Below are positions 1 to 64,000 of a stretch of 64,000 bases of DNA, one piece after another. The stretch is from assembly GCF_004923205.2 (NCBI RefSeq), contig NZ_SELD02000066.1:1-64000 (forward strand), read 5' to 3'. The notes below the pieces were generated by a model, which was not told the DNA's origin, ran no database searches, and was given only the letters and a program-made list of their open reading frames with translations. A program made the translations under genes and the position numbers. Origin of the DNA: Paracoccus aeridis. Its GTDB lineage: Bacteria > Pseudomonadota > Alphaproteobacteria > Rhodobacterales > Rhodobacteraceae. The first letter of the stretch is position 1. Each line of letters begins with the position of its first letter.

Positions 1-31
1 GTTCTGCAAACTACGTCGAGAGCCGACTATT

Positions 32-913
32 TCAGCGGCCTGTTAGGCTGCCGACAATCGTTTGCCGCAGCGCCTCGCTTGCGCGGGACGGGGCTCCATG
101 GCGCGAGATGAGGTAATAGGGCAGGCTCGGCCAGGGCACGGGCCCATCGATGCGATGCAACCTGCCGTCGGTGAGATGGGCGCGATACGGTTCCAGCGGC
201 AAGAACGCGGCGCCCAGCCCGGCCAGCACCAGCTCGCTGATCGCCACTAGGCTGTTGCTGGCAAGGCTGCGGCGCAGCGTCAGCCCGTGGGCCAGGGCCC
301 AGGCGTCGAAGCGGACCGTCAACCCGGAGCCGCCGGACTGGGCGAGAATCGGCCATTGCTCAAGCGCCTCTCGGTCCAGCCGCGCTGGCGGATCGAGCAT
401 GGGGCTGGCCATGAGCGCAAAGTCCATCTGCGCCACTTTCGTCACCGTCAGCCCCTCTTCCGCGGGGGCAAGCGGCAGCACGGCCATCGCGATCCGTCCC
501 GCGCGAAAGCCCGCAAGCAGCGGTGCAGAGACATCAACGCAGGGCTCCAGCTCGACCTCGGGAAACTGTGCGCGCATGTGGGCAACCCACCTGGGCAACC
601 ACAGGCTTGCGCCAAGCTCGGTCACGCCGAACGCGACCTTGCCCTTGGGCGGGCGTCCCTCTTCAGTCCGCGCCCGCAGCGCCTCGCGAAGATCCAGCAT
701 CTGTTCCACCAGGTCGCGGATGTCCTCTCCTAGGACTGTCGGCACCGCGCCGTGGCCTGATCGGGTGAACAGCGTCCCACCTACGGCGGCTTCGAATTCG
801 GAGATGCGCTTGGACAAGGTGGACTGCGTCACGTTCAGGTGCCGCGACGCCTCGGCGAAGCTTTTCAGCCGCGTCGCCCACAGGAAGGCCTCCATTTGCC
901 TGAACGTCGGCAT
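32..913 (-). CDS. LysR-family transcriptional regulator
   Basis: A 293-residue LysR-type regulator. An N-terminal winged helix-turn-helix (residues ~1-60, MPTFRQMEAFLWATRLKSFA followed by a recognition helix of the form TQSTLSKRISEFE) precedes a LysR substrate-binding domain (~90-290). The frame stays open well upstream, but the start at 913 gives the canonical LysR N-terminus and normal family length. It is divergent from the RraA-like gene at 1008 with 94 bp between them, the usual layout for a LysR protein controlling its neighbour. The likely targets are the RraA and TctC genes. The inducer cannot be told from sequence. Confidence 0.9.
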   Translation of the reverse strand: MPTFRQMEAFLWATRLKSFAEASRHLNVTQSTLSKRISEFEAAVGGTLFTRSGHGAVPTVLGEDIRDLVEQMLDLREALRARTEEGRPPKGKVAFGVTELGASLWLPRWVAHMRAQFPEVELEPCVDVSAPLLAGFRAGRIAMAVLPLAPAEEGLTVTKVAQMDFALMASPMLDPPARLDREALEQWPILAQSGGSGLTVRFDAWALAHGLTLRRSLASNSLVAISELVLAGLGAAFLPLEPYRAHLTDGRLHRIDGPVPWPSLPYYLISRHGAPSRASEALRQTIVGSLTGR

Positions 914-1007
914 GTCGAAAAAATCACCTCCTGCGTTCGAAAAATATCGCTTTTGGAATGGATGGATCGAAGTCATCTTCGTTGCAATCCAATTCACGAG
1001 AGATGAC

Positions 1008-1655
1008 ATGACATACGACGGCGCCCCAACCGACCCGGCAACGATGTTCGAAGGGCTGCCGACATCTGTGATCAGCGATTGCATGGGCCGCCTGTCGGGC
1101 ACCGCCGCGCTGGCGCCGCGACATGGCGACGCCCCGATGGTCGGCCGCGCGCTGACGGTCCGGGTGCGCGCCGGGGACAACCTCTTCATCCATGATGCGC
1201 TGCGCCGGGTGACGCCGGGTTCTGTCATCGTTGTCGATGGCGGCGGCTGCACCGAGCGCGCGCTGATCGGCGAGATCATCATGGCCGTGGCACGGGACCG
1301 GGGCGCCGCAGGGTTCGTCATAGACGGCTCGGTCCGCGACGTCGCTGCGTTCCGGGATGCGGGGTTCCCCTGCTACGCGCGCGGCGTGACGCACCGCGGG
1401 CCCTACAAGAACGGCCCGGGAGAGGTCGGCTGCCCGATCGTGATCGACGGGCAGCCGGTATTTCCGGGCGATTTCGTGCTGGGGGACGAGGACGGGGTGG
1501 TCTTCGTGCGACCCGACGATGCCGCGGCCGTCGCGGCCGCCGCCCGCAGCAAGCTCGCGGACGAAGCCGACACGCTTGGCGCAATCAAGAACGGCACCTA
1601 TGACGAGTCCTGGGTCGAGGCCGCGGTGGCTGCGAGCGTGCCGCTTCGCCCCTGA
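1008..1655 (+). CDS. RraA-family protein (HMG/CHA-type aldolase-like)
   Basis: A 215-residue RraA/MenG-superfamily protein. It carries the family core: a GE-I-I-MA-V-ARDRGAAG stretch followed by GSVRD and a GFPCYARG strand, where Arg/Asp bind pyruvate and the divalent metal in the 4-hydroxy-4-methyl-2-oxoglutarate and 4-carboxy-4-hydroxy-2-oxoadipate aldolases of this family. Many members are annotated only as RraA-like, and not all are aldolases. ATG at 1008 gives the normal length, although the frame is open far upstream. Its position beside a tricarboxylate-type binding protein and a LysR gene suggests a small catabolic cluster for a hydroxy-dicarboxylic or tricarboxylic acid (inference). 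Confidence 0.85.
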   Translation: MTYDGAPTDPATMFEGLPTSVISDCMGRLSGTAALAPRHGDAPMVGRALTVRVRAGDNLFIHDALRRVTPGSVIVVDGGGCTERALIGEIIMAVARDRGAAGFVIDGSVRDVAAFRDAGFPCYARGVTHRGPYKNGPGEVGCPIVIDGQPVFPGDFVLGDEDGVVFVRPDDAAAVAAAARSKLADEADTLGAIKNGTYDESWVEAAVAASVPLRP

Positions 1656-1687
1656 TCCGCTATCTGTTCAATCGGGAGGAAACCACC

Positions 1688-2662
1688 ATGCGATCCATGC
1701 TCGGACGCTTTACGGCCGCACTGGCGCTGGCCTTCGCTGCGGCGATGCCGATGGCTGCGCAGGCCGAATACCCTGACAAGTCGATGACGCTGGTCGTGCC
1801 GTGGCCGCCCGGCGGCGCCACCGACTCGCTCGCGCGGATCATTGCGCAAAAGCTGGGCGAGCGTGTCGGCCAGACGATCATCGTCGACAACCGTCCCGGC
1901 GCTGGCGGGAATATCGGTACGGCCAGCTTCGTGCGCGAAGAGGCCGACGGCTACACGCTGCTGATGGCCACCAGCTCTACCAACGCCGCGAACCCGCATC
2001 TTTACAGCACGCTGGGCTTCGATCCCGTAGAGGACTTCGCGCCGATTGCCTTCGTCGCGTCGATCCCGAACCTGCTGGAGGTTCCCAAGACCTCGCCCTT
2101 CACCACCGCGCTTGAACTGGTCGAGCACGCCAAGGCCAATCCCGGGCAACTGAACTACGCTTCGGGTGGCGTCGGGTCGTCGCAGCACCTGGCCGGATCG
2201 ATGCTGTCCCATCTGACCGGAGCACAGATGGAGCATGTGCCCTACCAGGGAAGCGGCCCTGCCGTGACCGACCTAATTGCCGGGCATGTCGACCTGATGC
2301 TGGATACGGGCTCGCTGACCATGGTGAAAGGGGGCGAGCTTCGTGCGCTTGCCGTCGCCGCATCCGAACGGCTGCCGGCGCTGCCCGATGTGCCGACGAT
2401 GGAGGAAGCGGGGCTGCCGGCCATGCAAGCGTCGGCCTGGTACGCCATCGTCGCCCCGAAGGGTACGCCCGAGCCGGTCATCGGCAAGCTGCACGACGAG
2501 ATCACCGCCGTGCTGACAGACCCCGAGGTGCGCGACCGGCTGCTGGAAATGGGGGCGATCCTGCGCGATCCGCAATCCCCCGAAGAGGTCGGCGCCTTCT
2601 TCCGCAGCGAGATCGACCGCTACCGCGAGATCGTCGGCGTCTCGGGCGCCAGTATCGAGTGA
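1688..2662 (+). CDS. Tripartite tricarboxylate transporter substrate-binding protein (TctC/Bug family)
   Basis: A 324-residue periplasmic binding protein of the Bug/TctC family. Residues 1-26 form a Sec signal peptide ending in AAQA. The mature protein opens with the family signature YPDKSMTLVVPWPPGGATD, which includes the first ligand loop, followed by the second loop around DNRPGAGGNIGT. A good Shine-Dalgarno (GGGAGG) sits just upstream of the ATG. No TctA/TctB membrane subunits are adjacent, which is common because Bug proteins often occur as orphans. The ligand is probably a carboxylate, and the neighbouring RraA-like gene is compatible with uptake and breakdown of one. Confidence 0.92.
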   Translation: MRSMLGRFTAALALAFAAAMPMAAQAEYPDKSMTLVVPWPPGGATDSLARIIAQKLGERVGQTIIVDNRPGAGGNIGTASFVREEADGYTLLMATSSTNAANPHLYSTLGFDPVEDFAPIAFVASIPNLLEVPKTSPFTTALELVEHAKANPGQLNYASGGVGSSQHLAGSMLSHLTGAQMEHVPYQGSGPAVTDLIAGHVDLMLDTGSLTMVKGGELRALAVAASERLPALPDVPTMEEAGLPAMQASAWYAIVAPKGTPEPVIGKLHDEITAVLTDPEVRDRLLEMGAILRDPQSPEEVGAFFRSEIDRYREIVGVSGASIE

Positions 2663-2894
2663 TGCGCGACTGAGGCCAAGGCCAGCCGCAAACGACCATG
2701 GTCGCCTCGCGAAACGGGGCGGCCTTTGAAGTGGGCCCCCGGGCGTCGCAAAGCGTCCGGGTCGCGGGCCGGCAGTGCGCGTTGCAGGCGATGGGGGCGA
2801 GAGTTTCGCCTGGGGCGGGCCATCGCAGGCTCCACCGTCCAATGAACTGATTTGCTCGTGCAATGAATTGCGCCAGCCACAGGGGAGGCCGCCG

Positions 2895-4214
2895 ATGTTC
2901 CAGAAGATCCTTGTCGCGAACCGTGGCGAGATTGCGATCCGCGTGCTGCGGGCCGCGAACGAGCTTGGGAAGCGGACGGTTGCGATCTACGCCGAGGAGG
3001 ACAAGCTGGGCCTCCACCGCTTCAAGGCGGATGAGGCCTACCGGATCGGCGAGGGACTGGGGCCGGTCGCGGCGTACCTCTCGATCCCCGAGATCATCCG
3101 GGTGGCCCGCGCCTCGGGCGCAGACGCGATCCATCCGGGCTACGGGCTGCTGAGCGAGAACCCCGAGTTCGTGGACGCCTGCACCGCCGCCGGCATCGCC
3201 TTCATCGGGCCGACCGCGGAAACCATGCGGGCCTTGGGCGACAAGGCATCAGCCCGGCGGGTCGCCATCGAGGCCGGCGTGCCGGTGATCCCCGCGACCG
3301 AGGTGCTGGGCGACGACATGGCCGAGGTGGCGCGGGCCGCCGAGGAAATCGGCTATCCGCTGATGCTGAAGGCCAGTTGGGGCGGTGGAGGCCGGGGAAT
3401 GCGGCCCATCCTGTCGGCCGCCGAACTGCCCGAGAAGGTGCGCGAGGGGCGGCGCGAGGCCGAGGCCGCCTTCGGCAACGGCGAGGGCTATCTGGAAAAG
3501 ATGATCCAGCGCGCCCGCCACGTCGAGGTGCAGTTACTGGGTGACGGCCAAGGCGGGCTTTACCACCTGTATGAGCGCGACTGCACCGTGCAGCGCCGCA
3601 ACCAGAAGGTCGTGGAACGCGCGCCCGCCCCCTACCTGACCGACGCCCAGCGGGCCGAGGTCTGCGCCCTGGCGCTGAGGATCGGCAACGCCGTCGGCTA
3701 CCGCAATGCCGGCACGGTCGAGTTCCTGATGGATATGGACTCGCAGGCGTTCTATTTCATCGAGGTGAACCCGCGGGTCCAGGTGGAACACACCGTCACC
3801 GAGGAAGTCACCGGCATCGACATCGTGCAGGCCCAGATCCGCATCGCCGAAGGGGCGGCGCTGGCCGAGGCGACGGGGGCGGCCACGCAAGACGCCGTGA
3901 CCCTGCGCGGCCACGCCATTCAGTGCCGGGTCACGACCGAGGACCCGCAGAACAACTCCATCCCCGACTACGGCCGCATCACCGCATACCGCAGCGCCAC
4001 CGGCAACGGCATCCGGCTGGACGGCGGCACCGCCTATTCCGGCGCGGTCATCACGCGGTTCTACGATTCGCTGCTGGTCAAGGTCACGGCCTGGGCGCAG
4101 TCGCCCGACGCGGCGATCCGCCGGATGGACCGGGCACTGCGCGAATTCCGGGTGCGCGGCGTATCCACCAACATCGACTTCGTCATCAACCTGCTAAAGT
4201 CCGCGCGTCTGTAG
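2895..4214 (+). pseudogene. pyc: Pyruvate carboxylase, 5' fragment (biotin-carboxylase domain only)
   Basis: Starts with MFQKILVANRGEIAIRVLRA and reads through ATP-grasp biotin carboxylase motifs (HPGYGLLSENPEF, KASWGGGGRGM, FIEVNPRVQVEHTVTE) to VSTNIDFVINLLK, then ends at once in SARL-stop. The sequence is pyruvate-carboxylase-like rather than AccC-like: EEDKLGLHRFKADEAY and YERDCTVQRRNQKVVERAPA are typical of PYC. A full enzyme is ~1,140 residues with carboxyltransferase and biotin-carrier domains after this point. Here 439 residues remain and all homology is lost near 4,197, so the gene is broken at a junction. A functional stand-alone subunit is possible but unlikely because no partner follows. 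An SD (AGGGGAGG) precedes the ATG. Confidence 0.85.
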
Positions 4215-4292
4215 CGAACTTCCGCTCCCCGCCCACTCTTGACCTTTAAGAATCGTTCCGCCACCAGCCGGTGCATCACCGTCGCGCCAAAC

Positions 4293-4943
4293 TTATCGCG
4301 CAACCTCGCTCAGGAGAGCGTCGGGCAAAGGACGCTGCAGCAGCTTCGCATCGCTCCAATCGGCGCTGAGCCATATCTCCACCTCGTCCTGCGTGGTCAA
4401 GATGACCGGCATGGCCTTCGGGTGTATGGGCTCGACCACCCCGTTCGGCTCCGTGGTGAGGAACGCGAACAACTCATGCCGCCCCTCGCGCGGCGTCCGG
4501 TTCGATCCGCGTGTGCCATGCCACGTTGTCCAGATGCCTGCAAAGAAGAACACCGGCTGGGTCTCGTCGAGCGCGAACCAGTGGAGCGGCTTGCGCCTGG
4601 TGACGGGATCGGGCTGCTGGCCATATTCCGAGAAGGCCGTGGCAGGCACGACGCAGCGGCTCTCGACTCCGAGCCATCGGCGCCAGTGAGGGCTTGAGGT
4701 GTTGCGGATGTTGGTGACGCCGGTGTCGGGCGCGCCGGGCGCCTTCAGGAACTGCGGCGGCGTGGGCATACCCCAGGTCAGCCTTGCGAGCTCGGGACCG
4801 TTTTCGGTGTTGCGGATGACGGGCGCAGGACGGTCCGGGTAGACGTCAATGCTTGGCTCGAGATTACCGATGCTGTCTCGGGTGATCCTGACCAGGTCCC
4901 GGATCGCCTGCTGGTTCGTGGTGAGATTATACAGATTACAAAT
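4293..4943 (-). CDS. SOS response-associated peptidase (SRAP/YedK/HMCES family), possible ATT start
   Basis: A SRAP-domain protein of ~216 residues. The family forms a thiazolidine crosslink to abasic sites in single-stranded DNA through Cys2. Visible are CNLYN at the mature N-terminus, the Asn in TNIRNTSS, the glutamate of FSEYG and the histidine of EPIHPKAMPVI, i.e. all active-site groups. The codon before Cys is ATT, not ATG. An SD-like GGGGG run sits 8 bases upstream of it, while the nearest ordinary start is a GTG at 4961 with no SD that would bury the Cys at position 8. The gene is divergent from the imuA-imuB-dnaE2 SOS cassette. Confidence 0.85.
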   Translation of the reverse strand: MCNLYNLTTNQQAIRDLVRITRDSIGNLEPSIDVYPDRPAPVIRNTENGPELARLTWGMPTPPQFLKAPGAPDTGVTNIRNTSSPHWRRWLGVESRCVVPATAFSEYGQQPDPVTRRKPLHWFALDETQPVFFFAGIWTTWHGTRGSNRTPREGRHELFAFLTTEPNGVVEPIHPKAMPVILTTQDEVEIWLSADWSDAKLLQRPLPDALLSEVAR

Positions 4944-5164
4944 GTGGACGGCCCCCTGCACTTCAGGATGGTAGCAAAGTTCTGACCAGATCGTTTGCCA
5001 CCAGGTGTCCGGCCTGTTTGCGCGAACAAAACTCCTTGGTCCAGATCGTGTGCGCTACGCCCGCGCCACGCACATGCGTCTGTCGACACCGACTACAACG
5101 AGGCGACCACCACAACGAACTGGGGCGCGGCTCCCTTCTTGGCATTGACTCTCACTAAACGCAA

Positions 5165-5179
5165 GAACAAAGAGAGAAC
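5165..5179 (+). promoter_or_regulatory. LexA (SOS) box, GAAC-N7-GAAC
   Basis: GAACAAAGAGAGAAC matches the alphaproteobacterial LexA operator GTTC/GAAC-N7-GTTC/GAAC exactly. It lies 32 bases before the imuA ATG at 5212, in the region divergent from the SRAP gene. It should repress the imuA-imuB-dnaE2 operon until DNA damage. Confidence 0.85.
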
Positions 5180-5211
5180 CACCTCCACATCGAAGTCGAG
5201 CCCGCCACCTT

Positions 5212-5973
5212 ATGCCTGCCGAGGTCAACAGTCCCACCATCGCTGCGCTGCGCGCCCGGATCGCCCGGATCCAGGGCGAGGGCGGCCCGGCGGGCGGGGT
5301 GCTGCCCTTCGGTATTCCGCCACTCGACCGCAGGCTACCGGGCGGGGGGCTTGCGCTCGGCTGCCTGCACGAGATCGCCGGGGGCGGCCATGGCGCGCTC
5401 GACGGCGCGGTCGCAGCCTGTTTCGCGGCCGGAATCGCCGCCCGTCTGACCGGCCCGGTGCTCTGGTGCGTCGTACATCCGGATCTGTTCGCGCCGGGAC
5501 TCGAGCAAGCCGGGCTTCTCTCCGACCGGGTCATTCATGTCGAGGCGGGCGACGACAAGGCGGTGCTCGTCTGCATGGAGGAAGGGTTGCGCCATGGCGG
5601 GCTTGGCGCCGTCGTCGGCGAAGTGCCGAAGCTGCCGATGGCGGCCTCACGGCGGCTGCACCTGGCGGCGCGGGAAGGCGGCACCATGGCTCTCGCGCTG
5701 CGGCGCTGGCGCCGGCAGGCGGAGGCCAGCGACTTCGGACAGCCCACGGCGGCGATGACCCGCTGGCGGGTCTCGGTGCTGCCGTCGTCCCCCTTGCCGG
5801 TGCCGGGTCTCGGGCGTGAGCGCTGGCTCGTCGAGTTGATCCGGGCGCGAGCGGGGGAAAGTCTCGATATCGAACTGGAGGCATGCGATGGCACGGGTCG
5901 TCTCGGTCTGCCTGCCGACCTGGCCGACGGACCGGCTGCGGCGGCAGGCGGGCGACGCAGCGCCGCCGGCTGA
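5212..5973 (+). CDS. imuA: ImuA, SOS mutagenesis-cassette RecA-like protein
   Basis: A 253-residue ImuA, the RecA/SulA-like accessory protein of the damage-induced mutasome with ImuB and DnaE2. It has the RecA-like N-terminal core (LPFGIPPLDRRLPGGGLALG, then CLHEIAG) but no intact Walker A GKT/S, as usual for ImuA. It is first in the cassette, directly downstream of a LexA box, and overlaps imuB by 86 bp. The overlap with imuB suggests coupled translation. Confidence 0.95.
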   Translation: MPAEVNSPTIAALRARIARIQGEGGPAGGVLPFGIPPLDRRLPGGGLALGCLHEIAGGGHGALDGAVAACFAAGIAARLTGPVLWCVVHPDLFAPGLEQAGLLSDRVIHVEAGDDKAVLVCMEEGLRHGGLGAVVGEVPKLPMAASRRLHLAAREGGTMALALRRWRRQAEASDFGQPTAAMTRWRVSVLPSSPLPVPGLGRERWLVELIRARAGESLDIELEACDGTGRLGLPADLADGPAAAAGGRRSAAG

Positions 5974-7411
5974 GCTGCCGCTGGTCCTGGCCGGCCGGGT
6001 CGGCAACCGGCGAGTGCTGACCGCCGTGGATGAGGCGGCGCAGGCGCTGGAGCTGCGCGCGGGCATGCCGGTCAGCACGGCGCAGGCGCTGGTGCCGGGA
6101 CTGGCCGTCGAATCATCCGATCCGGCGGCGGATGCCGCGAGCCTGGAGCGGCTCGCGCTGTGGCTGCTGCAGCGCTTCAGCCCGGTGGTGGCGGTGGACC
6201 CGCCGGACGGCATCGTCATCGACTCGACCGGCACCGATCACCTGCATGGCGGCGAAGCCGCGATGCTGGAGGCGCTGGTCGGACGGCTGGTCATGTCCGG
6301 CCTCTCGGCGAGGGCAGCCGTCGCGGACACATGGGGTGCCGCGCACGCGCTGGCGCGCCATGCCGCAAGCCCGACCTGCCTGGCGGCACCCGGCTCGACC
6401 GAGGCGGTGCTGGCGCCGTTGCCGCTGGAGGCGCTGCGGCTCTCGCCCAACATCTCGGCGAGCCTGCGCGATCTCGGCTTTGCCAGCATCGGCGACCTGA
6501 TCGGCCAACCCCGCGCCCCGCTGACCCGGCGTTTCGGGCCGGAGCTCTGCTGCCGGCTGGATCAAGCCCTGGGCGCGCTCGCCGAACCCATCGCGCCGGT
6601 CCGGCCCGCCGAGCTGATCGAGATCCGCCGCAGCTTCGCCGAGCCGATCGCCGCGCGGGAGACCATCGCCCGGTATATCGGCAAGCTGGTCGTGCCGCTT
6701 TGCGAGAGGCTGGAGGCATCCGGCCTCGGCGCCCGCCGGCTGGACCTCATCTGCCACCGGATCGACAACGACAGGCAGATCGTCCGCATCGGACTGGCAA
6801 GGCCGGCCCGCGATCCGCGGCACCTCACGCGCCTGCTCTGCGAGAAGATCGAGACCATCGCCCCCGGCCTCGGCATCGAGATCATGACGTTGTCGGCCAT
6901 CCTCACCGAACCGTTGTTGCCGAAACAGGCGCCGAGCAGCCTGCTGGAGGAGCCTGCGCCCGATCTCGCAGGCCTCATCGACACGCTCGCCAACCGGGTC
7001 GGCGCCCACGCGATCTACCGCTTCGCCCCCGTGGCCAGCGATGTCCCCGAGCGCTCTGTCCGCCGGATCCCGGCGCTGGCCGAGGAGACCGGCGCCGGCT
7101 GGCCGGGCCACTGGCCGCGGCCGTCCCGGCTGCTGCCCCGGTCCGAGCCGATCGAAACCATGGCGCTGCTGCCCGACCATCCGCCAGCCTGGTTCTCGTG
7201 GCGCGGCATCCGCCGCCATGTGCGCCGCGCCGACGGGCCGGAGCGGATCTTCGGCGAGTGGTGGAAGCGCGACGCCGAGATGATCGCCGTGCGCGACTAC
7301 TTCCGCGTCGAGGACGATGCCGGCGAACGCTACTGGATCTTCCGGGCGGGCGACGGCGAGGACAGCGCCACCGGTTCGCACCGCTGGTTCCTGCACGGGG
7401 TTTTCGGATGA
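5888..7411 (+). CDS. imuB: ImuB, Y-family polymerase-like mutasome hub protein
   Basis: A 507-residue ImuB, a Y-family (DinB/UmuC) polymerase homologue lacking the catalytic acidic residues, which recruits DnaE2 to the beta clamp. The N-terminus [19 protein letters not shown] and the UmuC-like segment around [15 protein letters not shown] are typical, as is the C-terminal [20 protein letters not shown] block. It starts inside imuA and its stop overlaps the dnaE2 ATG (ATGA), so all three genes are one translational unit. Confidence 0.95.
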
Positions 7412-10400
7412 ACCGCTACGCCGAGCTGCAGGTGACCTCGCAGTTCTCGTTCCTGCGGGGGGCCTCCTCGGCGCAGGAGCTGTTCGCCACCGCCGCCCTG
7501 ATGGGCATCGAGGCTCTGGCGGTCACGGACCGGAACTCGCTGGCCGGCATCGTCCGCGCCCACGAGGCGGCGAAGGCGACCGGGGTGCGGCTGATCGTCG
7601 GCTGCCGGCTGGACCTCGCCTGCGGGATGGCGGTGCTGGTCTATCCGACCGACCGCGCGGCATATGCCCGGCTCTGCCGACTGCTGTCGCTCGGCAAGGG
7701 GCGCGCGGGCAAGGGCAAGTGCGATCTCGGCTGGGACGATCTGGTCGCCTATGGCGAAGGGCAGATCGCGGTGCTGGTGCCGGACCTTGCCGACGATACC
7801 TGCGGTCTGCAACTCCGCCGCCTGCAGGGCGCGTTCGGCGACCGCGCCTACCTGGCCCTGACCCTGCGCCGGCGGCCGAACGACCAGTTGCGGCTGCATG
7901 ATCTGTCGAACCTTGCGGCGCAGGTGGGCGTCGCCACGGTCGTCACCAACGACGTGCTCTATCACGAGCCGGGCCGGCGCATCCTGCAGGACGTCGTCAC
8001 CGCCATCCGCCACAACGTCACCGTGGAGGAACTTGGCTTGCGCCGCGAGCGCCATGCCGACCGCTACCTCAAGCCCCCGGCCGAGATGGCGCGGCTGTTC
8101 GCGCGCTACCCCGAGGCGCTGGCCCGCACGCTGGAGATCGCCGACCGCTGCCGCTTCTCGCTGGATGAACTCGCCTACCAGTATCCCGAGGAACGCGACG
8201 ACCCGAGCCTCACCCCGCAGCAGACGCTGGAGCAGTTGACCTGGACCGGCGCCCGCGAGCGCTATCCCGAGGGTGTGCCCGACGACGTCACCGCCACCCT
8301 GAACCACGAGCTGACGCTGATCGGCCGGCTCGACTACGCGCCCTATTTCCTGACCGTCCACAGCATCGTCCGCTTCGCCCGCTCTCGCGGCATCCTCTGC
8401 CAGGGGCGCGGCTCGGCCGCGAACTCGGCGGTCTGCTACGTCCTCGGCATCACCTCGATCGATCCTGGCCGCAACGACCTGCTGTTCGAACGCTTCGTCT
8501 CCGAGGAACGCCACGAGCCGCCCGATATCGACGTGGACTTCGAGCATGAGCGGCGCGAGGAGGTCATCCAGTGGGTCTACGACCACTACGGCCGCGATCG
8601 CGCCGCCCTCTGCGCGACGGTGATCCGCTACCGCGCGAAAGGCGCGCTGCGCGATGTCGGCAAGGCCATGGGCCTGCCCGAGGACCTGATCCGGGCGCTT
8701 TCCTCGCAGCTTTGGGCTTGGTCCGAGGAGGGCGTCACCGACACCCAGATCGCCGAGCTGAACCTCGATCCCGCCGACCGCCGTATCCGTCTCACCATGG
8801 AACTGGTCGCCCAGCTGCGCGGCGCACCCCGGCACCTCAGCCAGCATCCGGGCGGGTTCGTACTGACCCATGACCGGCTCGACGATCTGGTGCCGATCGA
8901 GCCAGCGGCGATGGAGGATCGCCAGATCATCGAATGGGACAAGGATGACATCGACGCGCTGCGCTTCATGAAGGTCGATGTGCTGGCGCTCGGCATGTTG
9001 ACCTGCATGGCCAAGGGCCTCGATCTGCTGGCCGAGAACAAGGGGATCAGCCTCGATCTCGCCACGATCCCGGCCGAGGACCCCCGCACCTACGCGATGA
9101 TCCGCCGCGCCGATACGCTCGGCACCTTCCAGATCGAGAGCCGGGCGCAGATGTCGATGCTGCCGCGTCTCAAGCCAAGGACCTATTACGACCTCGTGGT
9201 GCAGGTCGCCATCGTCCGGCCCGGGCCAATCCAGGGCGACATGGTGCATCCCTATCTGCGCCGGCGGGCCGGGCTGGAGCCGGTCGAATATCCCACCCCC
9301 GAGCTGGAGAAGGTGCTCGGCAAGACGCTGGGCGTGCCGCTGTTCCAGGAACAAGCGATGCGGGTCGCGATCGAATGCGCGGGCTTCACGCCGGGCGAGG
9401 CGGACCTGCTGAGGAAGTCCATGGCGACCTTCAAGTTCACCGGCGGGGTCTCGGCGTTCAAGGGCAAGCTGATCTCCGGCATGGTCGCCCGCGGCTATGC
9501 AGCGGACTTCGCCGAGCGCACCTTCCGGCAGCTGGAGGGCTTCGGCAGCTACGGCTTCCCGGAAAGCCATGCCGCGAGCTTTGCGCTGATCGCCTATGCC
9601 AGCGCCTGGCTGAAATGCTGGCACCCCGACGTCTTCTGCGCGGCGCTGCTGAACTCGCAGCCGATGGGCTTCTACGCTCCAGCGCAAATCGTCCGCGATG
9701 CCCGCGACCACGGCGTCGAGGTCCGTCCCGTCTGCGTCAACGCCAGCCGCTGGGACTGCACGCTGGAGCCCACCGGTGACGACAGCCGCTTCGCCGTCCG
9801 CCTCGGCCTGCGGATGGTGAAGGGCCTCGCCAACGCCCATGCCGCCGCGATCGTCACGGCCCGCGCCGATCACCCCTTCGCCTCGGTCGACGATCTCTGG
9901 CGCCGGGCCGGGGTGCCGGTCGCTGCGCTGACCCGGATCGCGGAGGCCGACGGCTTCCGCCCGAATCTCTGTCTTGCAAGACGCGAGGCGCTCTGGGCCA
10001 TCAAGGGTCTGCGCGACGCGGAACTGCCGCTGTTCGCCGCCGCTGCGGAGCGCGAGGGCGCGTCGGTCGCGGAAGCCGACGAGCCTGCCATCCCGCTGCG
10101 CCCCATGCTCCCCGGGCGCGAGGTGGTCGAGGATTACAGCCGCACCGGCCTTTCGCTGCGCGAGCACCCGGTCGCCTTCCTGCGTGAGGACCTGCGACGT
10201 CGGCGCATCGTCACCTGCAGGGACGCCATGGACACGCGCGACGGCCGCTGGCTGGAAGCCGCCGGCATCGTCCTCGTCCGCCAGCGGCCCGGCTCGGCGA
10301 AGGGCGTCATGTTCATCACCCTCGAGGACGAGACCGGCATCGCCAACCTCGTCGTCTGGCCGAAGGTGTTCGAGCGGCACCGCCGCATCGTGCTCTCCGC

Positions 10401-10671
10401 CGGCATGATCGCAGTGAAGGGCCGGGTGCAGCGCGAGGGCGAGGTCGTTCACCTGGTCGCCCACAGGATCACGGACCTGTCGCGGGAACTGGCCAGCATC
10501 GGCGACCGACAGGCAGCCTTCCCGCTTTCCCACGGCAGGGGTGACGAGGTCCGCAGGGGCTCTGCCCTCGTCGATGCGCGCACGCCGTCGAAGGGTCTGC
10601 GCACCCGCGATATCTACATCCCGGACCTGCATCTCGACGCGATCAGGGTGAAGACCCGGGATTTCAGGTAA
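7408..10671 (+). CDS. dnaE2: Error-prone DNA polymerase DnaE2 (ImuC)
   Basis: A 1,087-residue DnaE2 (ImuC), the C-family polymerase that does translesion synthesis in the ImuA-ImuB-DnaE2 mutasome. An N-terminal PHP domain ([18 protein letters not shown]) leads into the polymerase core with the catalytic acidic motif [15 protein letters not shown] near residue 371, the [16 protein letters not shown] loop, helix-hairpin-helix segments, and a C-terminal OB fold ([19 protein letters not shown]). Length and architecture are those of an intact enzyme. Its start overlaps the imuB stop by 4 bp, and expression should follow the upstream LexA box. Confidence 0.96.
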
Positions 10672-11291
10672 GAGCCGCTCAACGCTGTGTCCGCGGCTCG
10701 GGGCGCCCATCCCCGGTGCCGACGATGAACATCGTCAAGGGAGCGTCCGCCCAAATGGCACCATCCACCGCGCACGCCAGAAACGCTGCCGATCCTCCCG
10801 GCAGAACGGCCCGGGACGGACGACGCTCGTCGGCAGACGCCCGCCTCAGGCCCGACGGGAGTGCGGACACAGTCACGAACATGGATAGGTGGACCGCCAA
10901 TGGCGCAGCCAAGAGAATCCGGCGGTATTCGGGAAATAGGGCCCAACTCTGTTCTTCAGGGTGTAGATCGAAAATCTGCCAGGGATGCCGATAAAGTCAC
11001 ACGGATCCGCGGCTAGGATCGCAGCCCATCGCTGTCGGGATCGGATTGCCGGGCTTTATCCGCAGCCGGGATCTCGAACGCAGCCCCATCGGAGACCGTA
11101 GATACCTCAAGGTCAATCTGTGCGTCGGCGGGGTGTTTAGGGGCGCTGGTGACAGGGCCCATAGCCGTCCAGAAAAGACAGGCTTCCTCACCCGGCCTGC
11201 GCAGGCGAGCCTCGTCTGCATCAATATCGAGGCCGCTGTCATCCGCAAAATTGACCGCGACCACCTGGTCGCTCGAGTGGACCCGAAGCCA

Positions 11292-11456
11292 CCAGCCGGA
11301 CAGGCGCTGCGTGGATCGAAAACCGGATCTGCAAGTGCTGGCGGATGAGGTGACGCGTCGCCGCCCTCGTCGGGGCGTGGATCGAAACGACAACGACGAC
11401 CCGCTCGTCACCCTGCTGATGCACGTCGCCCCCCTTCGCAGGGGCGTGGATTGACC
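11292..11456 (+). CRISPR. Degenerate type I-C-like CRISPR remnant, 2-3 repeats
   Basis: Two 32-nt units, 11357-11388 and 11425-11456, share GTCGCC, a short palindromic middle and GGGGCGTGGAT. They match the type I-C repeat pattern GTCGC-CCC-GGGGCGTGGATTGAAAC, the first ending ATCGAAAC and the last ATTGACC (a decayed terminal repeat). A third, more degenerate unit ends at 11323 with GCGTGGATCGAAAAC. The spacings are 33 nt and 36 nt, as expected for I-C spacers. No cas gene or leader is recognisable upstream, so this is an orphan relic. Confidence 0.7.
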
Positions 11457-11517
11457 TGCATCTGGAGCCAGCAGAGCATGCTTCACTCCGGGAACGAGAC
11501 AATATCCGGCCCCCGCT

Positions 11518-11543
11518 CCTTCCCCCCGTCCTGCAGGGGAAGG
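11518..11543. other. Hairpin, 8-bp perfect stem
   Basis: CCTTCCCC (11518-11525) and GGGGAAGG (11536-11543) enclose a 10-nt loop. There is no T-run, so an intrinsic terminator is doubtful. It lies 62 bases beyond the last CRISPR repeat. Confidence 0.4.
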
Positions 11544-12013
11544 CCCTTCGTCTGATCCGTATCCACACGATGCCGTTTGTCGATGGCCAGCCGCTTCCCC
11601 GCGGGCTTTTCTCCCGCCCCGCGCCAGCCATTGCAGCTTGCGCGGTCCCCGGTCATTCTTTGCGTCCCGATGACGCCAGCACCCGCCGGTGGGTTTCATT
11701 GTCGTGTTTCTGCGCCGGCCCAGAAGGAGTCGGTTCGGCGCGGGGTGGGGTAGTCCCCGGATCGTGTCGGAGTATTGGTGGCCCGGAACTCCGCAAACGG
11801 TGACCATCGCTCTTTTCAGGTGGCCCCGTCACGGAGGAGCGTCGGTATAAACCGTGCCGCGGGCGGCCGGACCGCTGCCGGCTTGCGGAGGATGATGACG
11901 GCGTGCGTCAGCAGTGCCCAAGGTTCCTGATTGCCCGAACTTGCGTGGATCAATACCCTCAAGAGGCCGGCCGGACCAAAACGGGGGCTCGCACCCGAGA
12001 GCAAGGGCAGTTC

Positions 12014-12805
12014 ATGGAAAAGAAACCGAAGACGCCGCCCTCACCCCGCGCCGATTACGCGATCTACCCCCATATGGAGGTGGTCGACGGGTATGGCTGG
12101 CGGGTAGGCAACTACGATGAGCGTGGCGCACTGAGCCTGGAACAGATCGATCAGCTTGCACAGCGGTCCGGACTGCCGCGCGATGTGCTCGTTCGATTTT
12201 CAAACCAGCTTGGATTTTGCCTGGATGAAGATGGGGCCATCAACCTTGTGGAGGTCCGGAGGTCCGTCGCCATCGATCGGGCCGAGGCCACACTCCAAAC
12301 AGTCCGGGCAGAAGCCCGGCACGCTTCGCGCAAGCTGGGACAGTTAGTCGACCGCGTCATGCTGCTTTCCGAACAGTTCGCTGCGGAAACGGGCGACAGA
12401 AGGATGCTCGGCGACCTCAAAGAGCAGTTGACGGCGGCCGTGGCGGCAAACACGCAACTCGGCGTGGTGGCCGAGCAGATGCTGGCGCAACCGGGATCGG
12501 CAGCTGACATGTCTCCAACAAACAAGCGGAAGACCCGCGACAAGCGCCGACAATATATCGTCGAGACCTGCTGTTACGCGTGGCAGGATGCCAGTCGGAA
12601 GGTCAGCTACACGACCCGTCCTGAAGAGGAGTCAGGCAATGGGCTCCAAGGCCCACTGATCGAGTTCATCGATCAGGTCGTGCCAATGCTGACCAGCCCA
12701 CCGACCACGATTGCCAGAGGCACCCTGAAGAAAGACATTGACAACTTCCGCCGCAGTCAAAACGGGCCGGACATGTTCTCGATACCTCCAACTTTCGGTG
12801 ATTGA
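12014..12805 (+). CDS. Hypothetical protein, helical, mobile-element associated
   Basis: A 263-residue protein I do not recognise. The frame opens at 11903, but the ATG at 12014 begins a more natural N-terminus (MEKKPKTPPSPRADYAIYPH). The middle (~90-160) is strongly helical with heptad-like spacing (ATLQTVRAEARHASRKLGQL and following) and may be a coiled coil. The C-terminal third is charged (NKRKTRDKRRQ). It lies between the CRISPR relic and an HTH/recombinase pair and reads away from dnaE2, so it probably belongs to the decayed element rather than the host core. Confidence 0.55.
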   Translation: MEKKPKTPPSPRADYAIYPHMEVVDGYGWRVGNYDERGALSLEQIDQLAQRSGLPRDVLVRFSNQLGFCLDEDGAINLVEVRRSVAIDRAEATLQTVRAEARHASRKLGQLVDRVMLLSEQFAAETGDRRMLGDLKEQLTAAVAANTQLGVVAEQMLAQPGSAADMSPTNKRKTRDKRRQYIVETCCYAWQDASRKVSYTTRPEEESGNGLQGPLIEFIDQVVPMLTSPPTTIARGTLKKDIDNFRRSQNGPDMFSIPPTFGD

Positions 12806-12847
12806 TAACCTTTCACCCCACGGCGCCAGTTTTGAGATGGTCCGGGC

Positions 12848-13024
12848 ATGGCACACATGCCCGCACCTGCGCCTGTTTCAGCCGATACCACGGCGCTGCG
12901 CCAAGTGGACGCAGCGCTTGATCGACTGATCGCACTGCTCGCCGAACAGACAGCGCGCGAGGCCGCGGCGGGTGCTGACAATTTCACGGAGCCCGCCAAT
13001 GCCGATGCCCCGCAAGACACCTGA
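12848..13024 (+). CDS. Small acidic helical protein preceding the HTH gene
   Basis: A 58-residue ORF, ATG at 12848 to TGA at 13024. The core (TALRQVDAALDRLIALLAEQ) is an amphipathic helix, and the C-terminal tail is rich in Ala, Asp and Thr. It overlaps the next gene by ~26 bp in another frame, which suggests translational coupling. I know of similar short ORFs before excisionase-like HTH genes in alphaproteobacterial elements. The function is unknown. Confidence 0.45.
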   Translation: MAHMPAPAPVSADTTALRQVDAALDRLIALLAEQTAREAAAGADNFTEPANADAPQDT

Positions 13025-13202
13025 TCGCGCCCGCGCGCTCCTCACCGTCAAGGAGGTGGCGACCCTCGATCAATGTTCCGAGAAGACCGTGCGCCGGGCG
13101 ATCGCTGCTGGCCTCCTGGAGGCCATGCGGATCGGCCCCGGCGGCCGCCTGCTGCGGATCGATCCGAGCGCCCATGCCGCCTATCGGCGCGCGCTCGGCT
13201 GA
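12999..13202 (+). CDS. Helix-turn-helix (excisionase-like) DNA-binding protein
   Basis: A 67-residue protein with a MerR/excisionase-type HTH: LLTVKEVATLDQCSEKTVRR is followed by AIAAGLLEAMRIG and a wing (GRLLRIDPS). Such proteins direct excision or act as small regulators in integrative elements. ATGs at 12999 and 13005 are both possible. It sits 75 bp before a broken serine recombinase, the expected partner of a recombination-directionality factor. Confidence 0.7.
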   Translation: MPMPRKTPDRARALLTVKEVATLDQCSEKTVRRAIAAGLLEAMRIGPGGRLLRIDPSAHAAYRRALG

Positions 13203-13277
13203 GGGGCCCTAGTGTCCACTATTGTCGAGATATGTCGACCTGTTAAGGACGTTTCGGGAAGAGGTGGAGCGTCATAA

Positions 13278-14549
13278 TTGCGGAAGGATCTGGCGGCGAA
13301 GACCCGGCGCGGACTGCGTGGCCGGGTCGAGGCTGGCAAGTCCGGTGGCGGGAACAGCTACGGCTACGACGTGGTCCGGCGCCTCGGCCCTGACGGCGAA
13401 CTGGTCACGGGTGAACGCACCATCAACGAGGATCATGCGGCCATCATCCGTCGCATCTTCCGGGAATTTGCCGACGGTCTCTCGCCCAAGCTGATCGCGC
13501 GTCGCCTGAACGCCGAGTCCATCCCTGGGCCGCGCGGCATGGCCTGGCGTGATACCGCGATCCGGGGCCATCGGGCTCGCGGCAGCGGATTGATCAACAA
13601 CGAACTCTATGTCGGCCGACTGGTCTGGAATCGGCTGCGCTATGTGAAGGATCCCGGGACTGGACGGCGCATCTCGCGACAGAACCCGCCGGAGGACTGG
13701 ATCACCACCGACGTGCCGGCACTGCGGATCATCGACGAGGACCTCTGGCAGCGGGTGAAGGTGCGGCAAGGAGAGATCACTGCCAGCCCGCGGGTGCAGG
13801 CGATCAAGGCCACTCGCTTCTGGGAGAAGAAGCGGAGCATTCACCTGCTCACGGGGCTGCTCCGCTGCGGGTCTTGTGGCAGCGGCTTCGCGGCAGTCGG
13901 GAAAGACTATCTGGCCTGCTCGGCGGCCCGCAAGCTCGGCACCTGCGATCAGACACGGGGATACCGACGCGTCGAACTCGAGGAGGTCGTTCTGACCCTG
14001 CTGCGGGAGCGCCTCATGCAGCCGGATGCGGTCGCCCGCTTCATTACCAACTACGGTATGGCTGTGAACGCTGGACGAGCTCAGGAGAGTGCCTCGCGTG
14101 GCCGACTCGAACAGGAGCGAACGGAGTTGGTCCGGCGCCTGAACGGCCTCTACGATGCTATTGCGGACGGCATCAGAACGCCCGGATTGAAGGACAGGCT
14201 TGAAGAACTGGAGGCAAGACGCGCCGATCTCGATGCGGAGCTGGCCGCGCCGCCGCCCACTTCGGTCCGGCTGCATCCCAATCTCAGCGCCATGTATCGC
14301 CGCAAGGTGGAGCAGCTCAGCCAGACCTTGTCCGACCCGGAGATCCGGCCCATGGCGATTGAAGCGATTCGCTCGCTGATCCAGTCTGCAACGATTGAGA
14401 GTAATGGTGGAAACGCCCGGATCACGCTCGACGGCGCGATCACGGCATTGATCGGGCTTGCCCAGCCGGAGGCAGGCCAGAAGCTGTCAGTCGGTTCGGT
14501 AGAAGTGGTTGCGGGGACAGGATTTGAACCTGTGACCTTCAGGTTATGA
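13278..14549 (+). pseudogene. Serine recombinase, catalytic domain missing, C-terminus encoded by a tRNA fragment
   Basis: 423 residues corresponding to the recombinase and zinc-ribbon domains of a large serine recombinase: KTRRGLRGRVEAGKSGGGN, then EADTV-like RRIFREFADGLSPKLIARRLN, a CGSCGSG...C...C zinc ribbon near residues 197-222, and a coiled coil after ~270. The N-terminal ~150-residue resolvase domain with the catalytic serine is absent. The open frame begins at a TTG, and upstream sequence carries no resolvase motif in any frame. The last 14 codons (VVAGTGFEPVTFRL) lie in the initiator-tRNA fragment read backwards. Probably inactive. Confidence 0.8.
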
Positions 14550-14550
14550 G
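14506..14550 (-). other. 3' fragment of initiator tRNA-fMet(CAU), probable att footprint
   Basis: On the minus strand the 45 bases run from the CAU anticodon loop (CTCATAACC) through the T-loop (GGTTCAAATCC) to an acceptor end CCCCGCAACCA. This is the 3' part of an initiator tRNA. The 5' half is missing: the bases beyond 14550 do not form a D-arm or acceptor strand. A truncated tRNA 3' end is the classic mark of an integrative element attachment site (attL/attR). I see no second copy in the window. Confidence 0.8.
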
Positions 14551-14735
14551 TCGTGCCGAACGAACCATGAACAATCACTCGGAACCGCGAATTCTTGCGG
14601 AATTTCCGCCACTTGGCGATCCCGGAGACGCGGCCCGGCTTCGCGCGATCTGTCAGGATTGCGCAGCGTTTTTCCGCCTCGTGCTTCCATAATGCTTCCA
14701 ACGGGCCGAGACCTGATTTTCCGGTAGCACGACCA

Positions 14736-16175
14736 TCAGGCGGCGGTGAGCGACCAGAAGCCGAACTTCCTGCCGTGCTCCTCCTTCAGCCGGGCGACGT
14801 AGGCGTCGTGCGTCTCGAACGTTCCGAAGTCCGGGATGTCGCGCGCGAGCCGGGCGCAGGCGACCAGGTGCTCGGCGGCATAGCGATACCGCTTCGCCCG
14901 CGATCGGATGAGCGTGAAGTCGATCATCGCGCGGAGCACCAGCGTCGCAGCCAGCGGATGACGTTCTGACAGGGCCTCCGCCGCGGGGGCGAGATACTCG
15001 TAGTGGTCGCCGTCGATCTCGTCGTGCCGGGCCACCAGGAGGTCTGCGGCGCGATCCAGAGCCGGCCAGTCGAGGAAGAACTGCAGGGCGTGAAGAAGGC
15101 TCGGATAGGCCATGGCGTGCGCCATCGCCCGCTCCTCGGCCTCGATGTCGTCGAAGTCGGGAAGCCGCTTGAGATACGCCCGCAGGTAACTGTCGGAGAG
15201 CGTGCGCTCGAAGCAGTCCCACCGGAACGCCTGCGCCTCCTCGCCGCGACCCAGCGCCTCCAGCGTCTGAAGGCGAACGTCCTGCCAGGCCAGCGGAACC
15301 CGCAAGCTGTCGCCGAGCTCCGCGCGCTCGAGGAACCCCAGCGCCTCGCCGGCCCTGCCGGCCGCGAGCAGGCGCTGCGCGATCTCGGCCGCGATCTGCG
15401 GCACCTTGCGCGTCTTCGGATCGTACTGGGCGATGAAGCCGTCGACGTCGCCCTGCGCGTCGGCGATGTCCTTGAGCGCCATGGCGACCGTGCTAGCGCG
15501 CTCGCGCGCCCGCATCTCGTGCTCGTAGGTGGTGCCGCCCGGGCCCCAGCCCACCGCTTTCCATTGGTCCTTCGGCGGCACCGGCACAGGCGAGCGACCG
15601 AGTTCTTCGGCCATCGATTTCAGGGCCGCCAACCCCTCGTCGCCGAGCGCTTGCGCCATGATGCCGATCAGGCCGTCATACTGGCCATAGCCGTTGTCCT
15701 GCAGCGCATCGAGGACAGTGCCGGCGAGCGCATGCGGATCAGGCCGGACCTTCTCGGCGAGCTGACCCAGATCGGCGCAGGCCTGGTGGAAGATGCCGAT
15801 GACGGTGCCGCTGGAGTCGTCGCAGCGCTCGAACACCGGCGTGGCGAGCGCCATGAACCGCCACATGAGCACCAGCGCCTCGTCCGGATCGGCCGGCGCG
15901 ATCTGCTCGACGATGGCGCGCCGCTGGGTTTCGAGATCCGTGACGAGCGCCTTGCGGTTCTTCCAGGTGATGAAGCTGCGGGCGCGGGCGATGCTGGTCA
16001 GCCGCTTGGTGATCTCCCGCGCGGCCTCCCTCGGGCTCTGGGCCCCGGCCAGCGCCAGCCGCAGCTTGCGCTTGGCAGCCGCGTTGCCGGTGCTGACCTC
16101 GATCAGCAATTGCGCCAGGCGCTCGGCGCCCAGCGCTTCGAGGTTCTTCGCATTGAGGGTGGTCTTGGAGGCCAT
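14736..16175 (-). CDS. DUF6880 family protein
   Basis: A 479-residue cytoplasmic protein whose N-terminus (MASKTTLNAKNLEALGAERL) and alpha-helical, TPR-like body match what I know as DUF6880, a family of unknown function common in alphaproteobacteria and often near mobile or defence genes. The open frame extends to 16382, but MASKTT at 16175 is the family start. It is divergent from the tyrosine integrase at 16394 with a 218-bp intergenic region. No catalytic motif is visible. Confidence 0.75.
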   Translation of the reverse strand: MASKTTLNAKNLEALGAERLAQLLIEVSTGNAAAKRKLRLALAGAQSPREAAREITKRLTSIARARSFITWKNRKALVTDLETQRRAIVEQIAPADPDEALVLMWRFMALATPVFERCDDSSGTVIGIFHQACADLGQLAEKVRPDPHALAGTVLDALQDNGYGQYDGLIGIMAQALGDEGLAALKSMAEELGRSPVPVPPKDQWKAVGWGPGGTTYEHEMRARERASTVAMALKDIADAQGDVDGFIAQYDPKTRKVPQIAAEIAQRLLAAGRAGEALGFLERAELGDSLRVPLAWQDVRLQTLEALGRGEEAQAFRWDCFERTLSDSYLRAYLKRLPDFDDIEAEERAMAHAMAYPSLLHALQFFLDWPALDRAADLLVARHDEIDGDHYEYLAPAAEALSERHPLAATLVLRAMIDFTLIRSRAKRYRYAAEHLVACARLARDIPDFGTFETHDAYVARLKEEHGRKFGFWSLTAA

Positions 16176-16393
16176 CGGATCGCCAGTTCTTTTCGCCGAG
16201 CCTATCAGCGGTCCGCGAGCACCGGAACCTGCGTTCTGATTCGCGCGGCTCGTCGATTTCCCGCACCATCGCGCCGAAACGCCTTGCGCGGAAACGCGAG
16301 GCATTTCCTTTTTCTTTGCGATTTCAATGTGGTCGTTGACTGTCGCCCGCGCTTCAGCACTGTGGAACGGCGAAAGAACCACCGAAGAGTGCC

Positions 16394-17548
16394 ATGCCCA
16401 GGATCACCAAACGCCTCGTCGACGCCGCAGAAGCCCGCTCCGCCGAATACTTCGTCTGGGACAGTGAGATCCCTGGCTTCGGGCTGCGGGTGCTGCCGAG
16501 CGGGCGCAAGGGCTACGTGGTCCAGTACCGCGCCGGACGCCGGTCCCGGCGGATCAGCCTCGGGCCCAGCACGGTGCTGACCTGCGAGCAGGCGCGCAAC
16601 CGCGCCATCTCCATCGTCGCCGCCGCGCGCAATGGCGCGGACCCCGCCGCCGAGCGGGACGCGGGGCGCAGGGCGATCACGGTGAAGGAGCTGGCCGAGC
16701 GGTTCGACAGGGAACACATCGCGATCCGCGTGAAGGCCAGCACAGCCAAGGAATATCGCCGGAACCTCGAACGCTTCATCCTGCCCGCGCTCGGGCAGCT
16801 GACGGTCACGGGCACCACCCGGGCGGACGTGGCGAAGTTCCACCACGACCTCCGCCATATCCCCTATCAGGCGAACCGCTGCCTCGAAGTGGTCTCGAAG
16901 ATGTTCAGCCTCGCCGAGATGTGGGGCCTGCGTCCGGACGGCACCAACCCGCGAAAGCACATCCGGAAATACCCCGAGGAGAAGCGCGAGCGCTTTCTCA
17001 GCGCGGCCGAACTCCGCCGGATCGGCGAGGTCCTGCGCGAGATGGAGGTAGAGGGGATCGAACTGCCCTCGGCCATCCTCGCCGCGCGCCTGCTGATCCT
17101 GACTGGGTGTCGGCTGAATGAGATCATGACGCTGAAATGGGAATACGTCGATCTGGCCGAGCGCGTCCTGCGCCTGCCGGATTCCAAGTCCGGCGCCAAG
17201 GTCGTCCATCTCGGCCAGCCCGTCGTCGATCTGCTCCGCGACGCTCAGCGCATCGACGAGAACCCGTGGGTCATCACCGGCACCCTGTCGGGCAAGCGCC
17301 TGAGCGATCTCCAGCCCTTCTGGCAGCGCGTTCGCGCCCGCGCCGGGGTGAAGGACGTCCGCATACACGACCTGCGCCACACCTTCGCGTCGACCGCCGT
17401 CGCCTCGGGTCAGGGACTGCCGATGATCGGCAAGCTCCTTGGCCACACGCAGGTCCAGACCACGGCGCGCTACGCCCATCTGGCGGCCGAGCCGGTGCGG
17501 ATGGCTGCCGATGCGGTGGCGCAGAACCTCAGGCAATCCTTGGGATAA
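16394..17548 (+). CDS. Tyrosine recombinase / phage-type integrase
   Basis: A 384-residue site-specific tyrosine recombinase. An N-terminal DUF4102-like arm-binding domain (RLVDAAEARSAEYFVWDSEI) precedes a core-binding domain and a C-terminal catalytic domain with the full pentad: Arg ~239 in TGCRLNEI, H-x-x-R at ~325 in HDLRHTFAST, His ~350 in LLGHTQVQT, and nucleophile Tyr ~360 in TARYAH. It looks intact. It stands immediately left of the defence operon, so it is the best candidate for the integrase of the island or of the prophage farther right. Members often integrate into tRNA 3' ends, compatible with the fMet fragment at 14.5 kb. Confidence 0.93.
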   Translation: MPRITKRLVDAAEARSAEYFVWDSEIPGFGLRVLPSGRKGYVVQYRAGRRSRRISLGPSTVLTCEQARNRAISIVAAARNGADPAAERDAGRRAITVKELAERFDREHIAIRVKASTAKEYRRNLERFILPALGQLTVTGTTRADVAKFHHDLRHIPYQANRCLEVVSKMFSLAEMWGLRPDGTNPRKHIRKYPEEKRERFLSAAELRRIGEVLREMEVEGIELPSAILAARLLILTGCRLNEIMTLKWEYVDLAERVLRLPDSKSGAKVVHLGQPVVDLLRDAQRIDENPWVITGTLSGKRLSDLQPFWQRVRARAGVKDVRIHDLRHTFASTAVASGQGLPMIGKLLGHTQVQTTARYAHLAAEPVRMAADAVAQNLRQSLG

Positions 17549-17626
17549 TCGCGCCCCGACGCGCCCCTTTTCGATTGATTGCGCAATCCCTCACGGCTAC
17601 GGTCCAAGAAAGCCCAGAAATTGGGC

Positions 17627-17647
17627 GCGCACAGTTCGCGTGTGCGC
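17627..17647. promoter_or_regulatory. Inverted-repeat operator candidate upstream of the WYL regulator
   Basis: GCGCACA and TGTGCGC form a perfect 7-bp dyad with a 7-nt spacer, 21 bases before the GTG start at 17669. WYL regulators of defence systems (BrxR, CapW) autorepress through inverted repeats at this location. A separate 12-bp palindrome, GATTGCGCAATC, lies at 17577-17588. Confidence 0.5.
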
Positions 17648-17668
17648 AGGGCTGGGCGGGAGCGCAAC

Positions 17669-18529
17669 GTGGACCGGGACAAGGCCGAACTTCGCTGGGG
17701 GATCGAGCAGCGCCTCGAGTTCATCGAGTTCCGTCTGTTCTGGGAGGGACACGTCAATCGTATCGACGTGATGCAGCAGTTCGGCGTCTCGGTGAACCAG
17801 GCGTCCTCGGACCTGAACCGCTACATCGCGCTGGCACCGGACAACATGGTCTACGACAAGAGCGCGCGGACCTACGTCCGCGGCCCAGACTTCGACTGCA
17901 AATTCCGCCCGCCGGACGCAGCGCACTACCTCGCCCAAATCCGCCTGGTTGCCGACGATGTGCTGGAGCGCGAGGATTGCTGGATCCCTGAACTGCCACC
18001 CTACGCATCCGCCCCGACGCCGGTTCGCGGCGTTGAGCCGGTGACACTTCGCTCGGTTGTCGGCGCCATCCGCCGGTCCGAGGCGATCGAGGTGAAGTAC
18101 CAGTCCCTGTCTAGCCCCGAGCCGCGTTGGCGCTGGATCGCTCCGCACGCCATCGGGTTCGACGGGTTCCGCTGGCACACACGGGCGTTCTGCCTGACCG
18201 ATGACTGCTTCAAGGACTTCCTGCTCTCGCGGGTGCTGGAGATTCGAGGATCGCGTGAGAGCGAAGCGTCAGCCGACGATGATCGCGACTGGCATTCCGA
18301 GGTCACGCTGGAGGTCGGGCCCCACCCCGCCCTGTCGGAAACTCAGGCAAAGGTCATCGCGCTCGACTACGGGATGCGTGGCGGCAAGGCGAAGATCAAG
18401 GTCCGACGTGCGCTGTTGTACTACGCGCTGAGACGTCTGGGACTCGATACTGATCCCAGCGCGAGGAAGCCACAAGACCAGCAGATCATACTTCTCAACA
18501 GGGAGGTCATTCATGAAGATCATGGATAG
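17669..18529 (+). CDS. WYL-domain transcriptional regulator (BrxR/CapW-like)
   Basis: 286 residues with an N-terminal winged HTH (RIDVMQQFGVSVNQASSDLN), a WYL domain (~120-200, with the typical HTRAFCLTDDCFKDFLLSRV) and a C-terminal WCX-like region. This is the architecture of BrxR/CapW, ligand-sensing repressors that control phage-defence operons. The frame is open from a TTG at 17579, but the GTG at 17669 with a GGGAGC ribosome-binding site gives the family-like start. It overlaps the sigma-factor gene by 17 bp, so it is first in the defence operon. Confidence 0.85.
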   Translation: MDRDKAELRWGIEQRLEFIEFRLFWEGHVNRIDVMQQFGVSVNQASSDLNRYIALAPDNMVYDKSARTYVRGPDFDCKFRPPDAAHYLAQIRLVADDVLEREDCWIPELPPYASAPTPVRGVEPVTLRSVVGAIRRSEAIEVKYQSLSSPEPRWRWIAPHAIGFDGFRWHTRAFCLTDDCFKDFLLSRVLEIRGSRESEASADDDRDWHSEVTLEVGPHPALSETQAKVIALDYGMRGGKAKIKVRRALLYYALRRLGLDTDPSARKPQDQQIILLNREVIHEDHG

Positions 18530-20948
18530 ACTGTCCCGCATCTTCGGCAGTCGCGACGAGGCGACGAGCGAACCGGAGAGCCATGTTCTTGGCCCTTTCG
18601 AGATCCGGCTGATCGCCGAAGGGAAGCTCGAGCGGCTTGCCGATTTTGCGGCATCCTCCCGCCTCCACGCGGCCGACCCTAAGGGAGATACGCCGCTCCA
18701 CCTTGCTGCGCGCATGGGCAATCTTGCCGTTTGCGATCTCTTCATTCGGTCGGGTGCTGACCCCGGCGTACTGAACCACGACCGACAGACGCCTGCTGAT
18801 GTGGCATTTGCCGAAGGTCACGGTCTCACCGCGCAGCTTCTGTCTTCGCTTGTTGCGAGGTCGCCGGAAACGGAGACGGAGACGGTTAGCGAGCGCGAGG
18901 TTTCACTCGTGGTCGACTCTGTCGTTGCCGGGCACAATGCAGTTCGGGAGCACCGTTTCGCGGGAATTCAGGAGACTGAGCCAGCCGATAGGGTTGACGA
19001 CCTGGATGACCTGCTGAATTTCGAAGCTGAGGCAGAACCAGAGGAATTCTTCGATCAGTACGCGGGCGATACGGCATCGGGGACATTCGTTGCGCTCGTC
19101 AGTTCGTCACCCGTGGTTTCGGATGACGAGGACGGGGATTGGGATCTCGACCTTTCACAAGCACCAATTTCCGGAGAGGGCATCGGCTCCAGTGCCGCTG
19201 CGGCCGCCGATCACGGTGCAGAGAGTGACTTCCTGCAGGTCCGCAACCGCGGCCGACAATCGGTCAAACGAGCGGTCGTCCAGACCGGCACGCGGATGTC
19301 GATCGACCCAGATCTCTGCTTCACCTGGGCAGAGGAGATTCTGGCAAAGGGTCGGTGCTCCCTCGACGATATCGACCGCCTGGTCGCCCATTGCGAAGGG
19401 AATGGTGATCTCGAGGAACTGCGCATCAATCTCCAGCGCAACCTGGAAGCAGCCGGCTTCGATCTCGCTCAAGCGACGGGGCATGATGCCGACCTCTGGG
19501 ACGCCGTCTCGGACACATCGTCCGATGACCTTGCTGACGCGATAGAGGCAGCCCTTACGCGTCGGACGCGGCTTCCCGGCACACAGCGCTTCGTCATGGA
19601 CAAATCAGAAGAGCTGCAGTTGCTGGAGCCAATGATGCGGGCCAAGCAGGAACTCCAGCTGGGCATCCTGGCCTCCGAGACCGCCGTCGAAACGATCCTC
19701 GACGTCATGGACCGCATCCGCGACGGTTCGCGAGACCCCGGCTCGGTCTCCCTGAGAACCATTATTCCCTCGCGACCGGGCCATGCGGAGACGTCCGAAG
19801 TAATGTCCGCCGCGGACGCCCTGAGGTCGTGGCACACTACTGGCCGGGTAATGGACGGCAAACGACGAAGAGAGGCACTTGCTGCGCTCGAGGCATTGGA
19901 ACTCTCTCTCGCATTCCACAAGGAGTTGGTCCGCAGACTGGAGCAGTTCCCAGCGTGCCAAGCCGAGGCCAGTGAGCTGGAAGCCGAAATCCTGATCTCC
20001 GAATCCGCTACCGAACACCTTATCCGCGAGCACCTGCCTTACGTGCGGCGGTTTGCCTCGCGGAACGTGGAGGAAGGCGAGGATCCAGAGGACGTCTTCC
20101 AAGTGGCGTTCATGGGTCTGCAGCGTTCCACAAGGCGATTTGATCCCGAACGTGGTTATCGCTTCCTCATCTACGCCACTTACTGGATGAGACAGGCCAT
20201 CATGCGATGGCGCGCTGATGAAGGCGCGGCGATCCGCATCCCCGTGCATCGTAACGAGAAGATCACCAAGCTTGATCGCGCCCTCGAGAGGCTGGACGTT
20301 CGGGTCGGTGGCGCTGTCTCCGACCTCGAGCTCGCCGAAGATCTGGAATGGACAATCGACGAGGTCAGACAGTTCCGCGGCATCCCGCGTGAAGCCGAAT
20401 ATCCCGCAAGCCTTGACGACTGGGACAACCTGCTGCCCGAACCTCCAGAAGTGGATGTCTTCGACCAGGCAGAAACCGAAAGGATCGTGACAGACGCACT
20501 GGCTGATCTGCCGGAACGTCAGGCTGATGTGATCCGGATGCGCTTTGGTATAGGGCGCGATTCTAACATGACCCTCGAGGAAATTGGTCAGATCTACGGC
20601 GTGACGCGCGAGCGCATTCGCCAGATCGAAGCGAAGGGCCTTGATCGCCTTTCCCATCCGGGGCGCAAGCGTCGGCTCCAGGAATTGCTGGGCTACGACA
20701 GCAGCCGCGGGACAAGAGCTTCCTCTTCGGCCGAGCGAGAGCAGCACAGCCCAGCGGAACCTGTAAAAAAGAGTCAAACACTGACGTCTTGGTCCGAAAG
20801 TCGGATAGATCGCCTCAAAGAACTCTGGGCAGCCGGTATGAGCGCAAGTGAGATTGCGCAGGAACTAGGGGGAACCAGCCGGAATGCAGTAATTGGCAAA
20901 CTGAGCCGCCTCGGTCTAGTAGACTCCGACAGGGGGCAATGCCAATGA
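18513..20948 (+). CDS. Ankyrin - sigma70 - GcrA fusion protein
   Basis: 811 residues. (i) Ankyrin repeats at ~30-113 (GDTPLHLAARMGNLAVCDLF, RQTPADVAFAEGHG). (ii) An acidic, low-complexity linker at ~115-250, then a helical segment. (iii) Sigma70 region 2 at ~497-570 (HLPYVRRFASRN, RGYRFLIYATYWMRQAIMRW), a region 3-like part, and region 4 at ~650-715 (LPERQADVIRMRFGI, MTLEEIGQIYGVTRERIRQI). (iv) A C-terminal GcrA-type HTH at ~759-803 (SWSESRIDRLKELW, GGTSRNAVIGKLSRLGL), close to the N-terminus of the cell-cycle regulator GcrA. The protein should bind core RNA polymerase and drive transcription from specific promoters, perhaps its own operon. It overlaps both flanking genes. Confidence 0.9.
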   Translation: MKIMDRLSRIFGSRDEATSEPESHVLGPFEIRLIAEGKLERLADFAASSRLHAADPKGDTPLHLAARMGNLAVCDLFIRSGADPGVLNHDRQTPADVAFAEGHGLTAQLLSSLVARSPETETETVSEREVSLVVDSVVAGHNAVREHRFAGIQETEPADRVDDLDDLLNFEAEAEPEEFFDQYAGDTASGTFVALVSSSPVVSDDEDGDWDLDLSQAPISGEGIGSSAAAAADHGAESDFLQVRNRGRQSVKRAVVQTGTRMSIDPDLCFTWAEEILAKGRCSLDDIDRLVAHCEGNGDLEELRINLQRNLEAAGFDLAQATGHDADLWDAVSDTSSDDLADAIEAALTRRTRLPGTQRFVMDKSEELQLLEPMMRAKQELQLGILASETAVETILDVMDRIRDGSRDPGSVSLRTIIPSRPGHAETSEVMSAADALRSWHTTGRVMDGKRRREALAALEALELSLAFHKELVRRLEQFPACQAEASELEAEILISESATEHLIREHLPYVRRFASRNVEEGEDPEDVFQVAFMGLQRSTRRFDPERGYRFLIYATYWMRQAIMRWRADEGAAIRIPVHRNEKITKLDRALERLDVRVGGAVSDLELAEDLEWTIDEVRQFRGIPREAEYPASLDDWDNLLPEPPEVDVFDQAETERIVTDALADLPERQADVIRMRFGIGRDSNMTLEEIGQIYGVTRERIRQIEAKGLDRLSHPGRKRRLQELLGYDSSRGTRASSSAEREQHSPAEPVKKSQTLTSWSESRIDRLKELWAAGMSASEIAQELGGTSRNAVIGKLSRLGLVDSDRGQCQ

Positions 20949-22447
20949 CTGTGCGAAATGCCCCCCCGCATGCCGGTTCGATGCTCGAATCTTTGCGCGG
21001 GCTCGGCTACTCGCCTCCCACCGCACTTGCCGATCTGGTCGACAATTCCATCGCTGCAAATGCACGCGACGTCGCCGTTCATCTTGAGTGGGCCGGTCCA
21101 GAAAGCTGGGCAAGAATCGTCGATGACGGTGACGGCATGGACGACGCGGCTCTGGAGGCCGGCATGCGCCTTGGCGCTCGCGATCCGAGGACTGAACGCG
21201 CCGCCACTGACCTTGGGCGCTTCGGGCTGGGCCTGAAGACGGCCAGCTTCTCTCAGGCTCGTCGCCTGACCGTCGCCAGTCGGAAGGAAGGTGGACCGGT
21301 CGTCTGTTTGCGCTGGGACCTCGATCTCATCGGTCAGGAACCAGGCACCGAGTGGCCGCTCTTCGAGGGGCCGGCGCCGGGATCAGAGCATCTGCTTGAG
21401 CCGCTGGACCAGATGGCCCACGGCACCGTCGTTCTCTGGGAGAAACTGGACCGTATCGTGACCGATGGCTTCGCGGCCACCGACATGATCGAGCTCGCGG
21501 ATCGCGTGGAGGCGCATCTTGCGATGACCTTTCATCGGCTCCTTGATGGCCAAATGCCCATGCTGCGCCTCTCGCTCAATGGCAGAGGATTGAAGCCTTG
21601 GGATCCGTACCTCATCGGTCATCCCGGCAAGGCGCTCGAAAGCCCCGAGTATCGGATCCTCCACACCACCGGTGTGATCGGGCAATGCCACGTCCTTCCG
21701 CATCGCGACATGCTCAAGCCTGCCGAACAGGAAGCGGCGGCGGGGCCCGGAGGATGGACGCAGCAGGAGGGCTTCTACGTATACCGCAACAAGCGTCTCC
21801 TTCTCGCTGGGGGTTGGCTTGGCCTCGGCGATGGCGGCAAGCCATGGCCGCGCGATGAAGCTCACAGGCTCGCTCGTATCCGGCTCGACATACCGAACAG
21901 CGCGGATGCCGATTGGAAGATCAATGTCCTGAAATCAACGGCCAGCCCCCCGGTGCGCCTGCGATCCCAGCTTCATCGTCTCGCAACAGAAACACGCGAC
22001 ACGGCGCGGCGGGTCTTCGCCCACCGGGGACACGTGACCCCGGCCTCAGGCACGCGCCCGAACGCAGTCGCCGAAGCCTGGCAAGTGCGGCGTTCGGCAC
22101 AAGGAACGTCTTACCGGATCGCTCGTGACCATGATCTTGTCGCCTCGATCCTCGATCGCGCCGGGCCACTCAAGCCCGACATCCTCGCTCTTCTGAGGTT
22201 AATCGAGGAGACAGTGCCCGTGCAGCGTATCTGGCTGGATACGGCGGAAGACAAGGAGACGCCGAGAACTGGTTTCGCCGGAGCGGCTGACAACGAGGTG
22301 ATGGAGACCCTGTCCTCGATGTTTGAAGCACTGGTGAAGTTCCGCGGGCTCAGCCCGACCGAGGCGCGCGAGCGACTCGGTCGCACGCCCCCATTCGACC
22401 GGCACCTCGGCCTGGTTGCAGCCCTTGCAGCGAAAGACACGCAATGA
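20945..22447 (+). CDS. GHKL ATPase (MORC/MutL-like) of the defence operon
   Basis: A 500-residue GHKL-superfamily ATPase. The Bergerat fold is clear: N-box ALADLVDNSIAANA (residues 27-40), DDGDGM (60-65) and GRFGLGLKTAS (91-101). The usual catalytic Glu of the N-box is Asp30 here. The C-terminal half (from ~190) resembles the MutL/MORC transducer extension but I see no endonuclease motif. ATG at 20945 overlaps the sigma gene stop (ATGA), and its own stop overlaps the Z1 start, so translation is coupled. In Z1-type defence systems this ATPase is expected to clamp DNA and gate an effector. Confidence 0.88.
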   Translation: MTVRNAPPHAGSMLESLRGLGYSPPTALADLVDNSIAANARDVAVHLEWAGPESWARIVDDGDGMDDAALEAGMRLGARDPRTERAATDLGRFGLGLKTASFSQARRLTVASRKEGGPVVCLRWDLDLIGQEPGTEWPLFEGPAPGSEHLLEPLDQMAHGTVVLWEKLDRIVTDGFAATDMIELADRVEAHLAMTFHRLLDGQMPMLRLSLNGRGLKPWDPYLIGHPGKALESPEYRILHTTGVIGQCHVLPHRDMLKPAEQEAAAGPGGWTQQEGFYVYRNKRLLLAGGWLGLGDGGKPWPRDEAHRLARIRLDIPNSADADWKINVLKSTASPPVRLRSQLHRLATETRDTARRVFAHRGHVTPASGTRPNAVAEAWQVRRSAQGTSYRIARDHDLVASILDRAGPLKPDILALLRLIEETVPVQRIWLDTAEDKETPRTGFAGAADNEVMETLSSMFEALVKFRGLSPTEARERLGRTPPFDRHLGLVAALAAKDTQ

Positions 22448-25311
22448 CGATTTCAAACCAGAAGGCCTTCGATTCAATCCTTTCCATGGCCCAGAACATG
22501 CTCCGCCTTGCTGCGGAACGCGCTCAGAGCCCTGTCACTCCGGAAATGATCGAGAAGGAGCTGACCAAGCTGTCGATCATGATGGAGGACGATTTCGCCC
22601 TTGTTGATCGGGACGCGCTCGTTGACGAACTGATCCGCCGGTCAAGCCGCACGGTGGGCGAGAACGCCACCCTGTCGAGCGGTGAGGACCATGTTGCCTG
22701 GCTTGATGCAGAAAGAAAGAAGGGCTGGACCTATTGGCAGCGCTACTCGGAGTACATGGAAGCGCGCATCCCCTGGACAGCCCTCGACGCGCTCGACGTC
22801 GCCACTGACGAAGTCCTCTCACAGCTCGAGGACCCGACCCGGGAAGGCGCCTGGGATCGTCGCGGACTGGTCGTTGGCCACGTTCAGTCGGGGAAGACAG
22901 GCAATTATACCGGACTGATCTGCAAGGCCGCCGACGCTGGATACAAGATCATCATCGTGCTCGCCGGCCTGCACAACAACCTCAGAGCACAGACCCAGAT
23001 CCGCCTGGACGAGGGGTTTCTCGGTTTTGCCACCATCGCGGATGCTGACGAGCTCCCAGCAGTGGGGGTCGGACTGATCGACAAGGACATGTCGGTCCGT
23101 CCCAATGCTGCAACGAATCGGAGCGACAAGGGCGACTTCAACACGGCCGTTGCCGCGAAGATGAACATCAGCCCGGAACAGCGACCGTGGTTGTTCGTCG
23201 TCAAGAAGAACAAGACGGTGCTGGAGCGCCTGCTGCACTGGATCCGCAACCGTGTGGCCAATCACGTCGACCCCGAAACAGGTCGCAAACTCGTCACCAA
23301 CCTGCCCCTCATGGTGATCGACGACGAGTCCGATCACGGATCTGTCGACACCGGTGAAGATGTCGTGGACGAGTTCGGCAACCCGGATCTCGAACACGAG
23401 CCCAAGACGATCAACAGGTTGATCCGGTCGATCCTCCACCATTTCTCGCGGAAGGCTTATGTCGGCTACACGGCGACACCTTTTGCGAACATCTTCATTC
23501 ATGACCGCGGGGAGACTCAGGAGCACGGACCGGATCTCTTCCCCGCAGCCTTCATCACCAGCCTTGCGGCGCCATCGAATTATGTCGGACCGGGTCGTGT
23601 CTTCGGATCAGCTTCCAGCACGCCGGAAGACCTGCCTCTGGTGCGCCCGCTTTTGGACGATGAGTTCCAGCCGTGGATGCCGCCACGACACAAGAACGGC
23701 TACCGGCCGCGATGGCAGGGGGATGACCGTGTGCCGGACTCGCTTGCAGAAGCGATCCGCTCCTTCGTCTATGCCTGTGCCGTGAGGAAGCTGCGCGGAC
23801 AGGGCAGCAAACACTCCTCGATGCTCATCCACGTTACCCGCTTCACCTCGGTGCAGAACGCCGTCGTCAACCAGGTCGCAGAGTACGTGCGAGATCTGAA
23901 GGGCCGCTACACCCGCGGCATCGAGCTCGAGAACCTCGAGGCGTCCATGCGCACGGAGTATCAGGAAACCTTTCTGCCAGGGATGCAGGGGATCCGTTCC
24001 GCCCTCGTCGAGGGTGAAACGCTGGAGGACTTCTCGTGGGCCGACATTCGTGCCGTCCTCCCCGACGTACTGTCCGACATTCGCGTCCGCGAGATCAACG
24101 GCACGGCCAAGGACGCACTCGACTACGCCGAAAATGATGGCACCGGCCTTAAGGTGATTGCCATCGGCGGCGACAAGCTGGCGCGTGGTCTGACGCTCGA
24201 GGGTCTCTGCACGAGCTACTTCCTTCGAACCGCACGCATGTACGACACGCTAATGCAGATGGGGCGATGGTTCGGCTATCGCGACGGCTACCTCGATGTC
24301 TGCCGCCTCTACACATCGCAGGAAATGGTGGAGTGGTTCGGCCACATCGCCGATGCCGCAGAAGAGCTCCGCCAGGAGTTTGACAACATGGTCGCGGCCG
24401 GCGCTACGCCAAAACAGTTCGGTCTGCGGGTGAAATCGCATTCCGTGCTGACGGTGACCTCTCGGGCCAAGATGAGAAACGCTCGCGCGATGCAGCTGAC
24501 CTACTCGGGCGACCTTTTGCAGACCATCGTGTTTCCCAACCGCAAGGAGGACATCACTGCAAACTTCAATGCCACGGATCGGTTCATCAGCGCACTCGGT
24601 CCATCGACGGATCTGAACGATCAGCATTTCGTTCCACAAGGTCAGAAGTGGAACGGTCACCTCTGGCGGAATGTGTCAGCCCTGAACGTCATCTCGTTTC
24701 TGCGGGACTACAGGACCCACTCCGCCAGCTTCAGGATCATGAGTCCGCTGATTGCGGACTTCATCGAGGAAATGAACAAGGATCGCGAGCTCACGAGCTG
24801 GACCGTCGCGCTGATCGGGAAGGACAGCGGTCCGGACGACAAGCACCGCAAAGTAGGCGGTTGCTCGGTCAACATGCTCCAGCGCAAGCGCACCACCGAA
24901 CATACCGATCGATACTCGATCAAGACCCTGATCTCGCCTCGCGATCAGGCCATCGATCTGACCGAGGCGGAATGGAAGGCAGCGCTCGAACTCAGCCAGA
25001 AGACCTGGCGCAACGACACGGATCGAAACGAAGGCAAGGAGCCGCCGTCCGAACCGAGAGGCCCACAGATCCGTCACGTACTCGGGGAAGGCGTCGCCGA
25101 AGCGGGCATTCCGACTCGTCGGGAACGAGGCCTTCTCATGCTCTATCTGCTCGATCCCGAGGGTGCGGGTGTCGATGAACTGAAGGATGCCGATCCCGTC
25201 GTGGCCTGGGCAATCAGTTTTCCGTCAAGCACTTCCGAGAGAAGGGTCTCCAACTCGAGGTACATTGCCAACAGCGTACTGTGGGGGGGCCTCAATGACT
25301 GGGTGGACTGA
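22444..25311 (+). CDS. Z1-domain superfamily-II-like ATPase
   Basis: 955 residues with the Z1 domain: Walker A GHVQSGKT at 145-152, a Walker B-like VIDDESDHG at 291-299, YVGYTATPFANIF (motif III), and a C-terminal helicase lobe with GGDKLARGLTLEGL and MQMGRWFGYRDGYLDVCRLY carrying the arginine fingers. Z1 proteins occur with GHKL ATPases, DUF4420 and AIPR proteins in defence operons and are thought to translocate on or remodel DNA. It starts within the GHKL stop codon and overlaps the next gene by 17 bp. Confidence 0.92.
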   Translation: MTISNQKAFDSILSMAQNMLRLAAERAQSPVTPEMIEKELTKLSIMMEDDFALVDRDALVDELIRRSSRTVGENATLSSGEDHVAWLDAERKKGWTYWQRYSEYMEARIPWTALDALDVATDEVLSQLEDPTREGAWDRRGLVVGHVQSGKTGNYTGLICKAADAGYKIIIVLAGLHNNLRAQTQIRLDEGFLGFATIADADELPAVGVGLIDKDMSVRPNAATNRSDKGDFNTAVAAKMNISPEQRPWLFVVKKNKTVLERLLHWIRNRVANHVDPETGRKLVTNLPLMVIDDESDHGSVDTGEDVVDEFGNPDLEHEPKTINRLIRSILHHFSRKAYVGYTATPFANIFIHDRGETQEHGPDLFPAAFITSLAAPSNYVGPGRVFGSASSTPEDLPLVRPLLDDEFQPWMPPRHKNGYRPRWQGDDRVPDSLAEAIRSFVYACAVRKLRGQGSKHSSMLIHVTRFTSVQNAVVNQVAEYVRDLKGRYTRGIELENLEASMRTEYQETFLPGMQGIRSALVEGETLEDFSWADIRAVLPDVLSDIRVREINGTAKDALDYAENDGTGLKVIAIGGDKLARGLTLEGLCTSYFLRTARMYDTLMQMGRWFGYRDGYLDVCRLYTSQEMVEWFGHIADAAEELRQEFDNMVAAGATPKQFGLRVKSHSVLTVTSRAKMRNARAMQLTYSGDLLQTIVFPNRKEDITANFNATDRFISALGPSTDLNDQHFVPQGQKWNGHLWRNVSALNVISFLRDYRTHSASFRIMSPLIADFIEEMNKDRELTSWTVALIGKDSGPDDKHRKVGGCSVNMLQRKRTTEHTDRYSIKTLISPRDQAIDLTEAEWKAALELSQKTWRNDTDRNEGKEPPSEPRGPQIRHVLGEGVAEAGIPTRRERGLLMLYLLDPEGAGVDELKDADPVVAWAISFPSSTSERRVSNSRYIANSVLWGGLNDWVD

Positions 25312-26299
25312 AGAGGGGATTGCTCGTGCCTGGCGAGCGCTCGCGCGACAGGAAGCGGCGGAAGACTGGCGGTTTGTACATCTCACCGATATGGGCGCGG
25401 TCTCGGTTGAGGCGGGTTGTCAGTTTCCACTCGGGCGGGAGGCGCTGATCGTCTCCTTTCCGGGATCTTGGCCGGTGAACCCAGCAAGGCTTCCTGAAGG
25501 CAAGGGCTTCGACGTCGCCTGCATCGAGGGGCAGACCGTATTCGCAGGCAAGACGGCGATTGCTCTCGTCAGGCAGCCAGAGGGCTCACCCGACATCTTC
25601 GCCATCATGGTCGTGGATGTCTTGAGAGCGCTGGAGACTGCAGCCAACGGCGCGGGCCGCGACGTTATGGAGGCGTTCCTCGAGCGGGTCAGGGAGTGGC
25701 AGGCTTTCATGGCCCGATCACAGCGCCCTCTTTCGTCCGACGCGCAGATCGGCCTGCTCGGCGAGCTTTGGATGCTCAGATTGCTGGCGGACACTTCCTT
25801 TGGGGCGGGTGCTCTCGACTGCTGGCAGGGACCGTTGCGAGCGGCGCAGGACTTCCACGTTCGGGGGGGCGCTGTAGAGGTGAAGAGTACGATCCGCACC
25901 GGCAGTTTCCTCGCGCGGATCAACAGCATCGAACAGCTGGATGGTGACCGGGCGCCGATCTTCCTGTGCGCCTTCCGCTTCGAGGAAACCACCGATGGGA
26001 TCTCGCTCGTCAGTCTTGTGACTGAACTCCGAAAGAGGTTCGGACTGGCCGGAGTGCAACGCGGGTTCGAAGCACTGCTCATGGTGATGGGGTACCTCGA
26101 CGAGCATGCAGCGCTCTACGGGCGCACACTGACATTGAAGGACGCAAGGGCGTTCCGCGCGGAAGGTGACATGCCGCGTCTCACGCGCGCGGCGCTTCCA
26201 GCTGCCATCCGCTCAGCTGCCTATGTGCTCGACCTCGACGCGCTCGAAGTTCCCTCGATCGGACTTTCGGAGTTGATCAACGAATTTGGACTGGATTGA
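25295..26299 (+). CDS. PD-(D/E)XK motif protein (DUF4420)
   Basis: 334 residues of the DUF4420/PD-(D/E)XK family. The putative nuclease core is LLGELWMLRLL (Glu157), AAQDFHVRGG (Asp186) and AVEVKST (Glu195, Lys197), so all metal-binding residues are present. It probably provides the DNA-cutting activity of the operon. The ATG at 25295 lies inside the end of the Z1 gene. The frame is open upstream, but the upstream part is just the Z1 coding sequence in another frame. Confidence 0.9.
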   Translation: MTGWTEEGIARAWRALARQEAAEDWRFVHLTDMGAVSVEAGCQFPLGREALIVSFPGSWPVNPARLPEGKGFDVACIEGQTVFAGKTAIALVRQPEGSPDIFAIMVVDVLRALETAANGAGRDVMEAFLERVREWQAFMARSQRPLSSDAQIGLLGELWMLRLLADTSFGAGALDCWQGPLRAAQDFHVRGGAVEVKSTIRTGSFLARINSIEQLDGDRAPIFLCAFRFEETTDGISLVSLVTELRKRFGLAGVQRGFEALLMVMGYLDEHAALYGRTLTLKDARAFRAEGDMPRLTRAALPAAIRSAAYVLDLDALEVPSIGLSELINEFGLD

Positions 26300-26300
26300 C

Positions 26301-28106
26301 ATGAGCCTCGATGATTTTCACCGCAACTTTCGTTCCGATCTGCAGACAATCATCGCCGAGCGCGTAGAGGCCGGCGAAGGCCCCTTTCCTTCGGATGAGC
26401 TCGTCTTTGCGGAAATGGTCATGGAGCATGTCGCAGAAACCGGGATCTGCGAGGCACCAACCGTTTGTCACTGGAGCGGCAAGGTCGGCAACGCGAAACT
26501 CCGCATTACGGGCTATGCGCTCAGCTCCGATGAAACGGCTCTCGACCTTTTCGTGACCCACTATTTCGGGACCGAAGAACTGAACGATCTCAGGGACTCG
26601 GATGCCACCGCAACCGCAAGCGAAGGCGTTCGCTTTCTGTTTCGAGCGGCAAGCGGCAACCTCGATGCAAGGATTGATCCGACGCATCCGGTCAGGGATC
26701 TGGTTGCGACCATTCGTTCTCGCTGGGGCGACATCGACCGACTTCGTGTGTTCGTGATCACCGATGGCAAGACCAAGACCAAGCGGTTCTCGAACAAAGA
26801 GGTTCACGAGAAGATGGTGGCCGTCGAGGCCATGGATATGGAGAGGCTGTTCCGCCACACCGAGGGCAAACCGCGAGACGAGCTGGCCGTGAGTTTCGTC
26901 CAGTCGATCGGTCGGGCGCTTCCCTGCGTACATGTCCCAGACCCTGATGCTGACTACGAGTATGCCCTTACTGCCATTCCCGGGCAGCTCATCCGGGATC
27001 TCTATCTGCGCTACGGGACGACCCTGCTCGAAGCCAATATCCGCACCTTTCTGGGGAACAAGCGCGCGGTCAACAAGGGCATCGTCGAAACGCTGCGAAA
27101 GGAACCGGAGCACTTCCTCGCCTTCAACAATGGCCTCGTGCTTGTCTGCGACGAAGCGGCCTTCGAGCGGACTGAGGACGGGAATCTGGGCCTGTCCTTC
27201 CTGAAGGGTCTGCAGATCGTGAACGGCGGCCAGACGACCTCGACCATCTACTTCTCATCCCGCGATGATCGCACCATCGATCTGAGCCACGTCATGGTCC
27301 CGGCCAAGATCATCATCCTCAAGGGATCGCAGGACGAAGCGCGCGAGAGACTGATCAGCAACGTGTCCCGCTATGCGAACAGTCAGAACGCGGTGAAAAT
27401 GTCCGACCTGTCGGCAAACCGCCCGTTCCATCGAGAGCTTGAGAAACTCGCGAACGACACGTGGTGCCCTGACGGTGCAACGCGATGGTTCTACGAGCGC
27501 GCAGCTGGCGCCTACAACGTCATGCTTCTGAGAGAAGGCACCACGCCGGCCAAAAGGCGAAACCTGAAGGAGATGATCCCGCCGAAACGCAAGCTGACCA
27601 AGAACGACATCGCCAAGTACCACGAAGCGTGGCGCTGCAAGCCGAACCAGGTCGCCATGGCTGGCGAGAAGAACTTCGCGGCCTTCATGGCTGCACTCGA
27701 TGACGATCCGACCATTGTGCCCAGCCCGCTCGATGCCCGCTGGTATCGGGCGATGATCGCCAAGGTCATTCTGTTCAAAGCGATCGAAAGCATGATCAAG
27801 ACAAAGGAAGCAAAGGAGGTGTTTCGCCAGGGATGGGTCAACATCGCGACTTACGTCGTATCGGTGGTTGCCGATCGACTTGGTGATCGGCTCGACCTTG
27901 AGCAGATATGGATGCGGCAAGGGATTTCGGGTGGTTTGCGGGATCTGCTCTGGGACTGGGCCGTGATCGTGAACGCAGAGTTCAACAGGATCGCTCCGGG
28001 TCAGCAGATTTCAGAAGTCGCGAAACGTGCGGACACCTGGGCAAAGGTCAGAGCGGCGGACTACCCGCATCATTCGGTGTCTATTTCTGAGATCAAGTCT
28101 CTCTGA
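26301..28106 (+). CDS. AIPR family abortive-infection protein
   Basis: 601 residues of the AIPR (abortive infection phage resistance) family, with the hallmark FNNGLVLVCDEA and LKGLQIVNGGQTTSTI around residues 275-320 and the RLISNVSRYANSQNAVKMSD block. Its biochemical activity is not settled. It recurs as the last core gene of GHKL-Z1-DUF4420 clusters. ATG at 26301 follows the DUF4420 stop by one base; an in-frame start at 26286 would overlap it. Same strand and tight spacing place it in the operon. Confidence 0.9.
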   Translation: MSLDDFHRNFRSDLQTIIAERVEAGEGPFPSDELVFAEMVMEHVAETGICEAPTVCHWSGKVGNAKLRITGYALSSDETALDLFVTHYFGTEELNDLRDSDATATASEGVRFLFRAASGNLDARIDPTHPVRDLVATIRSRWGDIDRLRVFVITDGKTKTKRFSNKEVHEKMVAVEAMDMERLFRHTEGKPRDELAVSFVQSIGRALPCVHVPDPDADYEYALTAIPGQLIRDLYLRYGTTLLEANIRTFLGNKRAVNKGIVETLRKEPEHFLAFNNGLVLVCDEAAFERTEDGNLGLSFLKGLQIVNGGQTTSTIYFSSRDDRTIDLSHVMVPAKIIILKGSQDEARERLISNVSRYANSQNAVKMSDLSANRPFHRELEKLANDTWCPDGATRWFYERAAGAYNVMLLREGTTPAKRRNLKEMIPPKRKLTKNDIAKYHEAWRCKPNQVAMAGEKNFAAFMAALDDDPTIVPSPLDARWYRAMIAKVILFKAIESMIKTKEAKEVFRQGWVNIATYVVSVVADRLGDRLDLEQIWMRQGISGGLRDLLWDWAVIVNAEFNRIAPGQQISEVAKRADTWAKVRAADYPHHSVSISEIKSL

Positions 28107-28126
28107 ATTGAAGGCGGCGCACTGGC

Positions 28127-29014
28127 ATGCCAGAATCTAAGCGGGATTTGTTGAAATTTTGCGGTCCGACGGAATACTCCCTGAGTAACCTCGCGGGCGG
28201 TGTGCTCTATTGTCAGCACTATTCAGCCTATAATGACCCGTTTGAATTCTGGAGCAACATCTATGAGGGAGTTCCCGACGCATTGCGTGAACCTGAGCGC
28301 TTTGCGGCGGCGCTCAGGGCGTGGGGCATGGAAGGTTGTTCACCTCAGGACGAGGATGTGATTGCGTACTTCAACGAATGCAAGGAATACCAACCACCAT
28401 TCAAAGAGATGAGGGACGGAGTCCGAATTGCATGTTTCGGCTCGCAACGGAACAACCTGCTTATGTGGTCTCACTACGCAGACGGTCTTCGCGGATTTTG
28501 CATTGTATTTGATGAGAACTTGGTCACCAAAGCCGAACCAGAAGGTTATGTTGTGGACGTAGCCTACATTGATGCACCACCAACTTTGGACAGCTTTGTC
28601 TACGCGATCGCTCGGGACCAGGACTGGTATCATCAGATGGCGGTCGAGGAGACGGAAACAAGAATCCAGCACTTGGGGAAGACAGACGAAATGAGCTGGA
28701 TCCCATTTTACGAACAGGCTGGTGCAGAGGCGCTGCGGCAGATGAAAGAGATATGGCAACTTGTCTTCGCTGCAAAGCCTACGGAATGGAAATATGAGGG
28801 AGAGCGGCGTCTTCTGGTTCAATCGCCGCAGAGCGACACCAAACCGATCCTTCGGCCGTACCCGCGCGGGGCGATTAAGGAAATCATTCTGGGAGAGCGC
28901 ATGCCGGTCCACTATCGAGTGCAAATTCTGGCCTTAATGGCGAAACACTACCCTGGAGTTCCGGTGAGGACCGCTCGTCGTGCGAAGGGTGTTTACACTT
29001 TGATTATCGATTAA
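28127..29014 (+). CDS. DUF2971 domain-containing protein
   Basis: 295 residues with DUF2971 signatures: an N-terminal ...Y-L-F-like segment, HYSAYNDPFEFW (~31-42), IACFGSQRNNLLMWSHYADG (~103-122) with the conserved S-x-x-x-x-x-x-MWSHYA, and FAAKPTEWKYEGERRLL (~213-229). The family is of unknown function and is common in defence islands. It starts 20 bp after the AIPR stop, so may be the operon's last gene. Base composition and codon use are noticeably more AT-rich than in its neighbours, hinting at later acquisition. It is convergent with the methyltransferase, with an 11-bp overlap at the 3' ends. Confidence 0.85.
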   Translation: MPESKRDLLKFCGPTEYSLSNLAGGVLYCQHYSAYNDPFEFWSNIYEGVPDALREPERFAAALRAWGMEGCSPQDEDVIAYFNECKEYQPPFKEMRDGVRIACFGSQRNNLLMWSHYADGLRGFCIVFDENLVTKAEPEGYVVDVAYIDAPPTLDSFVYAIARDQDWYHQMAVEETETRIQHLGKTDEMSWIPFYEQAGAEALRQMKEIWQLVFAAKPTEWKYEGERRLLVQSPQSDTKPILRPYPRGAIKEIILGERMPVHYRVQILALMAKHYPGVPVRTARRAKGVYTLIID

Positions 29015-30560
29015 ACTGCCCATTGCTAGCCAGAAGGCTTTCCAAAACTAGGCGCGCGATCTGCTTTGCAAGGAACGGCGGAACGGCGTTTCCGACCTGG
29101 ACATACTGCTGCGTGCGGTTGCCGAGGAATAGGTAATCGTCGGGAAATGTCTGCAGCCGAGCAGCTTCGCGCACCGTCAGGCTCCGGCACTGGATCGGAT
29201 CGGGGTGAATGAAGTAGTGGCCATCTTTCGAGATGTGGCTCGTGACCGTGGTCGATGCCTCGTCCGCCAGCTGAACCCGGAAGCGATCATTGAAGACACC
29301 ACTGTGCCAGTTGCGGTGATCGGGGCTGAGCATCAGAGGGAAATCGGCCGCCTTCGGGCTGTAGCCATGGACGGTTCCGAACACGGCAGCAAACAGGTAG
29401 CGACCCAGATCCGATGCCATGTGCCCGCGCGTCTCGTGCTGGGCGATCGCGCGAAGTTCCGGTCGCTCGATCCACTGCAGCAACTCATCGTTCGAAGTGC
29501 CATAGTCGTCTGGCAACCGTGACGCAGCCCGAACGGTAGGCGAGTTTTCCTTCATCCGCTCCGAAACGGTCAGGAACGCTTCACGGAGCGCATGCTTCTC
29601 CTTCCCCTTGGAGATGCCGGCCAGCAGCTTCGCGGCGTCGAGGACTTCTCCTCGCCAGGCAGTGGCGTCGTCGCGCCCGCGGCTGATGCCGCTTCGCAAG
29701 GCGGGCATCGTTTCGATGACATCGCGGACAGTCCGCGCCATCCCGGATACAGCGATCTCCGCATCGGCGGCCCGTCCTGCGAGGTCCGAACGGATGCCGA
29801 TGATGATCACCCTGTGGCGACGCTGCGGGACTCCGAACGCCTCGGCGCGCACGATGAAATCCGAAGGCTGTGCCGCCTCCTGCAGGCTGGCCTTTCCATC
29901 CTCAACCCCGACGGCACGAAGTTCGTAGTGATGGGCGTGACCCGTGCCAAGCGAGGAGAGATCCTCCATCAGCATCTCGAAGACAAGTCGGCTCTCGACA
30001 GTGGACGAAAGCATGCCCTTCACGTTTTCCATCACGAAGGCGGCGGGGCGAAGCTTGTCGAGAACCCGGATGTACTCGCGAAAGAGGTAGTGGCGCGCAT
30101 CCTCCTCCGGAACGTAACCGACCTTGCCTCTGGAGCGGGCGCGCCCCACCAGGGAATAGGCCTGACAGGGCGGGCCGCCGATCAGGATCGTGTCGTCGTA
30201 CTTTGCCTTCAGCGTCGCAATGGCGCCATCTATGGCGGTCGCAGCAGCCCCGGTGCCGAGCTCGAGCGCCCGGGCTTCGTCGATGGTATGCTGCCACGCT
30301 TCGGCATCGACGGCTGACCAGTCCGGTTCGGATGCCAGCCCGGCATGGAAATCGATGAACTCTTTCGGCAAGACGCCATGACGTGCACGGTACTCGCGCA
30401 GAAAGGCACGCAGCGTCAGGGTCCGATGGGCCGACGCCTCCTTCTCGACCGAAATGCCGATCCGGAACGGCGCATGGCCGTCCTCGACGAGGGAAGCGAA
30501 CCCCTCGCCAAGTCCGCCCGGACCGGCGAACAGATCGACAATGCCGAAAGTGGAAGGCAA
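29004..30560 (-). CDS. C5-cytosine DNA methyltransferase (Dcm-like) of the defence island
   Basis: 518 residues with the ordered C5-MTase motifs: I DLFAGPGGLGEGF (8-20), IV GGPPCQAYS with catalytic Cys (~132), VI ENVKG (~178), VIII QRRHRVIIIGIR, IX SLTVREAARLQTFPDDY, and X QVGNAVPPFLAKQIA. Region VIII-IX holds a long target-recognition domain. The open frame extends upstream into vsr, but the TTG at 30560 with AGGAG six bases before it is the best start. It is divergent from vsr (67 bp apart). It likely marks self DNA for the island or pairs with Vsr; the recognition sequence cannot be inferred. Confidence 0.92.
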   Translation of the reverse strand: MPSTFGIVDLFAGPGGLGEGFASLVEDGHAPFRIGISVEKEASAHRTLTLRAFLREYRARHGVLPKEFIDFHAGLASEPDWSAVDAEAWQHTIDEARALELGTGAAATAIDGAIATLKAKYDDTILIGGPPCQAYSLVGRARSRGKVGYVPEEDARHYLFREYIRVLDKLRPAAFVMENVKGMLSSTVESRLVFEMLMEDLSSLGTGHAHHYELRAVGVEDGKASLQEAAQPSDFIVRAEAFGVPQRRHRVIIIGIRSDLAGRAADAEIAVSGMARTVRDVIETMPALRSGISRGRDDATAWRGEVLDAAKLLAGISKGKEKHALREAFLTVSERMKENSPTVRAASRLPDDYGTSNDELLQWIERPELRAIAQHETRGHMASDLGRYLFAAVFGTVHGYSPKAADFPLMLSPDHRNWHSGVFNDRFRVQLADEASTTVTSHISKDGHYFIHPDPIQCRSLTVREAARLQTFPDDYLFLGNRTQQYVQVGNAVPPFLAKQIARLVLESLLASNGQFNR

Positions 30561-30627
30561 ATCAGGCTCCTGACGAATTTCATTCAGCCGGTGTATACCA
30601 GGTTCAGGGACGAAAACCAGGACGGAT

Positions 30628-31080
30628 GTGACTGATATCGTGGACCAGCAGACCCGTTCCCGGATGATGTCGGGGATCAGGGGAAAGAACACCAAGCCCG
30701 AGCTGGCTCTCAGGCGGGCATTGCACGCGCGCGGTTTTCGCTTCCGGCTTCATTCCGGCAAGGTTCACGGTCGACCGGACCTTGTCCTTCCGAAGCACCG
30801 CGCAGTGGTGTTCGTGCATGGTTGCTTCTGGCATCGACATAAGGGGTGCCGCTACGCAACCGTCCCGGCAACCCGGCCGGAGTTCTGGCGGGCAAAGTTC
30901 GACGCGAACGTAGCTCGGGACCGCACCGTTCGCACGACGCTTCTGGACGGTGGACGGCGCGTGGCAACGGTGTGGGAATGCGCACTGCGGAAGCCGGATC
31001 AAGTTGCCGCTTCGGCCGAACTGCTGTCGACCTGGCTGCTGTCTGACGAAGATCAGATAGAAATCGGCGCGGACGTTTAG
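30628..31080 (+). CDS. vsr: Very short patch repair (Vsr) endonuclease
   Basis: 150 residues. Vsr nicks 5' of T:G mismatches made by deamination of 5-methylcytosine. The core is intact: TRSRMMSGIRGKNTKPEL, then GRPDLVLPKHRAVVFVHGCF with the catalytic Asp, WHRHKGC with His and a zinc ligand, and VWECALR. GTG start at 30628. It is divergent from the methyltransferase it would serve, the usual pairing. Confidence 0.93.
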   Translation: MTDIVDQQTRSRMMSGIRGKNTKPELALRRALHARGFRFRLHSGKVHGRPDLVLPKHRAVVFVHGCFWHRHKGCRYATVPATRPEFWRAKFDANVARDRTVRTTLLDGGRRVATVWECALRKPDQVAASAELLSTWLLSDEDQIEIGADV

Positions 31081-31118
31081 CAGCCCTCCTGAGCCGGACC
31101 TCGATCCGGACGTTGCGC

Positions 31119-32195
31119 TCAGCCGATCTTGCAGCCCCAAAAGGACGTGTGGTCGGCTGCCAAATAGCCGTCCGCGACCCGGAAATACCCCTGAAGCTCG
31201 ACGGTATCGCCTGCGGTGAGCGGCACCATGGTCTGCAGCCAGATGGCGGTGGCGAGCGAGACATGGGTGGCGGAGATTTCGCCGAGGGAGCCGCGGATTT
31301 CGGTCGTGCCGTTCAGCACGAGCCGCCCGCGCATGCGGGCCGTGGCGCTGGCGTTGATCTTGTAGAGCAGCGTCGCGCCGAAGAGGTAGGTGCCGTCCAC
31401 CGGCGCCACGAAGTGGTTGTTCGCGGCGTCGAACGCGCCCTGATCGTTGTAGTCGGTGTTGTTCAGGCCGATCTTCGTCCAGGTCCCGACGCCGACGTAG
31501 TTGTCGTAGTTCGTGTATGCCTTGAAGCGCGGCAGCCGGGGCTGATCGACGATGCCGGTGGCGTTGTCGACGCTGAGTCCGTCGAAGAAGGTGCTGCCGT
31601 CGGCGGAGACCGCGAGGCGGAAGCGGTCGGAGCCGAAGAGGCCGACCAGCGCGCGGGTAGAAAAGTCGGTCTGCAGCGTCAGCCCGAGATCGTCGCCCGC
31701 GGCCTCCTTGTTCATGGTGTAGAACAGATCGCCGGTCCCGCCCTCGGCCACGGTCCTCGCGGTCCAGAGCGCGGCGTTCAGCTTGGCCGAGAACGGGTTC
31801 GACGCATCCGCTGTGGTGCCGAGCCCGAGCAGCGCCATATTCTGCAGCGCCGCGGGCGTGGTGCCGACCCAGCCAGACCCGTCGTAGACCATCAGCAGGC
31901 CCTCGTCCTCGACCCACGCCCGCCAGCCGGTGCGCGGTGGCAGGCGCAGCCAGGCGCCGTCGGTCCAGAGCGCGACGTTCAGGTCCCAGCCCGCCCAGTC
32001 ACCCTTCGCGCCCGAGGCGACGATGTAGCGGTCGCCATCGGCGGGGCTCGCTGGGGGTGCTGCCAGATCCCGGTCGAGCACCGAGAGATGGACGAGACCG
32101 TCGAGGATCCGCAGCGCCTCGTTGTGGGTGACGTGCTTCTGGGCCTGCGCCGCCAGGATGTAGGGCAGCAGGAGATGGGTCGTGGCGTCGGACAT
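31119..32195 (-). CDS. DUF2793 tail-fibre-like protein
   Basis: 358 residues. The N-terminus (MSDATTHLLLPYILAAQAQK HVTHNEALR) and DGDRYIVASGAKGDWAGW are DUF2793, a domain found on the fibre protein downstream of GTA-like tail-tip genes. The C-terminal ~130 residues (FVAPVDGTYLFGATLLYKIN) look like a C1q/TNF-type jelly roll, as in receptor-binding phage fibres. It is the last gene of the prophage late operon, 38 bp from the convergent vsr gene and 10 bp after the host-specificity gene. Confidence 0.85.
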   Translation of the reverse strand: MSDATTHLLLPYILAAQAQKHVTHNEALRILDGLVHLSVLDRDLAAPPASPADGDRYIVASGAKGDWAGWDLNVALWTDGAWLRLPPRTGWRAWVEDEGLLMVYDGSGWVGTTPAALQNMALLGLGTTADASNPFSAKLNAALWTARTVAEGGTGDLFYTMNKEAAGDDLGLTLQTDFSTRALVGLFGSDRFRLAVSADGSTFFDGLSVDNATGIVDQPRLPRFKAYTNYDNYVGVGTWTKIGLNNTDYNDQGAFDAANNHFVAPVDGTYLFGATLLYKINASATARMRGRLVLNGTTEIRGSLGEISATHVSLATAIWLQTMVPLTAGDTVELQGYFRVADGYLAADHTSFWGCKIG

Positions 32196-32205
32196 GGGAT
32201 GGCCT

Positions 32206-35200
32206 TCAGAGTATCAGCGTGATGGTCTTGGGCACGCCCCGCCCGACAAGGGCGGAGAGCTGGAAGATGCGGATGTCGAGCGTGTCGCCGGGACCGAGCG
32301 GCCCGCCCCAGTCGGCGATCTGCTGGGCGGCGGTGTAGAGCGCGCTGGTGGCGGTCGTGCTCAGCACCCGCTTCACAGTAGGACCGTCGAGGATCTCCAC
32401 CTCGTAGGCTTCCAGTTCCTCGGCCAGCGGCACCTCGAGCCCGCCCCAGCTGTCGGCCGCCAGCGCGCGGGACCGGCGCGTCCAGCGGATCGTCAGATCG
32501 CCGGGCGTGCGAGGCCTACGCCACGGCTGCTCGACATGGGCGGCCGAGAACGGCCGCAGCCCGACGCCCTCAGGCGTGAAGGTCTGCCCCACGTAGGTCT
32601 CGTCGCTGACCGGGCGGCTCGCGGGGCCAATGCGCCAGTTCCACGGGATGCCGAGATCGGCCTCGGCGATCGGCAGGGACGCCAGCGCCGTGTCCAGCAC
32701 GACTACGCGGGCGCCAGCGGGCGCCGGGTTGCCCATGGCGCCCTCGGTGCCGCGCTGCCCGCGCAGGAGCCGGGTCAGGCGATAGCGGCCGGGCGCCAGC
32801 AGTTCCGCCGCGCCCGCCTGAACGATCTCCCACACGCCGGGCGCGCTCTCGATGGCGAGCGCGTTCGCCCCGCCGAACAGAGTCAGGTCCGTGACGCTTT
32901 CCAGCGTGCCGGTCAGCAGATCGACCACCAGCGCGTTTCCGAGGTCGAAGCGCGACGTCGGTCCCGCAAAGAAGTCCGAGACCAACGTCCCGATCCGGGC
33001 GCGGCTGCCAAACGTCGTCAGCAGCTCGAAGCCATCGGTCGCGGGGCTGCGGAACACCGCCATCTCGCCCGGCCATGGCACGGCGTGTGCCGCAACCAGC
33101 GGCCGATGCGCGGGCTGGTCCTCGGTCAGCTGCGGCAGGTCCAGCAGCACCGCATCCGGCGCGCCGAACACCACGGCCCGCGTCAGCGACGCGGCGCGGG
33201 GATCGCCGGGCGGCAGGTCGTAGGTCGCCCGGTCCTGGCGCACCGCCTCGATGCCGCGCGCCTCGGCGTCGGCGATGCAGACGAGCCGCAGATCGACCAG
33301 CCGCCCGTCATGCTCGAACCGGATCGCATCGGCCGGATCGAGCGCGAGCCGCGAGGGCGGCAAACGGAACGCAGCCGTCTCGCGCCCCACCCATGCCTCC
33401 ATCAGCGCGCGGCGGCAGCGGCGCTCGGCTTCCTCGGGCGGCACCGCCATCGGGAAGGACTCGGACGCGATCCGCGTCGTGTCCACGGTGATGCGCCGCG
33501 CCTCGACGAGGGCCGCGTCGTAGTCCTCGTCCGCCCGCGCGACCTGCCATTTCAGGGCCTGCGGCAGTTCCGTCTCCTGGCCGCGCGTCAGTTCCAGCAC
33601 GTCGCCTTCGCGGGTGGACACCAGATCGTCGGGCGCGACGGTGGCGACAGACGCCCGGCCGCGCATGACAAAGCGGATCACGCCTTCGGTTTCCACGGCG
33701 TCGAAGCCGAAATGCCGCGCCAGCGTGGAAATCGAGGCCCGCGGGCTTTCCAGCGCCCCGATCACATAGCCCTCGACCGCGCCCCAGAGGCCGGAGACGT
33801 CGATCAGGGTTTCCGCCAGCCCAGCGCGCAGGCAGAGGTGGCGCACGAGGGCTGCCAGCGAAACGGCGCCGAGGCGCCCGGTCAGCCAGTGCCCGAGCCG
33901 CCAGTTCGCCCCGTCCGTCCAGACATCGGTCAGCGCCGGGAAGAAGGGATAGGGCCGCGCGTCCCAGGTCCAGGCGGCGCATTCGGGCACATGCACCATG
34001 CGGCCGCCGTAGACCGACGACAGCGGGTTGTTCGCGGTCTCGCCCCACCAGAGGTACGTCGCCTCAAGATAGGCGCGCTGGATGGCGTCGTCCCGCCAGC
34101 CCCGCGAGAAATGCGGCGTGAAGCTCTCGGACGACTTCGGATCGAAGAAGACGTTCGGCTGGTTGGTGCCACGATCGATGGCGGGGCAGCCCAGCTCGGT
34201 GAACCAGACCCGCTTGGACTGCGGCACCCACGCCGTCGGCGTGCCGCTCTCCACTCCACCGGGGCGGTCGTAATGCGCGTTCGACCACCAGGCGCGCAGA
34301 TCCTTGTAGCGGAAGACCCACGGCTTGGCCGCCGCGCCGTCTGTAATCGCGGTCCGCACCTGCGCGGATCGGTCCGCCGCGCTGGCGTAGAACCAGTCGA
34401 AGCCTTCGCCGCCCGCGATGTTCGCCTGCAGGTAGGCCCGGTCGTAGATCGCGGGCCAGCCCTCGGCCGCGTCGAGATGCTCGAACCCGTCCCGCCAGTC
34501 CGACAGCGGCATATAGTTGTCGATCCCGACGAAATCGATCTCCGGATCGGCCCAGAGCGGATCGAGGTGGAAGAACACGTCACCGCTGCCGTCGTCCGGC
34601 TGATGCCCGAAATACTCGCTCCAGTCGGCCGCATAGCTGATCGCCGTGCCCGCGCCGAGGATCGAGCGGACATCCGCGAGGAGGTCCCGATAGGCCTGCA
34701 CGGCAGGATAGGTGCTGGCCCCCGAGCGGATCGTGGTCAGCCCCGGCATCTCTGTGCCGATCAGGAAGGCGTCCACCCCGCCCGCCGCCGCGCAGAGATG
34801 GGCATAGTGCAGCACCATGCGCCGCAGGCCCCAGTCGCCGGGCGAGCCGGTCCAGGAAACCGTCTGACCCGAGACGCTGAAGCTTGCCGGCGTGGCCGCG
34901 CCAAACAGCGCCGCGACCTGGCTTGCGGCCGTGGCGGTCTTGTCCACGGTCCCGGCGTAGCCAGCGGCAGGCGAACAGGTGATCCGCCCCCGCCACGGGA
35001 AGGCAGGCTGACCCGTCCCGGCCGCGTTGTCGGAATATGGGTTCGGCTGGGTGTTGCCGGGCGGCACGTCCATCAGGATGAAGGGATAGAAGGTGACGCG
35101 CAGCCCGCGCGCCTTCATCTCCTGGATCGCCTGCACCACCGCGAAGTCGGACGGCGTGCCGCCATAGACCGGGCGATCCTGGTCGTCGCGGCTGACGAGG

Positions 35201-36171
35201 AAGGCATTGGCGCGGCTCACGCCGTTGACCGACCAGCTGGCAGGCGTGGTCGACTTGGCCGACACCTCGACGCCCGGCCGCACCTTGCAGGAGCCCGCGC
35301 GCAGATCGTCGCCGAACCAGGCCACAACGAGGCTGACGCTGTCGACCGCCGGGGCCATCGCCTGCAGCCGGTCCAGCGCCTCCACCATGTCGGTGGAGGC
35401 GGCCAGCGCGTTCAGGTTCTCCGGCACCGTCGCGCCGCCATCGGTCTTCCGGATCGCCTGCGTCGCGTAGGTGAACTCGCCCGAGGCGGGGATCATGGTG
35501 ACGGCGCGGGTCAGGCCCTCGGCGGTGTCGGGATCGGCGAGCGGTCGGAAGACCTCGAAGGAGAGCTGCGGCAGGCGGTTGCCGTAGGTCGAGAGCGCCA
35601 ACTCCTCGAAGACGACGTAGGCCGTGCCGCGATAGGCTGGAGTGTTGGCCGCGCCCATTTTCGCCGCGATGAACGGGTCCGCCGTCTGCGCCTCGTCGCC
35701 CGGATACCAGCGCCAGGTGACGCCGGAGAGGTCCATCGGCTTGCCGTCGGCCCAGATGCGCCCGATGCCGGTGATCGGGCCCTCGCACAAGGCGACAGCG
35801 AAGCTGGCGTAGTACAGATACTCGGTCGTCTTGACCTTGCCGCCCCCGCCGCCCTTGCCGCCGCCCTGCGTGGTGGTCTTCGTTTCCTCACGGAAATCCG
35901 TCGCCCAGATGATGTTGCCGCCCATCCGCATCCGGCCGTAGAGCCGCGGGATCACTGCGCCTTCGGTGGCCGAGGTGATGCGCAGCGTGTCGAGCCGCGC
36001 GCCCTCGATGCGCTGGGTGGGCGCCAGCGACGAGATGATCCAGCTGTCGACGACCGAACCGATCGTCGAGCCGATGAAGCCGCCGATGGTGGCGGCGCTG
36101 ACGCCGAGGATCGCGCCGCCGATGCTGCCGCCAATGGCGGCGCCAGCCGCACCGAGAACGAGGGTGGCCAT
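32206..36171 (-). CDS. GTA-like tail tip / host specificity protein (TIM-barrel)
   Basis: 1,321 residues, matching the large tail-tip protein of the Rhodobacter gene transfer agent. A hydrophobic Gly/Ala-rich N-terminus (MATLVLGAAGAAIGGSIGGA) is followed by a Gly-rich linker (~100), a glycoside-hydrolase-like TIM barrel (~420-780; DFVGIDNYMPLSDW, VWFTELGCPAIDRGTNQPN) and a C-terminal baseplate/fibre-hub region. It would sit at the tail tip and degrade or bind surface glycans during DNA delivery. It follows the NlpC/P60 gene by 9 bp. Confidence 0.93.
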   Translation of the reverse strand: MATLVLGAAGAAIGGSIGGAILGVSAATIGGFIGSTIGSVVDSWIISSLAPTQRIEGARLDTLRITSATEGAVIPRLYGRMRMGGNIIWATDFREETKTTTQGGGKGGGGGKVKTTEYLYYASFAVALCEGPITGIGRIWADGKPMDLSGVTWRWYPGDEAQTADPFIAAKMGAANTPAYRGTAYVVFEELALSTYGNRLPQLSFEVFRPLADPDTAEGLTRAVTMIPASGEFTYATQAIRKTDGGATVPENLNALAASTDMVEALDRLQAMAPAVDSVSLVVAWFGDDLRAGSCKVRPGVEVSAKSTTPASWSVNGVSRANAFLVSRDDQDRPVYGGTPSDFAVVQAIQEMKARGLRVTFYPFILMDVPPGNTQPNPYSDNAAGTGQPAFPWRGRITCSPAAGYAGTVDKTATAASQVAALFGAATPASFSVSGQTVSWTGSPGDWGLRRMVLHYAHLCAAAGGVDAFLIGTEMPGLTTIRSGASTYPAVQAYRDLLADVRSILGAGTAISYAADWSEYFGHQPDDGSGDVFFHLDPLWADPEIDFVGIDNYMPLSDWRDGFEHLDAAEGWPAIYDRAYLQANIAGGEGFDWFYASAADRSAQVRTAITDGAAAKPWVFRYKDLRAWWSNAHYDRPGGVESGTPTAWVPQSKRVWFTELGCPAIDRGTNQPNVFFDPKSSESFTPHFSRGWRDDAIQRAYLEATYLWWGETANNPLSSVYGGRMVHVPECAAWTWDARPYPFFPALTDVWTDGANWRLGHWLTGRLGAVSLAALVRHLCLRAGLAETLIDVSGLWGAVEGYVIGALESPRASISTLARHFGFDAVETEGVIRFVMRGRASVATVAPDDLVSTREGDVLELTRGQETELPQALKWQVARADEDYDAALVEARRITVDTTRIASESFPMAVPPEEAERRCRRALMEAWVGRETAAFRLPPSRLALDPADAIRFEHDGRLVDLRLVCIADAEARGIEAVRQDRATYDLPPGDPRAASLTRAVVFGAPDAVLLDLPQLTEDQPAHRPLVAAHAVPWPGEMAVFRSPATDGFELLTTFGSRARIGTLVSDFFAGPTSRFDLGNALVVDLLTGTLESVTDLTLFGGANALAIESAPGVWEIVQAGAAELLAPGRYRLTRLLRGQRGTEGAMGNPAPAGARVVVLDTALASLPIAEADLGIPWNWRIGPASRPVSDETYVGQTFTPEGVGLRPFSAAHVEQPWRRPRTPGDLTIRWTRRSRALAADSWGGLEVPLAEELEAYEVEILDGPTVKRVLSTTATSALYTAAQQIADWGGPLGPGDTLDIRIFQLSALVGRGVPKTITLIL

Positions 36172-36180
36172 GGTCTGGTC

Positions 36181-36612
36181 TCAGCGTTGCGGGAACAGGA
36201 AGGCGAAGGCGATGCGCCGCCGCCAAGGTTGCGTGAGCGGTTCCTCGATCACGCCGAGCCGCTCGTAGGCGTGGAGGAAGGAGTCGGGCCCGGTCAGGAT
36301 CCCGACATGCTTGGCGATGGCGCGGGGCTTCATGCGGAAGAGCACCAGCGCGCCGGGACCGGGCTCGCTAGGCGATACCTCGATCATCATGCGACGCGCC
36401 CCCTCGGCCAGTACCTCGCGCGGGCTCGTCTCGCCCCAGTCCCGGCTGTAGGGCGGGATCAAAAATGGCTCGGGACCGACGACCTCGCGCCAGACGCCCC
36501 GGGCGAGCCCGAGGCAATCGCAGCCGACGCCGCGCAGGCTGGCCTGATCATGATACGGCGTGCCGAGCCAGGAGCGCGCGGTGGCGATGACGCGTGCGGG
36601 ATCGGCGTTCAC
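36181..36612 (-). CDS. NlpC/P60 family tail peptidase
   Basis: 143 residues with the NlpC/P60 Cys-His pattern: GVGCDCLGLARGVW (catalytic Cys ~31-33), AKHVGILTG (His ~100), and a third polar residue after FLHAYERLGV. It corresponds to the GTA gene that cleaves peptidoglycan during entry. It overlaps the DUF2163 gene by 4 bp and precedes the tail-tip gene. Confidence 0.92.
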   Translation of the reverse strand: MNADPARVIATARSWLGTPYHDQASLRGVGCDCLGLARGVWREVVGPEPFLIPPYSRDWGETSPREVLAEGARRMMIEVSPSEPGPGALVLFRMKPRAIAKHVGILTGPDSFLHAYERLGVIEEPLTQPWRRRIAFAFLFPQR

Positions 36613-37493
36613 AGCACCGACCCCTCGTGCCCGCCATCCTTCGTTGCATAGCGCAGCACCGCGTCCTGGCCGGGGATGTGCGGGAAGCCGCGGAAGTTGA
36701 CGGTGTTGGCGAACTTCACGCCGCAGGTCTCCATGCGCTTGTCGCAGCCTGCGCGGATGGTGAAGGCGTCGCCCTCGGCGATCGCGCGCACCGGCGCCTC
36801 GAGCAGCGTCAGCACCGCGATGCCATCCGTAACGTCATGGCCCAGCACCTCGGTGCGCCGCCCGGCGTTCGCGCCGCTCGTCCAGTCGACGGTGCCGAAG
36901 GTGAACCAGCCGGAGGCGAAGCCGCCGAGGCCCGAGGCCGTGAAGGCACGGTCGCGCAGAAGGTCGATGACGGCGCCCGTGCCCTTGAACGCCGGGTTCT
37001 CCAGATCGACACCGCAACGCCCATCGCCGAGCGCGGCATCGCAGGTCGCCTGAAACGTCCGCCCCACCGTCTGGCCCAGCACATGCGCCAGCGAGCGGAC
37101 TTCGGCGACGAAGGCGAGCCGCCCGCGCCGGATCTGACCGATGGCGCCCCGCCGCATCAGCACGCGCTGGCCGGTGTCGGACCAGTTCACCCGCCAGACC
37201 TCGACCTCGGCGTTGTCCCAGCGCCCATCGAGAATGTCGGTCTCGGTGATCCGGTCGGAGGTCAGCACGCCTTCGGCATCCTGCGCATCGACCGACAAGT
37301 CCGAGCCCGAGCGCACCTCGGATGCCGTGAGCCCGCTCTCGGGTTCGAAGTCCGTCCCGTCAAAACTCAGCGTCCGGTCGTGGTCGGTGAAGCCGAAGGT
37401 GACGCCATCGGTGCGGGCGATCCGCCAGCACCAGGCGAGCGTCGTTGTGCCCTCGTCGAGATGCGCCTGAAGGTTGGGCGAGAGGGATTTCAT
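36609..37493 (-). CDS. DUF2163 / phage BR0599-family tail protein
   Basis: 294 residues. N-terminal DUF2163 (LAWCWRIARTDGVTFGFTDH DRTL) and C-terminal BR0599 domain (AGCDKRMETCGVKFANTVNF RGFPHIPG with conserved cysteines) match the GTA tail-hub protein. It is between the spanin-like overlap and the NlpC/P60 gene, so the order DUF2163 - NlpC/P60 - tail tip is conserved with GTA clusters. ATGA overlap with the preceding gene. Confidence 0.92.
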   Translation of the reverse strand: MKSLSPNLQAHLDEGTTTLAWCWRIARTDGVTFGFTDHDRTLSFDGTDFEPESGLTASEVRSGSDLSVDAQDAEGVLTSDRITETDILDGRWDNAEVEVWRVNWSDTGQRVLMRRGAIGQIRRGRLAFVAEVRSLAHVLGQTVGRTFQATCDAALGDGRCGVDLENPAFKGTGAVIDLLRDRAFTASGLGGFASGWFTFGTVDWTSGANAGRRTEVLGHDVTDGIAVLTLLEAPVRAIAEGDAFTIRAGCDKRMETCGVKFANTVNFRGFPHIPGQDAVLRYATKDGGHEGSVL

Positions 37494-37732
37494 CGGCAGG
37501 TTCCCGTCATGCGGTCGTCGAGATCGGCGATCCAGTCCGCCCAGTCCGGCGGAACCTCCGCGACGGTCTCGGCAGCAGGTCGGCCTAGCCGAGCCTCGGC
37601 GTAGGACGCGCAGCCCGCATCACCAGCGCCCATCGTTGCGGCGCAGCCGCTCAGCAGGATCGCCAGCACCGCGGCCGTCGCGAATCGCGTCGCGCCCGCG
37701 CTCGACGCGGTTGTTCTTGTCTTCGATGGCAT
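37490..37732 (-). CDS. Small lipoprotein, o-spanin (Rz1)-like
   Basis: 80 residues from MPSKTRTT: a hydrophobic signal ends in the lipobox LLSGC at ~31-35, then a short mature region. More than half the gene overlaps the i-spanin-like ORF in a different frame, the nested arrangement of Rz/Rz1. Low proline content makes it an atypical Rz1, so the assignment rests on the lipobox and the nesting. Confidence 0.55.
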   Translation of the reverse strand: MPSKTRTTASSAGATRFATAAVLAILLSGCAATMGAGDAGCASYAEARLGRPAAETVAEVPPDWADWIADLDDRMTGTCR

Positions 37733-37850
37733 CGCGTTCCGCCTCCCGTTTGCCCGCGCGTTCCCCTTCCGCACGCCCCCAGACGCGGCCGAGGACGACA
37801 CCTCCGACCGCGCCCAGAGCCGCGACCAGCCAGATCAGGAACTCAGCCAC
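37620..37850 (-). CDS. Membrane-anchored coiled-coil protein, i-spanin (Rz)-like
   Basis: 76 residues from a GTG at 37850: one N-terminal transmembrane helix (FLIWLVAALGAVGGVVLGRV) followed by a highly charged helix (EGERAGKREAERDAIEDKNN RVERGRD). Single-TM plus periplasmic coiled coil is the i-spanin plan. It overlaps the lipoprotein ORF downstream by 113 bp and lies in the lysis block with endolysin and holin candidates. Confidence 0.6.
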   Translation of the reverse strand: MAEFLIWLVAALGAVGGVVLGRVWGRAEGERAGKREAERDAIEDKNNRVERGRDAIRDGRGAGDPAERLRRNDGRW

Positions 37851-37944
37851 CGTCCCGCTCCCCGTGCGCGGCGGCGACGCAGAGGGCGACGACGAAGACC
37901 CCGAGACAGCCGCCCACGACCAGACCCGCGAGAAACTCAAGCAT
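37843..37944 (-). CDS. 33-residue membrane microprotein (DUF3789-like)
   Basis: MLEFLAGLVVGGCLGVFVVA then a short polar tail. It matches my memory of DUF3789, tiny single-TM phage proteins of unknown function. Too short for usual gene calling. Overlaps the spanin start by 8 bp and the upstream membrane gene by 8 bp. Confidence 0.55.
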   Translation of the reverse strand: MLEFLAGLVVGGCLGVFVVALCVAAAHGERDGG

Positions 37945-38167
37945 CGCCACGGAACCCGCGCTCGATCCGGTCGCGCAGGCCGATCAGGCCCAGCCCGAGG
38001 AACATCAGCCCGGCCGGCGAGGCATCGCCCGAGCCGGCAAGCAGCGCGACGAGACGGGACAGTTCGCCGAGCGAACCTGTGGCGGGCAGCGAAAGAGACG
38101 CGATGCCGGTAAGCATGGCGAGCAGTCCCGCCCACCAGGTGAGCGAGTTGGGGCGAACGTAGCGCAT
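37937..38167 (-). CDS. Small membrane protein in lysis cassette
   Basis: 76 residues with two hydrophobic segments (WWAGLLAMLTGIASLSL and AGLMFLGLGLIGL) and a charged C-terminus (RDRIERGFRGDA). It is four bases from the endolysin gene. Topology and location allow a second holin or antiholin role, but I recognise no family. Confidence 0.55.
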   Translation of the reverse strand: MRYVRPNSLTWWAGLLAMLTGIASLSLPATGSLGELSRLVALLAGSGDASPAGLMFLGLGLIGLRDRIERGFRGDA

Positions 38168-38170
38168 GGG

Positions 38171-38830
38171 TCAGGCCCTCTGGATCAGGGTGGAGAAGAA
38201 GGCGGCCAGCCGGGCGAGCCAGCCGGTGGGGGCGTCGGGAGCAGGATCGAGGACCGGCGGCCTCGGCAGCGGCGACGGCCGCAGCAGCGCCAGAGCCTCG
38301 TCTTCGGTCAGGCGACGGACCGGCCGCGAGAAGTCCACGCGGCCCGTGCGATCCACGGACCAGACCGGGATCGTGCCGCCGGGATAGCGACCATGGCGGA
38401 ACAGGTCGCGCTCGGCCTCCCGGCGGGGGATGATGGAGGCTGGTCGCCGCCAGTTCAGAAACGCGCCGGCGGCGGCAACGCGATTGCCGGCATTGAGGTG
38501 CCGGGTCAGCGCGGCCTTCGCGATACCCCCGGTGTTGTAGTGAAAGCTGACCAGCGCATCGAACTCGTGCGGCGCCAGCGGCACCTTCACGGCGCGCAGG
38601 ACAGCGGCCTCGTAGCGCGCGAGGTCGGCGCGGAAGACCCGGAACGCCTCGCGGATCCCGGCGTCGCGATCGGCAGGCATGCCGCGCGGCATGGTGGCCG
38701 GATCGGGTGGCCCGGCCGCGACCGTGTGGCCGATGCCGAAGGTCCAGACCTGTTTCACATCGAGATAGGGTCCGGGCACGATGCCTTCGTGCCGGACGAG
38801 GGCCAGCAGGCCCCGGTCGGTCATGTGCAT
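38171..38830 (-). CDS. Phage lysozyme / endolysin (GH24-like)
   Basis: 219 residues. The T4/P22-type lysozyme triad is visible: Glu in LVRHEGIVPGPYLD (residue ~15), Asp in the same motif (~24), Thr in WTFGIGHTVAAG (~30). FDALVSFHYNTGG is also typical. No signal peptide, so it needs the adjacent holin. It ends with a C-terminal hydrophobic patch (WLARLAAFFSTL) that may bind membrane. Confidence 0.92.
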   Translation of the reverse strand: MHMTDRGLLALVRHEGIVPGPYLDVKQVWTFGIGHTVAAGPPDPATMPRGMPADRDAGIREAFRVFRADLARYEAAVLRAVKVPLAPHEFDALVSFHYNTGGIAKAALTRHLNAGNRVAAAGAFLNWRRPASIIPRREAERDLFRHGRYPGGTIPVWSVDRTGRVDFSRPVRRLTEDEALALLRPSPLPRPPVLDPAPDAPTGWLARLAAFFSTLIQRA

Positions 38831-38834
38831 GGGA

Positions 38835-38966
38835 TTACCGGAAAAGCGAGAGGATCAGGATCAGTGCCGCAACGACGAGGCCGATGCGCAGGCGATGGGC
38901 GAAGGCCTGCCGGGGGTCGGCGGGGTCGCAGCGGAAGGAGCGCGCGAGGCGGAGAAGTTCATTCAT
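38835..38966 (-). CDS. 43-residue single-TM protein
   Basis: MNELLRLARSFRCDPADPRQ and then a basic-flanked transmembrane segment (GLVVAALILILSLF). It is between holin-like and endolysin genes, overlapping the former by 8 bp and ending 4 bp before the latter. A small lysis regulator is possible; there is no family match. Confidence 0.5.
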   Translation of the reverse strand: MNELLRLARSFRCDPADPRQAFAHRLRIGLVVAALILILSLFR

Positions 38967-39309
38967 CGCCAGCGCTTTCGTTGACGCGGCGCAGGCGGGC
39001 GAGCAGCATCTCGATGAAGGCCGGGCCGAAGACGCCGACGAGATAGGCCGCCGATCCTGCCGCCCCGCCCGCGGGGATCGTCTCGGGCGACAGCCCCAGC
39101 CAGGCGGTGATCACGGCCATGGAGAGGCTGCCCATCCCGGCCGCGATCAGCCCGCCGAGCAGGATGTGCCGCAGCGCATCGCGCAGCCGCATCTTCGTGG
39201 TCAGTGCGTTCGTGGCGCCGCCGAGAGCGCCCCAAGCGGCGAGGATCACCGCCGTGGACGTGGCGAGTTCTTTCAGAACCGCAGCAATAAAGCGGGATTC
39301 GTCGTTCAT
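38959..39309 (-). CDS. Holin-like membrane protein
   Basis: 116 residues with about three transmembrane helices (ATSTAVILAAWGALGGA, HILLGGLIAAGMGSLSMAVI, AGSAAYLVGVFGPAFIEMLL) and charged termini. Resembles LydA/superfamily-III holins. It lies directly upstream of the endolysin and overlaps the DUF2460 gene stop (ATGA). A holin role fits the topology and neighbours. Confidence 0.7.
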   Translation of the reverse strand: MNDESRFIAAVLKELATSTAVILAAWGALGGATNALTTKMRLRDALRHILLGGLIAAGMGSLSMAVITAWLGLSPETIPAGGAAGSAAYLVGVFGPAFIEMLLARLRRVNESAGDE

Positions 39310-39932
39310 CGGCGCAGTTCCAACAGCGGAATGGAGGTGATCGAGCCGAGCCGCTCGAGGTCGAGCGTCACGTCGAGCACGTCGGTGTCGAAGCGGACCG
39401 GCACGTCGAACTCGAAGCCCGCAGTGATGGAGACGCCGGAGCCTGGCGCGGCGCCAAAGCTGACGACGCCGGTCGTGGCATCGACCGACCAGCCGGAGGG
39501 CTGCTCGACGCCCGACAGCGCGATGCGCACGGTGCCCGCCACCGGCTTGGCGATGGCGCGCGTCCAGGATTGCGCGCCTGAGGCGTAGCGCTTGACCAGC
39601 TGGAAGGCGGTCATTGCACTGTCGCCGATGCCGATCGGCTGGTCGGTCGGCGACGGCGTGCCCGAGGGCAGGCAGGACTTGTGGTCGCCCCAGTCCTTGA
39701 ACCGGAAGCCATGGAGCCGCCCGTTCCGCGCCTCGAAGAAGGCGACGACGGCGGCGAGATCGTCGGCGCGGCGGATGCCATAGGCGACGTCGTAGCGGCG
39801 GCGCGAGTTGGCCCAGCTGGCGTTCCGCTCCTCGTCCCCGGAGGCGAGTTCGATGATCTGGGTGCGCCGCTCCGGCCCGCCCCGCGCGCCGCGGCTGATG
39901 TTGTCGGGAAACCGGACCTCGTGGAACGCCAT
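39306..39932 (-). CDS. DUF2460 tail protein (GTA-like)
   Basis: 208 residues from MAFHEVRFPDNISRGARGGP, the DUF2460 N-terminus, with RRYDVAYGIRRADDLAAVVA FFEARNG and HGFRFKDWGDHKSC. It corresponds to the GTA minor tail/distal tail-like protein encoded just after the tape measure gene. The lysis cassette is inserted between this gene and DUF2163, which are adjacent in GTA clusters. Confidence 0.92.
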   Translation of the reverse strand: MAFHEVRFPDNISRGARGGPERRTQIIELASGDEERNASWANSRRRYDVAYGIRRADDLAAVVAFFEARNGRLHGFRFKDWGDHKSCLPSGTPSPTDQPIGIGDSAMTAFQLVKRYASGAQSWTRAIAKPVAGTVRIALSGVEQPSGWSVDATTGVVSFGAAPGSGVSITAGFEFDVPVRFDTDVLDVTLDLERLGSITSIPLLELRR

Positions 39933-42349
39933 CACATGCCCCTCCGGCCTAGCGACACGGCGCGGGCGATGTCCGCCGCGACCTGCGTGCGCGACTGCCG
40001 GAAGCTCTCGGCGTCACGCGCCATGATGGTGACGTTGACGCCGCCGCCCCCGCTGTAGCTCTGCGCCTCCCGCCGCGACAGCACGCGTTCCCCGCGTTGC
40101 AGGATCGCGGGCACCTCGTCGTGGCGGAGGCCCGCCATGCCGCCGCCATGCATCCGAGGCGCGGCGGCGAAGGCCATCGCCGGGACCATGCGCGCGGGCC
40201 CCGCCGCACCGACCATCCCGCCCGCATGCAGGACGTTGGCGAAGATGCCGCCCGCGCCGGAGAAGACGCCGGAGAGTGCATTGGCGATCGGCCCGAGGAT
40301 GAACCGCCGCGCCGCCAGCTGGGCGAGATCGGCCAGCAGCGAGGTGACGAGATCGCGGAAGTTCAGCTTGCCGGTCTTAACGAACTCGCCCACCGCGTTC
40401 TCGGCCGACTGGAATGCGCCGACGAGGCTCTGGCCGATGTCACCGCCGATGTCGCGGGCCTTGCTGGCGTAGTCGGAGAGCGCTGAGGTGACGGCCTGCC
40501 AGCCGGTGACGGCGGCCTCGGTCGCGGGCTCCGCTACCGCAGCAGCAGCTCCGGCCGCAGCACCTGCACCCGTGGCGGCGCGTCCGGCATCGCCGAGCGC
40601 CGTCTCCAGCCGCTCGGCCGCGCTGGTGGCCTCGGTTAATACATCGGCACTGGCTTCGTCGGCACCCCGCACCGCATCGCGCAGCGCCTGCCAGCTTTCG
40701 AGGGGCGCGCGAGCGCCCTCGGCGAGATCGCGCGCGGCGCTGCGGTAGACATTCGCGGACTCGAGCGCCCGGTTCGCCGCTTCTGTCAGGCCAAGATCGG
40801 GCGCGGTGAGCGGGTTGTCCTCGAAGGCCCGGTCGAACGCCTCCTGCGCAGCTGTCGTGGCGGCACTGGCCGCGCCCTCGAAACGGTTCTCGATCTCGCC
40901 GAGGTCGAGGTCGGGCACCAGCGAGATGCGCCGCTCGGACCCGAGGGCTTCCAGCCCCTGGTTGATCCCCCCGATGAAGCCGTTGATGCGCGAGACCACG
41001 CCGTTCAGCATCGCCTCGACGCCGTCGACCAGGCTGTTGGCCGCCTGGAAGGCCAGATCGCCGATGGCCGCCGGTAGCAGGCCCCAGATCGCCTTGATCG
41101 CCTCGTATGCCCCCTCGAACGTGTTCGCGGCCGTGTTGCCGAAGCCCACCACGCTCTCGATGGCGCTCTGCATCCCTGATGCGGCATCAGCCTTCAGGTC
41201 GAAGAACATCGCTGTGGCCGCAGCGCCCGCCGCTGCGGCGCCCATCCTGATGCGTTCCCAGACCTCGACGGCGAGGTCCTTCAGGAGCGACATCGCCTCG
41301 CCAAAGCCACCCGCGCCCGAGACGAGGCGGGTGAACTGGTAGACGAGCTCGCCCGCGCCAACGATCAGGGCACCGATGCCGGTGCGGATCAGCGCGCCGC
41401 GCAGGACGACCAGCGCCGTGGCGAGACCCCGGACGGAGAGCGCCGCGGCGGCCATGCCGGCGACCCAGCGTCCCGCGAGGAAGGCGGCGAAGGTCGCTGC
41501 GTAGGTGGTCAGGCGGCCGATGTTGTCGAAGAGACCGCGGATCGCGATGCCGAGCGGCCCGGTGCGGCTGGCGACCGCCGCCATGGCGTTGGCGACGGCT
41601 TCCAGCGCCGGAGCCGCGGCGACGGCTAGCTGGTTGGAGAGCCCGCGCCAGATCAGGCCGAGCCGCGAGATGGCATCGTTCGTCCGCTCGATCTGGTCGG
41701 CATCCTGCTCCGAGACGACGACACCGAAGGCGAGCACGTCCTCCGTCGCCTGGCGCAGCGTCGCGGTGTCGATCCGCGACATGGCGATGGAGCCTTCCTC
41801 GCCGAAGAGCTGCCCCGCCACCGCCGCGCGCTCGGCGGCGGGCACGAAGCTCTCGATGGCGGCGTTGATTGCACCCACACGCTGGTCCAGCGGCAGGGCG
41901 ATCAGGTCGGTGGCAGACAGCCCGAGCCGGTCCAGCGCATCGGCGGCGGGGCCGGCCCCGGCCGCCGCCTGGCTGAGGCGGCGCGTCAAATCCTTCGTCG
42001 CCTGTTCAATGCCAGACATGGAAACGCCCGCCAGCTCGCCCGCCCGCTCGAGCGTCTGGATCGAAGCGACGGTGGTGCCGAGCGATTGCGCGAGCTTGGC
42101 CTGCGCATCGACGGTCTGCAGCCCGGAGCGGATCATCGCCACGCCAGCGGCGGTCGCGGCGGCAACTGCGGCAGCGGCGGCGACCCGGACCCGACGCGAG
42201 AAGGCCGCGAGCCGGGCGTTCGCAGCTTCCATCTCCCGGCTGAGCCGTCCGAAGCCGCGCGCTCCGGCCTCGCCCACGCCTTCCAGCTCGGCGCGCACTT
42301 GTCGGCCGCCGACCGCGGCGAGGCGGACGGACACACGCTTTTCAGCCAT
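39932..42349 (-). CDS. Phage tail tape measure protein
   Basis: 805 residues, mostly helical and Ala-rich, with hydrophobic segments in the middle (~290-330) and a C-terminal lambda-GpH-like block (FRDLVTSLLADLAQLAARRF). Length sets the tail length. Its ATG overlaps the stop of the frameshifted chaperone extension (ATGGCTGA), the standard order chaperone then tape measure. Confidence 0.92.
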   Translation of the reverse strand: MAEKRVSVRLAAVGGRQVRAELEGVGEAGARGFGRLSREMEAANARLAAFSRRVRVAAAAAVAAATAAGVAMIRSGLQTVDAQAKLAQSLGTTVASIQTLERAGELAGVSMSGIEQATKDLTRRLSQAAAGAGPAADALDRLGLSATDLIALPLDQRVGAINAAIESFVPAAERAAVAGQLFGEEGSIAMSRIDTATLRQATEDVLAFGVVVSEQDADQIERTNDAISRLGLIWRGLSNQLAVAAAPALEAVANAMAAVASRTGPLGIAIRGLFDNIGRLTTYAATFAAFLAGRWVAGMAAAALSVRGLATALVVLRGALIRTGIGALIVGAGELVYQFTRLVSGAGGFGEAMSLLKDLAVEVWERIRMGAAAAGAAATAMFFDLKADAASGMQSAIESVVGFGNTAANTFEGAYEAIKAIWGLLPAAIGDLAFQAANSLVDGVEAMLNGVVSRINGFIGGINQGLEALGSERRISLVPDLDLGEIENRFEGAASAATTAAQEAFDRAFEDNPLTAPDLGLTEAANRALESANVYRSAARDLAEGARAPLESWQALRDAVRGADEASADVLTEATSAAERLETALGDAGRAATGAGAAAGAAAAVAEPATEAAVTGWQAVTSALSDYASKARDIGGDIGQSLVGAFQSAENAVGEFVKTGKLNFRDLVTSLLADLAQLAARRFILGPIANALSGVFSGAGGIFANVLHAGGMVGAAGPARMVPAMAFAAAPRMHGGGMAGLRHDEVPAILQRGERVLSRREAQSYSGGGGVNVTIMARDAESFRQSRTQVAADIARAVSLGRRGM

Positions 42350-43006
42350 CGGGGCGTTCCATCTGTTCGTTGAGTTTGGCGACCATCACCGCCTCGATGA
42401 CGGGCAGCAGTTCGGCCATGGCCAAGGGCGGGATGCCGATGGCGTCCCCGAGCGCCAGCGCCGCCGACATGTCCCAGCCGATCACCGCGCCGGGCAGAAC
42501 CCGCAGTTGGCCGCCGAGGCGGCCGACCAGGTCCCAGACCTGCCAACCCTCGAATGTGACCGGTCGGTTCAGCCGCGCCGGGCAGTCCGGGCAGGCTTGC
42601 GGGCAGGCTTGGCAGTATCGGTCGCCCCCGCCGAAGGACCATTCGGCGAGGGCGTGGAGGCGTTTTTTTCCTGTTCCAGCAGCAGCCCCTTGGAGACGTA
42701 GGTCAGCTGGAAGGCCTCGAAGATCGGCCAGACATCGAGCAGCGCGTCGATGGCCTCCGGGCTTGGGTCGATGGGGTTGCCGTCCGCGTCGCCGATGCCC
42801 TCCCAGGCGAGCACCGCCCGCCGCGCCAGCGCCTTCGCGAAGGCGACAGCGCGCTCCTCGTCGGACGCCTCCTCGGGAACCGCCTCGACGGCCGGATCGC
42901 TGCGTGTCGCCACCATCAGTGCGGTGGTCAGCGGGCGCAGCTGCACCCGGACGCCGGGCGCGAGGTCATGCCAGCGGGGCGCGTTCGTCAGGTCGAGCGT
43001 CAGCAT
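42342..43006 (-). CDS. Predicted -1 frameshift product of the tail assembly chaperone (GT-like)
   Basis: At codon 113-115 of the chaperone the sequence is G-A_AAA_AAC. A -1 slip there enters a frame open for exactly 106 more codons, giving a 221-residue protein. The extension has a cysteine-rich stretch (YCQACPQACPDCPARL), then RPVTFEGWQVWDLVGRLGGQ and a helical tail ending where the tape measure gene starts. It has no ATG or GTG start of its own before the conserved part, so it needs the frameshift. This is the lambda gpG/gpGT arrangement. Confidence 0.75.
42569..43006 (-). CDS. Tail assembly chaperone (0-frame, G-like)
   Basis: 145 residues from MLTLDLTNAPRWHDL: a compact N-terminal domain (RVQLRPLTTALMVATR) and DVWPIFEAFQLTYVSKGLL near 95-113, followed by a polar Lys/Arg/Pro-rich tail. 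In tailed phages the protein between tail tube and tape measure is the chaperone that coats the tape measure. The ATG at 43006 directly abuts the tail-tube stop. Confidence 0.8.
   Translation of the reverse strand: MLTLDLTNAPRWHDLAPGVRVQLRPLTTALMVATRSDPAVEAVPEEASDEERAVAFAKALARRAVLAWEGIGDADGNPIDPSPEAIDALLDVWPIFEAFQLTYVSKGLLLEQEKNASTPSPNGPSAGATDTAKPARKPARTARRG
42662..42668 (-). other. Slippery heptamer A_AAA_AAC for -1 ribosomal frameshifting
   Basis: Seven consecutive A's then C on the minus strand, in phase as A_AAA_AAC in the chaperone frame, a canonical X_XXY_YYZ site. It is the only poly-A run in an otherwise GC-rich gene, and codon GAA AAA AAC precedes the continuous -1 frame. Confidence 0.8.
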
Positions 43007-43947
43007 CAATACGTCTCCACGTCGTTCACGAGGGTTGCAGTGCACATCCGGCCGACGACGCCGTCGCGGGCGGCCTGCCAGTCGAACGTCGCCTGCACGC
43101 CCTGCGGGCCCGAAATCTCGATGCGCGGGCGCGGCAGGTAGACGGCGTGCACCGTGAAGGTGAAGCTCTCGCCCGAAGGCAGGACGTAGACGAATCCCAT
43201 CTCGCAGGCCTCGCCGTTGATGGCCTGCGTCACCAGCGTCTGGTCAGCGAAGCGCACCTCGATCCGGCCGGTGAGCGCGGCGATGGACGGGTCGGCGCCG
43301 TCGATGCGGCCGTCCGCGCGGATGGTCTCGATCCGGTCGAGGTTGTTGGCATAGGTGATCTCCGCCGAGACCACATTGCCGAGGGCGGTGCCATTGCGGC
43401 TGATCGCCCCGTTGAAATGGCCGAAGCGCTTCAGCTCGAGCGCCGCCGGTGTCCCGGCGCTGGTGGTCGTGCCGACCGTCTCGCCCTGCGCCACCAGCCG
43501 CGCGGTGGCGGTCAGCAGGCCGGAGCGCTGCATCTGCCAGGTGATCTGGTCGAGCACGCAGCCCGAGTACATCGCGTAGCGCGGCACCTCGGGCATGCCG
43601 GTCTCGATCGACATGCTGGGGAGCGTCCAGGAGCCCGACTGGAACTCGTGGCTGTAGGGGGCCTCCGCGCCCGTGGTCGTGGGCGTGCCGAAGGCCGCCT
43701 TCAGCCAGAACCCGAACGCCTCCGCGTCGAGCGGCACGACGACATCGCCATCGGCCGTCACCGCGTCCTTGATCGGCGCCAGCGGGTCTCGGCCGTAGCC
43801 GAGCAGCTCCGAGTTCAGCAGCGGCTGCTCGGCGCCGAGCGAGGTGCTGGCGAAGGGCATGCGGGTGAAGCCGCTGGCGGGCGGCGTTCCATAGGTCGTC
43901 TCGAACGCAAGCGCCATCAGCGCCCGCGCCCCCTGGGCTCGTGCCAT
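43006..43947 (-). CDS. Phage tail tube protein
   Basis: 313 residues matching the tail tube (major tail) family: MALAFETTYGTPPASGFTRM at the N-terminus, then beta-rich repeats with PRYAMYSGCVLDQITWQM and AEITYANNLDRIETIRADGR. Expected to polymerise into the tail tube. It is followed by the chaperone and preceded by the tail-terminator-like gene. Confidence 0.88.
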   Translation of the reverse strand: MARAQGARALMALAFETTYGTPPASGFTRMPFASTSLGAEQPLLNSELLGYGRDPLAPIKDAVTADGDVVVPLDAEAFGFWLKAAFGTPTTTGAEAPYSHEFQSGSWTLPSMSIETGMPEVPRYAMYSGCVLDQITWQMQRSGLLTATARLVAQGETVGTTTSAGTPAALELKRFGHFNGAISRNGTALGNVVSAEITYANNLDRIETIRADGRIDGADPSIAALTGRIEVRFADQTLVTQAINGEACEMGFVYVLPSGESFTFTVHAVYLPRPRIEISGPQGVQATFDWQAARDGVVGRMCTATLVNDVETY

Positions 43948-43971
43948 GGTGTTCTCCTCGGGTTGTCGGGG

Positions 43972-44391
43972 TCAGGCCAGCGGGTCGGCCGTGGAATAGT
44001 GCAGCACCACAGGGATCACGGCCGCCTTCAGACTGGCCGCGCCCTCGACCGGCAGATCGACCGGGCGCGGCGCTTCTGCCTCGACCCAGTCGCAGAGCCC
44101 GCCAAGCGTGCGGTCGGCGGCGAGCGCCGCGCCAATGCTGGCGGTCAAAGTGTCGAAGGCGGTGTCACGGTCGGTGCCCTGCACGACTGCTTCGATCTCG
44201 GCGCGGTGCTGGTAGTGATACCGCAGGGGCGACAACGTCACCTCCGGCTCCCCCGGCTCGCCATCGCGCAGGATCAGCAGGCCCTCGGTCGACACACGCT
44301 CGGGCAGAACCTCGCCGCGCAGGGCGGTGGCGGGCAGCGCCGAGAGCCGCGCGTGCAGCGCGGCGAGGATGGTTTCGCGAAGGGTGGGCAT
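43972..44391 (-). CDS. Tail terminator / minor tail protein (U-like)
   Basis: 139 residues: MPTLRETILAALHARLSALP, then LLILRDGEPGEPEVTLSPLR YHYQHRAEIEAVVQG, a pattern of the small alpha/beta proteins that cap the tail tube. Located just upstream of the tail tube gene, in the gpU position. No specific family name is certain. Confidence 0.7.
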   Translation of the reverse strand: MPTLRETILAALHARLSALPATALRGEVLPERVSTEGLLILRDGEPGEPEVTLSPLRYHYQHRAEIEAVVQGTDRDTAFDTLTASIGAALAADRTLGGLCDWVEAEAPRPVDLPVEGAASLKAAVIPVVLHYSTADPLA

Positions 44392-44404
44392 GCCGATATC
44401 AACT

Positions 44405-45490
44405 TCATTTGTTCTGATCGTTCAGCCATCCGTCGAACCGCTCTCGCGCGGTATCTGTCAAAATCGCTGCGAACACGACCTTATCACCCAGATAAAGGCA
44501 ATGCCGCATCATGGTGAAAGGGTTCATCCGTTCTCCGGATTTCTCAAATTCGGCTTGGTAATGCTTCACAGTCGCGATGGTTTCCCTCAAGTAGAAGTTG
44601 AATTTTCCACGGCTCAGGTTCGGCTTTAATGACACAATCTCCTGAGTGAACCCGTCAACCTTGTGGGGTTCGAAGTCAAACTTTGGGAAAAAGTGCTGCG
44701 CTATCCTAAGGAAATAGAATGCGTTGAGCGGCGCGTATTTTCCTGGCTGAACTGAGGCCTGTTCGGATCCCCCATTATCTCCCTCCGACTCTTTTGTTTC
44801 AGCGTCGATCTCTTGATAAATCTCCTCTGTTTGCTTTAGTTCCATTCTGGTTTCATCACGGATCGCGCGAAACTCTCTATCGGCCAACTCAAATAAGGCC
44901 GCCAAGGTATTAATGCGTCTCTTCAAATTATTTGGTATTGATTTCTTGTACTTGATCTTGTGATCCAAGATACTCCATGAATCTTGAACAACTGTACGAA
45001 TCTGAAGTTCAAAAGCGTAATTGGCATAGAGTCGGTACTCTGCCATCGCTTTGCGCATTTCATTCAGCTTCAAATCGAGATGCAATCCCTTGTAGCCAAA
45101 TGAATCCTCAGTTCCCTCGACCTGGGATATCTTATCTGTAATTTCAAGAACATCAAACTCTTCTAAAATTGCCCTCTTAACGCTTTCAACATCGTCCTCA
45201 TACAGACAGACTATCCTAAGGCCAATAATGTCGGTGATTTTATCCTGGATAGTATATGGAGTTTTTGACGCCTCAAGGGCCGTGCGGTATTTTCTAGTGA
45301 ACTTGCTGATACATTCTTCTCTGTCTTTGACCCGACCATTTACACTTGAAATGGCGACATCGGATTTTGATTGGACGAGTGATTCAATGAGCGTCGCAAA
45401 CGAGCTCAAAGCAGCGTGCAGATTCCCGAGGTTCTCATTGTAGAACTCACGAAAAGACTTCTTCTCTGCATCGAAATCCAAAGAGCTCAT
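44405..45490 (-). CDS. RelA/SpoT-domain (p)ppGpp synthetase-like protein, prophage moron
   Basis: 361 residues. A RelA/SpoT synthetase domain (~45-190) keeps the key motifs: KITDIIGLRIVCLYEDD (catalytic Asp), FGYKGLHLDLKL, and FELQIRTVVQDSWSILDHKI KYK. No HD hydrolase or TGS/ACT domains. A C-terminal ~110-residue extension (LNAFYFLRIAQHFFPKFDF and following) could sense a trigger, as in toxic small alarmone synthetases. The ATG at 45490 has GGAG 8 bases before it. The DNA is strikingly AT-rich compared with flanking head-tail genes and has its own promoter, marking a recent insertion. Abortive-infection role is inferred. Confidence 0.85.
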   Translation of the reverse strand: MSSLDFDAEKKSFREFYNENLGNLHAALSSFATLIESLVQSKSDVAISSVNGRVKDREECISKFTRKYRTALEASKTPYTIQDKITDIIGLRIVCLYEDDVESVKRAILEEFDVLEITDKISQVEGTEDSFGYKGLHLDLKLNEMRKAMAEYRLYANYAFELQIRTVVQDSWSILDHKIKYKKSIPNNLKRRINTLAALFELADREFRAIRDETRMELKQTEEIYQEIDAETKESEGDNGGSEQASVQPGKYAPLNAFYFLRIAQHFFPKFDFEPHKVDGFTQEIVSLKPNLSRGKFNFYLRETIATVKHYQAEFEKSGERMNPFTMMRHCLYLGDKVVFAAILTDTARERFDGWLNDQNK

Positions 45491-45561
45491 TTCAGGCACT
45501 CCATGGGCTTGGCACCCTCATCGTTCAATTGCCCGCCCTTACGGACACTTCGTTGTATATC

Positions 45562-45590
45562 GTTAGACCAACTGCGACGTCAGCTGTAAA
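45562..45590 (-). promoter_or_regulatory. Sigma70-like promoter for the RelA/SpoT moron
   Basis: Minus strand: -35 TTTACA (45590-45585), 17-bp spacer, -10 TCTAAC (45567-45562). It lies in a 136-bp gap between the DUF6441 gene and the moron, about 70 bases before the ATG, an otherwise unusual break in the tightly packed late operon. Confidence 0.5.
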
Positions 45591-45634
45591 CGGGGTTATT
45601 TTTTGCTTCGTTTGGGCTCCTGCCCAGTTTCCTG

Positions 45635-46258
45635 TCACCTTCTTACCCAGTTCGCCACGATCAACCCCGGCACACTGTCCAGCGCCCGGTCCGCATCCCG
45701 CGCCAGGTCCAGCCGCTTTGGCAGCTTGACCTGCGGCACCAGCAGGAAGATCGGCGCGGTGACCTTGCCGCGGCCGGTCTTCGAGCGCGACATCACCGCC
45801 TGGCCCTTCGTGTTCAGCCGTCCCTCGGCCACCAGCAGACTCGGGCCGGTGCGGCGATAGACGAAGCGGAGGTGCAGCCCTCGTCGCCGCTCCCATTCGC
45901 CGGGCGTGATCCTGCCGCCGCGCAGGGACTTGCCCGCGGCGGGCAGCGGGATCGCCAGCCAGAATCCATTCTTCGAGCGGATCAGCGGTCCGGTGTCATG
46001 CGCGCCCACGATGACCGGCGCCTTGGACCAGACGAGCGAGGCGGCGTCGAGGCTGTCGCCCGACCTCGGGAAGTTCTGGCTGCGGATGGAGTTGGCAAGC
46101 CGGGGCCCGAGCCCCGCGCCGGTGATCTGCAACCGCCAGGCCGATTTCAGCCCAGTCCCGGCCTCGCGGATTGCAGCCGACACGGCTCGTTCGCCCGCAG
46201 CGACCTCCGCCGCCATCATCGCCACGATGTCGGGATCGATGTCGAGCTTGAGCTTCAT
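45635..46258 (-). CDS. DUF6441 family phage protein
   Basis: 207 residues (MKLKLDIDPDIVAMMAAEVA, then SAAIREAGTGLKSAWRLQIT), a family I know as DUF6441, in the position of a gpZ/HK97gp10-like tail completion protein: before the tail terminator and after the head-completion protein. A TTG at 46267 overlapping the upstream stop is an alternative start. Confidence 0.75.
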   Translation of the reverse strand: MKLKLDIDPDIVAMMAAEVAAGERAVSAAIREAGTGLKSAWRLQITGAGLGPRLANSIRSQNFPRSGDSLDAASLVWSKAPVIVGAHDTGPLIRSKNGFWLAIPLPAAGKSLRGGRITPGEWERRRGLHLRFVYRRTGPSLLVAEGRLNTKGQAVMSRSKTGRGKVTAPIFLLVPQVKLPKRLDLARDADRALDSVPGLIVANWVRR

Positions 46259-46263
46259 CGTGG

Positions 46264-46575
46264 TCAAACCGGGCGCAGGTCGACGGTCCAGACCAGCCGC
46301 TCACGGTCGCGAACGGGCTCGCCCTGGATCAGGAAGGCGTCGCCGTCGATCTCGATGCGGTCGCCGGGGCGCGGGGCTGGCACCTCGGCCACCCGCAGGT
46401 CGATCCGGGTGGTTTCGGACCAGAGCCGCGCGTCACCGAAGTCGGTGAGCGCATCAGCACGCCGGGCAACGACGCGCACCAGCAGGCGCGCGCCGCCATC
46501 GGCGATGTAGACCGCATCCTGCCCCATGTTCGGATCGGCGAAAAGCGCGCCGACAGCGGCGGCGAAGGCGCTCAT
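46264..46575 (-). CDS. Head completion / head-tail connector-like protein
   Basis: 103 residues: MSAFAAAVGALFADPNMGQD AVYIADGG, then a beta-rich region (RIDLRVAEVPAPRPGDRIEI DGDAFLIQG) typical of gpFII/ATP-binding sugar-like connector proteins. Overlaps the DUF2190 stop by 4 bp. Assigned by position as much as sequence. Confidence 0.65.
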   Translation of the reverse strand: MSAFAAAVGALFADPNMGQDAVYIADGGARLLVRVVARRADALTDFGDARLWSETTRIDLRVAEVPAPRPGDRIEIDGDAFLIQGEPVRDRERLVWTVDLRPV

Positions 46576-46910
46576 CAGAAGGCCCCGTTCAGTCGCACCC
46601 GGCCGATGGTGTCGCCTGCGCCGCCCGCCACCGCGACCACAGCCACGCCGATCAGGGTGTTCGACGTGGTGGTCTTGGTCGCTTCCTTGGCGGTGTTGTC
46701 CCAATAGACCTTGTCACCTGCGGCCCAGGCTTGCGATGCGACCTTCTTCAGATCGTAGACGCCGGTGAGCGCGGCCTCGACCGCCTCGCCAACGGCGGCA
46801 GTGCCAGCGGCGACGCCGAAGATGGCACCGACGAGCAGGCCATCGCCCGATGCGACAGCGTAGGGCGCGGTCAGGGTGATGGTGTTGCCGGGCTGGACGT
46901 GGTTCTTCAT
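46575..46910 (-). CDS. DUF2190 family capsid-associated protein
   Basis: 111 residues beginning MKNHVQPGNTITLTAPYAVA SGD and containing KKVASQAWAAGDKVYWDNTA K, the DUF2190 signature. These beta-rich proteins decorate or stabilise capsids and are typically encoded just after the capsid gene, as here. Confidence 0.9.
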   Translation of the reverse strand: MKNHVQPGNTITLTAPYAVASGDGLLVGAIFGVAAGTAAVGEAVEAALTGVYDLKKVASQAWAAGDKVYWDNTAKEATKTTTSNTLIGVAVVAVAGGAGDTIGRVRLNGAF

Positions 46911-46987
46911 GATGGGGATCCTCGTGGAAAGACGAAGGGCGGCCCGATTGGACCGCCCGTGTGTCAGGGTTCAGCATGGGGTGCGGC

Positions 46988-49042
46988 TTACGCGCCCGGG
47001 TTCTTGTAGAGGCCGCGCCAGTCGATGGCCTTGGCGCCGAAGTCGAGGCGGCACTTGATCTCGACGCCGTCGACGTCGAAGCCGTTGCGGGTCTCGATGT
47101 AGGCGCCCTGCTGGCCCTCGAGATAGGCGTACTCGATCGTGTCGATCTGGTTCGGGCTGGCTGCCAGATACCAGGCGGTCTCGCTGGCGGCGTCGAGGCG
47201 TGGCTCGCTGATCGGCGCGAGGGTGCGGATCGATTGCGGCACCACGCTGGACGTCGCGGCGGGCACCAGGTTCTGCGCGACCAGCTGCTCGGCCTTCAGC
47301 TCCAGCGAGGCGGGCACGATCAGGAAGGCCGGGCGGACGTTCAGCACCGTCTTCTTGTCGAGCCCGGTCTGCTTGGCCATCGCGGCGCGGGCCGCGCCGA
47401 CGCTGCTCACGTCGAGCGCAGCACCAGTGCCCGCGAGGTTCTTGTGGGTGGTGTGGAAGAGCGCGTTGCCGTCGGCCATCGCCGGGTTGGCGGTGATGAT
47501 GCCCCAGACCACGTCCGACTCCAGCTGGGCGATGGAGTTGCCGTACATCGCCGGGATGCGGGTGAAGGCGTCGAGATCGTCGTTGATCAGCGTCTGGCGG
47601 GTGATGGCGACCACCCGGCCATAGGTCTTCACCTTGTAGCTCTCCTTGCTCTCGCCCAGCGTGCCGCGCTTGAACTCGCCGCTCTCGCCGACCTCCAGCA
47701 GCTGCGGGGCCTCGCCGAGCTGGACCCGGTGCATCGCCTTGAAGTCGGTGGCCAGCACCTGGCGGCAGAACAGCATGAACGTCCGGGGATAGGCGTCGTA
47801 GGCCTGCCGCAGGGTCTTGTTGGTGACCGCCGACAGGATCTCGGGGAAGTCCGAGGTCGAGTGCAGCGCCCGCGTCGCCACCTCATCGCGCGACAGGCCC
47901 CGCGTGTTGACCCCGGCATTGCCGAGGCTTTCGCGGGCGAGTTCCAGCAGGGTCATGCCGCGGTACTGGCGGGCAGCGTCTTCGAGCTGGAACAGCGTCG
48001 GGCTGTAGCGGTGGAGCAGCGCATTCGCCACCGCGTCGCGGCGGGTGATGCGCTCGTCCCGGCCACCGAGCGGGACCGAGACATGCGGGAAGGTCCGGGT
48101 CTCATCGGATTTCGCGGCGACCTGGTCGAGGATCAGGCGGCGGGACTCGTCGACGCTGACGCCGCGCTTGACCAGATCTTCGGCGAAGCCGCGCTCGAGG
48201 TTCAGCCGCCCTGCCAGATCGTAAATGGTGGACACGCGGTCGCGCTCGGCCTCGCGGGCACGGGTCGCGACCGCCTCGGTGTCGGGCGAGGGAGTTGCCT
48301 GCGTCTTCGGCTGGCTGCGCGTCTCGCTGGCGGCGACCTTCGGGTCGGGCGCAGCCGAGCTCAGTTCGGTCATGGGGGTGTCCTCGGTTTCGACCGGCTC
48401 GGTCGGCTGGGTGGTGGCGGGTGCGGCGGCGTTGCGCGCCGCGGTCTGGGTCTTGTCCGTCATCGGGGATGCTCCTTGCGGTGTGGGGGCGTCCCGGCGG
48501 TGGAGGACGCAGTCGTGAAGGGGGTGCTGGGCGCGGAAGCCCGCGGCGGGGTCGGCGCCCACCGCGACAGCGGAGACCTCGAACGGCGTCCAGTCGACCG
48601 CCCGCCAAAGCTCGCGGGCGGCCTCGGCCTTCGAGACCTCGAAGCGGTGGACCTGGTAGCCGATGGAGACCGCGCGGATGTGCCCGGCCTGGATGTCGCG
48701 CCAGATCGGCTCGACGTCGGCGCGTTCGCTGATCCGCACCAGCGCGATGCCGCGCCCGTTCTCGATCCGGGCGGAACCGGGGACGACAGAGCCGATCACC
48801 GCGTCGAGCGTGTCGAGCTCGTGCACCTTCAGGAAGGGCGCACCCGCGTTCAGCCGGTCGAGCCGGACATGGGCCGGGTCGAGGCTCAGCTCCTCGTCAT
48901 AGGGCTCGCCGAAGAAGGTGGCGCGGCGGACGCGGGCCCCGGCCGACCAGACCACCTCCACGGTGCGGCTGTCGGCATCAGCCGTGTTCGGCGCAAGCTC
49001 CGCCGACCGGCGCATGGCCGGCAGTTCGATCATCGTGTCCAT
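46988..49042 (-). CDS. Prohead protease - major capsid protein fusion
   Basis: 684 residues. The N-terminal ~200 residues are a herpes/HK97-like maturation protease (FLKVHELDTLDAVIGSV with His; IRAVSIGYQVHRFEVSKAE with Ser). A low-complexity Thr/Pro/Ala linker (~215-290) leads to the capsid-type region (from ~300; RRDAVANALLHRY, VFLFC-like MLFCRQVLATDFKAMHR). Fusions of this kind are a known class in phages with lambda-like terminases. The protease must cut itself free during maturation. ATG at 49042; the frame is open to 49195. Confidence 0.9.
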   Translation of the reverse strand: MDTMIELPAMRRSAELAPNTADADSRTVEVVWSAGARVRRATFFGEPYDEELSLDPAHVRLDRLNAGAPFLKVHELDTLDAVIGSVVPGSARIENGRGIALVRISERADVEPIWRDIQAGHIRAVSIGYQVHRFEVSKAEAARELWRAVDWTPFEVSAVAVGADPAAGFRAQHPLHDCVLHRRDAPTPQGASPMTDKTQTAARNAAAPATTQPTEPVETEDTPMTELSSAAPDPKVAASETRSQPKTQATPSPDTEAVATRAREAERDRVSTIYDLAGRLNLERGFAEDLVKRGVSVDESRRLILDQVAAKSDETRTFPHVSVPLGGRDERITRRDAVANALLHRYSPTLFQLEDAARQYRGMTLLELARESLGNAGVNTRGLSRDEVATRALHSTSDFPEILSAVTNKTLRQAYDAYPRTFMLFCRQVLATDFKAMHRVQLGEAPQLLEVGESGEFKRGTLGESKESYKVKTYGRVVAITRQTLINDDLDAFTRIPAMYGNSIAQLESDVVWGIITANPAMADGNALFHTTHKNLAGTGAALDVSSVGAARAAMAKQTGLDKKTVLNVRPAFLIVPASLELKAEQLVAQNLVPAATSSVVPQSIRTLAPISEPRLDAASETAWYLAASPNQIDTIEYAYLEGQQGAYIETRNGFDVDGVEIKCRLDFGAKAIDWRGLYKNPGA

Positions 49043-49046
49043 GAGG

Positions 49047-50591
49047 TCAGTCCTGTTGGTCGGCCTGCGCCGGATCGGTTTCCGCGTTGGCAATTGTGTC
49101 GTCGGCGGCGGGATCGGTCGCCGGATCGTTGCTCTGCGCGCTGCCGGTCTTGGTGACGCGGCGCGGGTCGCTGTCGAGCACCAGCCCGAGCGCATCGAGC
49201 TTGGCGTTGGTCGCCGCGATCTCGGCCAGCACGGCGTCGGGATTGCGGCCCTGTTTGGCGATCACCTCGGCCAGCGTCATGGTGCCGGACCGGATCGACA
49301 GCAGGTTCGCCATCGCATCCTTCTGCGGATCGACCGCCTCGAACTTCGGCGGCGACCATTCGACCGGTACGATGGGCGACGGGATCTGACCCGCCGCCCA
49401 CGCAGCCTCGGTGAACCACCGCCAGACCGGCGCACAGAACATCGGAATGAACAGCTGCCATTGGACGGCGTCGATCTGGCGGCGGAACTCCACTAGCCCC
49501 GCCCGGATCGAGGAATAGTTCACCTGGGACAGGTCCCCGGTCAGCAACTCGTAGGGCACCCGGAACCCGGCCGAGATCGTGTGCAGGCTGGCCCGCTTGT
49601 ATTCGCCATAGCCGCCGGTGGCGGAGGGCTGGTTGAAGCGGATGTCCTTGCCGCCGCGTGCATAGGCAATCAGCCCCGGTTCGAACTGCTCGACCCGGTT
49701 GCCGTCGGCATCGACCACCGAGGGCGCGATGCCCTGCTGCGCCTCGTCTTCGCCGAAGACGATGGCGGTGACGCAGGCCTCGGTCTTCTTGCGGACCAGT
49801 TCGGCCACTTCGTAATCGTCGAGGTCGCGCAAAGAGCGGATCACCGGCGCACCCCAGGGAACGCCACGCGCCTGCGTGCGCTGCTTTTCATAGACATGGG
49901 CAATCTCGGTCGCAGGAACCGGGCGGCTGTCGAGCCCACCGCGCAAGACACCATGGGCATCGCCGGGGTGTTCCGGGTGCAGCCAATAGGCGCGACGCTT
50001 GCCGACCGGGTCGAACTCGATCCCCTGCACGAGGCGTCCCGCGCCGAGGACGCCGGATTTGGTGGCGTCGAGGAAGTCGGCCTCCAGCACCTGCAATTGC
50101 AGCGGCACCGGAAGGCCGTCCGAGGATCGGCGCAGGCGGCGGCGCACCAGAACCTCGCCCGCCTCGACCATCTCCCGGCAGATCAGCGTCTGCAGCCCGT
50201 AGAAGTCGAGCTGGCCGTCGGCGTCGCAGTCCGCCGTCCAGCGTTCGAAGAGCGCGTCGACCTTGCGGTCGAGCGTGTCGTCGCCGCTCGCGGCGCGGGG
50301 CATGATGCCCGCGCCGATGATGTTGTTGACCAGCACCGCGACGGCCTTGGCCGCGTGCGGGTTGTTGCGCACGAGATCGCGCATCCGGTCGCGCAACAGC
50401 GCCCCGGCCACGCCGATCTCGGTGTCGGCGGAGGATCCCGGCGCGCGCCAGCCCTCGGTGCGCCGTCCGCGTGCGGCGCCATCGTAACCGCGCGTCAGCG
50501 TCTCGAAGGCCTGACGCGCCATCACGCGGCGGGCCGCCATGCGCGGCGCCACCGTGGCGATGGCGTGATCGAACCAGGTCGCCGACATCAC
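49047..50591 (-). CDS. Phage portal protein, lambda family
   Basis: 514 residues of the lambda gpB portal family: RDRMRDLVRNNPHAAKAVAV LVNNIIGAG, LQVLEADFLD, and FRVPYELLTGDLSQVNYSS IRAG. Forms the dodecameric DNA entry ring. Overlaps the gpW-like gene by 4 bp and precedes the capsid fusion gene by 4 bp. Confidence 0.95.
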   Translation of the reverse strand: MMSATWFDHAIATVAPRMAARRVMARQAFETLTRGYDGAARGRRTEGWRAPGSSADTEIGVAGALLRDRMRDLVRNNPHAAKAVAVLVNNIIGAGIMPRAASGDDTLDRKVDALFERWTADCDADGQLDFYGLQTLICREMVEAGEVLVRRRLRRSSDGLPVPLQLQVLEADFLDATKSGVLGAGRLVQGIEFDPVGKRRAYWLHPEHPGDAHGVLRGGLDSRPVPATEIAHVYEKQRTQARGVPWGAPVIRSLRDLDDYEVAELVRKKTEACVTAIVFGEDEAQQGIAPSVVDADGNRVEQFEPGLIAYARGGKDIRFNQPSATGGYGEYKRASLHTISAGFRVPYELLTGDLSQVNYSSIRAGLVEFRRQIDAVQWQLFIPMFCAPVWRWFTEAAWAAGQIPSPIVPVEWSPPKFEAVDPQKDAMANLLSIRSGTMTLAEVIAKQGRNPDAVLAEIAATNAKLDALGLVLDSDPRRVTKTGSAQSNDPATDPAADDTIANAETDPAQADQQD

Positions 50592-50797
50592 CGGTCCCCG
50601 CGCGAGAAGCCCGCGAGACCGGCCACCGGCAGCGGCCGTGTCGTGCCCGCGATGGCGCGCTCGATGGTTCGGATGCGGGCGAGCAGGTCCGCGGCCGCGC
50701 CGTAGTCCACCGACTTGCCGTCATAGCTGACGCGGGTCGTGCCGCTGGCATAGGCGCGGCGCAGCGCCGAGAGCTCGGATTCCGTCCAGTCGGTCAT
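50588..50797 (-). CDS. gpW-like head-tail joining protein
   Basis: 69 residues: MTDWTESELSALRRAYASGT, VSYDGKSVDYGAAADLLARI and IERAIA. Small helical gpW-type protein, in the lambda order terminase - gpW - portal. Its ATG is 2 bp after the terminase stop. Confidence 0.85.
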   Translation of the reverse strand: MTDWTESELSALRRAYASGTTRVSYDGKSVDYGAAADLLARIRTIERAIAGTTRPLPVAGLAGFSRGDR

Positions 50798-50799
50798 GT

Positions 50800-52803
50800 T
50801 CAAAACCATCCTCCGCGCCGTCCGAGCCAGTCGGAGCGGCGCTTGCCCTGCGGGGCCTGTCCCGGCCGGTTGATCTGCCCGGCGGGATCGGTGTCGGTGG
50901 GGGCGGCCCCGAGTTGATCCTCGAGGTCGCGCCATTTCTCGTCGGACCAGCGGTCCGCGCCCGCGATCCAGGCGGCGGCGCGGGCGTAGACCCGGCAATC
51001 CAGCGCCTCGTTGCGCTCGCGCAGCTTCTGCCACTCCAGCCGGGCGAAGCCGCGCTTCGTGCGCACCGTCACCAGCTGTTCGGCCACGAACTGCTTGAGC
51101 CATTCGTTCTCGACCCAATGCGGCAGGTGCACCGAGCCGGGCGGGAAGGCCGCCCCGTCGGCCATGTCCTCGTCGGTCGGACGCGCCAACCGCAGGAAGC
51201 GGTAGGTCTCGGCCTTGAAGGTCGACACCGCCACGGTCCAGAGCCGTGCGCCGCGGCGCAGCCGCTTCCCGCCCTCGGTCGCGTCGACGAAGGTCGGCCC
51301 CGAGACGGGGCTCGAGCGGTTGAACCCCTCGACGCCCTTGACCGGCGACACCTGCGCGAACCCCTGCGCGCGCGACCAGGAATAGACCGCCGGGGCCTCG
51401 TAGCCGGTGTCGATGGCCAGCCGCGCAATGCGCAGATGAGCGCCGCGTTCATGCGGCCAGCTTCTGTCCAGCAGCGCTGTCAATTCCGACCAAGCGTCAT
51501 GCCGATCCGGCCCGCCCTCGATGACGACGTGATCGACGAGCCAGCTTTCCAGCCCGCGACCCCAGGCCCAGACATCGACCTCGATCCGGTCCTTCTGCAC
51601 GTCGGCCCCGGCCGTCAGGAACAGCCCGCCCGCAGGCACCGTGCCGGAGGTCCAGCGCTCGCGGCGGTCGTAGAGCCGCTGCCAGTCTGGGGCTTCGCCG
51701 GTTTCGACCCATGTCTCGCCGAGGATCGTGTTCCGAAACGCCTTGACCGCCTCGTCCGAACCTTGCGCCGCGTCCCATGCCCGCACGATCCGCTCCCAGC
51801 TCAGCCAGCCGATCGGCGAGTAGAGTGCCGAGAGGTGATACCCGACCGTGGTCGGATCGGCGGCCGTGGCGGTCGCCCGCCATTCGCCGCCCTCCAGCAT
51901 CGCCGTCTTGTGGTGTTCCGCGACTGCCGCGTCGCAGCCCTCGCAGTGATACTCGGCCGTCTCCGGGCGGCCTTTCTGCCAGCGCAGCCGGTCGAACTTC
52001 AGCCACTGCATCGCCCCGCAATGCGGGCACGGCACGAAGAACCGCCGCTGGTCGCTGGCCTCGTATTCCCGCTCGATCCGGCTCAGCCCGCGGATCGTTG
52101 GCGTCGAGACCAGCAGCACCTTGCGCCGGTGCGCGAAGGTCAGCGACCGGGCCTCGGCCAACGTCACCGGGTCGCCTTCCTCGTCGGCCGAGGCCGGATA
52201 GGCGTCGACCTCGTCGAGGAAGATGTACCGCGCCGGGGTCGAGCGCAGCCCGACCGCCGAGTTCGCCCCGGTCATGATCAGGATGCCGCCCGCGAACTCC
52301 TTGGACAGCATCGTGTTGCCCGCGTCGCGCGACCGGGCCGGTTTGACCCGTTCCCGCAGCTCCGGGCTCTCGTCGATCAGCGGGTCGATCCGCTGGCGCG
52401 AGTTCCGCTTGGCCAGTTCTACCGTCGGCTGGACCGCCAGCATCGGGCCCGGCGCCTGGTGGATGGCGAAGCCGATCCAGTTGTTCCCTGCCTCGGTCGC
52501 GCCGACCTGTGCGGCCTTCATGAATACGATCCGCTGCGTGGGATCGCCGGGCGACAGCCGGTCCATGATCTCGCGCATGTAGGGCGTACGCACCGTGCGA
52601 TACCGCCCCGGTTCGGCCGAGGCGCGGCCCGAGAGCATCCGGTGCCGGTCCGCCCATTCCGAGACGGTCAGGTCCGGATCAGGCCGCAGCCCGTTGCCCC
52701 AGGCGCGCAGGATCTCGCCCGCGCCGTCGAAGTCAGTCAGCGCGTCATCTTCACCGGAAGTCGGGCCGGACCTCGGCGAGTTCGTCGAGGTGGGCGCGTA
52801 CAT
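50800..52803 (-). CDS. Phage terminase large subunit (GpA family)
   Basis: 667 residues of the lambda GpA family. ATPase domain: RIVFMKAAQVGATEAGNNWI with the Walker A-like Q-V-G-A-T-E, and FLDEVDAYP (Walker B). A CPHCG...CEGC zinc motif follows at ~260-295, then the RNase-H-like nuclease (ADVQKDRIEVDVW, LAIDTGYEA). Packages DNA into the prohead. Overlaps the small subunit gene by 53 bp. Confidence 0.96.
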   Translation of the reverse strand: MYAPTSTNSPRSGPTSGEDDALTDFDGAGEILRAWGNGLRPDPDLTVSEWADRHRMLSGRASAEPGRYRTVRTPYMREIMDRLSPGDPTQRIVFMKAAQVGATEAGNNWIGFAIHQAPGPMLAVQPTVELAKRNSRQRIDPLIDESPELRERVKPARSRDAGNTMLSKEFAGGILIMTGANSAVGLRSTPARYIFLDEVDAYPASADEEGDPVTLAEARSLTFAHRRKVLLVSTPTIRGLSRIEREYEASDQRRFFVPCPHCGAMQWLKFDRLRWQKGRPETAEYHCEGCDAAVAEHHKTAMLEGGEWRATATAADPTTVGYHLSALYSPIGWLSWERIVRAWDAAQGSDEAVKAFRNTILGETWVETGEAPDWQRLYDRRERWTSGTVPAGGLFLTAGADVQKDRIEVDVWAWGRGLESWLVDHVVIEGGPDRHDAWSELTALLDRSWPHERGAHLRIARLAIDTGYEAPAVYSWSRAQGFAQVSPVKGVEGFNRSSPVSGPTFVDATEGGKRLRRGARLWTVAVSTFKAETYRFLRLARPTDEDMADGAAFPPGSVHLPHWVENEWLKQFVAEQLVTVRTKRGFARLEWQKLRERNEALDCRVYARAAAWIAGADRWSDEKWRDLEDQLGAAPTDTDPAGQINRPGQAPQGKRRSDWLGRRGGWF

Positions 52804-53347
52804 GTTTCTCCAGCACCTTCTGCATCGCGGCTGGCTCCACGGTGATCTGCTGGCCCGTCGCGTCGCTGCACGAGGCCGAGAGCTCGGCCGCCATCAGCGC
52901 CGCCGCGCGTGCAGGCCAATTCACCCACGCGTCCCGTTCCTCCCGCGCCAGCCGGAACACCAGCGCCAGCGCGCGGGCCCGCTCAATCAACTCCCCCTTC
53001 AGCTTCTGGAGACGGATGCGCCGCTCCTGTGCCTTCAGCACCTCGTTCGCGGTTTTCGCCTGCAGGAAGGTCGTCCCGCCGCCGACGGCGGGGACTGCCA
53101 GCCCCTGTTCGCGTAGCGTGTCGCCGACGGCCGCCACCGCCGCCTCGGGGACGGGTTTCAGCTTCGGCGCGGGCGGCTTCCTCGTCTTCGACGGGTCCGT
53201 CGTCTCGGCACGCCGGGCGTCGCTGGCGGCCGCGTTGATGCTGCCGTCGGGATGGAGGACCAGCCGTTCGGCCGTCTTCGCCTTCTGGATCGCGCCCCGC
53301 GACAGCCCGACATGGGCGGCGTACTGGCGCTCGCTCATGCCCTGCAT
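52751..53347 (-). CDS. Terminase small subunit-like protein
   Basis: 198 residues. N-terminal HTH (MSERQYAAHVGLSRGAIQKA), a Lys/Pro-rich hinge (KTRKPPAPKLKPVP), then helical DNA-terminase-like region (AREERDAWVNWPARAAALMA) ending in an oligomerisation-type helix. Position before GpA is the small terminase position. ATG at 53347 or 53338. Confidence 0.8.
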   Translation of the reverse strand: MQGMSERQYAAHVGLSRGAIQKAKTAERLVLHPDGSINAAASDARRAETTDPSKTRKPPAPKLKPVPEAAVAAVGDTLREQGLAVPAVGGGTTFLQAKTANEVLKAQERRIRLQKLKGELIERARALALVFRLAREERDAWVNWPARAAALMAAELSASCSDATGQQITVEPAAMQKVLEKHVRAHLDELAEVRPDFR

Positions 53348-53376
53348 CGACGGCTCCGATTGTCATTCAAGATCAT

Positions 53377-53399
53377 GTGCTTATCGAGTTGATAAGCAC
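53377..53399. promoter_or_regulatory. Operator-like inverted repeat between divergent prophage genes
   Basis: GTGCTTATC (53377-53385) and GATAAGCAC (53391-53399), perfect 9-bp arms with a 5-nt spacer. It sits in the 111-bp region between the small terminase gene (minus) and the plus-strand gene at 53459, so could switch late versus accessory transcription. Confidence 0.6.
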
Positions 53400-53458
53400 G
53401 GCGGACAGAGCGAACGTCACTCCAACGAAGCGATGCAACTCACCAAGGAGCCACTACG

Positions 53459-53767
53459 ATGACCACCCGCCTGAACCCGATCACCACCCCGGGCTTTGAG
53501 GCCCGCGCCGAGAAGGCGCGCCGGAACAAGGGTGAGCCCAGTTCCGCCACCGGTTCGAGGAACCGGGCGAACGCGCTCGCAGCCTTCATCGGCAAGAAGG
53601 CCGAGATCGACGAGATGCTCGCCCGCCTGCAGGCGCTCAGCGACGACCATTTCAACTGCCACCCCGAAGAGGTGGGCTGGGCCATGGTCGGCACCCTCGA
53701 ACACTACGCCAGCCTCCTGAAGCGCATCACCGACAGCGCCTTCGGCGAGGGCGAGCACGCCCGCTGA
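53459..53767 (+). CDS. Hypothetical prophage protein
   Basis: 102 residues with AAGGAG ribosome-binding site. Basic N-terminus (ARAEKARRNKGEPSSATGSR) and helical C-terminus (ALSDDHFNCHPEEVGWAMVG TLEHY). First of three plus-strand genes facing away from the terminase. Family not recognised; the composition is natural. Confidence 0.65.
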   Translation: MTTRLNPITTPGFEARAEKARRNKGEPSSATGSRNRANALAAFIGKKAEIDEMLARLQALSDDHFNCHPEEVGWAMVGTLEHYASLLKRITDSAFGEGEHAR

Positions 53768-53863
53768 TCTCCGGCGCTGCCGGAACTCCCGCCGCGCGCC
53801 CTGCGCGGCTCGGGGTCGTAGAAGGCGCCGCATGACGCGGGCCTCGAGCAAGGAGACGACCCC

Positions 53864-54400
53864 ATGACCCAGATTCAGCTTTCCGACGCCCAAGCCGTCA
53901 TCCTGTCCACCGCCTGCGCGCGCGAGGACGGGGCGGTCTTTCCCGTCACCGCCAGCCTCAAGGGCGGCGCCGTCGGCAACGTCTGCAAGAGCCTTCTGAA
54001 GCAGGGCCTGATCGAGGAAATCGGCGCCACGGACGTCAACACGGTCTGGCGGCACGACGAGGAGCGCGGCCCGATCACGCTGCGCGCCACCCCTCTGGCC
54101 TACAGCACCCTCGGGATCACGGACGAGCAGGACGACACGCTGCCGGCTGAGACGCCAACCGCCCCGGTCCAGCGCCGGAAGGGCACCAAGCAGGAGACCC
54201 TGATCGAGATGCTCCGCGCCGAGGGCGGCGCGACCATCGACGAGATCGTCGCCGAAACGGGCTGGCTGAGTCATACAGTCAGAGGAGCGATGTCCGGCGC
54301 CCTGAAAAAGAAGCTCGGGCTGACCATAATCTCCGAGAAGGTCGATGGCGGCGCACGTCGCTACCGCATCTGCGACATGCGCGAGGGGGCCGGGCGTTGA
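53864..54400 (+). CDS. DUF3489 domain-containing protein
   Basis: 178 residues. The C-terminal ~70 (GTKQETLIEMLRAEGGATID, then VAETGWLSHTVRGAMSGALK) is DUF3489, a winged-helix-like domain of unknown function common in alphaproteobacterial prophages. The N-terminal part (LSDAQAVILSTACAREDGAV) is also typical. AAGGAG precedes the ATG. Confidence 0.85.
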   Translation: MTQIQLSDAQAVILSTACAREDGAVFPVTASLKGGAVGNVCKSLLKQGLIEEIGATDVNTVWRHDEERGPITLRATPLAYSTLGITDEQDDTLPAETPTAPVQRRKGTKQETLIEMLRAEGGATIDEIVAETGWLSHTVRGAMSGALKKKLGLTIISEKVDGGARRYRICDMREGAGR

Positions 54401-54603
54401 GCCCCGCCGACCGCCCGGACCCGCAGCACCGCATCCTCGGGATCGCGCTGCAGCTGGCGGCATATCCCCCGCTCCGCAAGCACGAGCATTCCTACGAGGC
54501 CCGAGTGCCATGGCGCCTCATCAAGGAGCTGCGCGAGGTCCTCAGGGACGCAGGGGTGGATTGGCGCGCGGTCCACGCCACGCTCCGCCAAGGGGACGCG
54601 TAG
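54397..54603 (+). CDS. Small hypothetical protein after DUF3489
   Basis: 68 residues from a TTG overlapping the DUF3489 stop. Helical C-terminus (WRLIKELREVLRDAGVDWRA VHATL). Coupled to the upstream gene; no family known to me. Confidence 0.55.
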   Translation: MSPADRPDPQHRILGIALQLAAYPPLRKHEHSYEARVPWRLIKELREVLRDAGVDWRAVHATLRQGDA

Positions 54604-54626
54604 ATCGGTCAGCCAATGCCCATGAG

Positions 54627-54652
54627 CCGCCGCCCCGCATTCTGGGCGGCGG
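54627..54652. terminator. Bidirectional terminator hairpin
   Basis: CCGCCGCCC and GGGCGGCGG form a perfect 9-bp stem with an 8-nt loop between convergent genes ending at 54603 and 54657. No T-tract, but the stem is strong and its position is right. Confidence 0.6.
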
Positions 54653-54656
54653 TGTC

Positions 54657-54881
54657 TCATTCTGCGCTCTGGACCCGGATCGCCTCGAACAACCGACGCA
54701 GCAGGTAGCCGCGCGCCAGCGAGACGCCGACGAAGGCGAGGCCGATGGTCAGATGCTCCGCAAGCCCCGTCTCGATCCCGAACCACGGGAACACGACGAT
54801 CTGCGTGGCGATGGCCAGCACATAGCCGACGACGACATTCGTCGCGGCCTCGACCATCGACATGATCCGGCTCTGCTTCAC
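54657..54881 (-). CDS. Two-TM membrane protein (DUF7220-like)
   Basis: 74 residues: MKQSRIMSMVEAATNVVVGY and a second hydrophobic helix (LAEHLTIGLAFVGVSLARGY). I recall this as DUF7220, a small prophage membrane protein of unknown function. Its ATG overlaps the preceding stop. Confidence 0.7.
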   Translation of the reverse strand: MKQSRIMSMVEAATNVVVGYVLAIATQIVVFPWFGIETGLAEHLTIGLAFVGVSLARGYLLRRLFEAIRVQSAE

Positions 54882-55753
54882 AGCGCGGCACCTCCCGCGG
54901 CCGTAACGACGGGGATTGCACCAGCAGCATCACGGTACACGGTCGCAACGTCCACGATGATCACGGTCTCGGGTCGCCGTTTCAGCACCGCGAAGAGATC
55001 CGTTTCGGTGACGAGCCCCACGGTCGGACAGGGTTGTTTCTTGCCCCAGTCCGCGCAGAAGAAGGACCGGCCCGAGATGTCGGAGATGTCGTTCATCCCG
55101 GCGAGGTCGTCGCGCAGGTCCGAGACGAACAGCGCCATCCCGTCTAACGATAGTGAGTGCTTCCTCAGCACTCTCATGACTGCAAGGCATGCGAGATCGC
55201 GCCAATCGAACCGCCGGCGCTGACCCTCGCGCTTGTGCGGCGCGCCGACCTCCGCCGCCGTGAAGAGGCCTGCCGCAAGGCGGTAGCCCATGCCGACCAG
55301 TCCGCCGGCGACTTCGGGGAAGCCGAGGCGGAGATGATGGGCGACATTCTCGAGGAAGACGAAGGGCGGCTCGGCCTCGCCGATGATGCGGGCGACATGC
55401 GGCCAGAGGTGGCGCGGATCGTCCGCGCCTCGGCGCTTGCCCGCGACGGAGAACGGCTGGCACGGATATCCCGCAGTGACGATGTCCACCGCGCCGCGCC
55501 ACGGGCGGCCGTCGAAGGTTCCAACATCGTCCCAGACAGCAGCCTGATCCATGGACGCGTCTTCCATCCGCGCCACGAGAGTGGCTGCGGCGTAGGTTTC
55601 CCGTTCGACATGGCCCACAGCACGATATCCGGGGATGGCGATGGTGAGCCCGAGGTCGAGACCGCCCGCGCCGGAGCAGAGGGAGAGGCCGAAGAGGCAT
55701 GCGTCTCCGGCTCCGGAAGCGCGTCCGGAGGAAGGTAAAGCCAGGTCATCCAT
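54878..55753 (-). CDS. C5-cytosine methyltransferase, C-terminally replaced (chimeric)
   Basis: 291 residues from MDDLALPSSG. The N-terminal ~170 are a C5-MTase: motif I LSLCSGAGGLDLGL, IV GYPCQPFSVAGKRRGADDPR with the catalytic Cys, VI FLENVAHH, and the start of VIII (GAPHKRE). Then homology stops. The rest (from GQRRRFDW) holds no target-recognition domain, motif IX or motif X and instead ends in an unrelated ~86-residue region (MALFVSDLRDDLAGMNDISD and following). A 7-bp hairpin lies at the join (55155-55173). Probably a deletion chimera without full methyltransferase activity. Confidence 0.75.
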   Translation of the reverse strand: MDDLALPSSGRASGAGDACLFGLSLCSGAGGLDLGLTIAIPGYRAVGHVERETYAAATLVARMEDASMDQAAVWDDVGTFDGRPWRGAVDIVTAGYPCQPFSVAGKRRGADDPRHLWPHVARIIGEAEPPFVFLENVAHHLRLGFPEVAGGLVGMGYRLAAGLFTAAEVGAPHKREGQRRRFDWRDLACLAVMRVLRKHSLSLDGMALFVSDLRDDLAGMNDISDISGRSFFCADWGKKQPCPTVGLVTETDLFAVLKRRPETVIIVDVATVYRDAAGAIPVVTAAGGAAL

Positions 55754-55754
55754 G

Positions 55755-57149
55755 TCACGCGGCGGTCTTGCGCTTGCGCGCGGGTTCAGGGGCGGCGTCC
55801 GTGACCGGAGCGACGTCGCCGTCCGGAACATCGGCGGGGGCTTCGACGCTGTCGCCCAGCCGCTCGGTCCTCACCTCGGCGAAGGTCCGGCCATCGCCGT
55901 CGAGGATTGCCTCGCGACCGGTGTCCGCCTGCCAGCGTTCCACGGCGACATCGACATAGGCCGGGCTGATCTCCATCGCGAAGACGCGTCGGCCGTTCGC
56001 CTCGCCCGCCATGATCTGCGAACCCGAACCCGAGAACGGCTCGTAGCAGAGCCCGCCCCGGGCCACAAGCTGGCGCATCGGGATGCCGAACGCATCGAGC
56101 GGCTTCGGTGTCGGATGGTCGGGCCGGTCGTCCTTGGCGAAGCTGGGCAGCGCCCACGTCGATGGCAGCGTTTCCTCGGCCACCTTCGGCGGCCGGTTCG
56201 GGCGGCGCCAGCCCATGAAGCAGGGCTCGTGTTTCCACAGGTAATGCGAGCGGGTCAGAACACCGCGGTCCTTCACCCAGATGATCTGCTGGTGGACGAA
56301 GGCGCCGGCCTTTTCCCAGCAGGCTTCCAGCATCGCCTGGCGGCGCGAGGCGTGCCAGCAGTACCAGGCCGCGTCCTCTGTGATCGCCTCGGCTACCGCG
56401 GCGGCAATGAAGCCGTCGTAGAGCTCGGCGCCCTGGCTGCTGTCGTCCCAGGTCGTGCCGTAGGACGCGGACCAATCCTTGTTGCGGGTCGGATGGTTCG
56501 AGCCGTCGTAATCGACCAGATAAGGCGGGTCCGTCGCGAACAGGATCGCTCGCTCGCCGTTCATCAGGCGGCGCACATCGGCAGCGCTGGTGCTGTCGCC
56601 ACAGAGCAGGCGGTGTTCGCCAAGGATCCACAGATCGCCGGTGCGCGACGCAGGATTACGCGGTGGTTCAGGGATGGTCACCGGCGGCACGGAGCCCCCG
56701 GCGCCACCCTCTTCACCGTTCCCCTCCGGCACGAAGGCCAGCAGCTTGTCCAACTCGCCGTCGGAAAAGCCCACCAGCGACAGGTCGAAATCATCGGCCA
56801 GCAGGTCGTTCAGTTCGGCAGACAGCAGCGCCTCGTCCCAAGTGCCGAGTTCGGTCAGCTTGTTGTCCGCGATCCGGTAGGCCCGCCGCTGCGCCTCGGT
56901 CAGGTGGCCCAGCACGATCACCGGCGCTTCGGTCAGCCCGAGCTGCGTCGCGGCCAGTACGCGCCCATGCCCTGCGATCAGTTCCCCGTCCTCGCCCACG
57001 AGGCACGGCACGGTCCAGCCGAACTCGGCCATGCTGGCGGCGATCTTCGCGACCTGGTCCGGCCCGTGCGCCTTCGCGTTCTTCGCGTAGGGCTGCAGGC
57101 GCGACAGCGGCCACGTCTCGATCGCCTCCGGGGCAAAGCTCAGCGTCAT
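55755..57149 (-). CDS. ParB-domain DNA methyltransferase (N4/N6-type)
   Basis: 464 residues. N-terminal ParB-like nuclease/CTPase-fold domain (WPLSRLQPYAKNAKAHGPDQ, GELIAGHGRVLAATQLG) followed by an amino-methyltransferase with DPPYLVDYDG (motif IV) at ~245 and EPFSGSGSQIMAGE (motif I) at ~385, i.e. the beta-class order. ParB-MTase fusions are frequent in prophages as orphan modification enzymes against host restriction. ATG at 57149 fits the family; upstream open frame has no homology. Confidence 0.92.
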   Translation of the reverse strand: MTLSFAPEAIETWPLSRLQPYAKNAKAHGPDQVAKIAASMAEFGWTVPCLVGEDGELIAGHGRVLAATQLGLTEAPVIVLGHLTEAQRRAYRIADNKLTELGTWDEALLSAELNDLLADDFDLSLVGFSDGELDKLLAFVPEGNGEEGGAGGSVPPVTIPEPPRNPASRTGDLWILGEHRLLCGDSTSAADVRRLMNGERAILFATDPPYLVDYDGSNHPTRNKDWSASYGTTWDDSSQGAELYDGFIAAAVAEAITEDAAWYCWHASRRQAMLEACWEKAGAFVHQQIIWVKDRGVLTRSHYLWKHEPCFMGWRRPNRPPKVAEETLPSTWALPSFAKDDRPDHPTPKPLDAFGIPMRQLVARGGLCYEPFSGSGSQIMAGEANGRRVFAMEISPAYVDVAVERWQADTGREAILDGDGRTFAEVRTERLGDSVEAPADVPDGDVAPVTDAAPEPARKRKTAA

Positions 57150-57610
57150 GGCGGGCAAGGTTCCTAGGTCGGGTGGATGCCGGTGGCTTCCGGACTCCGG
57201 ATGCCGGGCTGGACTCCACGCGGGGTCCAGCGGCCACCAACGGTGTCCGGTCGGAAGGCCAGCGTTCATTGGCGTTTGTGCGCGGCGTGAGTGGGTCCGG
57301 CTTCCGGGTGGCTTCCCAAAAATCCGGCCCTGTCGCTGGCGATGTCCCGCGCTTCGCCCGCCAGCATACGAATGTCGCGCAGAAGGAACCGCGAAGTCGT
57401 CTGAGGGGGCGTAGTGGGGGCGGACAGCGGCCCGCAAGGAAAGGATCAGCGCCTTTCCTTTTCCAACGGCCCTCGCCAACGAAAAGATGGTTTCGTTCGG
57501 GGCTGCGCCGCGCGCGCCTCTCCCGAGCTTATCCCGAACCTAGCCCCTGAACCGGTTTTCTGTCCCGTCGAAAACTGTCCGCCGCACACCTTCCCCTGTG
57601 GCGCGCAGAG
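57150..57610. other. Intergenic region between two minus-strand prophage genes
   Basis: 461 bp with no gene I can support on either strand. It contains an imperfect GAAAGG/CCTTTC dyad near 57436-57460 and probably the promoter for the ParB-methyltransferase gene, though no clear -35/-10 pair can be picked. Confidence 0.4.
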
Positions 57611-58039
57611 CTACGCGCCACCAGCCAGCTCGATCACCTTCCGCTTCGACAGGTTGCGATTGAACCGACGCCGGTTGAGCTTCAGCGAGATGACGCAGAG
57701 CCCATAAAGCCAGTGCTGATGGGCGGCCGAGCGTTGCAGTCCGACCGTCCAGCAGACGGTCTTCCACCGCTCGCCATGGGCGCGCATCCAGACGATCTTG
57801 CCGTCGACCGGGTCGAGGCACGCGGTCCAGGTGAGCGTCTCCTCCATCCGGCTGATCGCCTGCGGCGAGGGCAGCACGCGCATCGGCTTTGGCTCCTGGC
57901 CGACCTTGTCGGCGAAGGAGTGGACGATCTCGGGCCATGTGCTGAAGTAGCCCTGCCGTCGCGGCTCGGGCAGGCGCTTCAGCACGAAGGCCGCCTCAGC
58001 GAGACGGGCCTCGACGAGGGACGGGGTCCACTTATCCAT
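57611..58039 (-). CDS. DUF6362 family protein
   Basis: 142 residues: MDKWTPSLVEARLAEAAFVL KRLPEPRRQGYFSTWPEIVH, then PSPQAISRMEETLTWTACLD P, ending in a sigma-like HTH (QHWLYGLCVISLKLNRRRF). I know the family as DUF6362. It may be a phage late-gene or replication regulator (inference). ATG at 58039 overlaps the preceding stop. Confidence 0.75.
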   Translation of the reverse strand: MDKWTPSLVEARLAEAAFVLKRLPEPRRQGYFSTWPEIVHSFADKVGQEPKPMRVLPSPQAISRMEETLTWTACLDPVDGKIVWMRAHGERWKTVCWTVGLQRSAAHQHWLYGLCVISLKLNRRRFNRNLSKRKVIELAGGA

Positions 58040-58232
58040 GGCGCCCTCCCTCGTCGGAGGGGCGCGGCCCATAGAGCTTTTCGCCCAGCTGGCGGACGAG
58101 CTCGCGTTCCGGCCAGGTCAGACGTGCGTCCTCGAGCGAGACGGCGAGCAGACCCTGCTCGCGCCAGCCCTCGCGCTTCACCTGGTCCGGATCCCGTCGA
58201 TGGCCGCCGTAGCCCTTGGGGTACCACCTCAC
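58032..58232 (-). CDS. Small prophage protein
   Basis: 66 residues from a GTG: MRWYPKGYGGHRRDPDQVKR then REQGLLAVSLEDARLTWPER ELVRQLGEKLYG. Natural amino-acid composition, ATG/GTG-overlap coupling on both sides (4 bp with the RuvC-like gene, 8 bp with DUF6362). Function unknown. Confidence 0.65.
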   Translation of the reverse strand: MRWYPKGYGGHRRDPDQVKREGWREQGLLAVSLEDARLTWPERELVRQLGEKLYGPRPSDEGGRHG

Positions 58233-58750
58233 GCGACACCCCCGTTCGTCTCGATCGCCCAGAGCAGCAGCGCGATGGCGTCGGCCTCGTTGTCGTCGGC
58301 AGGGCTGAAGCCCCGGGCCCGCGCGGCTGCGATCATCGCCTCCTTCGGCGCATTGCCCTTGCCGGTGGCGTGACGCTTGATCGTGCCGACGGGAACGCCG
58401 GCATAGGGCACGCCCCGCAGTTCCGCCCATGCGGTGAGCGTGGCCATGAGCCCGCCATAGACATGGGCCGCGTCGGTTCCGGCGTGGCGCCGCACCTCCT
58501 CGAACCAGATCGCGGTGACCGGCCCCGACAGGCGGTCGATCTCGGTGAGCCAGTTGGTGAAGCGCAGGTAGCGCATGCCGCCGCCGTCATAGCGGCCGGG
58601 CCTGAAGCTCGCAGTTCCGCTGGTGATCAGCCCTTCGGCCGAGCGCAACCCCCAGCCGGTGCTGGTGCCGAGATCCAGCGCGAGAATGCAGCGGTTGAGA
58701 CTGCCGGCCGCCGTGAGAGGCACCGGGGCGATGTGTGGGGAGCGGTCCAT
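58229..58750 (-). CDS. RuvC-like Holliday junction resolvase family protein
   Basis: 173 residues with an RNase-H-fold: CILALDLGTSTGWGLRS (first Asp, ~25), AIWFEEVRRHAG (Glu, ~84), and ADDNEADAIALLLWAIE (paired Asp, ~155-160). Phage members resolve branched DNA before packaging. ATG at 58750 begins MDRSPHIAPV; the upstream open frame is through the repeat region. Confidence 0.88.
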   Translation of the reverse strand: MDRSPHIAPVPLTAAGSLNRCILALDLGTSTGWGLRSAEGLITSGTASFRPGRYDGGGMRYLRFTNWLTEIDRLSGPVTAIWFEEVRRHAGTDAAHVYGGLMATLTAWAELRGVPYAGVPVGTIKRHATGKGNAPKEAMIAAARARGFSPADDNEADAIALLLWAIETNGGVA

Positions 58751-59142
58751 GACGACCTCCTCTTCGATTGAGAGGCCGGGGCGGCACGGCTGCCTGGTGA
58801 GGGCAGCGCGCGCGCCCGGGCCGGGATCGCGAGGTCTGGTCACGGTCACGTTGTCGATGCCGGGAGCGCCCGGCACTTCCTTCAATGGCTTCACCCCGTC
58901 CGCTTGAAGGAAGTGAGGCCGCAAACCATTGGCAGAATGAGTATAAATCTCTTCTTTCAATATTTCAGTTACTTCATTGGGTATGTGTCTGGCACCCCGC
59001 CCCCTCCACGCGCGCGAGGGTCTTTGCGTGAAATATTGAAAGAAGTCCGCCGCGCCGGATTTCCGTTTCGGGACGGGGGCTTGGGCGGGAACATCCTTCA
59101 AATGAAGGATGGGGGCGGTTGAAGGAAGCATCGTCCCGGCCC
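58751..59142. repeat. Gene-free region with three nested inverted repeats
   Basis: Three perfect dyads share a TTGAA(G/A)GA half-site. IR1: CACTTCCTTCAA 58874-58885 with TTGAAGGAAGTG 58904-58915. IR2: CTTCTTTCAATATTTCA 58951-58967 with its complement 59029-59045 (17 bp, 61-nt spacer). IR3: CATCCTTCA 59092-59100 with TGAAGGATG 59103-59111. A lone TTGAAGGAAG is at 59119-59128. No convincing CDS. It divides the primase gene from the resolvase gene and could be a regulatory or replication-origin-like site. Confidence 0.8.
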
Positions 59143-61425
59143 TCACCGCATCGCCCGGAAGCGCATGGCTTTCCGCCCCCCGGTCCCCTGCTCGACCGTG
59201 GCGACGTCGCCGCTCTCGACGAGCGTGAGCAGGATGTCGTCGCGGTCGCGCGCACGGAGCCATTGCGAGGCGCGGGTCAGTTCGGACTTGGTGACGCCGG
59301 CCGATCCTGCCTTGCGGATGATCTCGCGCACGCGTTTCAAATGCGCCTCGGTCTCGGTATCGGCGACATGGCGCTCGACGGCATCGATGGTGCGCCGGGC
59401 GAAATGGCGCACGAAATCGATGGCCCAGAGGGCATCCTCGACACGGATGACGGGGTGGACCGCATCGCGCCCCACGGCGAGGACGAGCGCGACCTTGGCC
59501 GCGTTCTCCGCGATCCGGGCGAGGATCGGCGTGTGAAAGGTTCCTGCCGCGGCCCTGAGCTCGGCGGTGACCTCTTCGCCGAGCGCGTCGAAGCGCGCCT
59601 GCGCGTCGTCGTCCATCGGCACCGTCATCGGATCAACGGCCGTCTCGGGTCCGGAGGTCTTGCCGGCCAGGTTGCCGCTCGCCCCGCCGCCCTCGGCAAG
59701 GCGCTGCAGCCCTTCGATCAGCGGCCGGGGCGATTTGCGCAGCCCGGCACGACGGTTCTCGTCCGGATAGTCCTCCTCGCTCGGCAGGATGATGAACCGG
59801 GCGAGCGAGCCGTCCACCACGTTGGCGCCCTGCAGCGCCCCCCAGAAATGCAGCGGCGTCGTCGTGCCGTAGACGCAGAGGCAGGGCTGTACGATGTCGC
59901 GCCGCTCGTTTGAGCCGTCGCGGTTGGCGTATTCCGCGCCGAGGAAGACCCCGCTGGCAGCGGTGTAAAGCTCGGTCATGTTGTCGAGGATCTCGGTGAT
60001 GTGGCGCGGGCTGCGCTTCCGGTCGGCCGCCGCCGAGAGGAACATGCCGAACTCGTCGATCTGGAACAGGATCGCGGGCTGACGGTGGAGCGCGGTCAGG
60101 AGCCCCGCGCCCGAGGCGATCTTGTTGCCGCCGAGGTGTTGCGCCAGCCCCGCCGCGAAGAACAGCTCGTTGACGACCTCGCGGGCGTGGTTCTTGCCCG
60201 AGCCGCTGTCCGCAATGCCGACGATGTAGAGGTTCGTGCGCAGGTCGGTCGCCGTGCGGTAGCGCCGTCCCATCAGCGCGCCGAGGGCGCAGAGGCTGGC
60301 GCCCACCGCCAGAAGCGGCTGGGGTCTGCGCGCCGTGTCGATCATGTAGCGCGCGAGATCGCCCACGAGCCCGCCCGGGATCGTCAGCGTGAAGGACGGC
60401 ACAGGCGCGAGGATCGGCATCGGGGCATCGGGCTGGGCGAGCCGCGCGAGGAGGCCCGCCGCGGGATGCTCGTCGCCCGCGCAGACTTTCTGACTGCCGT
60501 CGAGCAGCAGGTCGGGATCGGGGCGCCAGCCCTTCTCCATGGCGAGGTGATAGATCGTGCCGGCGCCGATCCGCGCAGGTTTGAAGCTCGCCCATGCCTT
60601 CGACGTCTCGACCGGGTCGTTCTTGGCCGCCTGCGCCGACCAGTCGGCGAAGAGCGTCGCGCCCTCCTCGCCCAGCGCGCCCTTCAGCGCCATGCCGATG
60701 CGCATCCAGCTGTCGTAGTCGAGCTCTGCATTGGGCAACCAGGCGAGCGCACTCCGGATCGCGGCCAGCGTGCCGGCCTGCGCATGCGCCGGCAGACACG
60801 GATGCCCGGCCCCGTTGGCAGTCTTCGCACCAAGGCTCTTCGGGCGCATCTCGGGCGGGATCAGCGCCAGCGCCTTGTCGAGGAACGCCGCTGCCTGTTC
60901 GGCGTCGATTTCGGGCAGGCTCTCGATGTCGAGATCCGCGAGCCCCTCGTCCGGCCAGACATAGGGCTGGCCGGTATCGGGATGCTTGGCATAGGCCACG
61001 AACTGCTGTCCGAGGCACAGAACCTCGAGCGGCGCGCGCCGGATCCCGGCGAAAGGCTCGGTCGCGCGATAGACCATGAGCCGCTTCGGCGGCTTTCCGA
61101 TCCTGAGCGCCGGCGTGTCGCCCAGCCGTTCGCGGGCGAGCCGCTCGATGCGGAGCGCCAGGTCGCCATCCTCGGCAATATCGATGTCGAGCGCGGCGAC
61201 CGCGCCGCCGACGATCCCGACCCCGCAGTCGGGCCAGCTGGACCAGGTCGCGACCTCGAGTTCGGTCGTGGCGCGGCTCGCATGCCGGTTCCACTGCGGG
61301 TAGTCGTGCCAGGCCGCGCGGGCGAACTGGCCGGGCTTCTTGGTGCCGGGCGCGATCGGCAGGATCGCGTAGCCGTTGGTCACGAGACGCGCGCCCACGC
61401 GCGCCATCCACGAGGTGTCCGCCAT
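59143..61425 (-). CDS. Primase-polymerase / DUF3987 replication protein
   Basis: 760 residues. N-terminal bifunctional primase-polymerase (YAILPIAPGTKKP, GVGIVGGAVAALDIDIAEDG with metal Asp residues), a PriCT-like helical segment (LAWLPNAELDYDSWMRIGMA LKG) and a C-terminal DUF3987 ATPase-like domain (VGIADSGSGKNHAREVVNE with Walker A; FQIDEFGMFL Walker B). Such fusions prime and unwind at the replication origin of phages and plasmids. It overlaps the DUF6511 stop by 1 bp. Confidence 0.9.
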   Translation of the reverse strand: MADTSWMARVGARLVTNGYAILPIAPGTKKPGQFARAAWHDYPQWNRHASRATTELEVATWSSWPDCGVGIVGGAVAALDIDIAEDGDLALRIERLARERLGDTPALRIGKPPKRLMVYRATEPFAGIRRAPLEVLCLGQQFVAYAKHPDTGQPYVWPDEGLADLDIESLPEIDAEQAAAFLDKALALIPPEMRPKSLGAKTANGAGHPCLPAHAQAGTLAAIRSALAWLPNAELDYDSWMRIGMALKGALGEEGATLFADWSAQAAKNDPVETSKAWASFKPARIGAGTIYHLAMEKGWRPDPDLLLDGSQKVCAGDEHPAAGLLARLAQPDAPMPILAPVPSFTLTIPGGLVGDLARYMIDTARRPQPLLAVGASLCALGALMGRRYRTATDLRTNLYIVGIADSGSGKNHAREVVNELFFAAGLAQHLGGNKIASGAGLLTALHRQPAILFQIDEFGMFLSAAADRKRSPRHITEILDNMTELYTAASGVFLGAEYANRDGSNERRDIVQPCLCVYGTTTPLHFWGALQGANVVDGSLARFIILPSEEDYPDENRRAGLRKSPRPLIEGLQRLAEGGGASGNLAGKTSGPETAVDPMTVPMDDDAQARFDALGEEVTAELRAAAGTFHTPILARIAENAAKVALVLAVGRDAVHPVIRVEDALWAIDFVRHFARRTIDAVERHVADTETEAHLKRVREIIRKAGSAGVTKSELTRASQWLRARDRDDILLTLVESGDVATVEQGTGGRKAMRFRAMR

Positions 61426-61811
61426 CAGAAGGGCACCTCCGGGATCATGCCGTCGAGCCGGGCACGGTCCTTCGCCGCCAGGTCACGAAGGTGGTCGCAG
61501 TAGCCGGTGACGATCACCTCGACGAAGGTGTCCCACTCCTCCTCGCTGAGTTGGGCGAGATCGGTCCGGCCGAGGCTGTCGAGATAGGCGCCGCCGGCCT
61601 TGCCGCCCTCGACCATGGCCGCCGTCTCATTGGGGGTCGGATCGATCATGCCCGACCTCCGGTGGCAGATGTCCTGGCAAATCCGGCTGCAGAGGTCTCT
61701 GCGGCTCGTGTCGCGCCGCGGGTCGGAGACGCGGAAACGCGCGTCGAACCAGCCCCAGCCACGGGGCTCTCGATGGCAGACGGCGCAGAGCCCGGCACGG
61801 ACGTAAGGCAT
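61425..61811 (-). CDS. DUF6511 family zinc-binding protein
   Basis: 128 residues. N-terminal zinc-type cysteines (MPYVRAGLCAVCHREPRGWG W, DLCSRICQDICHR) and a C-terminal region MIDPTPNETAAM...TYCDHL-like I recall as DUF6511. The ATG at 61811 overlaps the helicase 3' end by 166 bp in another frame; an internal ATG at 61649 would drop the zinc region. Function unknown. Confidence 0.65.
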   Translation of the reverse strand: MPYVRAGLCAVCHREPRGWGWFDARFRVSDPRRDTSRRDLCSRICQDICHRRSGMIDPTPNETAAMVEGGKAGGAYLDSLGRTDLAQLSEEEWDTFVEVIVTGYCDHLRDLAAKDRARLDGMIPEVPF

Positions 61812-63385
61812 GGGGCGAACCTGTAGGCGGTGATTTCGGTGAAGCGGCCCGCGGGGCGGACGGCGATCTCGGTGGGCCGGCGCAGCCGGTCCGCCAGCAG
61901 GAGCGCCTCGTCGACGGACTCGGGCACCTCCAGCTCGGGCGCCCGCTCGCGCCACCAGCTCGCGGCCTTCCGGCGCGGATAACCCTCGTGCTCGAAGCAG
62001 ACCCATTCCGTGTGGAAGGCGAGCCCGCAGCGGTAGGTGACCTTCAGCGAGACACGCCCGCCCCGCTTCTCGTGGCGGCTGTAGGTGACGTCGGTGACGC
62101 CGACCCATTGCGGTTTGCCGGTTGACAGCACCTCCAGCGTCGAGGCGGTCGGCTCGAGCTTCACCTCGCGGCCGGGGAACTCGAAACCGCAGTCGGGGCA
62201 TTCGAGCGCGGCGATGGCCACGATGGTCCCGCATTTTGGGCAGATCTTGGTGGGCGGCGGCCCGTCGCCCGGACCGCCCGGCCGTTTCGGCCGCACGAGA
62301 TCGATGGGGCCGTGCCGGCGGACATTCCCCGCGAAATCGAGAACCAGGCAGTTCTCCTTGCCCTCGGCAAGCCGCGTGCCCCGTCCGGCCATCTGGACAT
62401 AGAGCCCGGCCGACTTGGTGGGCCGCAGCATGGCGATCAGGTCCACGGCCGGCGCGTTGAAGCCCGTCGTCAGCACCCCCATGGAGGCCAGCGCCCTGAT
62501 CTCGCCGCGCTTGAAGGCGGCGATGATCGCGTCACGCTCGTCCTTCGGCGTCTTGCCGAAGATCGTCGCGCAGCTGACCCCGCGGCGGCGGAACTCCTCG
62601 GCGACATGGGTGGCGTGGCGGACGCCCGAGCAGAAGGCGAGCCAGGACCGGCGCGTCTCGCCATGGGCGATCACCTCGGCCACGGCCGCGCGTGTGATGG
62701 CGTCCTGATCGACCGCGTCCTCGAGGTCGCGCGCGATGAACTCGCCGCCCCGCGATCCCACGCCCGTCACGTCGAGGCGGGTCTTCGTCTGTTTCGAGAT
62801 GAGCGGGGAGAGATAGCCCTGATCGATCAGGTCGCGGACCGAGACCTCGTAGGCGATGTCGGTGAAGAGCGCGTTCTCGCCCTCGTGCAGCATGCCGCTG
62901 TCGAGCCGGAAGGGCGTCGCCGTCAGACCGATCACCTTGAGCGCGGGGTTGATCGCCTGCAGATCGTTGAGGAAGCGGCGATACATGGTGTTCGACCGGC
63001 CGGGGATCAGATGGGCCTCGTCGATCAGCACCAGATCGGCATGGCCGATGCGCGTCGCCTTGTCGTGGATGGACTGGATGCCGGCGAAGAGGATCCGGGC
63101 CCGCGCGTCGCGGCGGCCGAGCCCGGCCGAGTAGATGCCCGCAGGCGCCTCGGGCCAGAGCCCCAGCATCTCGGCATGGTTCTGCGCGATCAGTTCGCGG
63201 ACATGGGTGACGACGAGCACGCGCTGGTCGGGCCAGGCCTTGAGCACGCCGTCGATGAAGGCGGCCATGACGAGGCTCTTGCCGCCGGCCGTGGGGATCA
63301 CGACGAGCGGGTTGCCGCTCTCCTTCTCGAAATAGCCGTAGATCGAGGCGATCGCGGCCTGCTGGTAGGGGCGCAGGGTCAGCAT
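61646..63385 (-). CDS. DEAD/DEAH-box superfamily 2 helicase
   Basis: 579 residues. Motif Q/I LRPYQQAAI and IPTAGGKSLVM (Walker A), II LVLIDEAHLI, III LTATPFR, and VI QMAGRGTRLAEGKEN; a CPKCG...CPDCG zinc ribbon at ~385-400. It resembles type III restriction/SSL2-like helicases of temperate phages, probably in replication or recombination. The last ~50 residues are low complexity and overlap DUF6511, so the true 3' end may be less conserved. Confidence 0.93.
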   Translation of the reverse strand: MLTLRPYQQAAIASIYGYFEKESGNPLVVIPTAGGKSLVMAAFIDGVLKAWPDQRVLVVTHVRELIAQNHAEMLGLWPEAPAGIYSAGLGRRDARARILFAGIQSIHDKATRIGHADLVLIDEAHLIPGRSNTMYRRFLNDLQAINPALKVIGLTATPFRLDSGMLHEGENALFTDIAYEVSVRDLIDQGYLSPLISKQTKTRLDVTGVGSRGGEFIARDLEDAVDQDAITRAAVAEVIAHGETRRSWLAFCSGVRHATHVAEEFRRRGVSCATIFGKTPKDERDAIIAAFKRGEIRALASMGVLTTGFNAPAVDLIAMLRPTKSAGLYVQMAGRGTRLAEGKENCLVLDFAGNVRRHGPIDLVRPKRPGGPGDGPPPTKICPKCGTIVAIAALECPDCGFEFPGREVKLEPTASTLEVLSTGKPQWVGVTDVTYSRHEKRGGRVSLKVTYRCGLAFHTEWVCFEHEGYPRRKAASWWRERAPELEVPESVDEALLLADRLRRPTEIAVRPAGRFTEITAYRFAPCLTSVPGSAPSAIESPVAGAGSTRVSASPTRGATRAAETSAAGFARTSATGGRA

Positions 63386-64000
63386 GCGGCGGTCTCCTTC
63401 ACGCGGGCGTCGTTGGTCCAGGCCGAGCCGTCACGCATGCGGTAGGAGACGAAGTCCTCTCCTGCGTCGCTCACCTCGCCGGGGACGAGATCGGGGATGA
63501 ACAGGTGCCGGGGGCACGCGCGGCGCTGGTCGGAAGAGTCGAGCAGCCGGTCGTGGCGCGCGCAGTGCCAACCACCATCGACAGGCGTCGAATGCAGGCA
63601 GGACCGGCAGGTGACCGCCGGGGCGTCCTCACCGTGGCAGAGCCCGTGGTGGTCGCAGAACCGGCACTCGAACCAGGCGGGATCCGCGCTGATGCGCTCG
63701 GGCGGGTGCTGGGCGAAGATGATCCGCCCCGCCTTCTCGAGCAGGCGTTCGCCCATTTCTGGGTCGGCCGGGACGCGCTCGATGTGCAGCGCGTCGGTGT
63801 CCTTGCAGACCGCGACGTAGAGCGCCCGCGTGATGCCGGTCAGGTGCATGTACACCTGCATCTGCGCGGCGTGCTGGGGCTTGGCGAGCGCAACGCCCCT
63901 GGCGATCAGCTCGGCAAAGCTCTTCGCGGAATGCGTCTTGAACTCGACGACGTGCCAGGTCTTCGGCGCCTCCAGGAGCCCGAGGGCGACGGCGTCGAGC
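63379..64000 (-). CDS. PD-(D/E)XK (Cas4/RecB-like) nuclease, 5' end off window
   Basis: Partial. The frame continues past the right edge. The first visible part reads LDAVALG then TWHVVEFKTHSAKSF, the E-x-K core of RecB/Cas4-type nucleases, followed by QHAAQMQVYMHLTG, the QxxxY helix. The C-terminal region holds many cysteines (ECRFCDHHGLCHG, CRSCLHS, CARH), consistent with an Fe-S or zinc cluster. Likely a phage recombination exonuclease partnered with the helicase. Confidence 0.8.
   Translation of the reverse strand, partial: LDAVALGLLEAPKTWHVVEFKTHSAKSFAELIARGVALAKPQHAAQMQVYMHLTGITRALYVAVCKDTDALHIERVPADPEMGERLLEKAGRIIFAQHPPERISADPAWFECRFCDHHGLCHGEDAPAVTCRSCLHSTPVDGGWHCARHDRLLDSSDQRRACPRHLFIPDLVPGEVSDAGEDFVSYRMRDGSAWTNDARVKETAAC

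Follow-up and report, generated by a model that had tools for sequence, protein, structure and literature searches.

The repeats between the primase and resolvase genes of a Paracoccus aeridis prophage are very probably a conserved iteron origin, common to a family of alphaproteobacterial prophages and bound by the winged helix of the primase-helicase. This is the best-supported reading, and it builds on the repeats and their register, on the concerted change of all copies in an array, on the co-switching of half-site and wing, and on the exchange of both as one cassette. The window, i.e. the whole stretch of 64,000 bp (64 kb) that was analysed, has the following features in and beside the repeat cluster.

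58229-58753, minus strand, RuvC-like Holliday junction resolvase gene (PHROG 159, E 6e-29; no Pfam match)
58751-59142, primase-RuvC intergenic gap of about 390 bp, both flanking genes on the minus strand
58754-58846, minus strand, leader of the RuvC-like gene, conserved, where the exchanged cassette has its right-hand border
58874-58885/58904-58915, IR1, a 12-bp dyad of two opposed half-sites with an 18-nt spacer
58937-58977, AT-rich stretch, candidate unwinding element, overlapping the IR2 far arm
58951-58967/59029-59045, IR2, a 17-bp dyad with a 61-nt spacer, the central block
58951-58967, minus strand, IR2 far arm, with a degenerate third repeat following on (about 58968-58976)
58968-59028, IR2 spacer of 61 nt, carrying an alternating purine-pyrimidine (CG)n run
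59029-59045, plus strand, IR2 arm nearer the primase, TGAAATA-TTGAAAGAAG, two tandem half-sites at 8 bp
59092-59100/59103-59111, IR3, a 9-bp dyad of two opposed half-sites with a 2-nt spacer
59119-59128, plus strand, lone half-site TTGAAGGAAG

The initial annotation had described three perfect dyads and a lone half-site within 255 bp between the primase and resolvase genes, and all of them are in place. Ranked by length, the 17- and 12-bp dyads come first and second among the perfect inverted repeats of the window (spacer at most 100), and among dinucleotide shuffles of the 392-bp region arms of 17 never appeared (0/2000) and arms of at least 12 appeared in 6/2000. The dyads are real and far beyond what is expected by chance. 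What had been overlooked is that tandem repeats of 8-9 bp are hidden inside them (TGAAGTAAC, TGAAATAT and TGAAAGAAG in a row on the IR2 side); in the window they stand out only weakly from shuffled arms (p 0.05 and 0.12), and relatives show them far more clearly. TTGAARGAAG has five copies in the window, all five inside the primase-RuvC interval, and nine in the 3,319,602 bases of the genome, five of which lie inside these 255 bp. This restriction to one interval of the window weakens another of the earlier options, a cooperative operator, in which the half-sites would bind a phage regulator, or the primase regulating itself, and control the downstream ruvC operon. It is true that the array sits in the RuvC-like gene's leader and that this gene and the primase gene run in one direction, that several opposed half-sites suit cooperative binding, and that an origin can play both roles. 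A regulator would however be expected at other promoters as well, and no further copy exists in the 64 kb; the array moreover comes after the primase gene, and its type goes with the primase wing, whereas the ruvC leader keeps 94% identity where the type has switched. We regard an operator as quite unlikely.

A small ORF at 58904-59122 was rejected as a gene, as it has no Pfam match and the indels across the alignment of relatives are not multiples of three. The GC skew does not change at the array (55-64 kb examined). The alternating purine-pyrimidine run in the central spacer has a median length of 10 and reaches 20 in 125 arrays, compared to 6.8 in shuffled sequence and 5 in an in-gene control. 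Such a run is prone to form Z-DNA, and Z-alpha domains are among the winged-helix fold matches described below, a connection that is speculative.

To follow the repeats in relatives, loci were fetched with the primase, at least 80 from genome contigs and at least 80 from viral contigs, the same prophage sometimes being present in both collections. Among the matches listed, 158 loci (window and duplicates included) have enough sequence past the primase stop to be counted. The initial annotation had asked for a check of whether the repeats are conserved in related prophages, and they are: at least one TTGAARGA half-site is kept in the primase-RuvC interval of 148 of these 158 listed loci and at least two in 130, and ten have none. 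One locus has ten half-sites, the highest number, and in 18 of the 158 listed loci the number is reduced to one. The register of the half-sites relative to the primase stop is constant across relatives, and the interval lies directly 3' of the Prim-Pol/PriCT-2/DUF3987 gene. The whole region was found by direct DNA search in five of 101 genomes, its own one counted, with six further matches that are short and near the E limit; no close relative was found in the phage collection (557 records, all below 60% identity) or in the plasmid collection (eight partial matches). In a Sulfitobacter plasmid (L172, 9357-11940), where the primase part with PriCT-2 and the DUF3987 part are two genes, there is no TTGAARGA array after the second gene. 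A decaying copy is seen in locus L021 (7113-7448), where a frame change lets the primase reading frame continue into the array, and which lacks block A and part of the central block.

The arms of the relatives are arrays, with TCYTTCAA-TCYTTCAA on one side and TTGAAATA-TTGAAATA-TTGAAAGAAG on the other, and the layout consists of opposed arrays, built of tandem 8-9-bp repeats, on either side of a spacer of about 60 bp. The core-to-core distances below 14 bp in 128 distinct arrays are 8 bp (148 times), 9 bp (32 times) and 11 bp (twice) with no others, and shuffles gave none at all. At least four copies of one 7-mer, with both orientations present, occur downstream of the gene in 90/176 non-redundant loci, compared to 0/176 inside the gene and 1/170 upstream. 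The greater AT-richness at IR2, also noticed in the initial annotation, recurs across 114 aligned arrays, with a mean AT of 0.69-0.81 at 58937-58977 and mostly 0.2-0.6 elsewhere; the peak of 0.81 (about 58947-58977) is flanked by the primase-side arm and the 12-bp dyad and overlaps the IR2 far arm.

All copies in an array change together between lineages, in which they read TTGAARGAAG, TTGAARGATT, TTGACGKAAG, TTGAGGAATT, TTGAGGGATT or TTGACGAATT, and arrays can be typed by half-site positions 9-10 as AG or TT. This concerted change argues for a trans-acting reader, since a hairpin would let each stem drift independently. The same point bears on a DNA stem-loop or cruciform origin of the kind proposed for pRN1, in which the initiator would recognise the paired 17-bp arms and not the repeats. 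Those arms and their 61-nt spacer resemble the 21-nt stem and 58-nt loop of pRN1, where a stem mutation is rescued by a symmetric one according to the accessible part of PMC4234260. Across 56 TT-type arrays, however, the median length of the longest perfect stem is 8 bp (5-18), compared to 6 after shuffling, where it reaches at most 9, and yet the repeat cores and their spacing persist, and the outer half-sites fall outside the stem. The median in AG-type relatives is 12 bp. Judging from these arrays, a long stem is not generally conserved, and the large cruciform suggested earlier, which has the 17-bp arms of the window in its favour and the unconserved stem of the TT-type arrays against it, is an unlikely explanation. 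A structured RNA in the ruvC leader, the last of the earlier suggestions, could draw on arms able to form a hairpin and on the conserved ruvC leader downstream of them. It is left unsupported by an Rfam scan of six loci, with no relevant match at E <= 1 and a single chance-like match to mir-598, and by a home-made covariation test of 114 sequences, with no column pair above the tree-based null (best expected count 3.6), and we find it extremely improbable.

For an iteron origin the reader would be sought in the primase-helicase itself, which is encoded next to the array.

59143-61425, minus strand, Prim-Pol + PriCT-2 + DUF3987 primase-helicase of 760 aa, initiator candidate (Pfam; DNA primase in PHROGs)
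59146-59355, minus strand, C-terminal winged helix, residues 691-760, candidate origin-binding domain (AlphaFold2, VIA-align)
59170-59187, minus strand, codons 747-752 of the wing tip, co-switching with half-site positions 9-10

The Prim-Pol (AEP prim-pol) domain is recognised by Pfam (E 3e-13), and the N-terminal part resembles the prim-pol of pRN1, 1rni (Foldseek, E 5e-5). AlphaFold2 predicts a winged helix at residues of about 649-760 with a mean pLDDT of 87, and VIA-align places the C-terminal domain together with many winged helices (Z about 10-11 over 64-68 residues); Foldseek with this domain alone gave no match at E <= 0.001. The origin-binding domain of P4, which we take to be PDB 1KA8, is absent from the structural matches listed by Foldseek and VIA-align, an absence that excludes nothing. 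A phmmer search against PDB gave nothing useful. The helicase part matches Pfam DUF3987, and its predicted structure is of low confidence, with weak MCM/ORC-like matches; DUF3987 is predicted to be a helicase in the accessible part of PMC5862659.

The tip of the wing, residues 747-752, is GGR[RK]-like with AG arrays and [ST]xT[KR]-like with TT arrays. Of 107 typed rows, 105 have an array type that matches the wing, counting one tie (L068) as TT and including 15 rows typed on a single site; the two exceptions are L021, which has a frame-shifted C-terminus, and L042, in which a GGRKA wing is paired with a TT/TC-type site. On a tree of residues 1-690 (114 rows below 97% identity out of 153 proteins; a quick tree with SH-aLRT only) the array type has changed at least 16 times and the wing at least 17 times, and in independent pairs on supported branches the wing follows the type in 9.9 of 10 on average and never goes the opposite way (sign test, median p 0.00195). 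Within 67 rows of the more distant clade, from which L042 had been excluded in advance, MI/H reaches 1.0 at three wing residues, 747, 749 and 750, and no residue of 1-746 exceeds 0.34. Along the DNA, also with L042 left out, the association stays near zero until the wing is reached, is high there and at the outer half-site positions, is mixed and has weaker columns between the latter, and is low again in the ruvC leader. This co-switching is the strongest support for our best reading, an origin read by the wing.

The manner of the switch is seen when near relatives are compared, using 14 type-discordant and 10 same-type pairs that were hand-picked from the tree. In the discordant pairs the identity is 0.86 in the gene and 0.84 in the 60 nt before the wing, falls to 0.43 between wing and stop and to 0.58 across the array, and is back at 0.94 in the ruvC leader (n=14), compared to 0.93, 0.93, 0.91, 0.89 and 0.95 for the same parts in the same-type pairs (n=10). 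As the drop is limited to wing and array, both have been replaced as one block by recombination, and this single-block exchange makes a functional coupling of the two likely. The block can also be read as linkage only, with wing and array travelling together as neighbours and another protein binding the repeats, and this explanation stays a rival because no recombinant separates the wing from the array. The left border of the block lies however inside the gene, at the wing tip of a predicted DNA-binding domain, the association within the array concentrates on the outer half-site positions with weaker columns between them, and distant relatives with other repeat sequences differ also in the C-terminal domain, and linkage alone is to us quite improbable. 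The ruvC leader is 94-95% identical in both sets of pairs, even beside diverged arrays; it has a TTCG-loop hairpin in relatives and no Rfam match.

Of the options raised in the initial annotation, iterons or an origin beside the primase-polymerase is the one that has become well supported, by conservation, by the concerted change of the repeats and by their co-switching with the winged helix; the structured RNA has lost its footing, the operator has become weaker, and the cruciform is unlikely. In the iteron origin that we propose, about ten half-sites of 8-10 bp (TTGAARGAAG here) are organised as a central block of opposed tandem arrays, with 8-9 bp from repeat to repeat and a spacer of about 60 bp; the AT-rich stretch sits at the far arm, and outer dyads flank the block on either side. 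The primase-helicase encoded immediately upstream would bind the half-sites via its C-terminal winged helix, with wing tip 747-752 reading half-site positions 9-10. Its helicase part could then assemble on the opposed arrays, the AT-rich stretch would be melted, and the primase-helicase would prime replication. Binding, melting and initiation at the array are what we infer from sequence comparison.

The layout may reach far beyond these prophages. A detector of opposed tandem units (pass at 24 or more) was passed by 24 of 45 replicons, 26 of which are family loci hand-picked for diversity, and by none of 43 in-gene controls (maximum 20). Five of 15 named phages passed, JY40, Sphingomonas phage Kharn, BPP-1, AP-16-3 and Torfinnsbu, the last with a repeat of low complexity, as did the archaeal plasmids pRN1, pHEN7 and pRN2. 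Among the 45 replicons, Loktanella pCB2051-A and NV1.1.1 are borderline, and no array was detected in CRP-901, C7, CASP1, Klebsiella 6991, H188, VpKK5, RHEph04, pDL10 and others; the detector misses RHph_TM3_3_14B, L184 and L185, the repeats of which are seen in k-mer counts. Some 400-650 nt past the primase of Synechococcus phage Ssp-JY40 there are about ten TGTCGGTTAGC-type repeats in a matching layout, TTTGGAATT repeats occur in Rhizobium phage RHph_TM3_3_14B and Sinorhizobium phage AP-16-3, and BPP-1 (L338, about 26606-26710, between bbp27 and bbp28) has perfect opposed 22-nt arms, TTGCCTCGT-TTGCCTCGT, with a spacer of 60. In Sphingomonas phage Kharn (L342) arms of the tandem GTTGTATG-GTTGTAT are opposed at 63 nt about 145 nt past the primase, with full detector score. 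The pRN1 arms hold the 9-bp tandem TGTCCATAG-TGTCCAACT (shuffle p 0.016), the pHEN7 arms the 9-bp tandem TGTCACCAC-TGTCACAAC (p 0.0014) and the pRN2 arms a weak tandem repeat (p 0.13), and none was found in the arms of pDL10 and pSSVx; across the five plasmids the Fisher p is 0.0046. These comparisons show, at the level of sequence, that several distant phages and the pRN plasmids have the layout in common with other repeat sequences, and that other relatives are without it.

It is a real, if tentative, possibility that all this is one type of origin, from crenarchaeal plasmids to tailed phages, made of opposed tandem iterons of 8-10 bp around a spacer of about 55-75 bp and placed 3' of an AEP-helicase-winged-helix gene. 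The pRN1 stem-loop would then be such an array, and in alphaproteobacterial prophages wing and array would form an exchangeable specificity cassette with the recognition code GGR[RK] to AG and [ST]xT[KR] to TT. With such a cassette a phage could change the identity of its origin in one recombination event, and the exchange suggests a way in which the origins of related prophages could stay distinct within one cell. With a candidate origin located, a candidate for its reader and natural variants by the dozen, the code between reader and site becomes testable, and a simple re-reading of the pRN1 origin is offered, against which the rescued stem mutation of pRN1 speaks. Our search of open-licence papers gave no description of origins in DUF3987 primase-helicase phages or prophages.

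Among known systems the pRN1 replicon is similar in having a prim-pol, a helicase and a C-terminal winged helix, with the origin 3' of the gene and opposed arms around a 58-nt spacer, compared to 61 nt here (accessible parts of PMC4234260 and PMC3869888). The accessible part of PMC4234260 maps that origin to a 100-bp stem-loop 3' of orf904 and says that it lacks iterons, and extends the stem-loop idea to phage BIP-1. The pRN1 helicase is however of SF3 and not DUF3987, and the arrays of the phages differ by additional outer sites and, in many cases, by the lack of a long stem. In the accessible part of PMC3869888, pRN1 replication is abolished by 3-bp deletions in the loop but withstands several base changes there, in keeping with a spacer whose length is fixed. 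BPP-1 is alike in its opposed arms with a 60-nt spacer 3' of the primase gene, and differs in its repeat sequence and in having the array about 470 nt beyond the stop codon; the BIP-1 stem-loop of PMC4234260 may or may not be this array, as the legend in the part available to us is silent on it.

The rep-ori of SaPI/PICI, phage-inducible islands of Gram-positive and Gram-negative bacteria, has iterons directly 3' of the initiator gene, in two sets that flank an AT-rich region and are recognised by the C-terminal domain of the initiator (accessible parts of PMC7581432 and PMC6092414). Iterons directly 3' of the gene are shared with our candidate initiator, but what speaks for recognition by the C-terminal domain here is the co-switching of wing and half-site only, and the helicase (DUF3987) and the repeat sequences are others. 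Going by the window annotation only, this is also a tailed-phage genome, with a terminase large subunit gene (50800-52803) and replication genes, and not a satellite. In satellite phage P4 the winged helix of the alpha primase-helicase binds origin repeats (accessible part of PMC4234260), although its primase is of the TOPRIM kind and the one here is archaeo-eukaryotic (Pfam, Foldseek). By analogy, the array would work like the SaPI/PICI and P4 origins, but is not a member of either.
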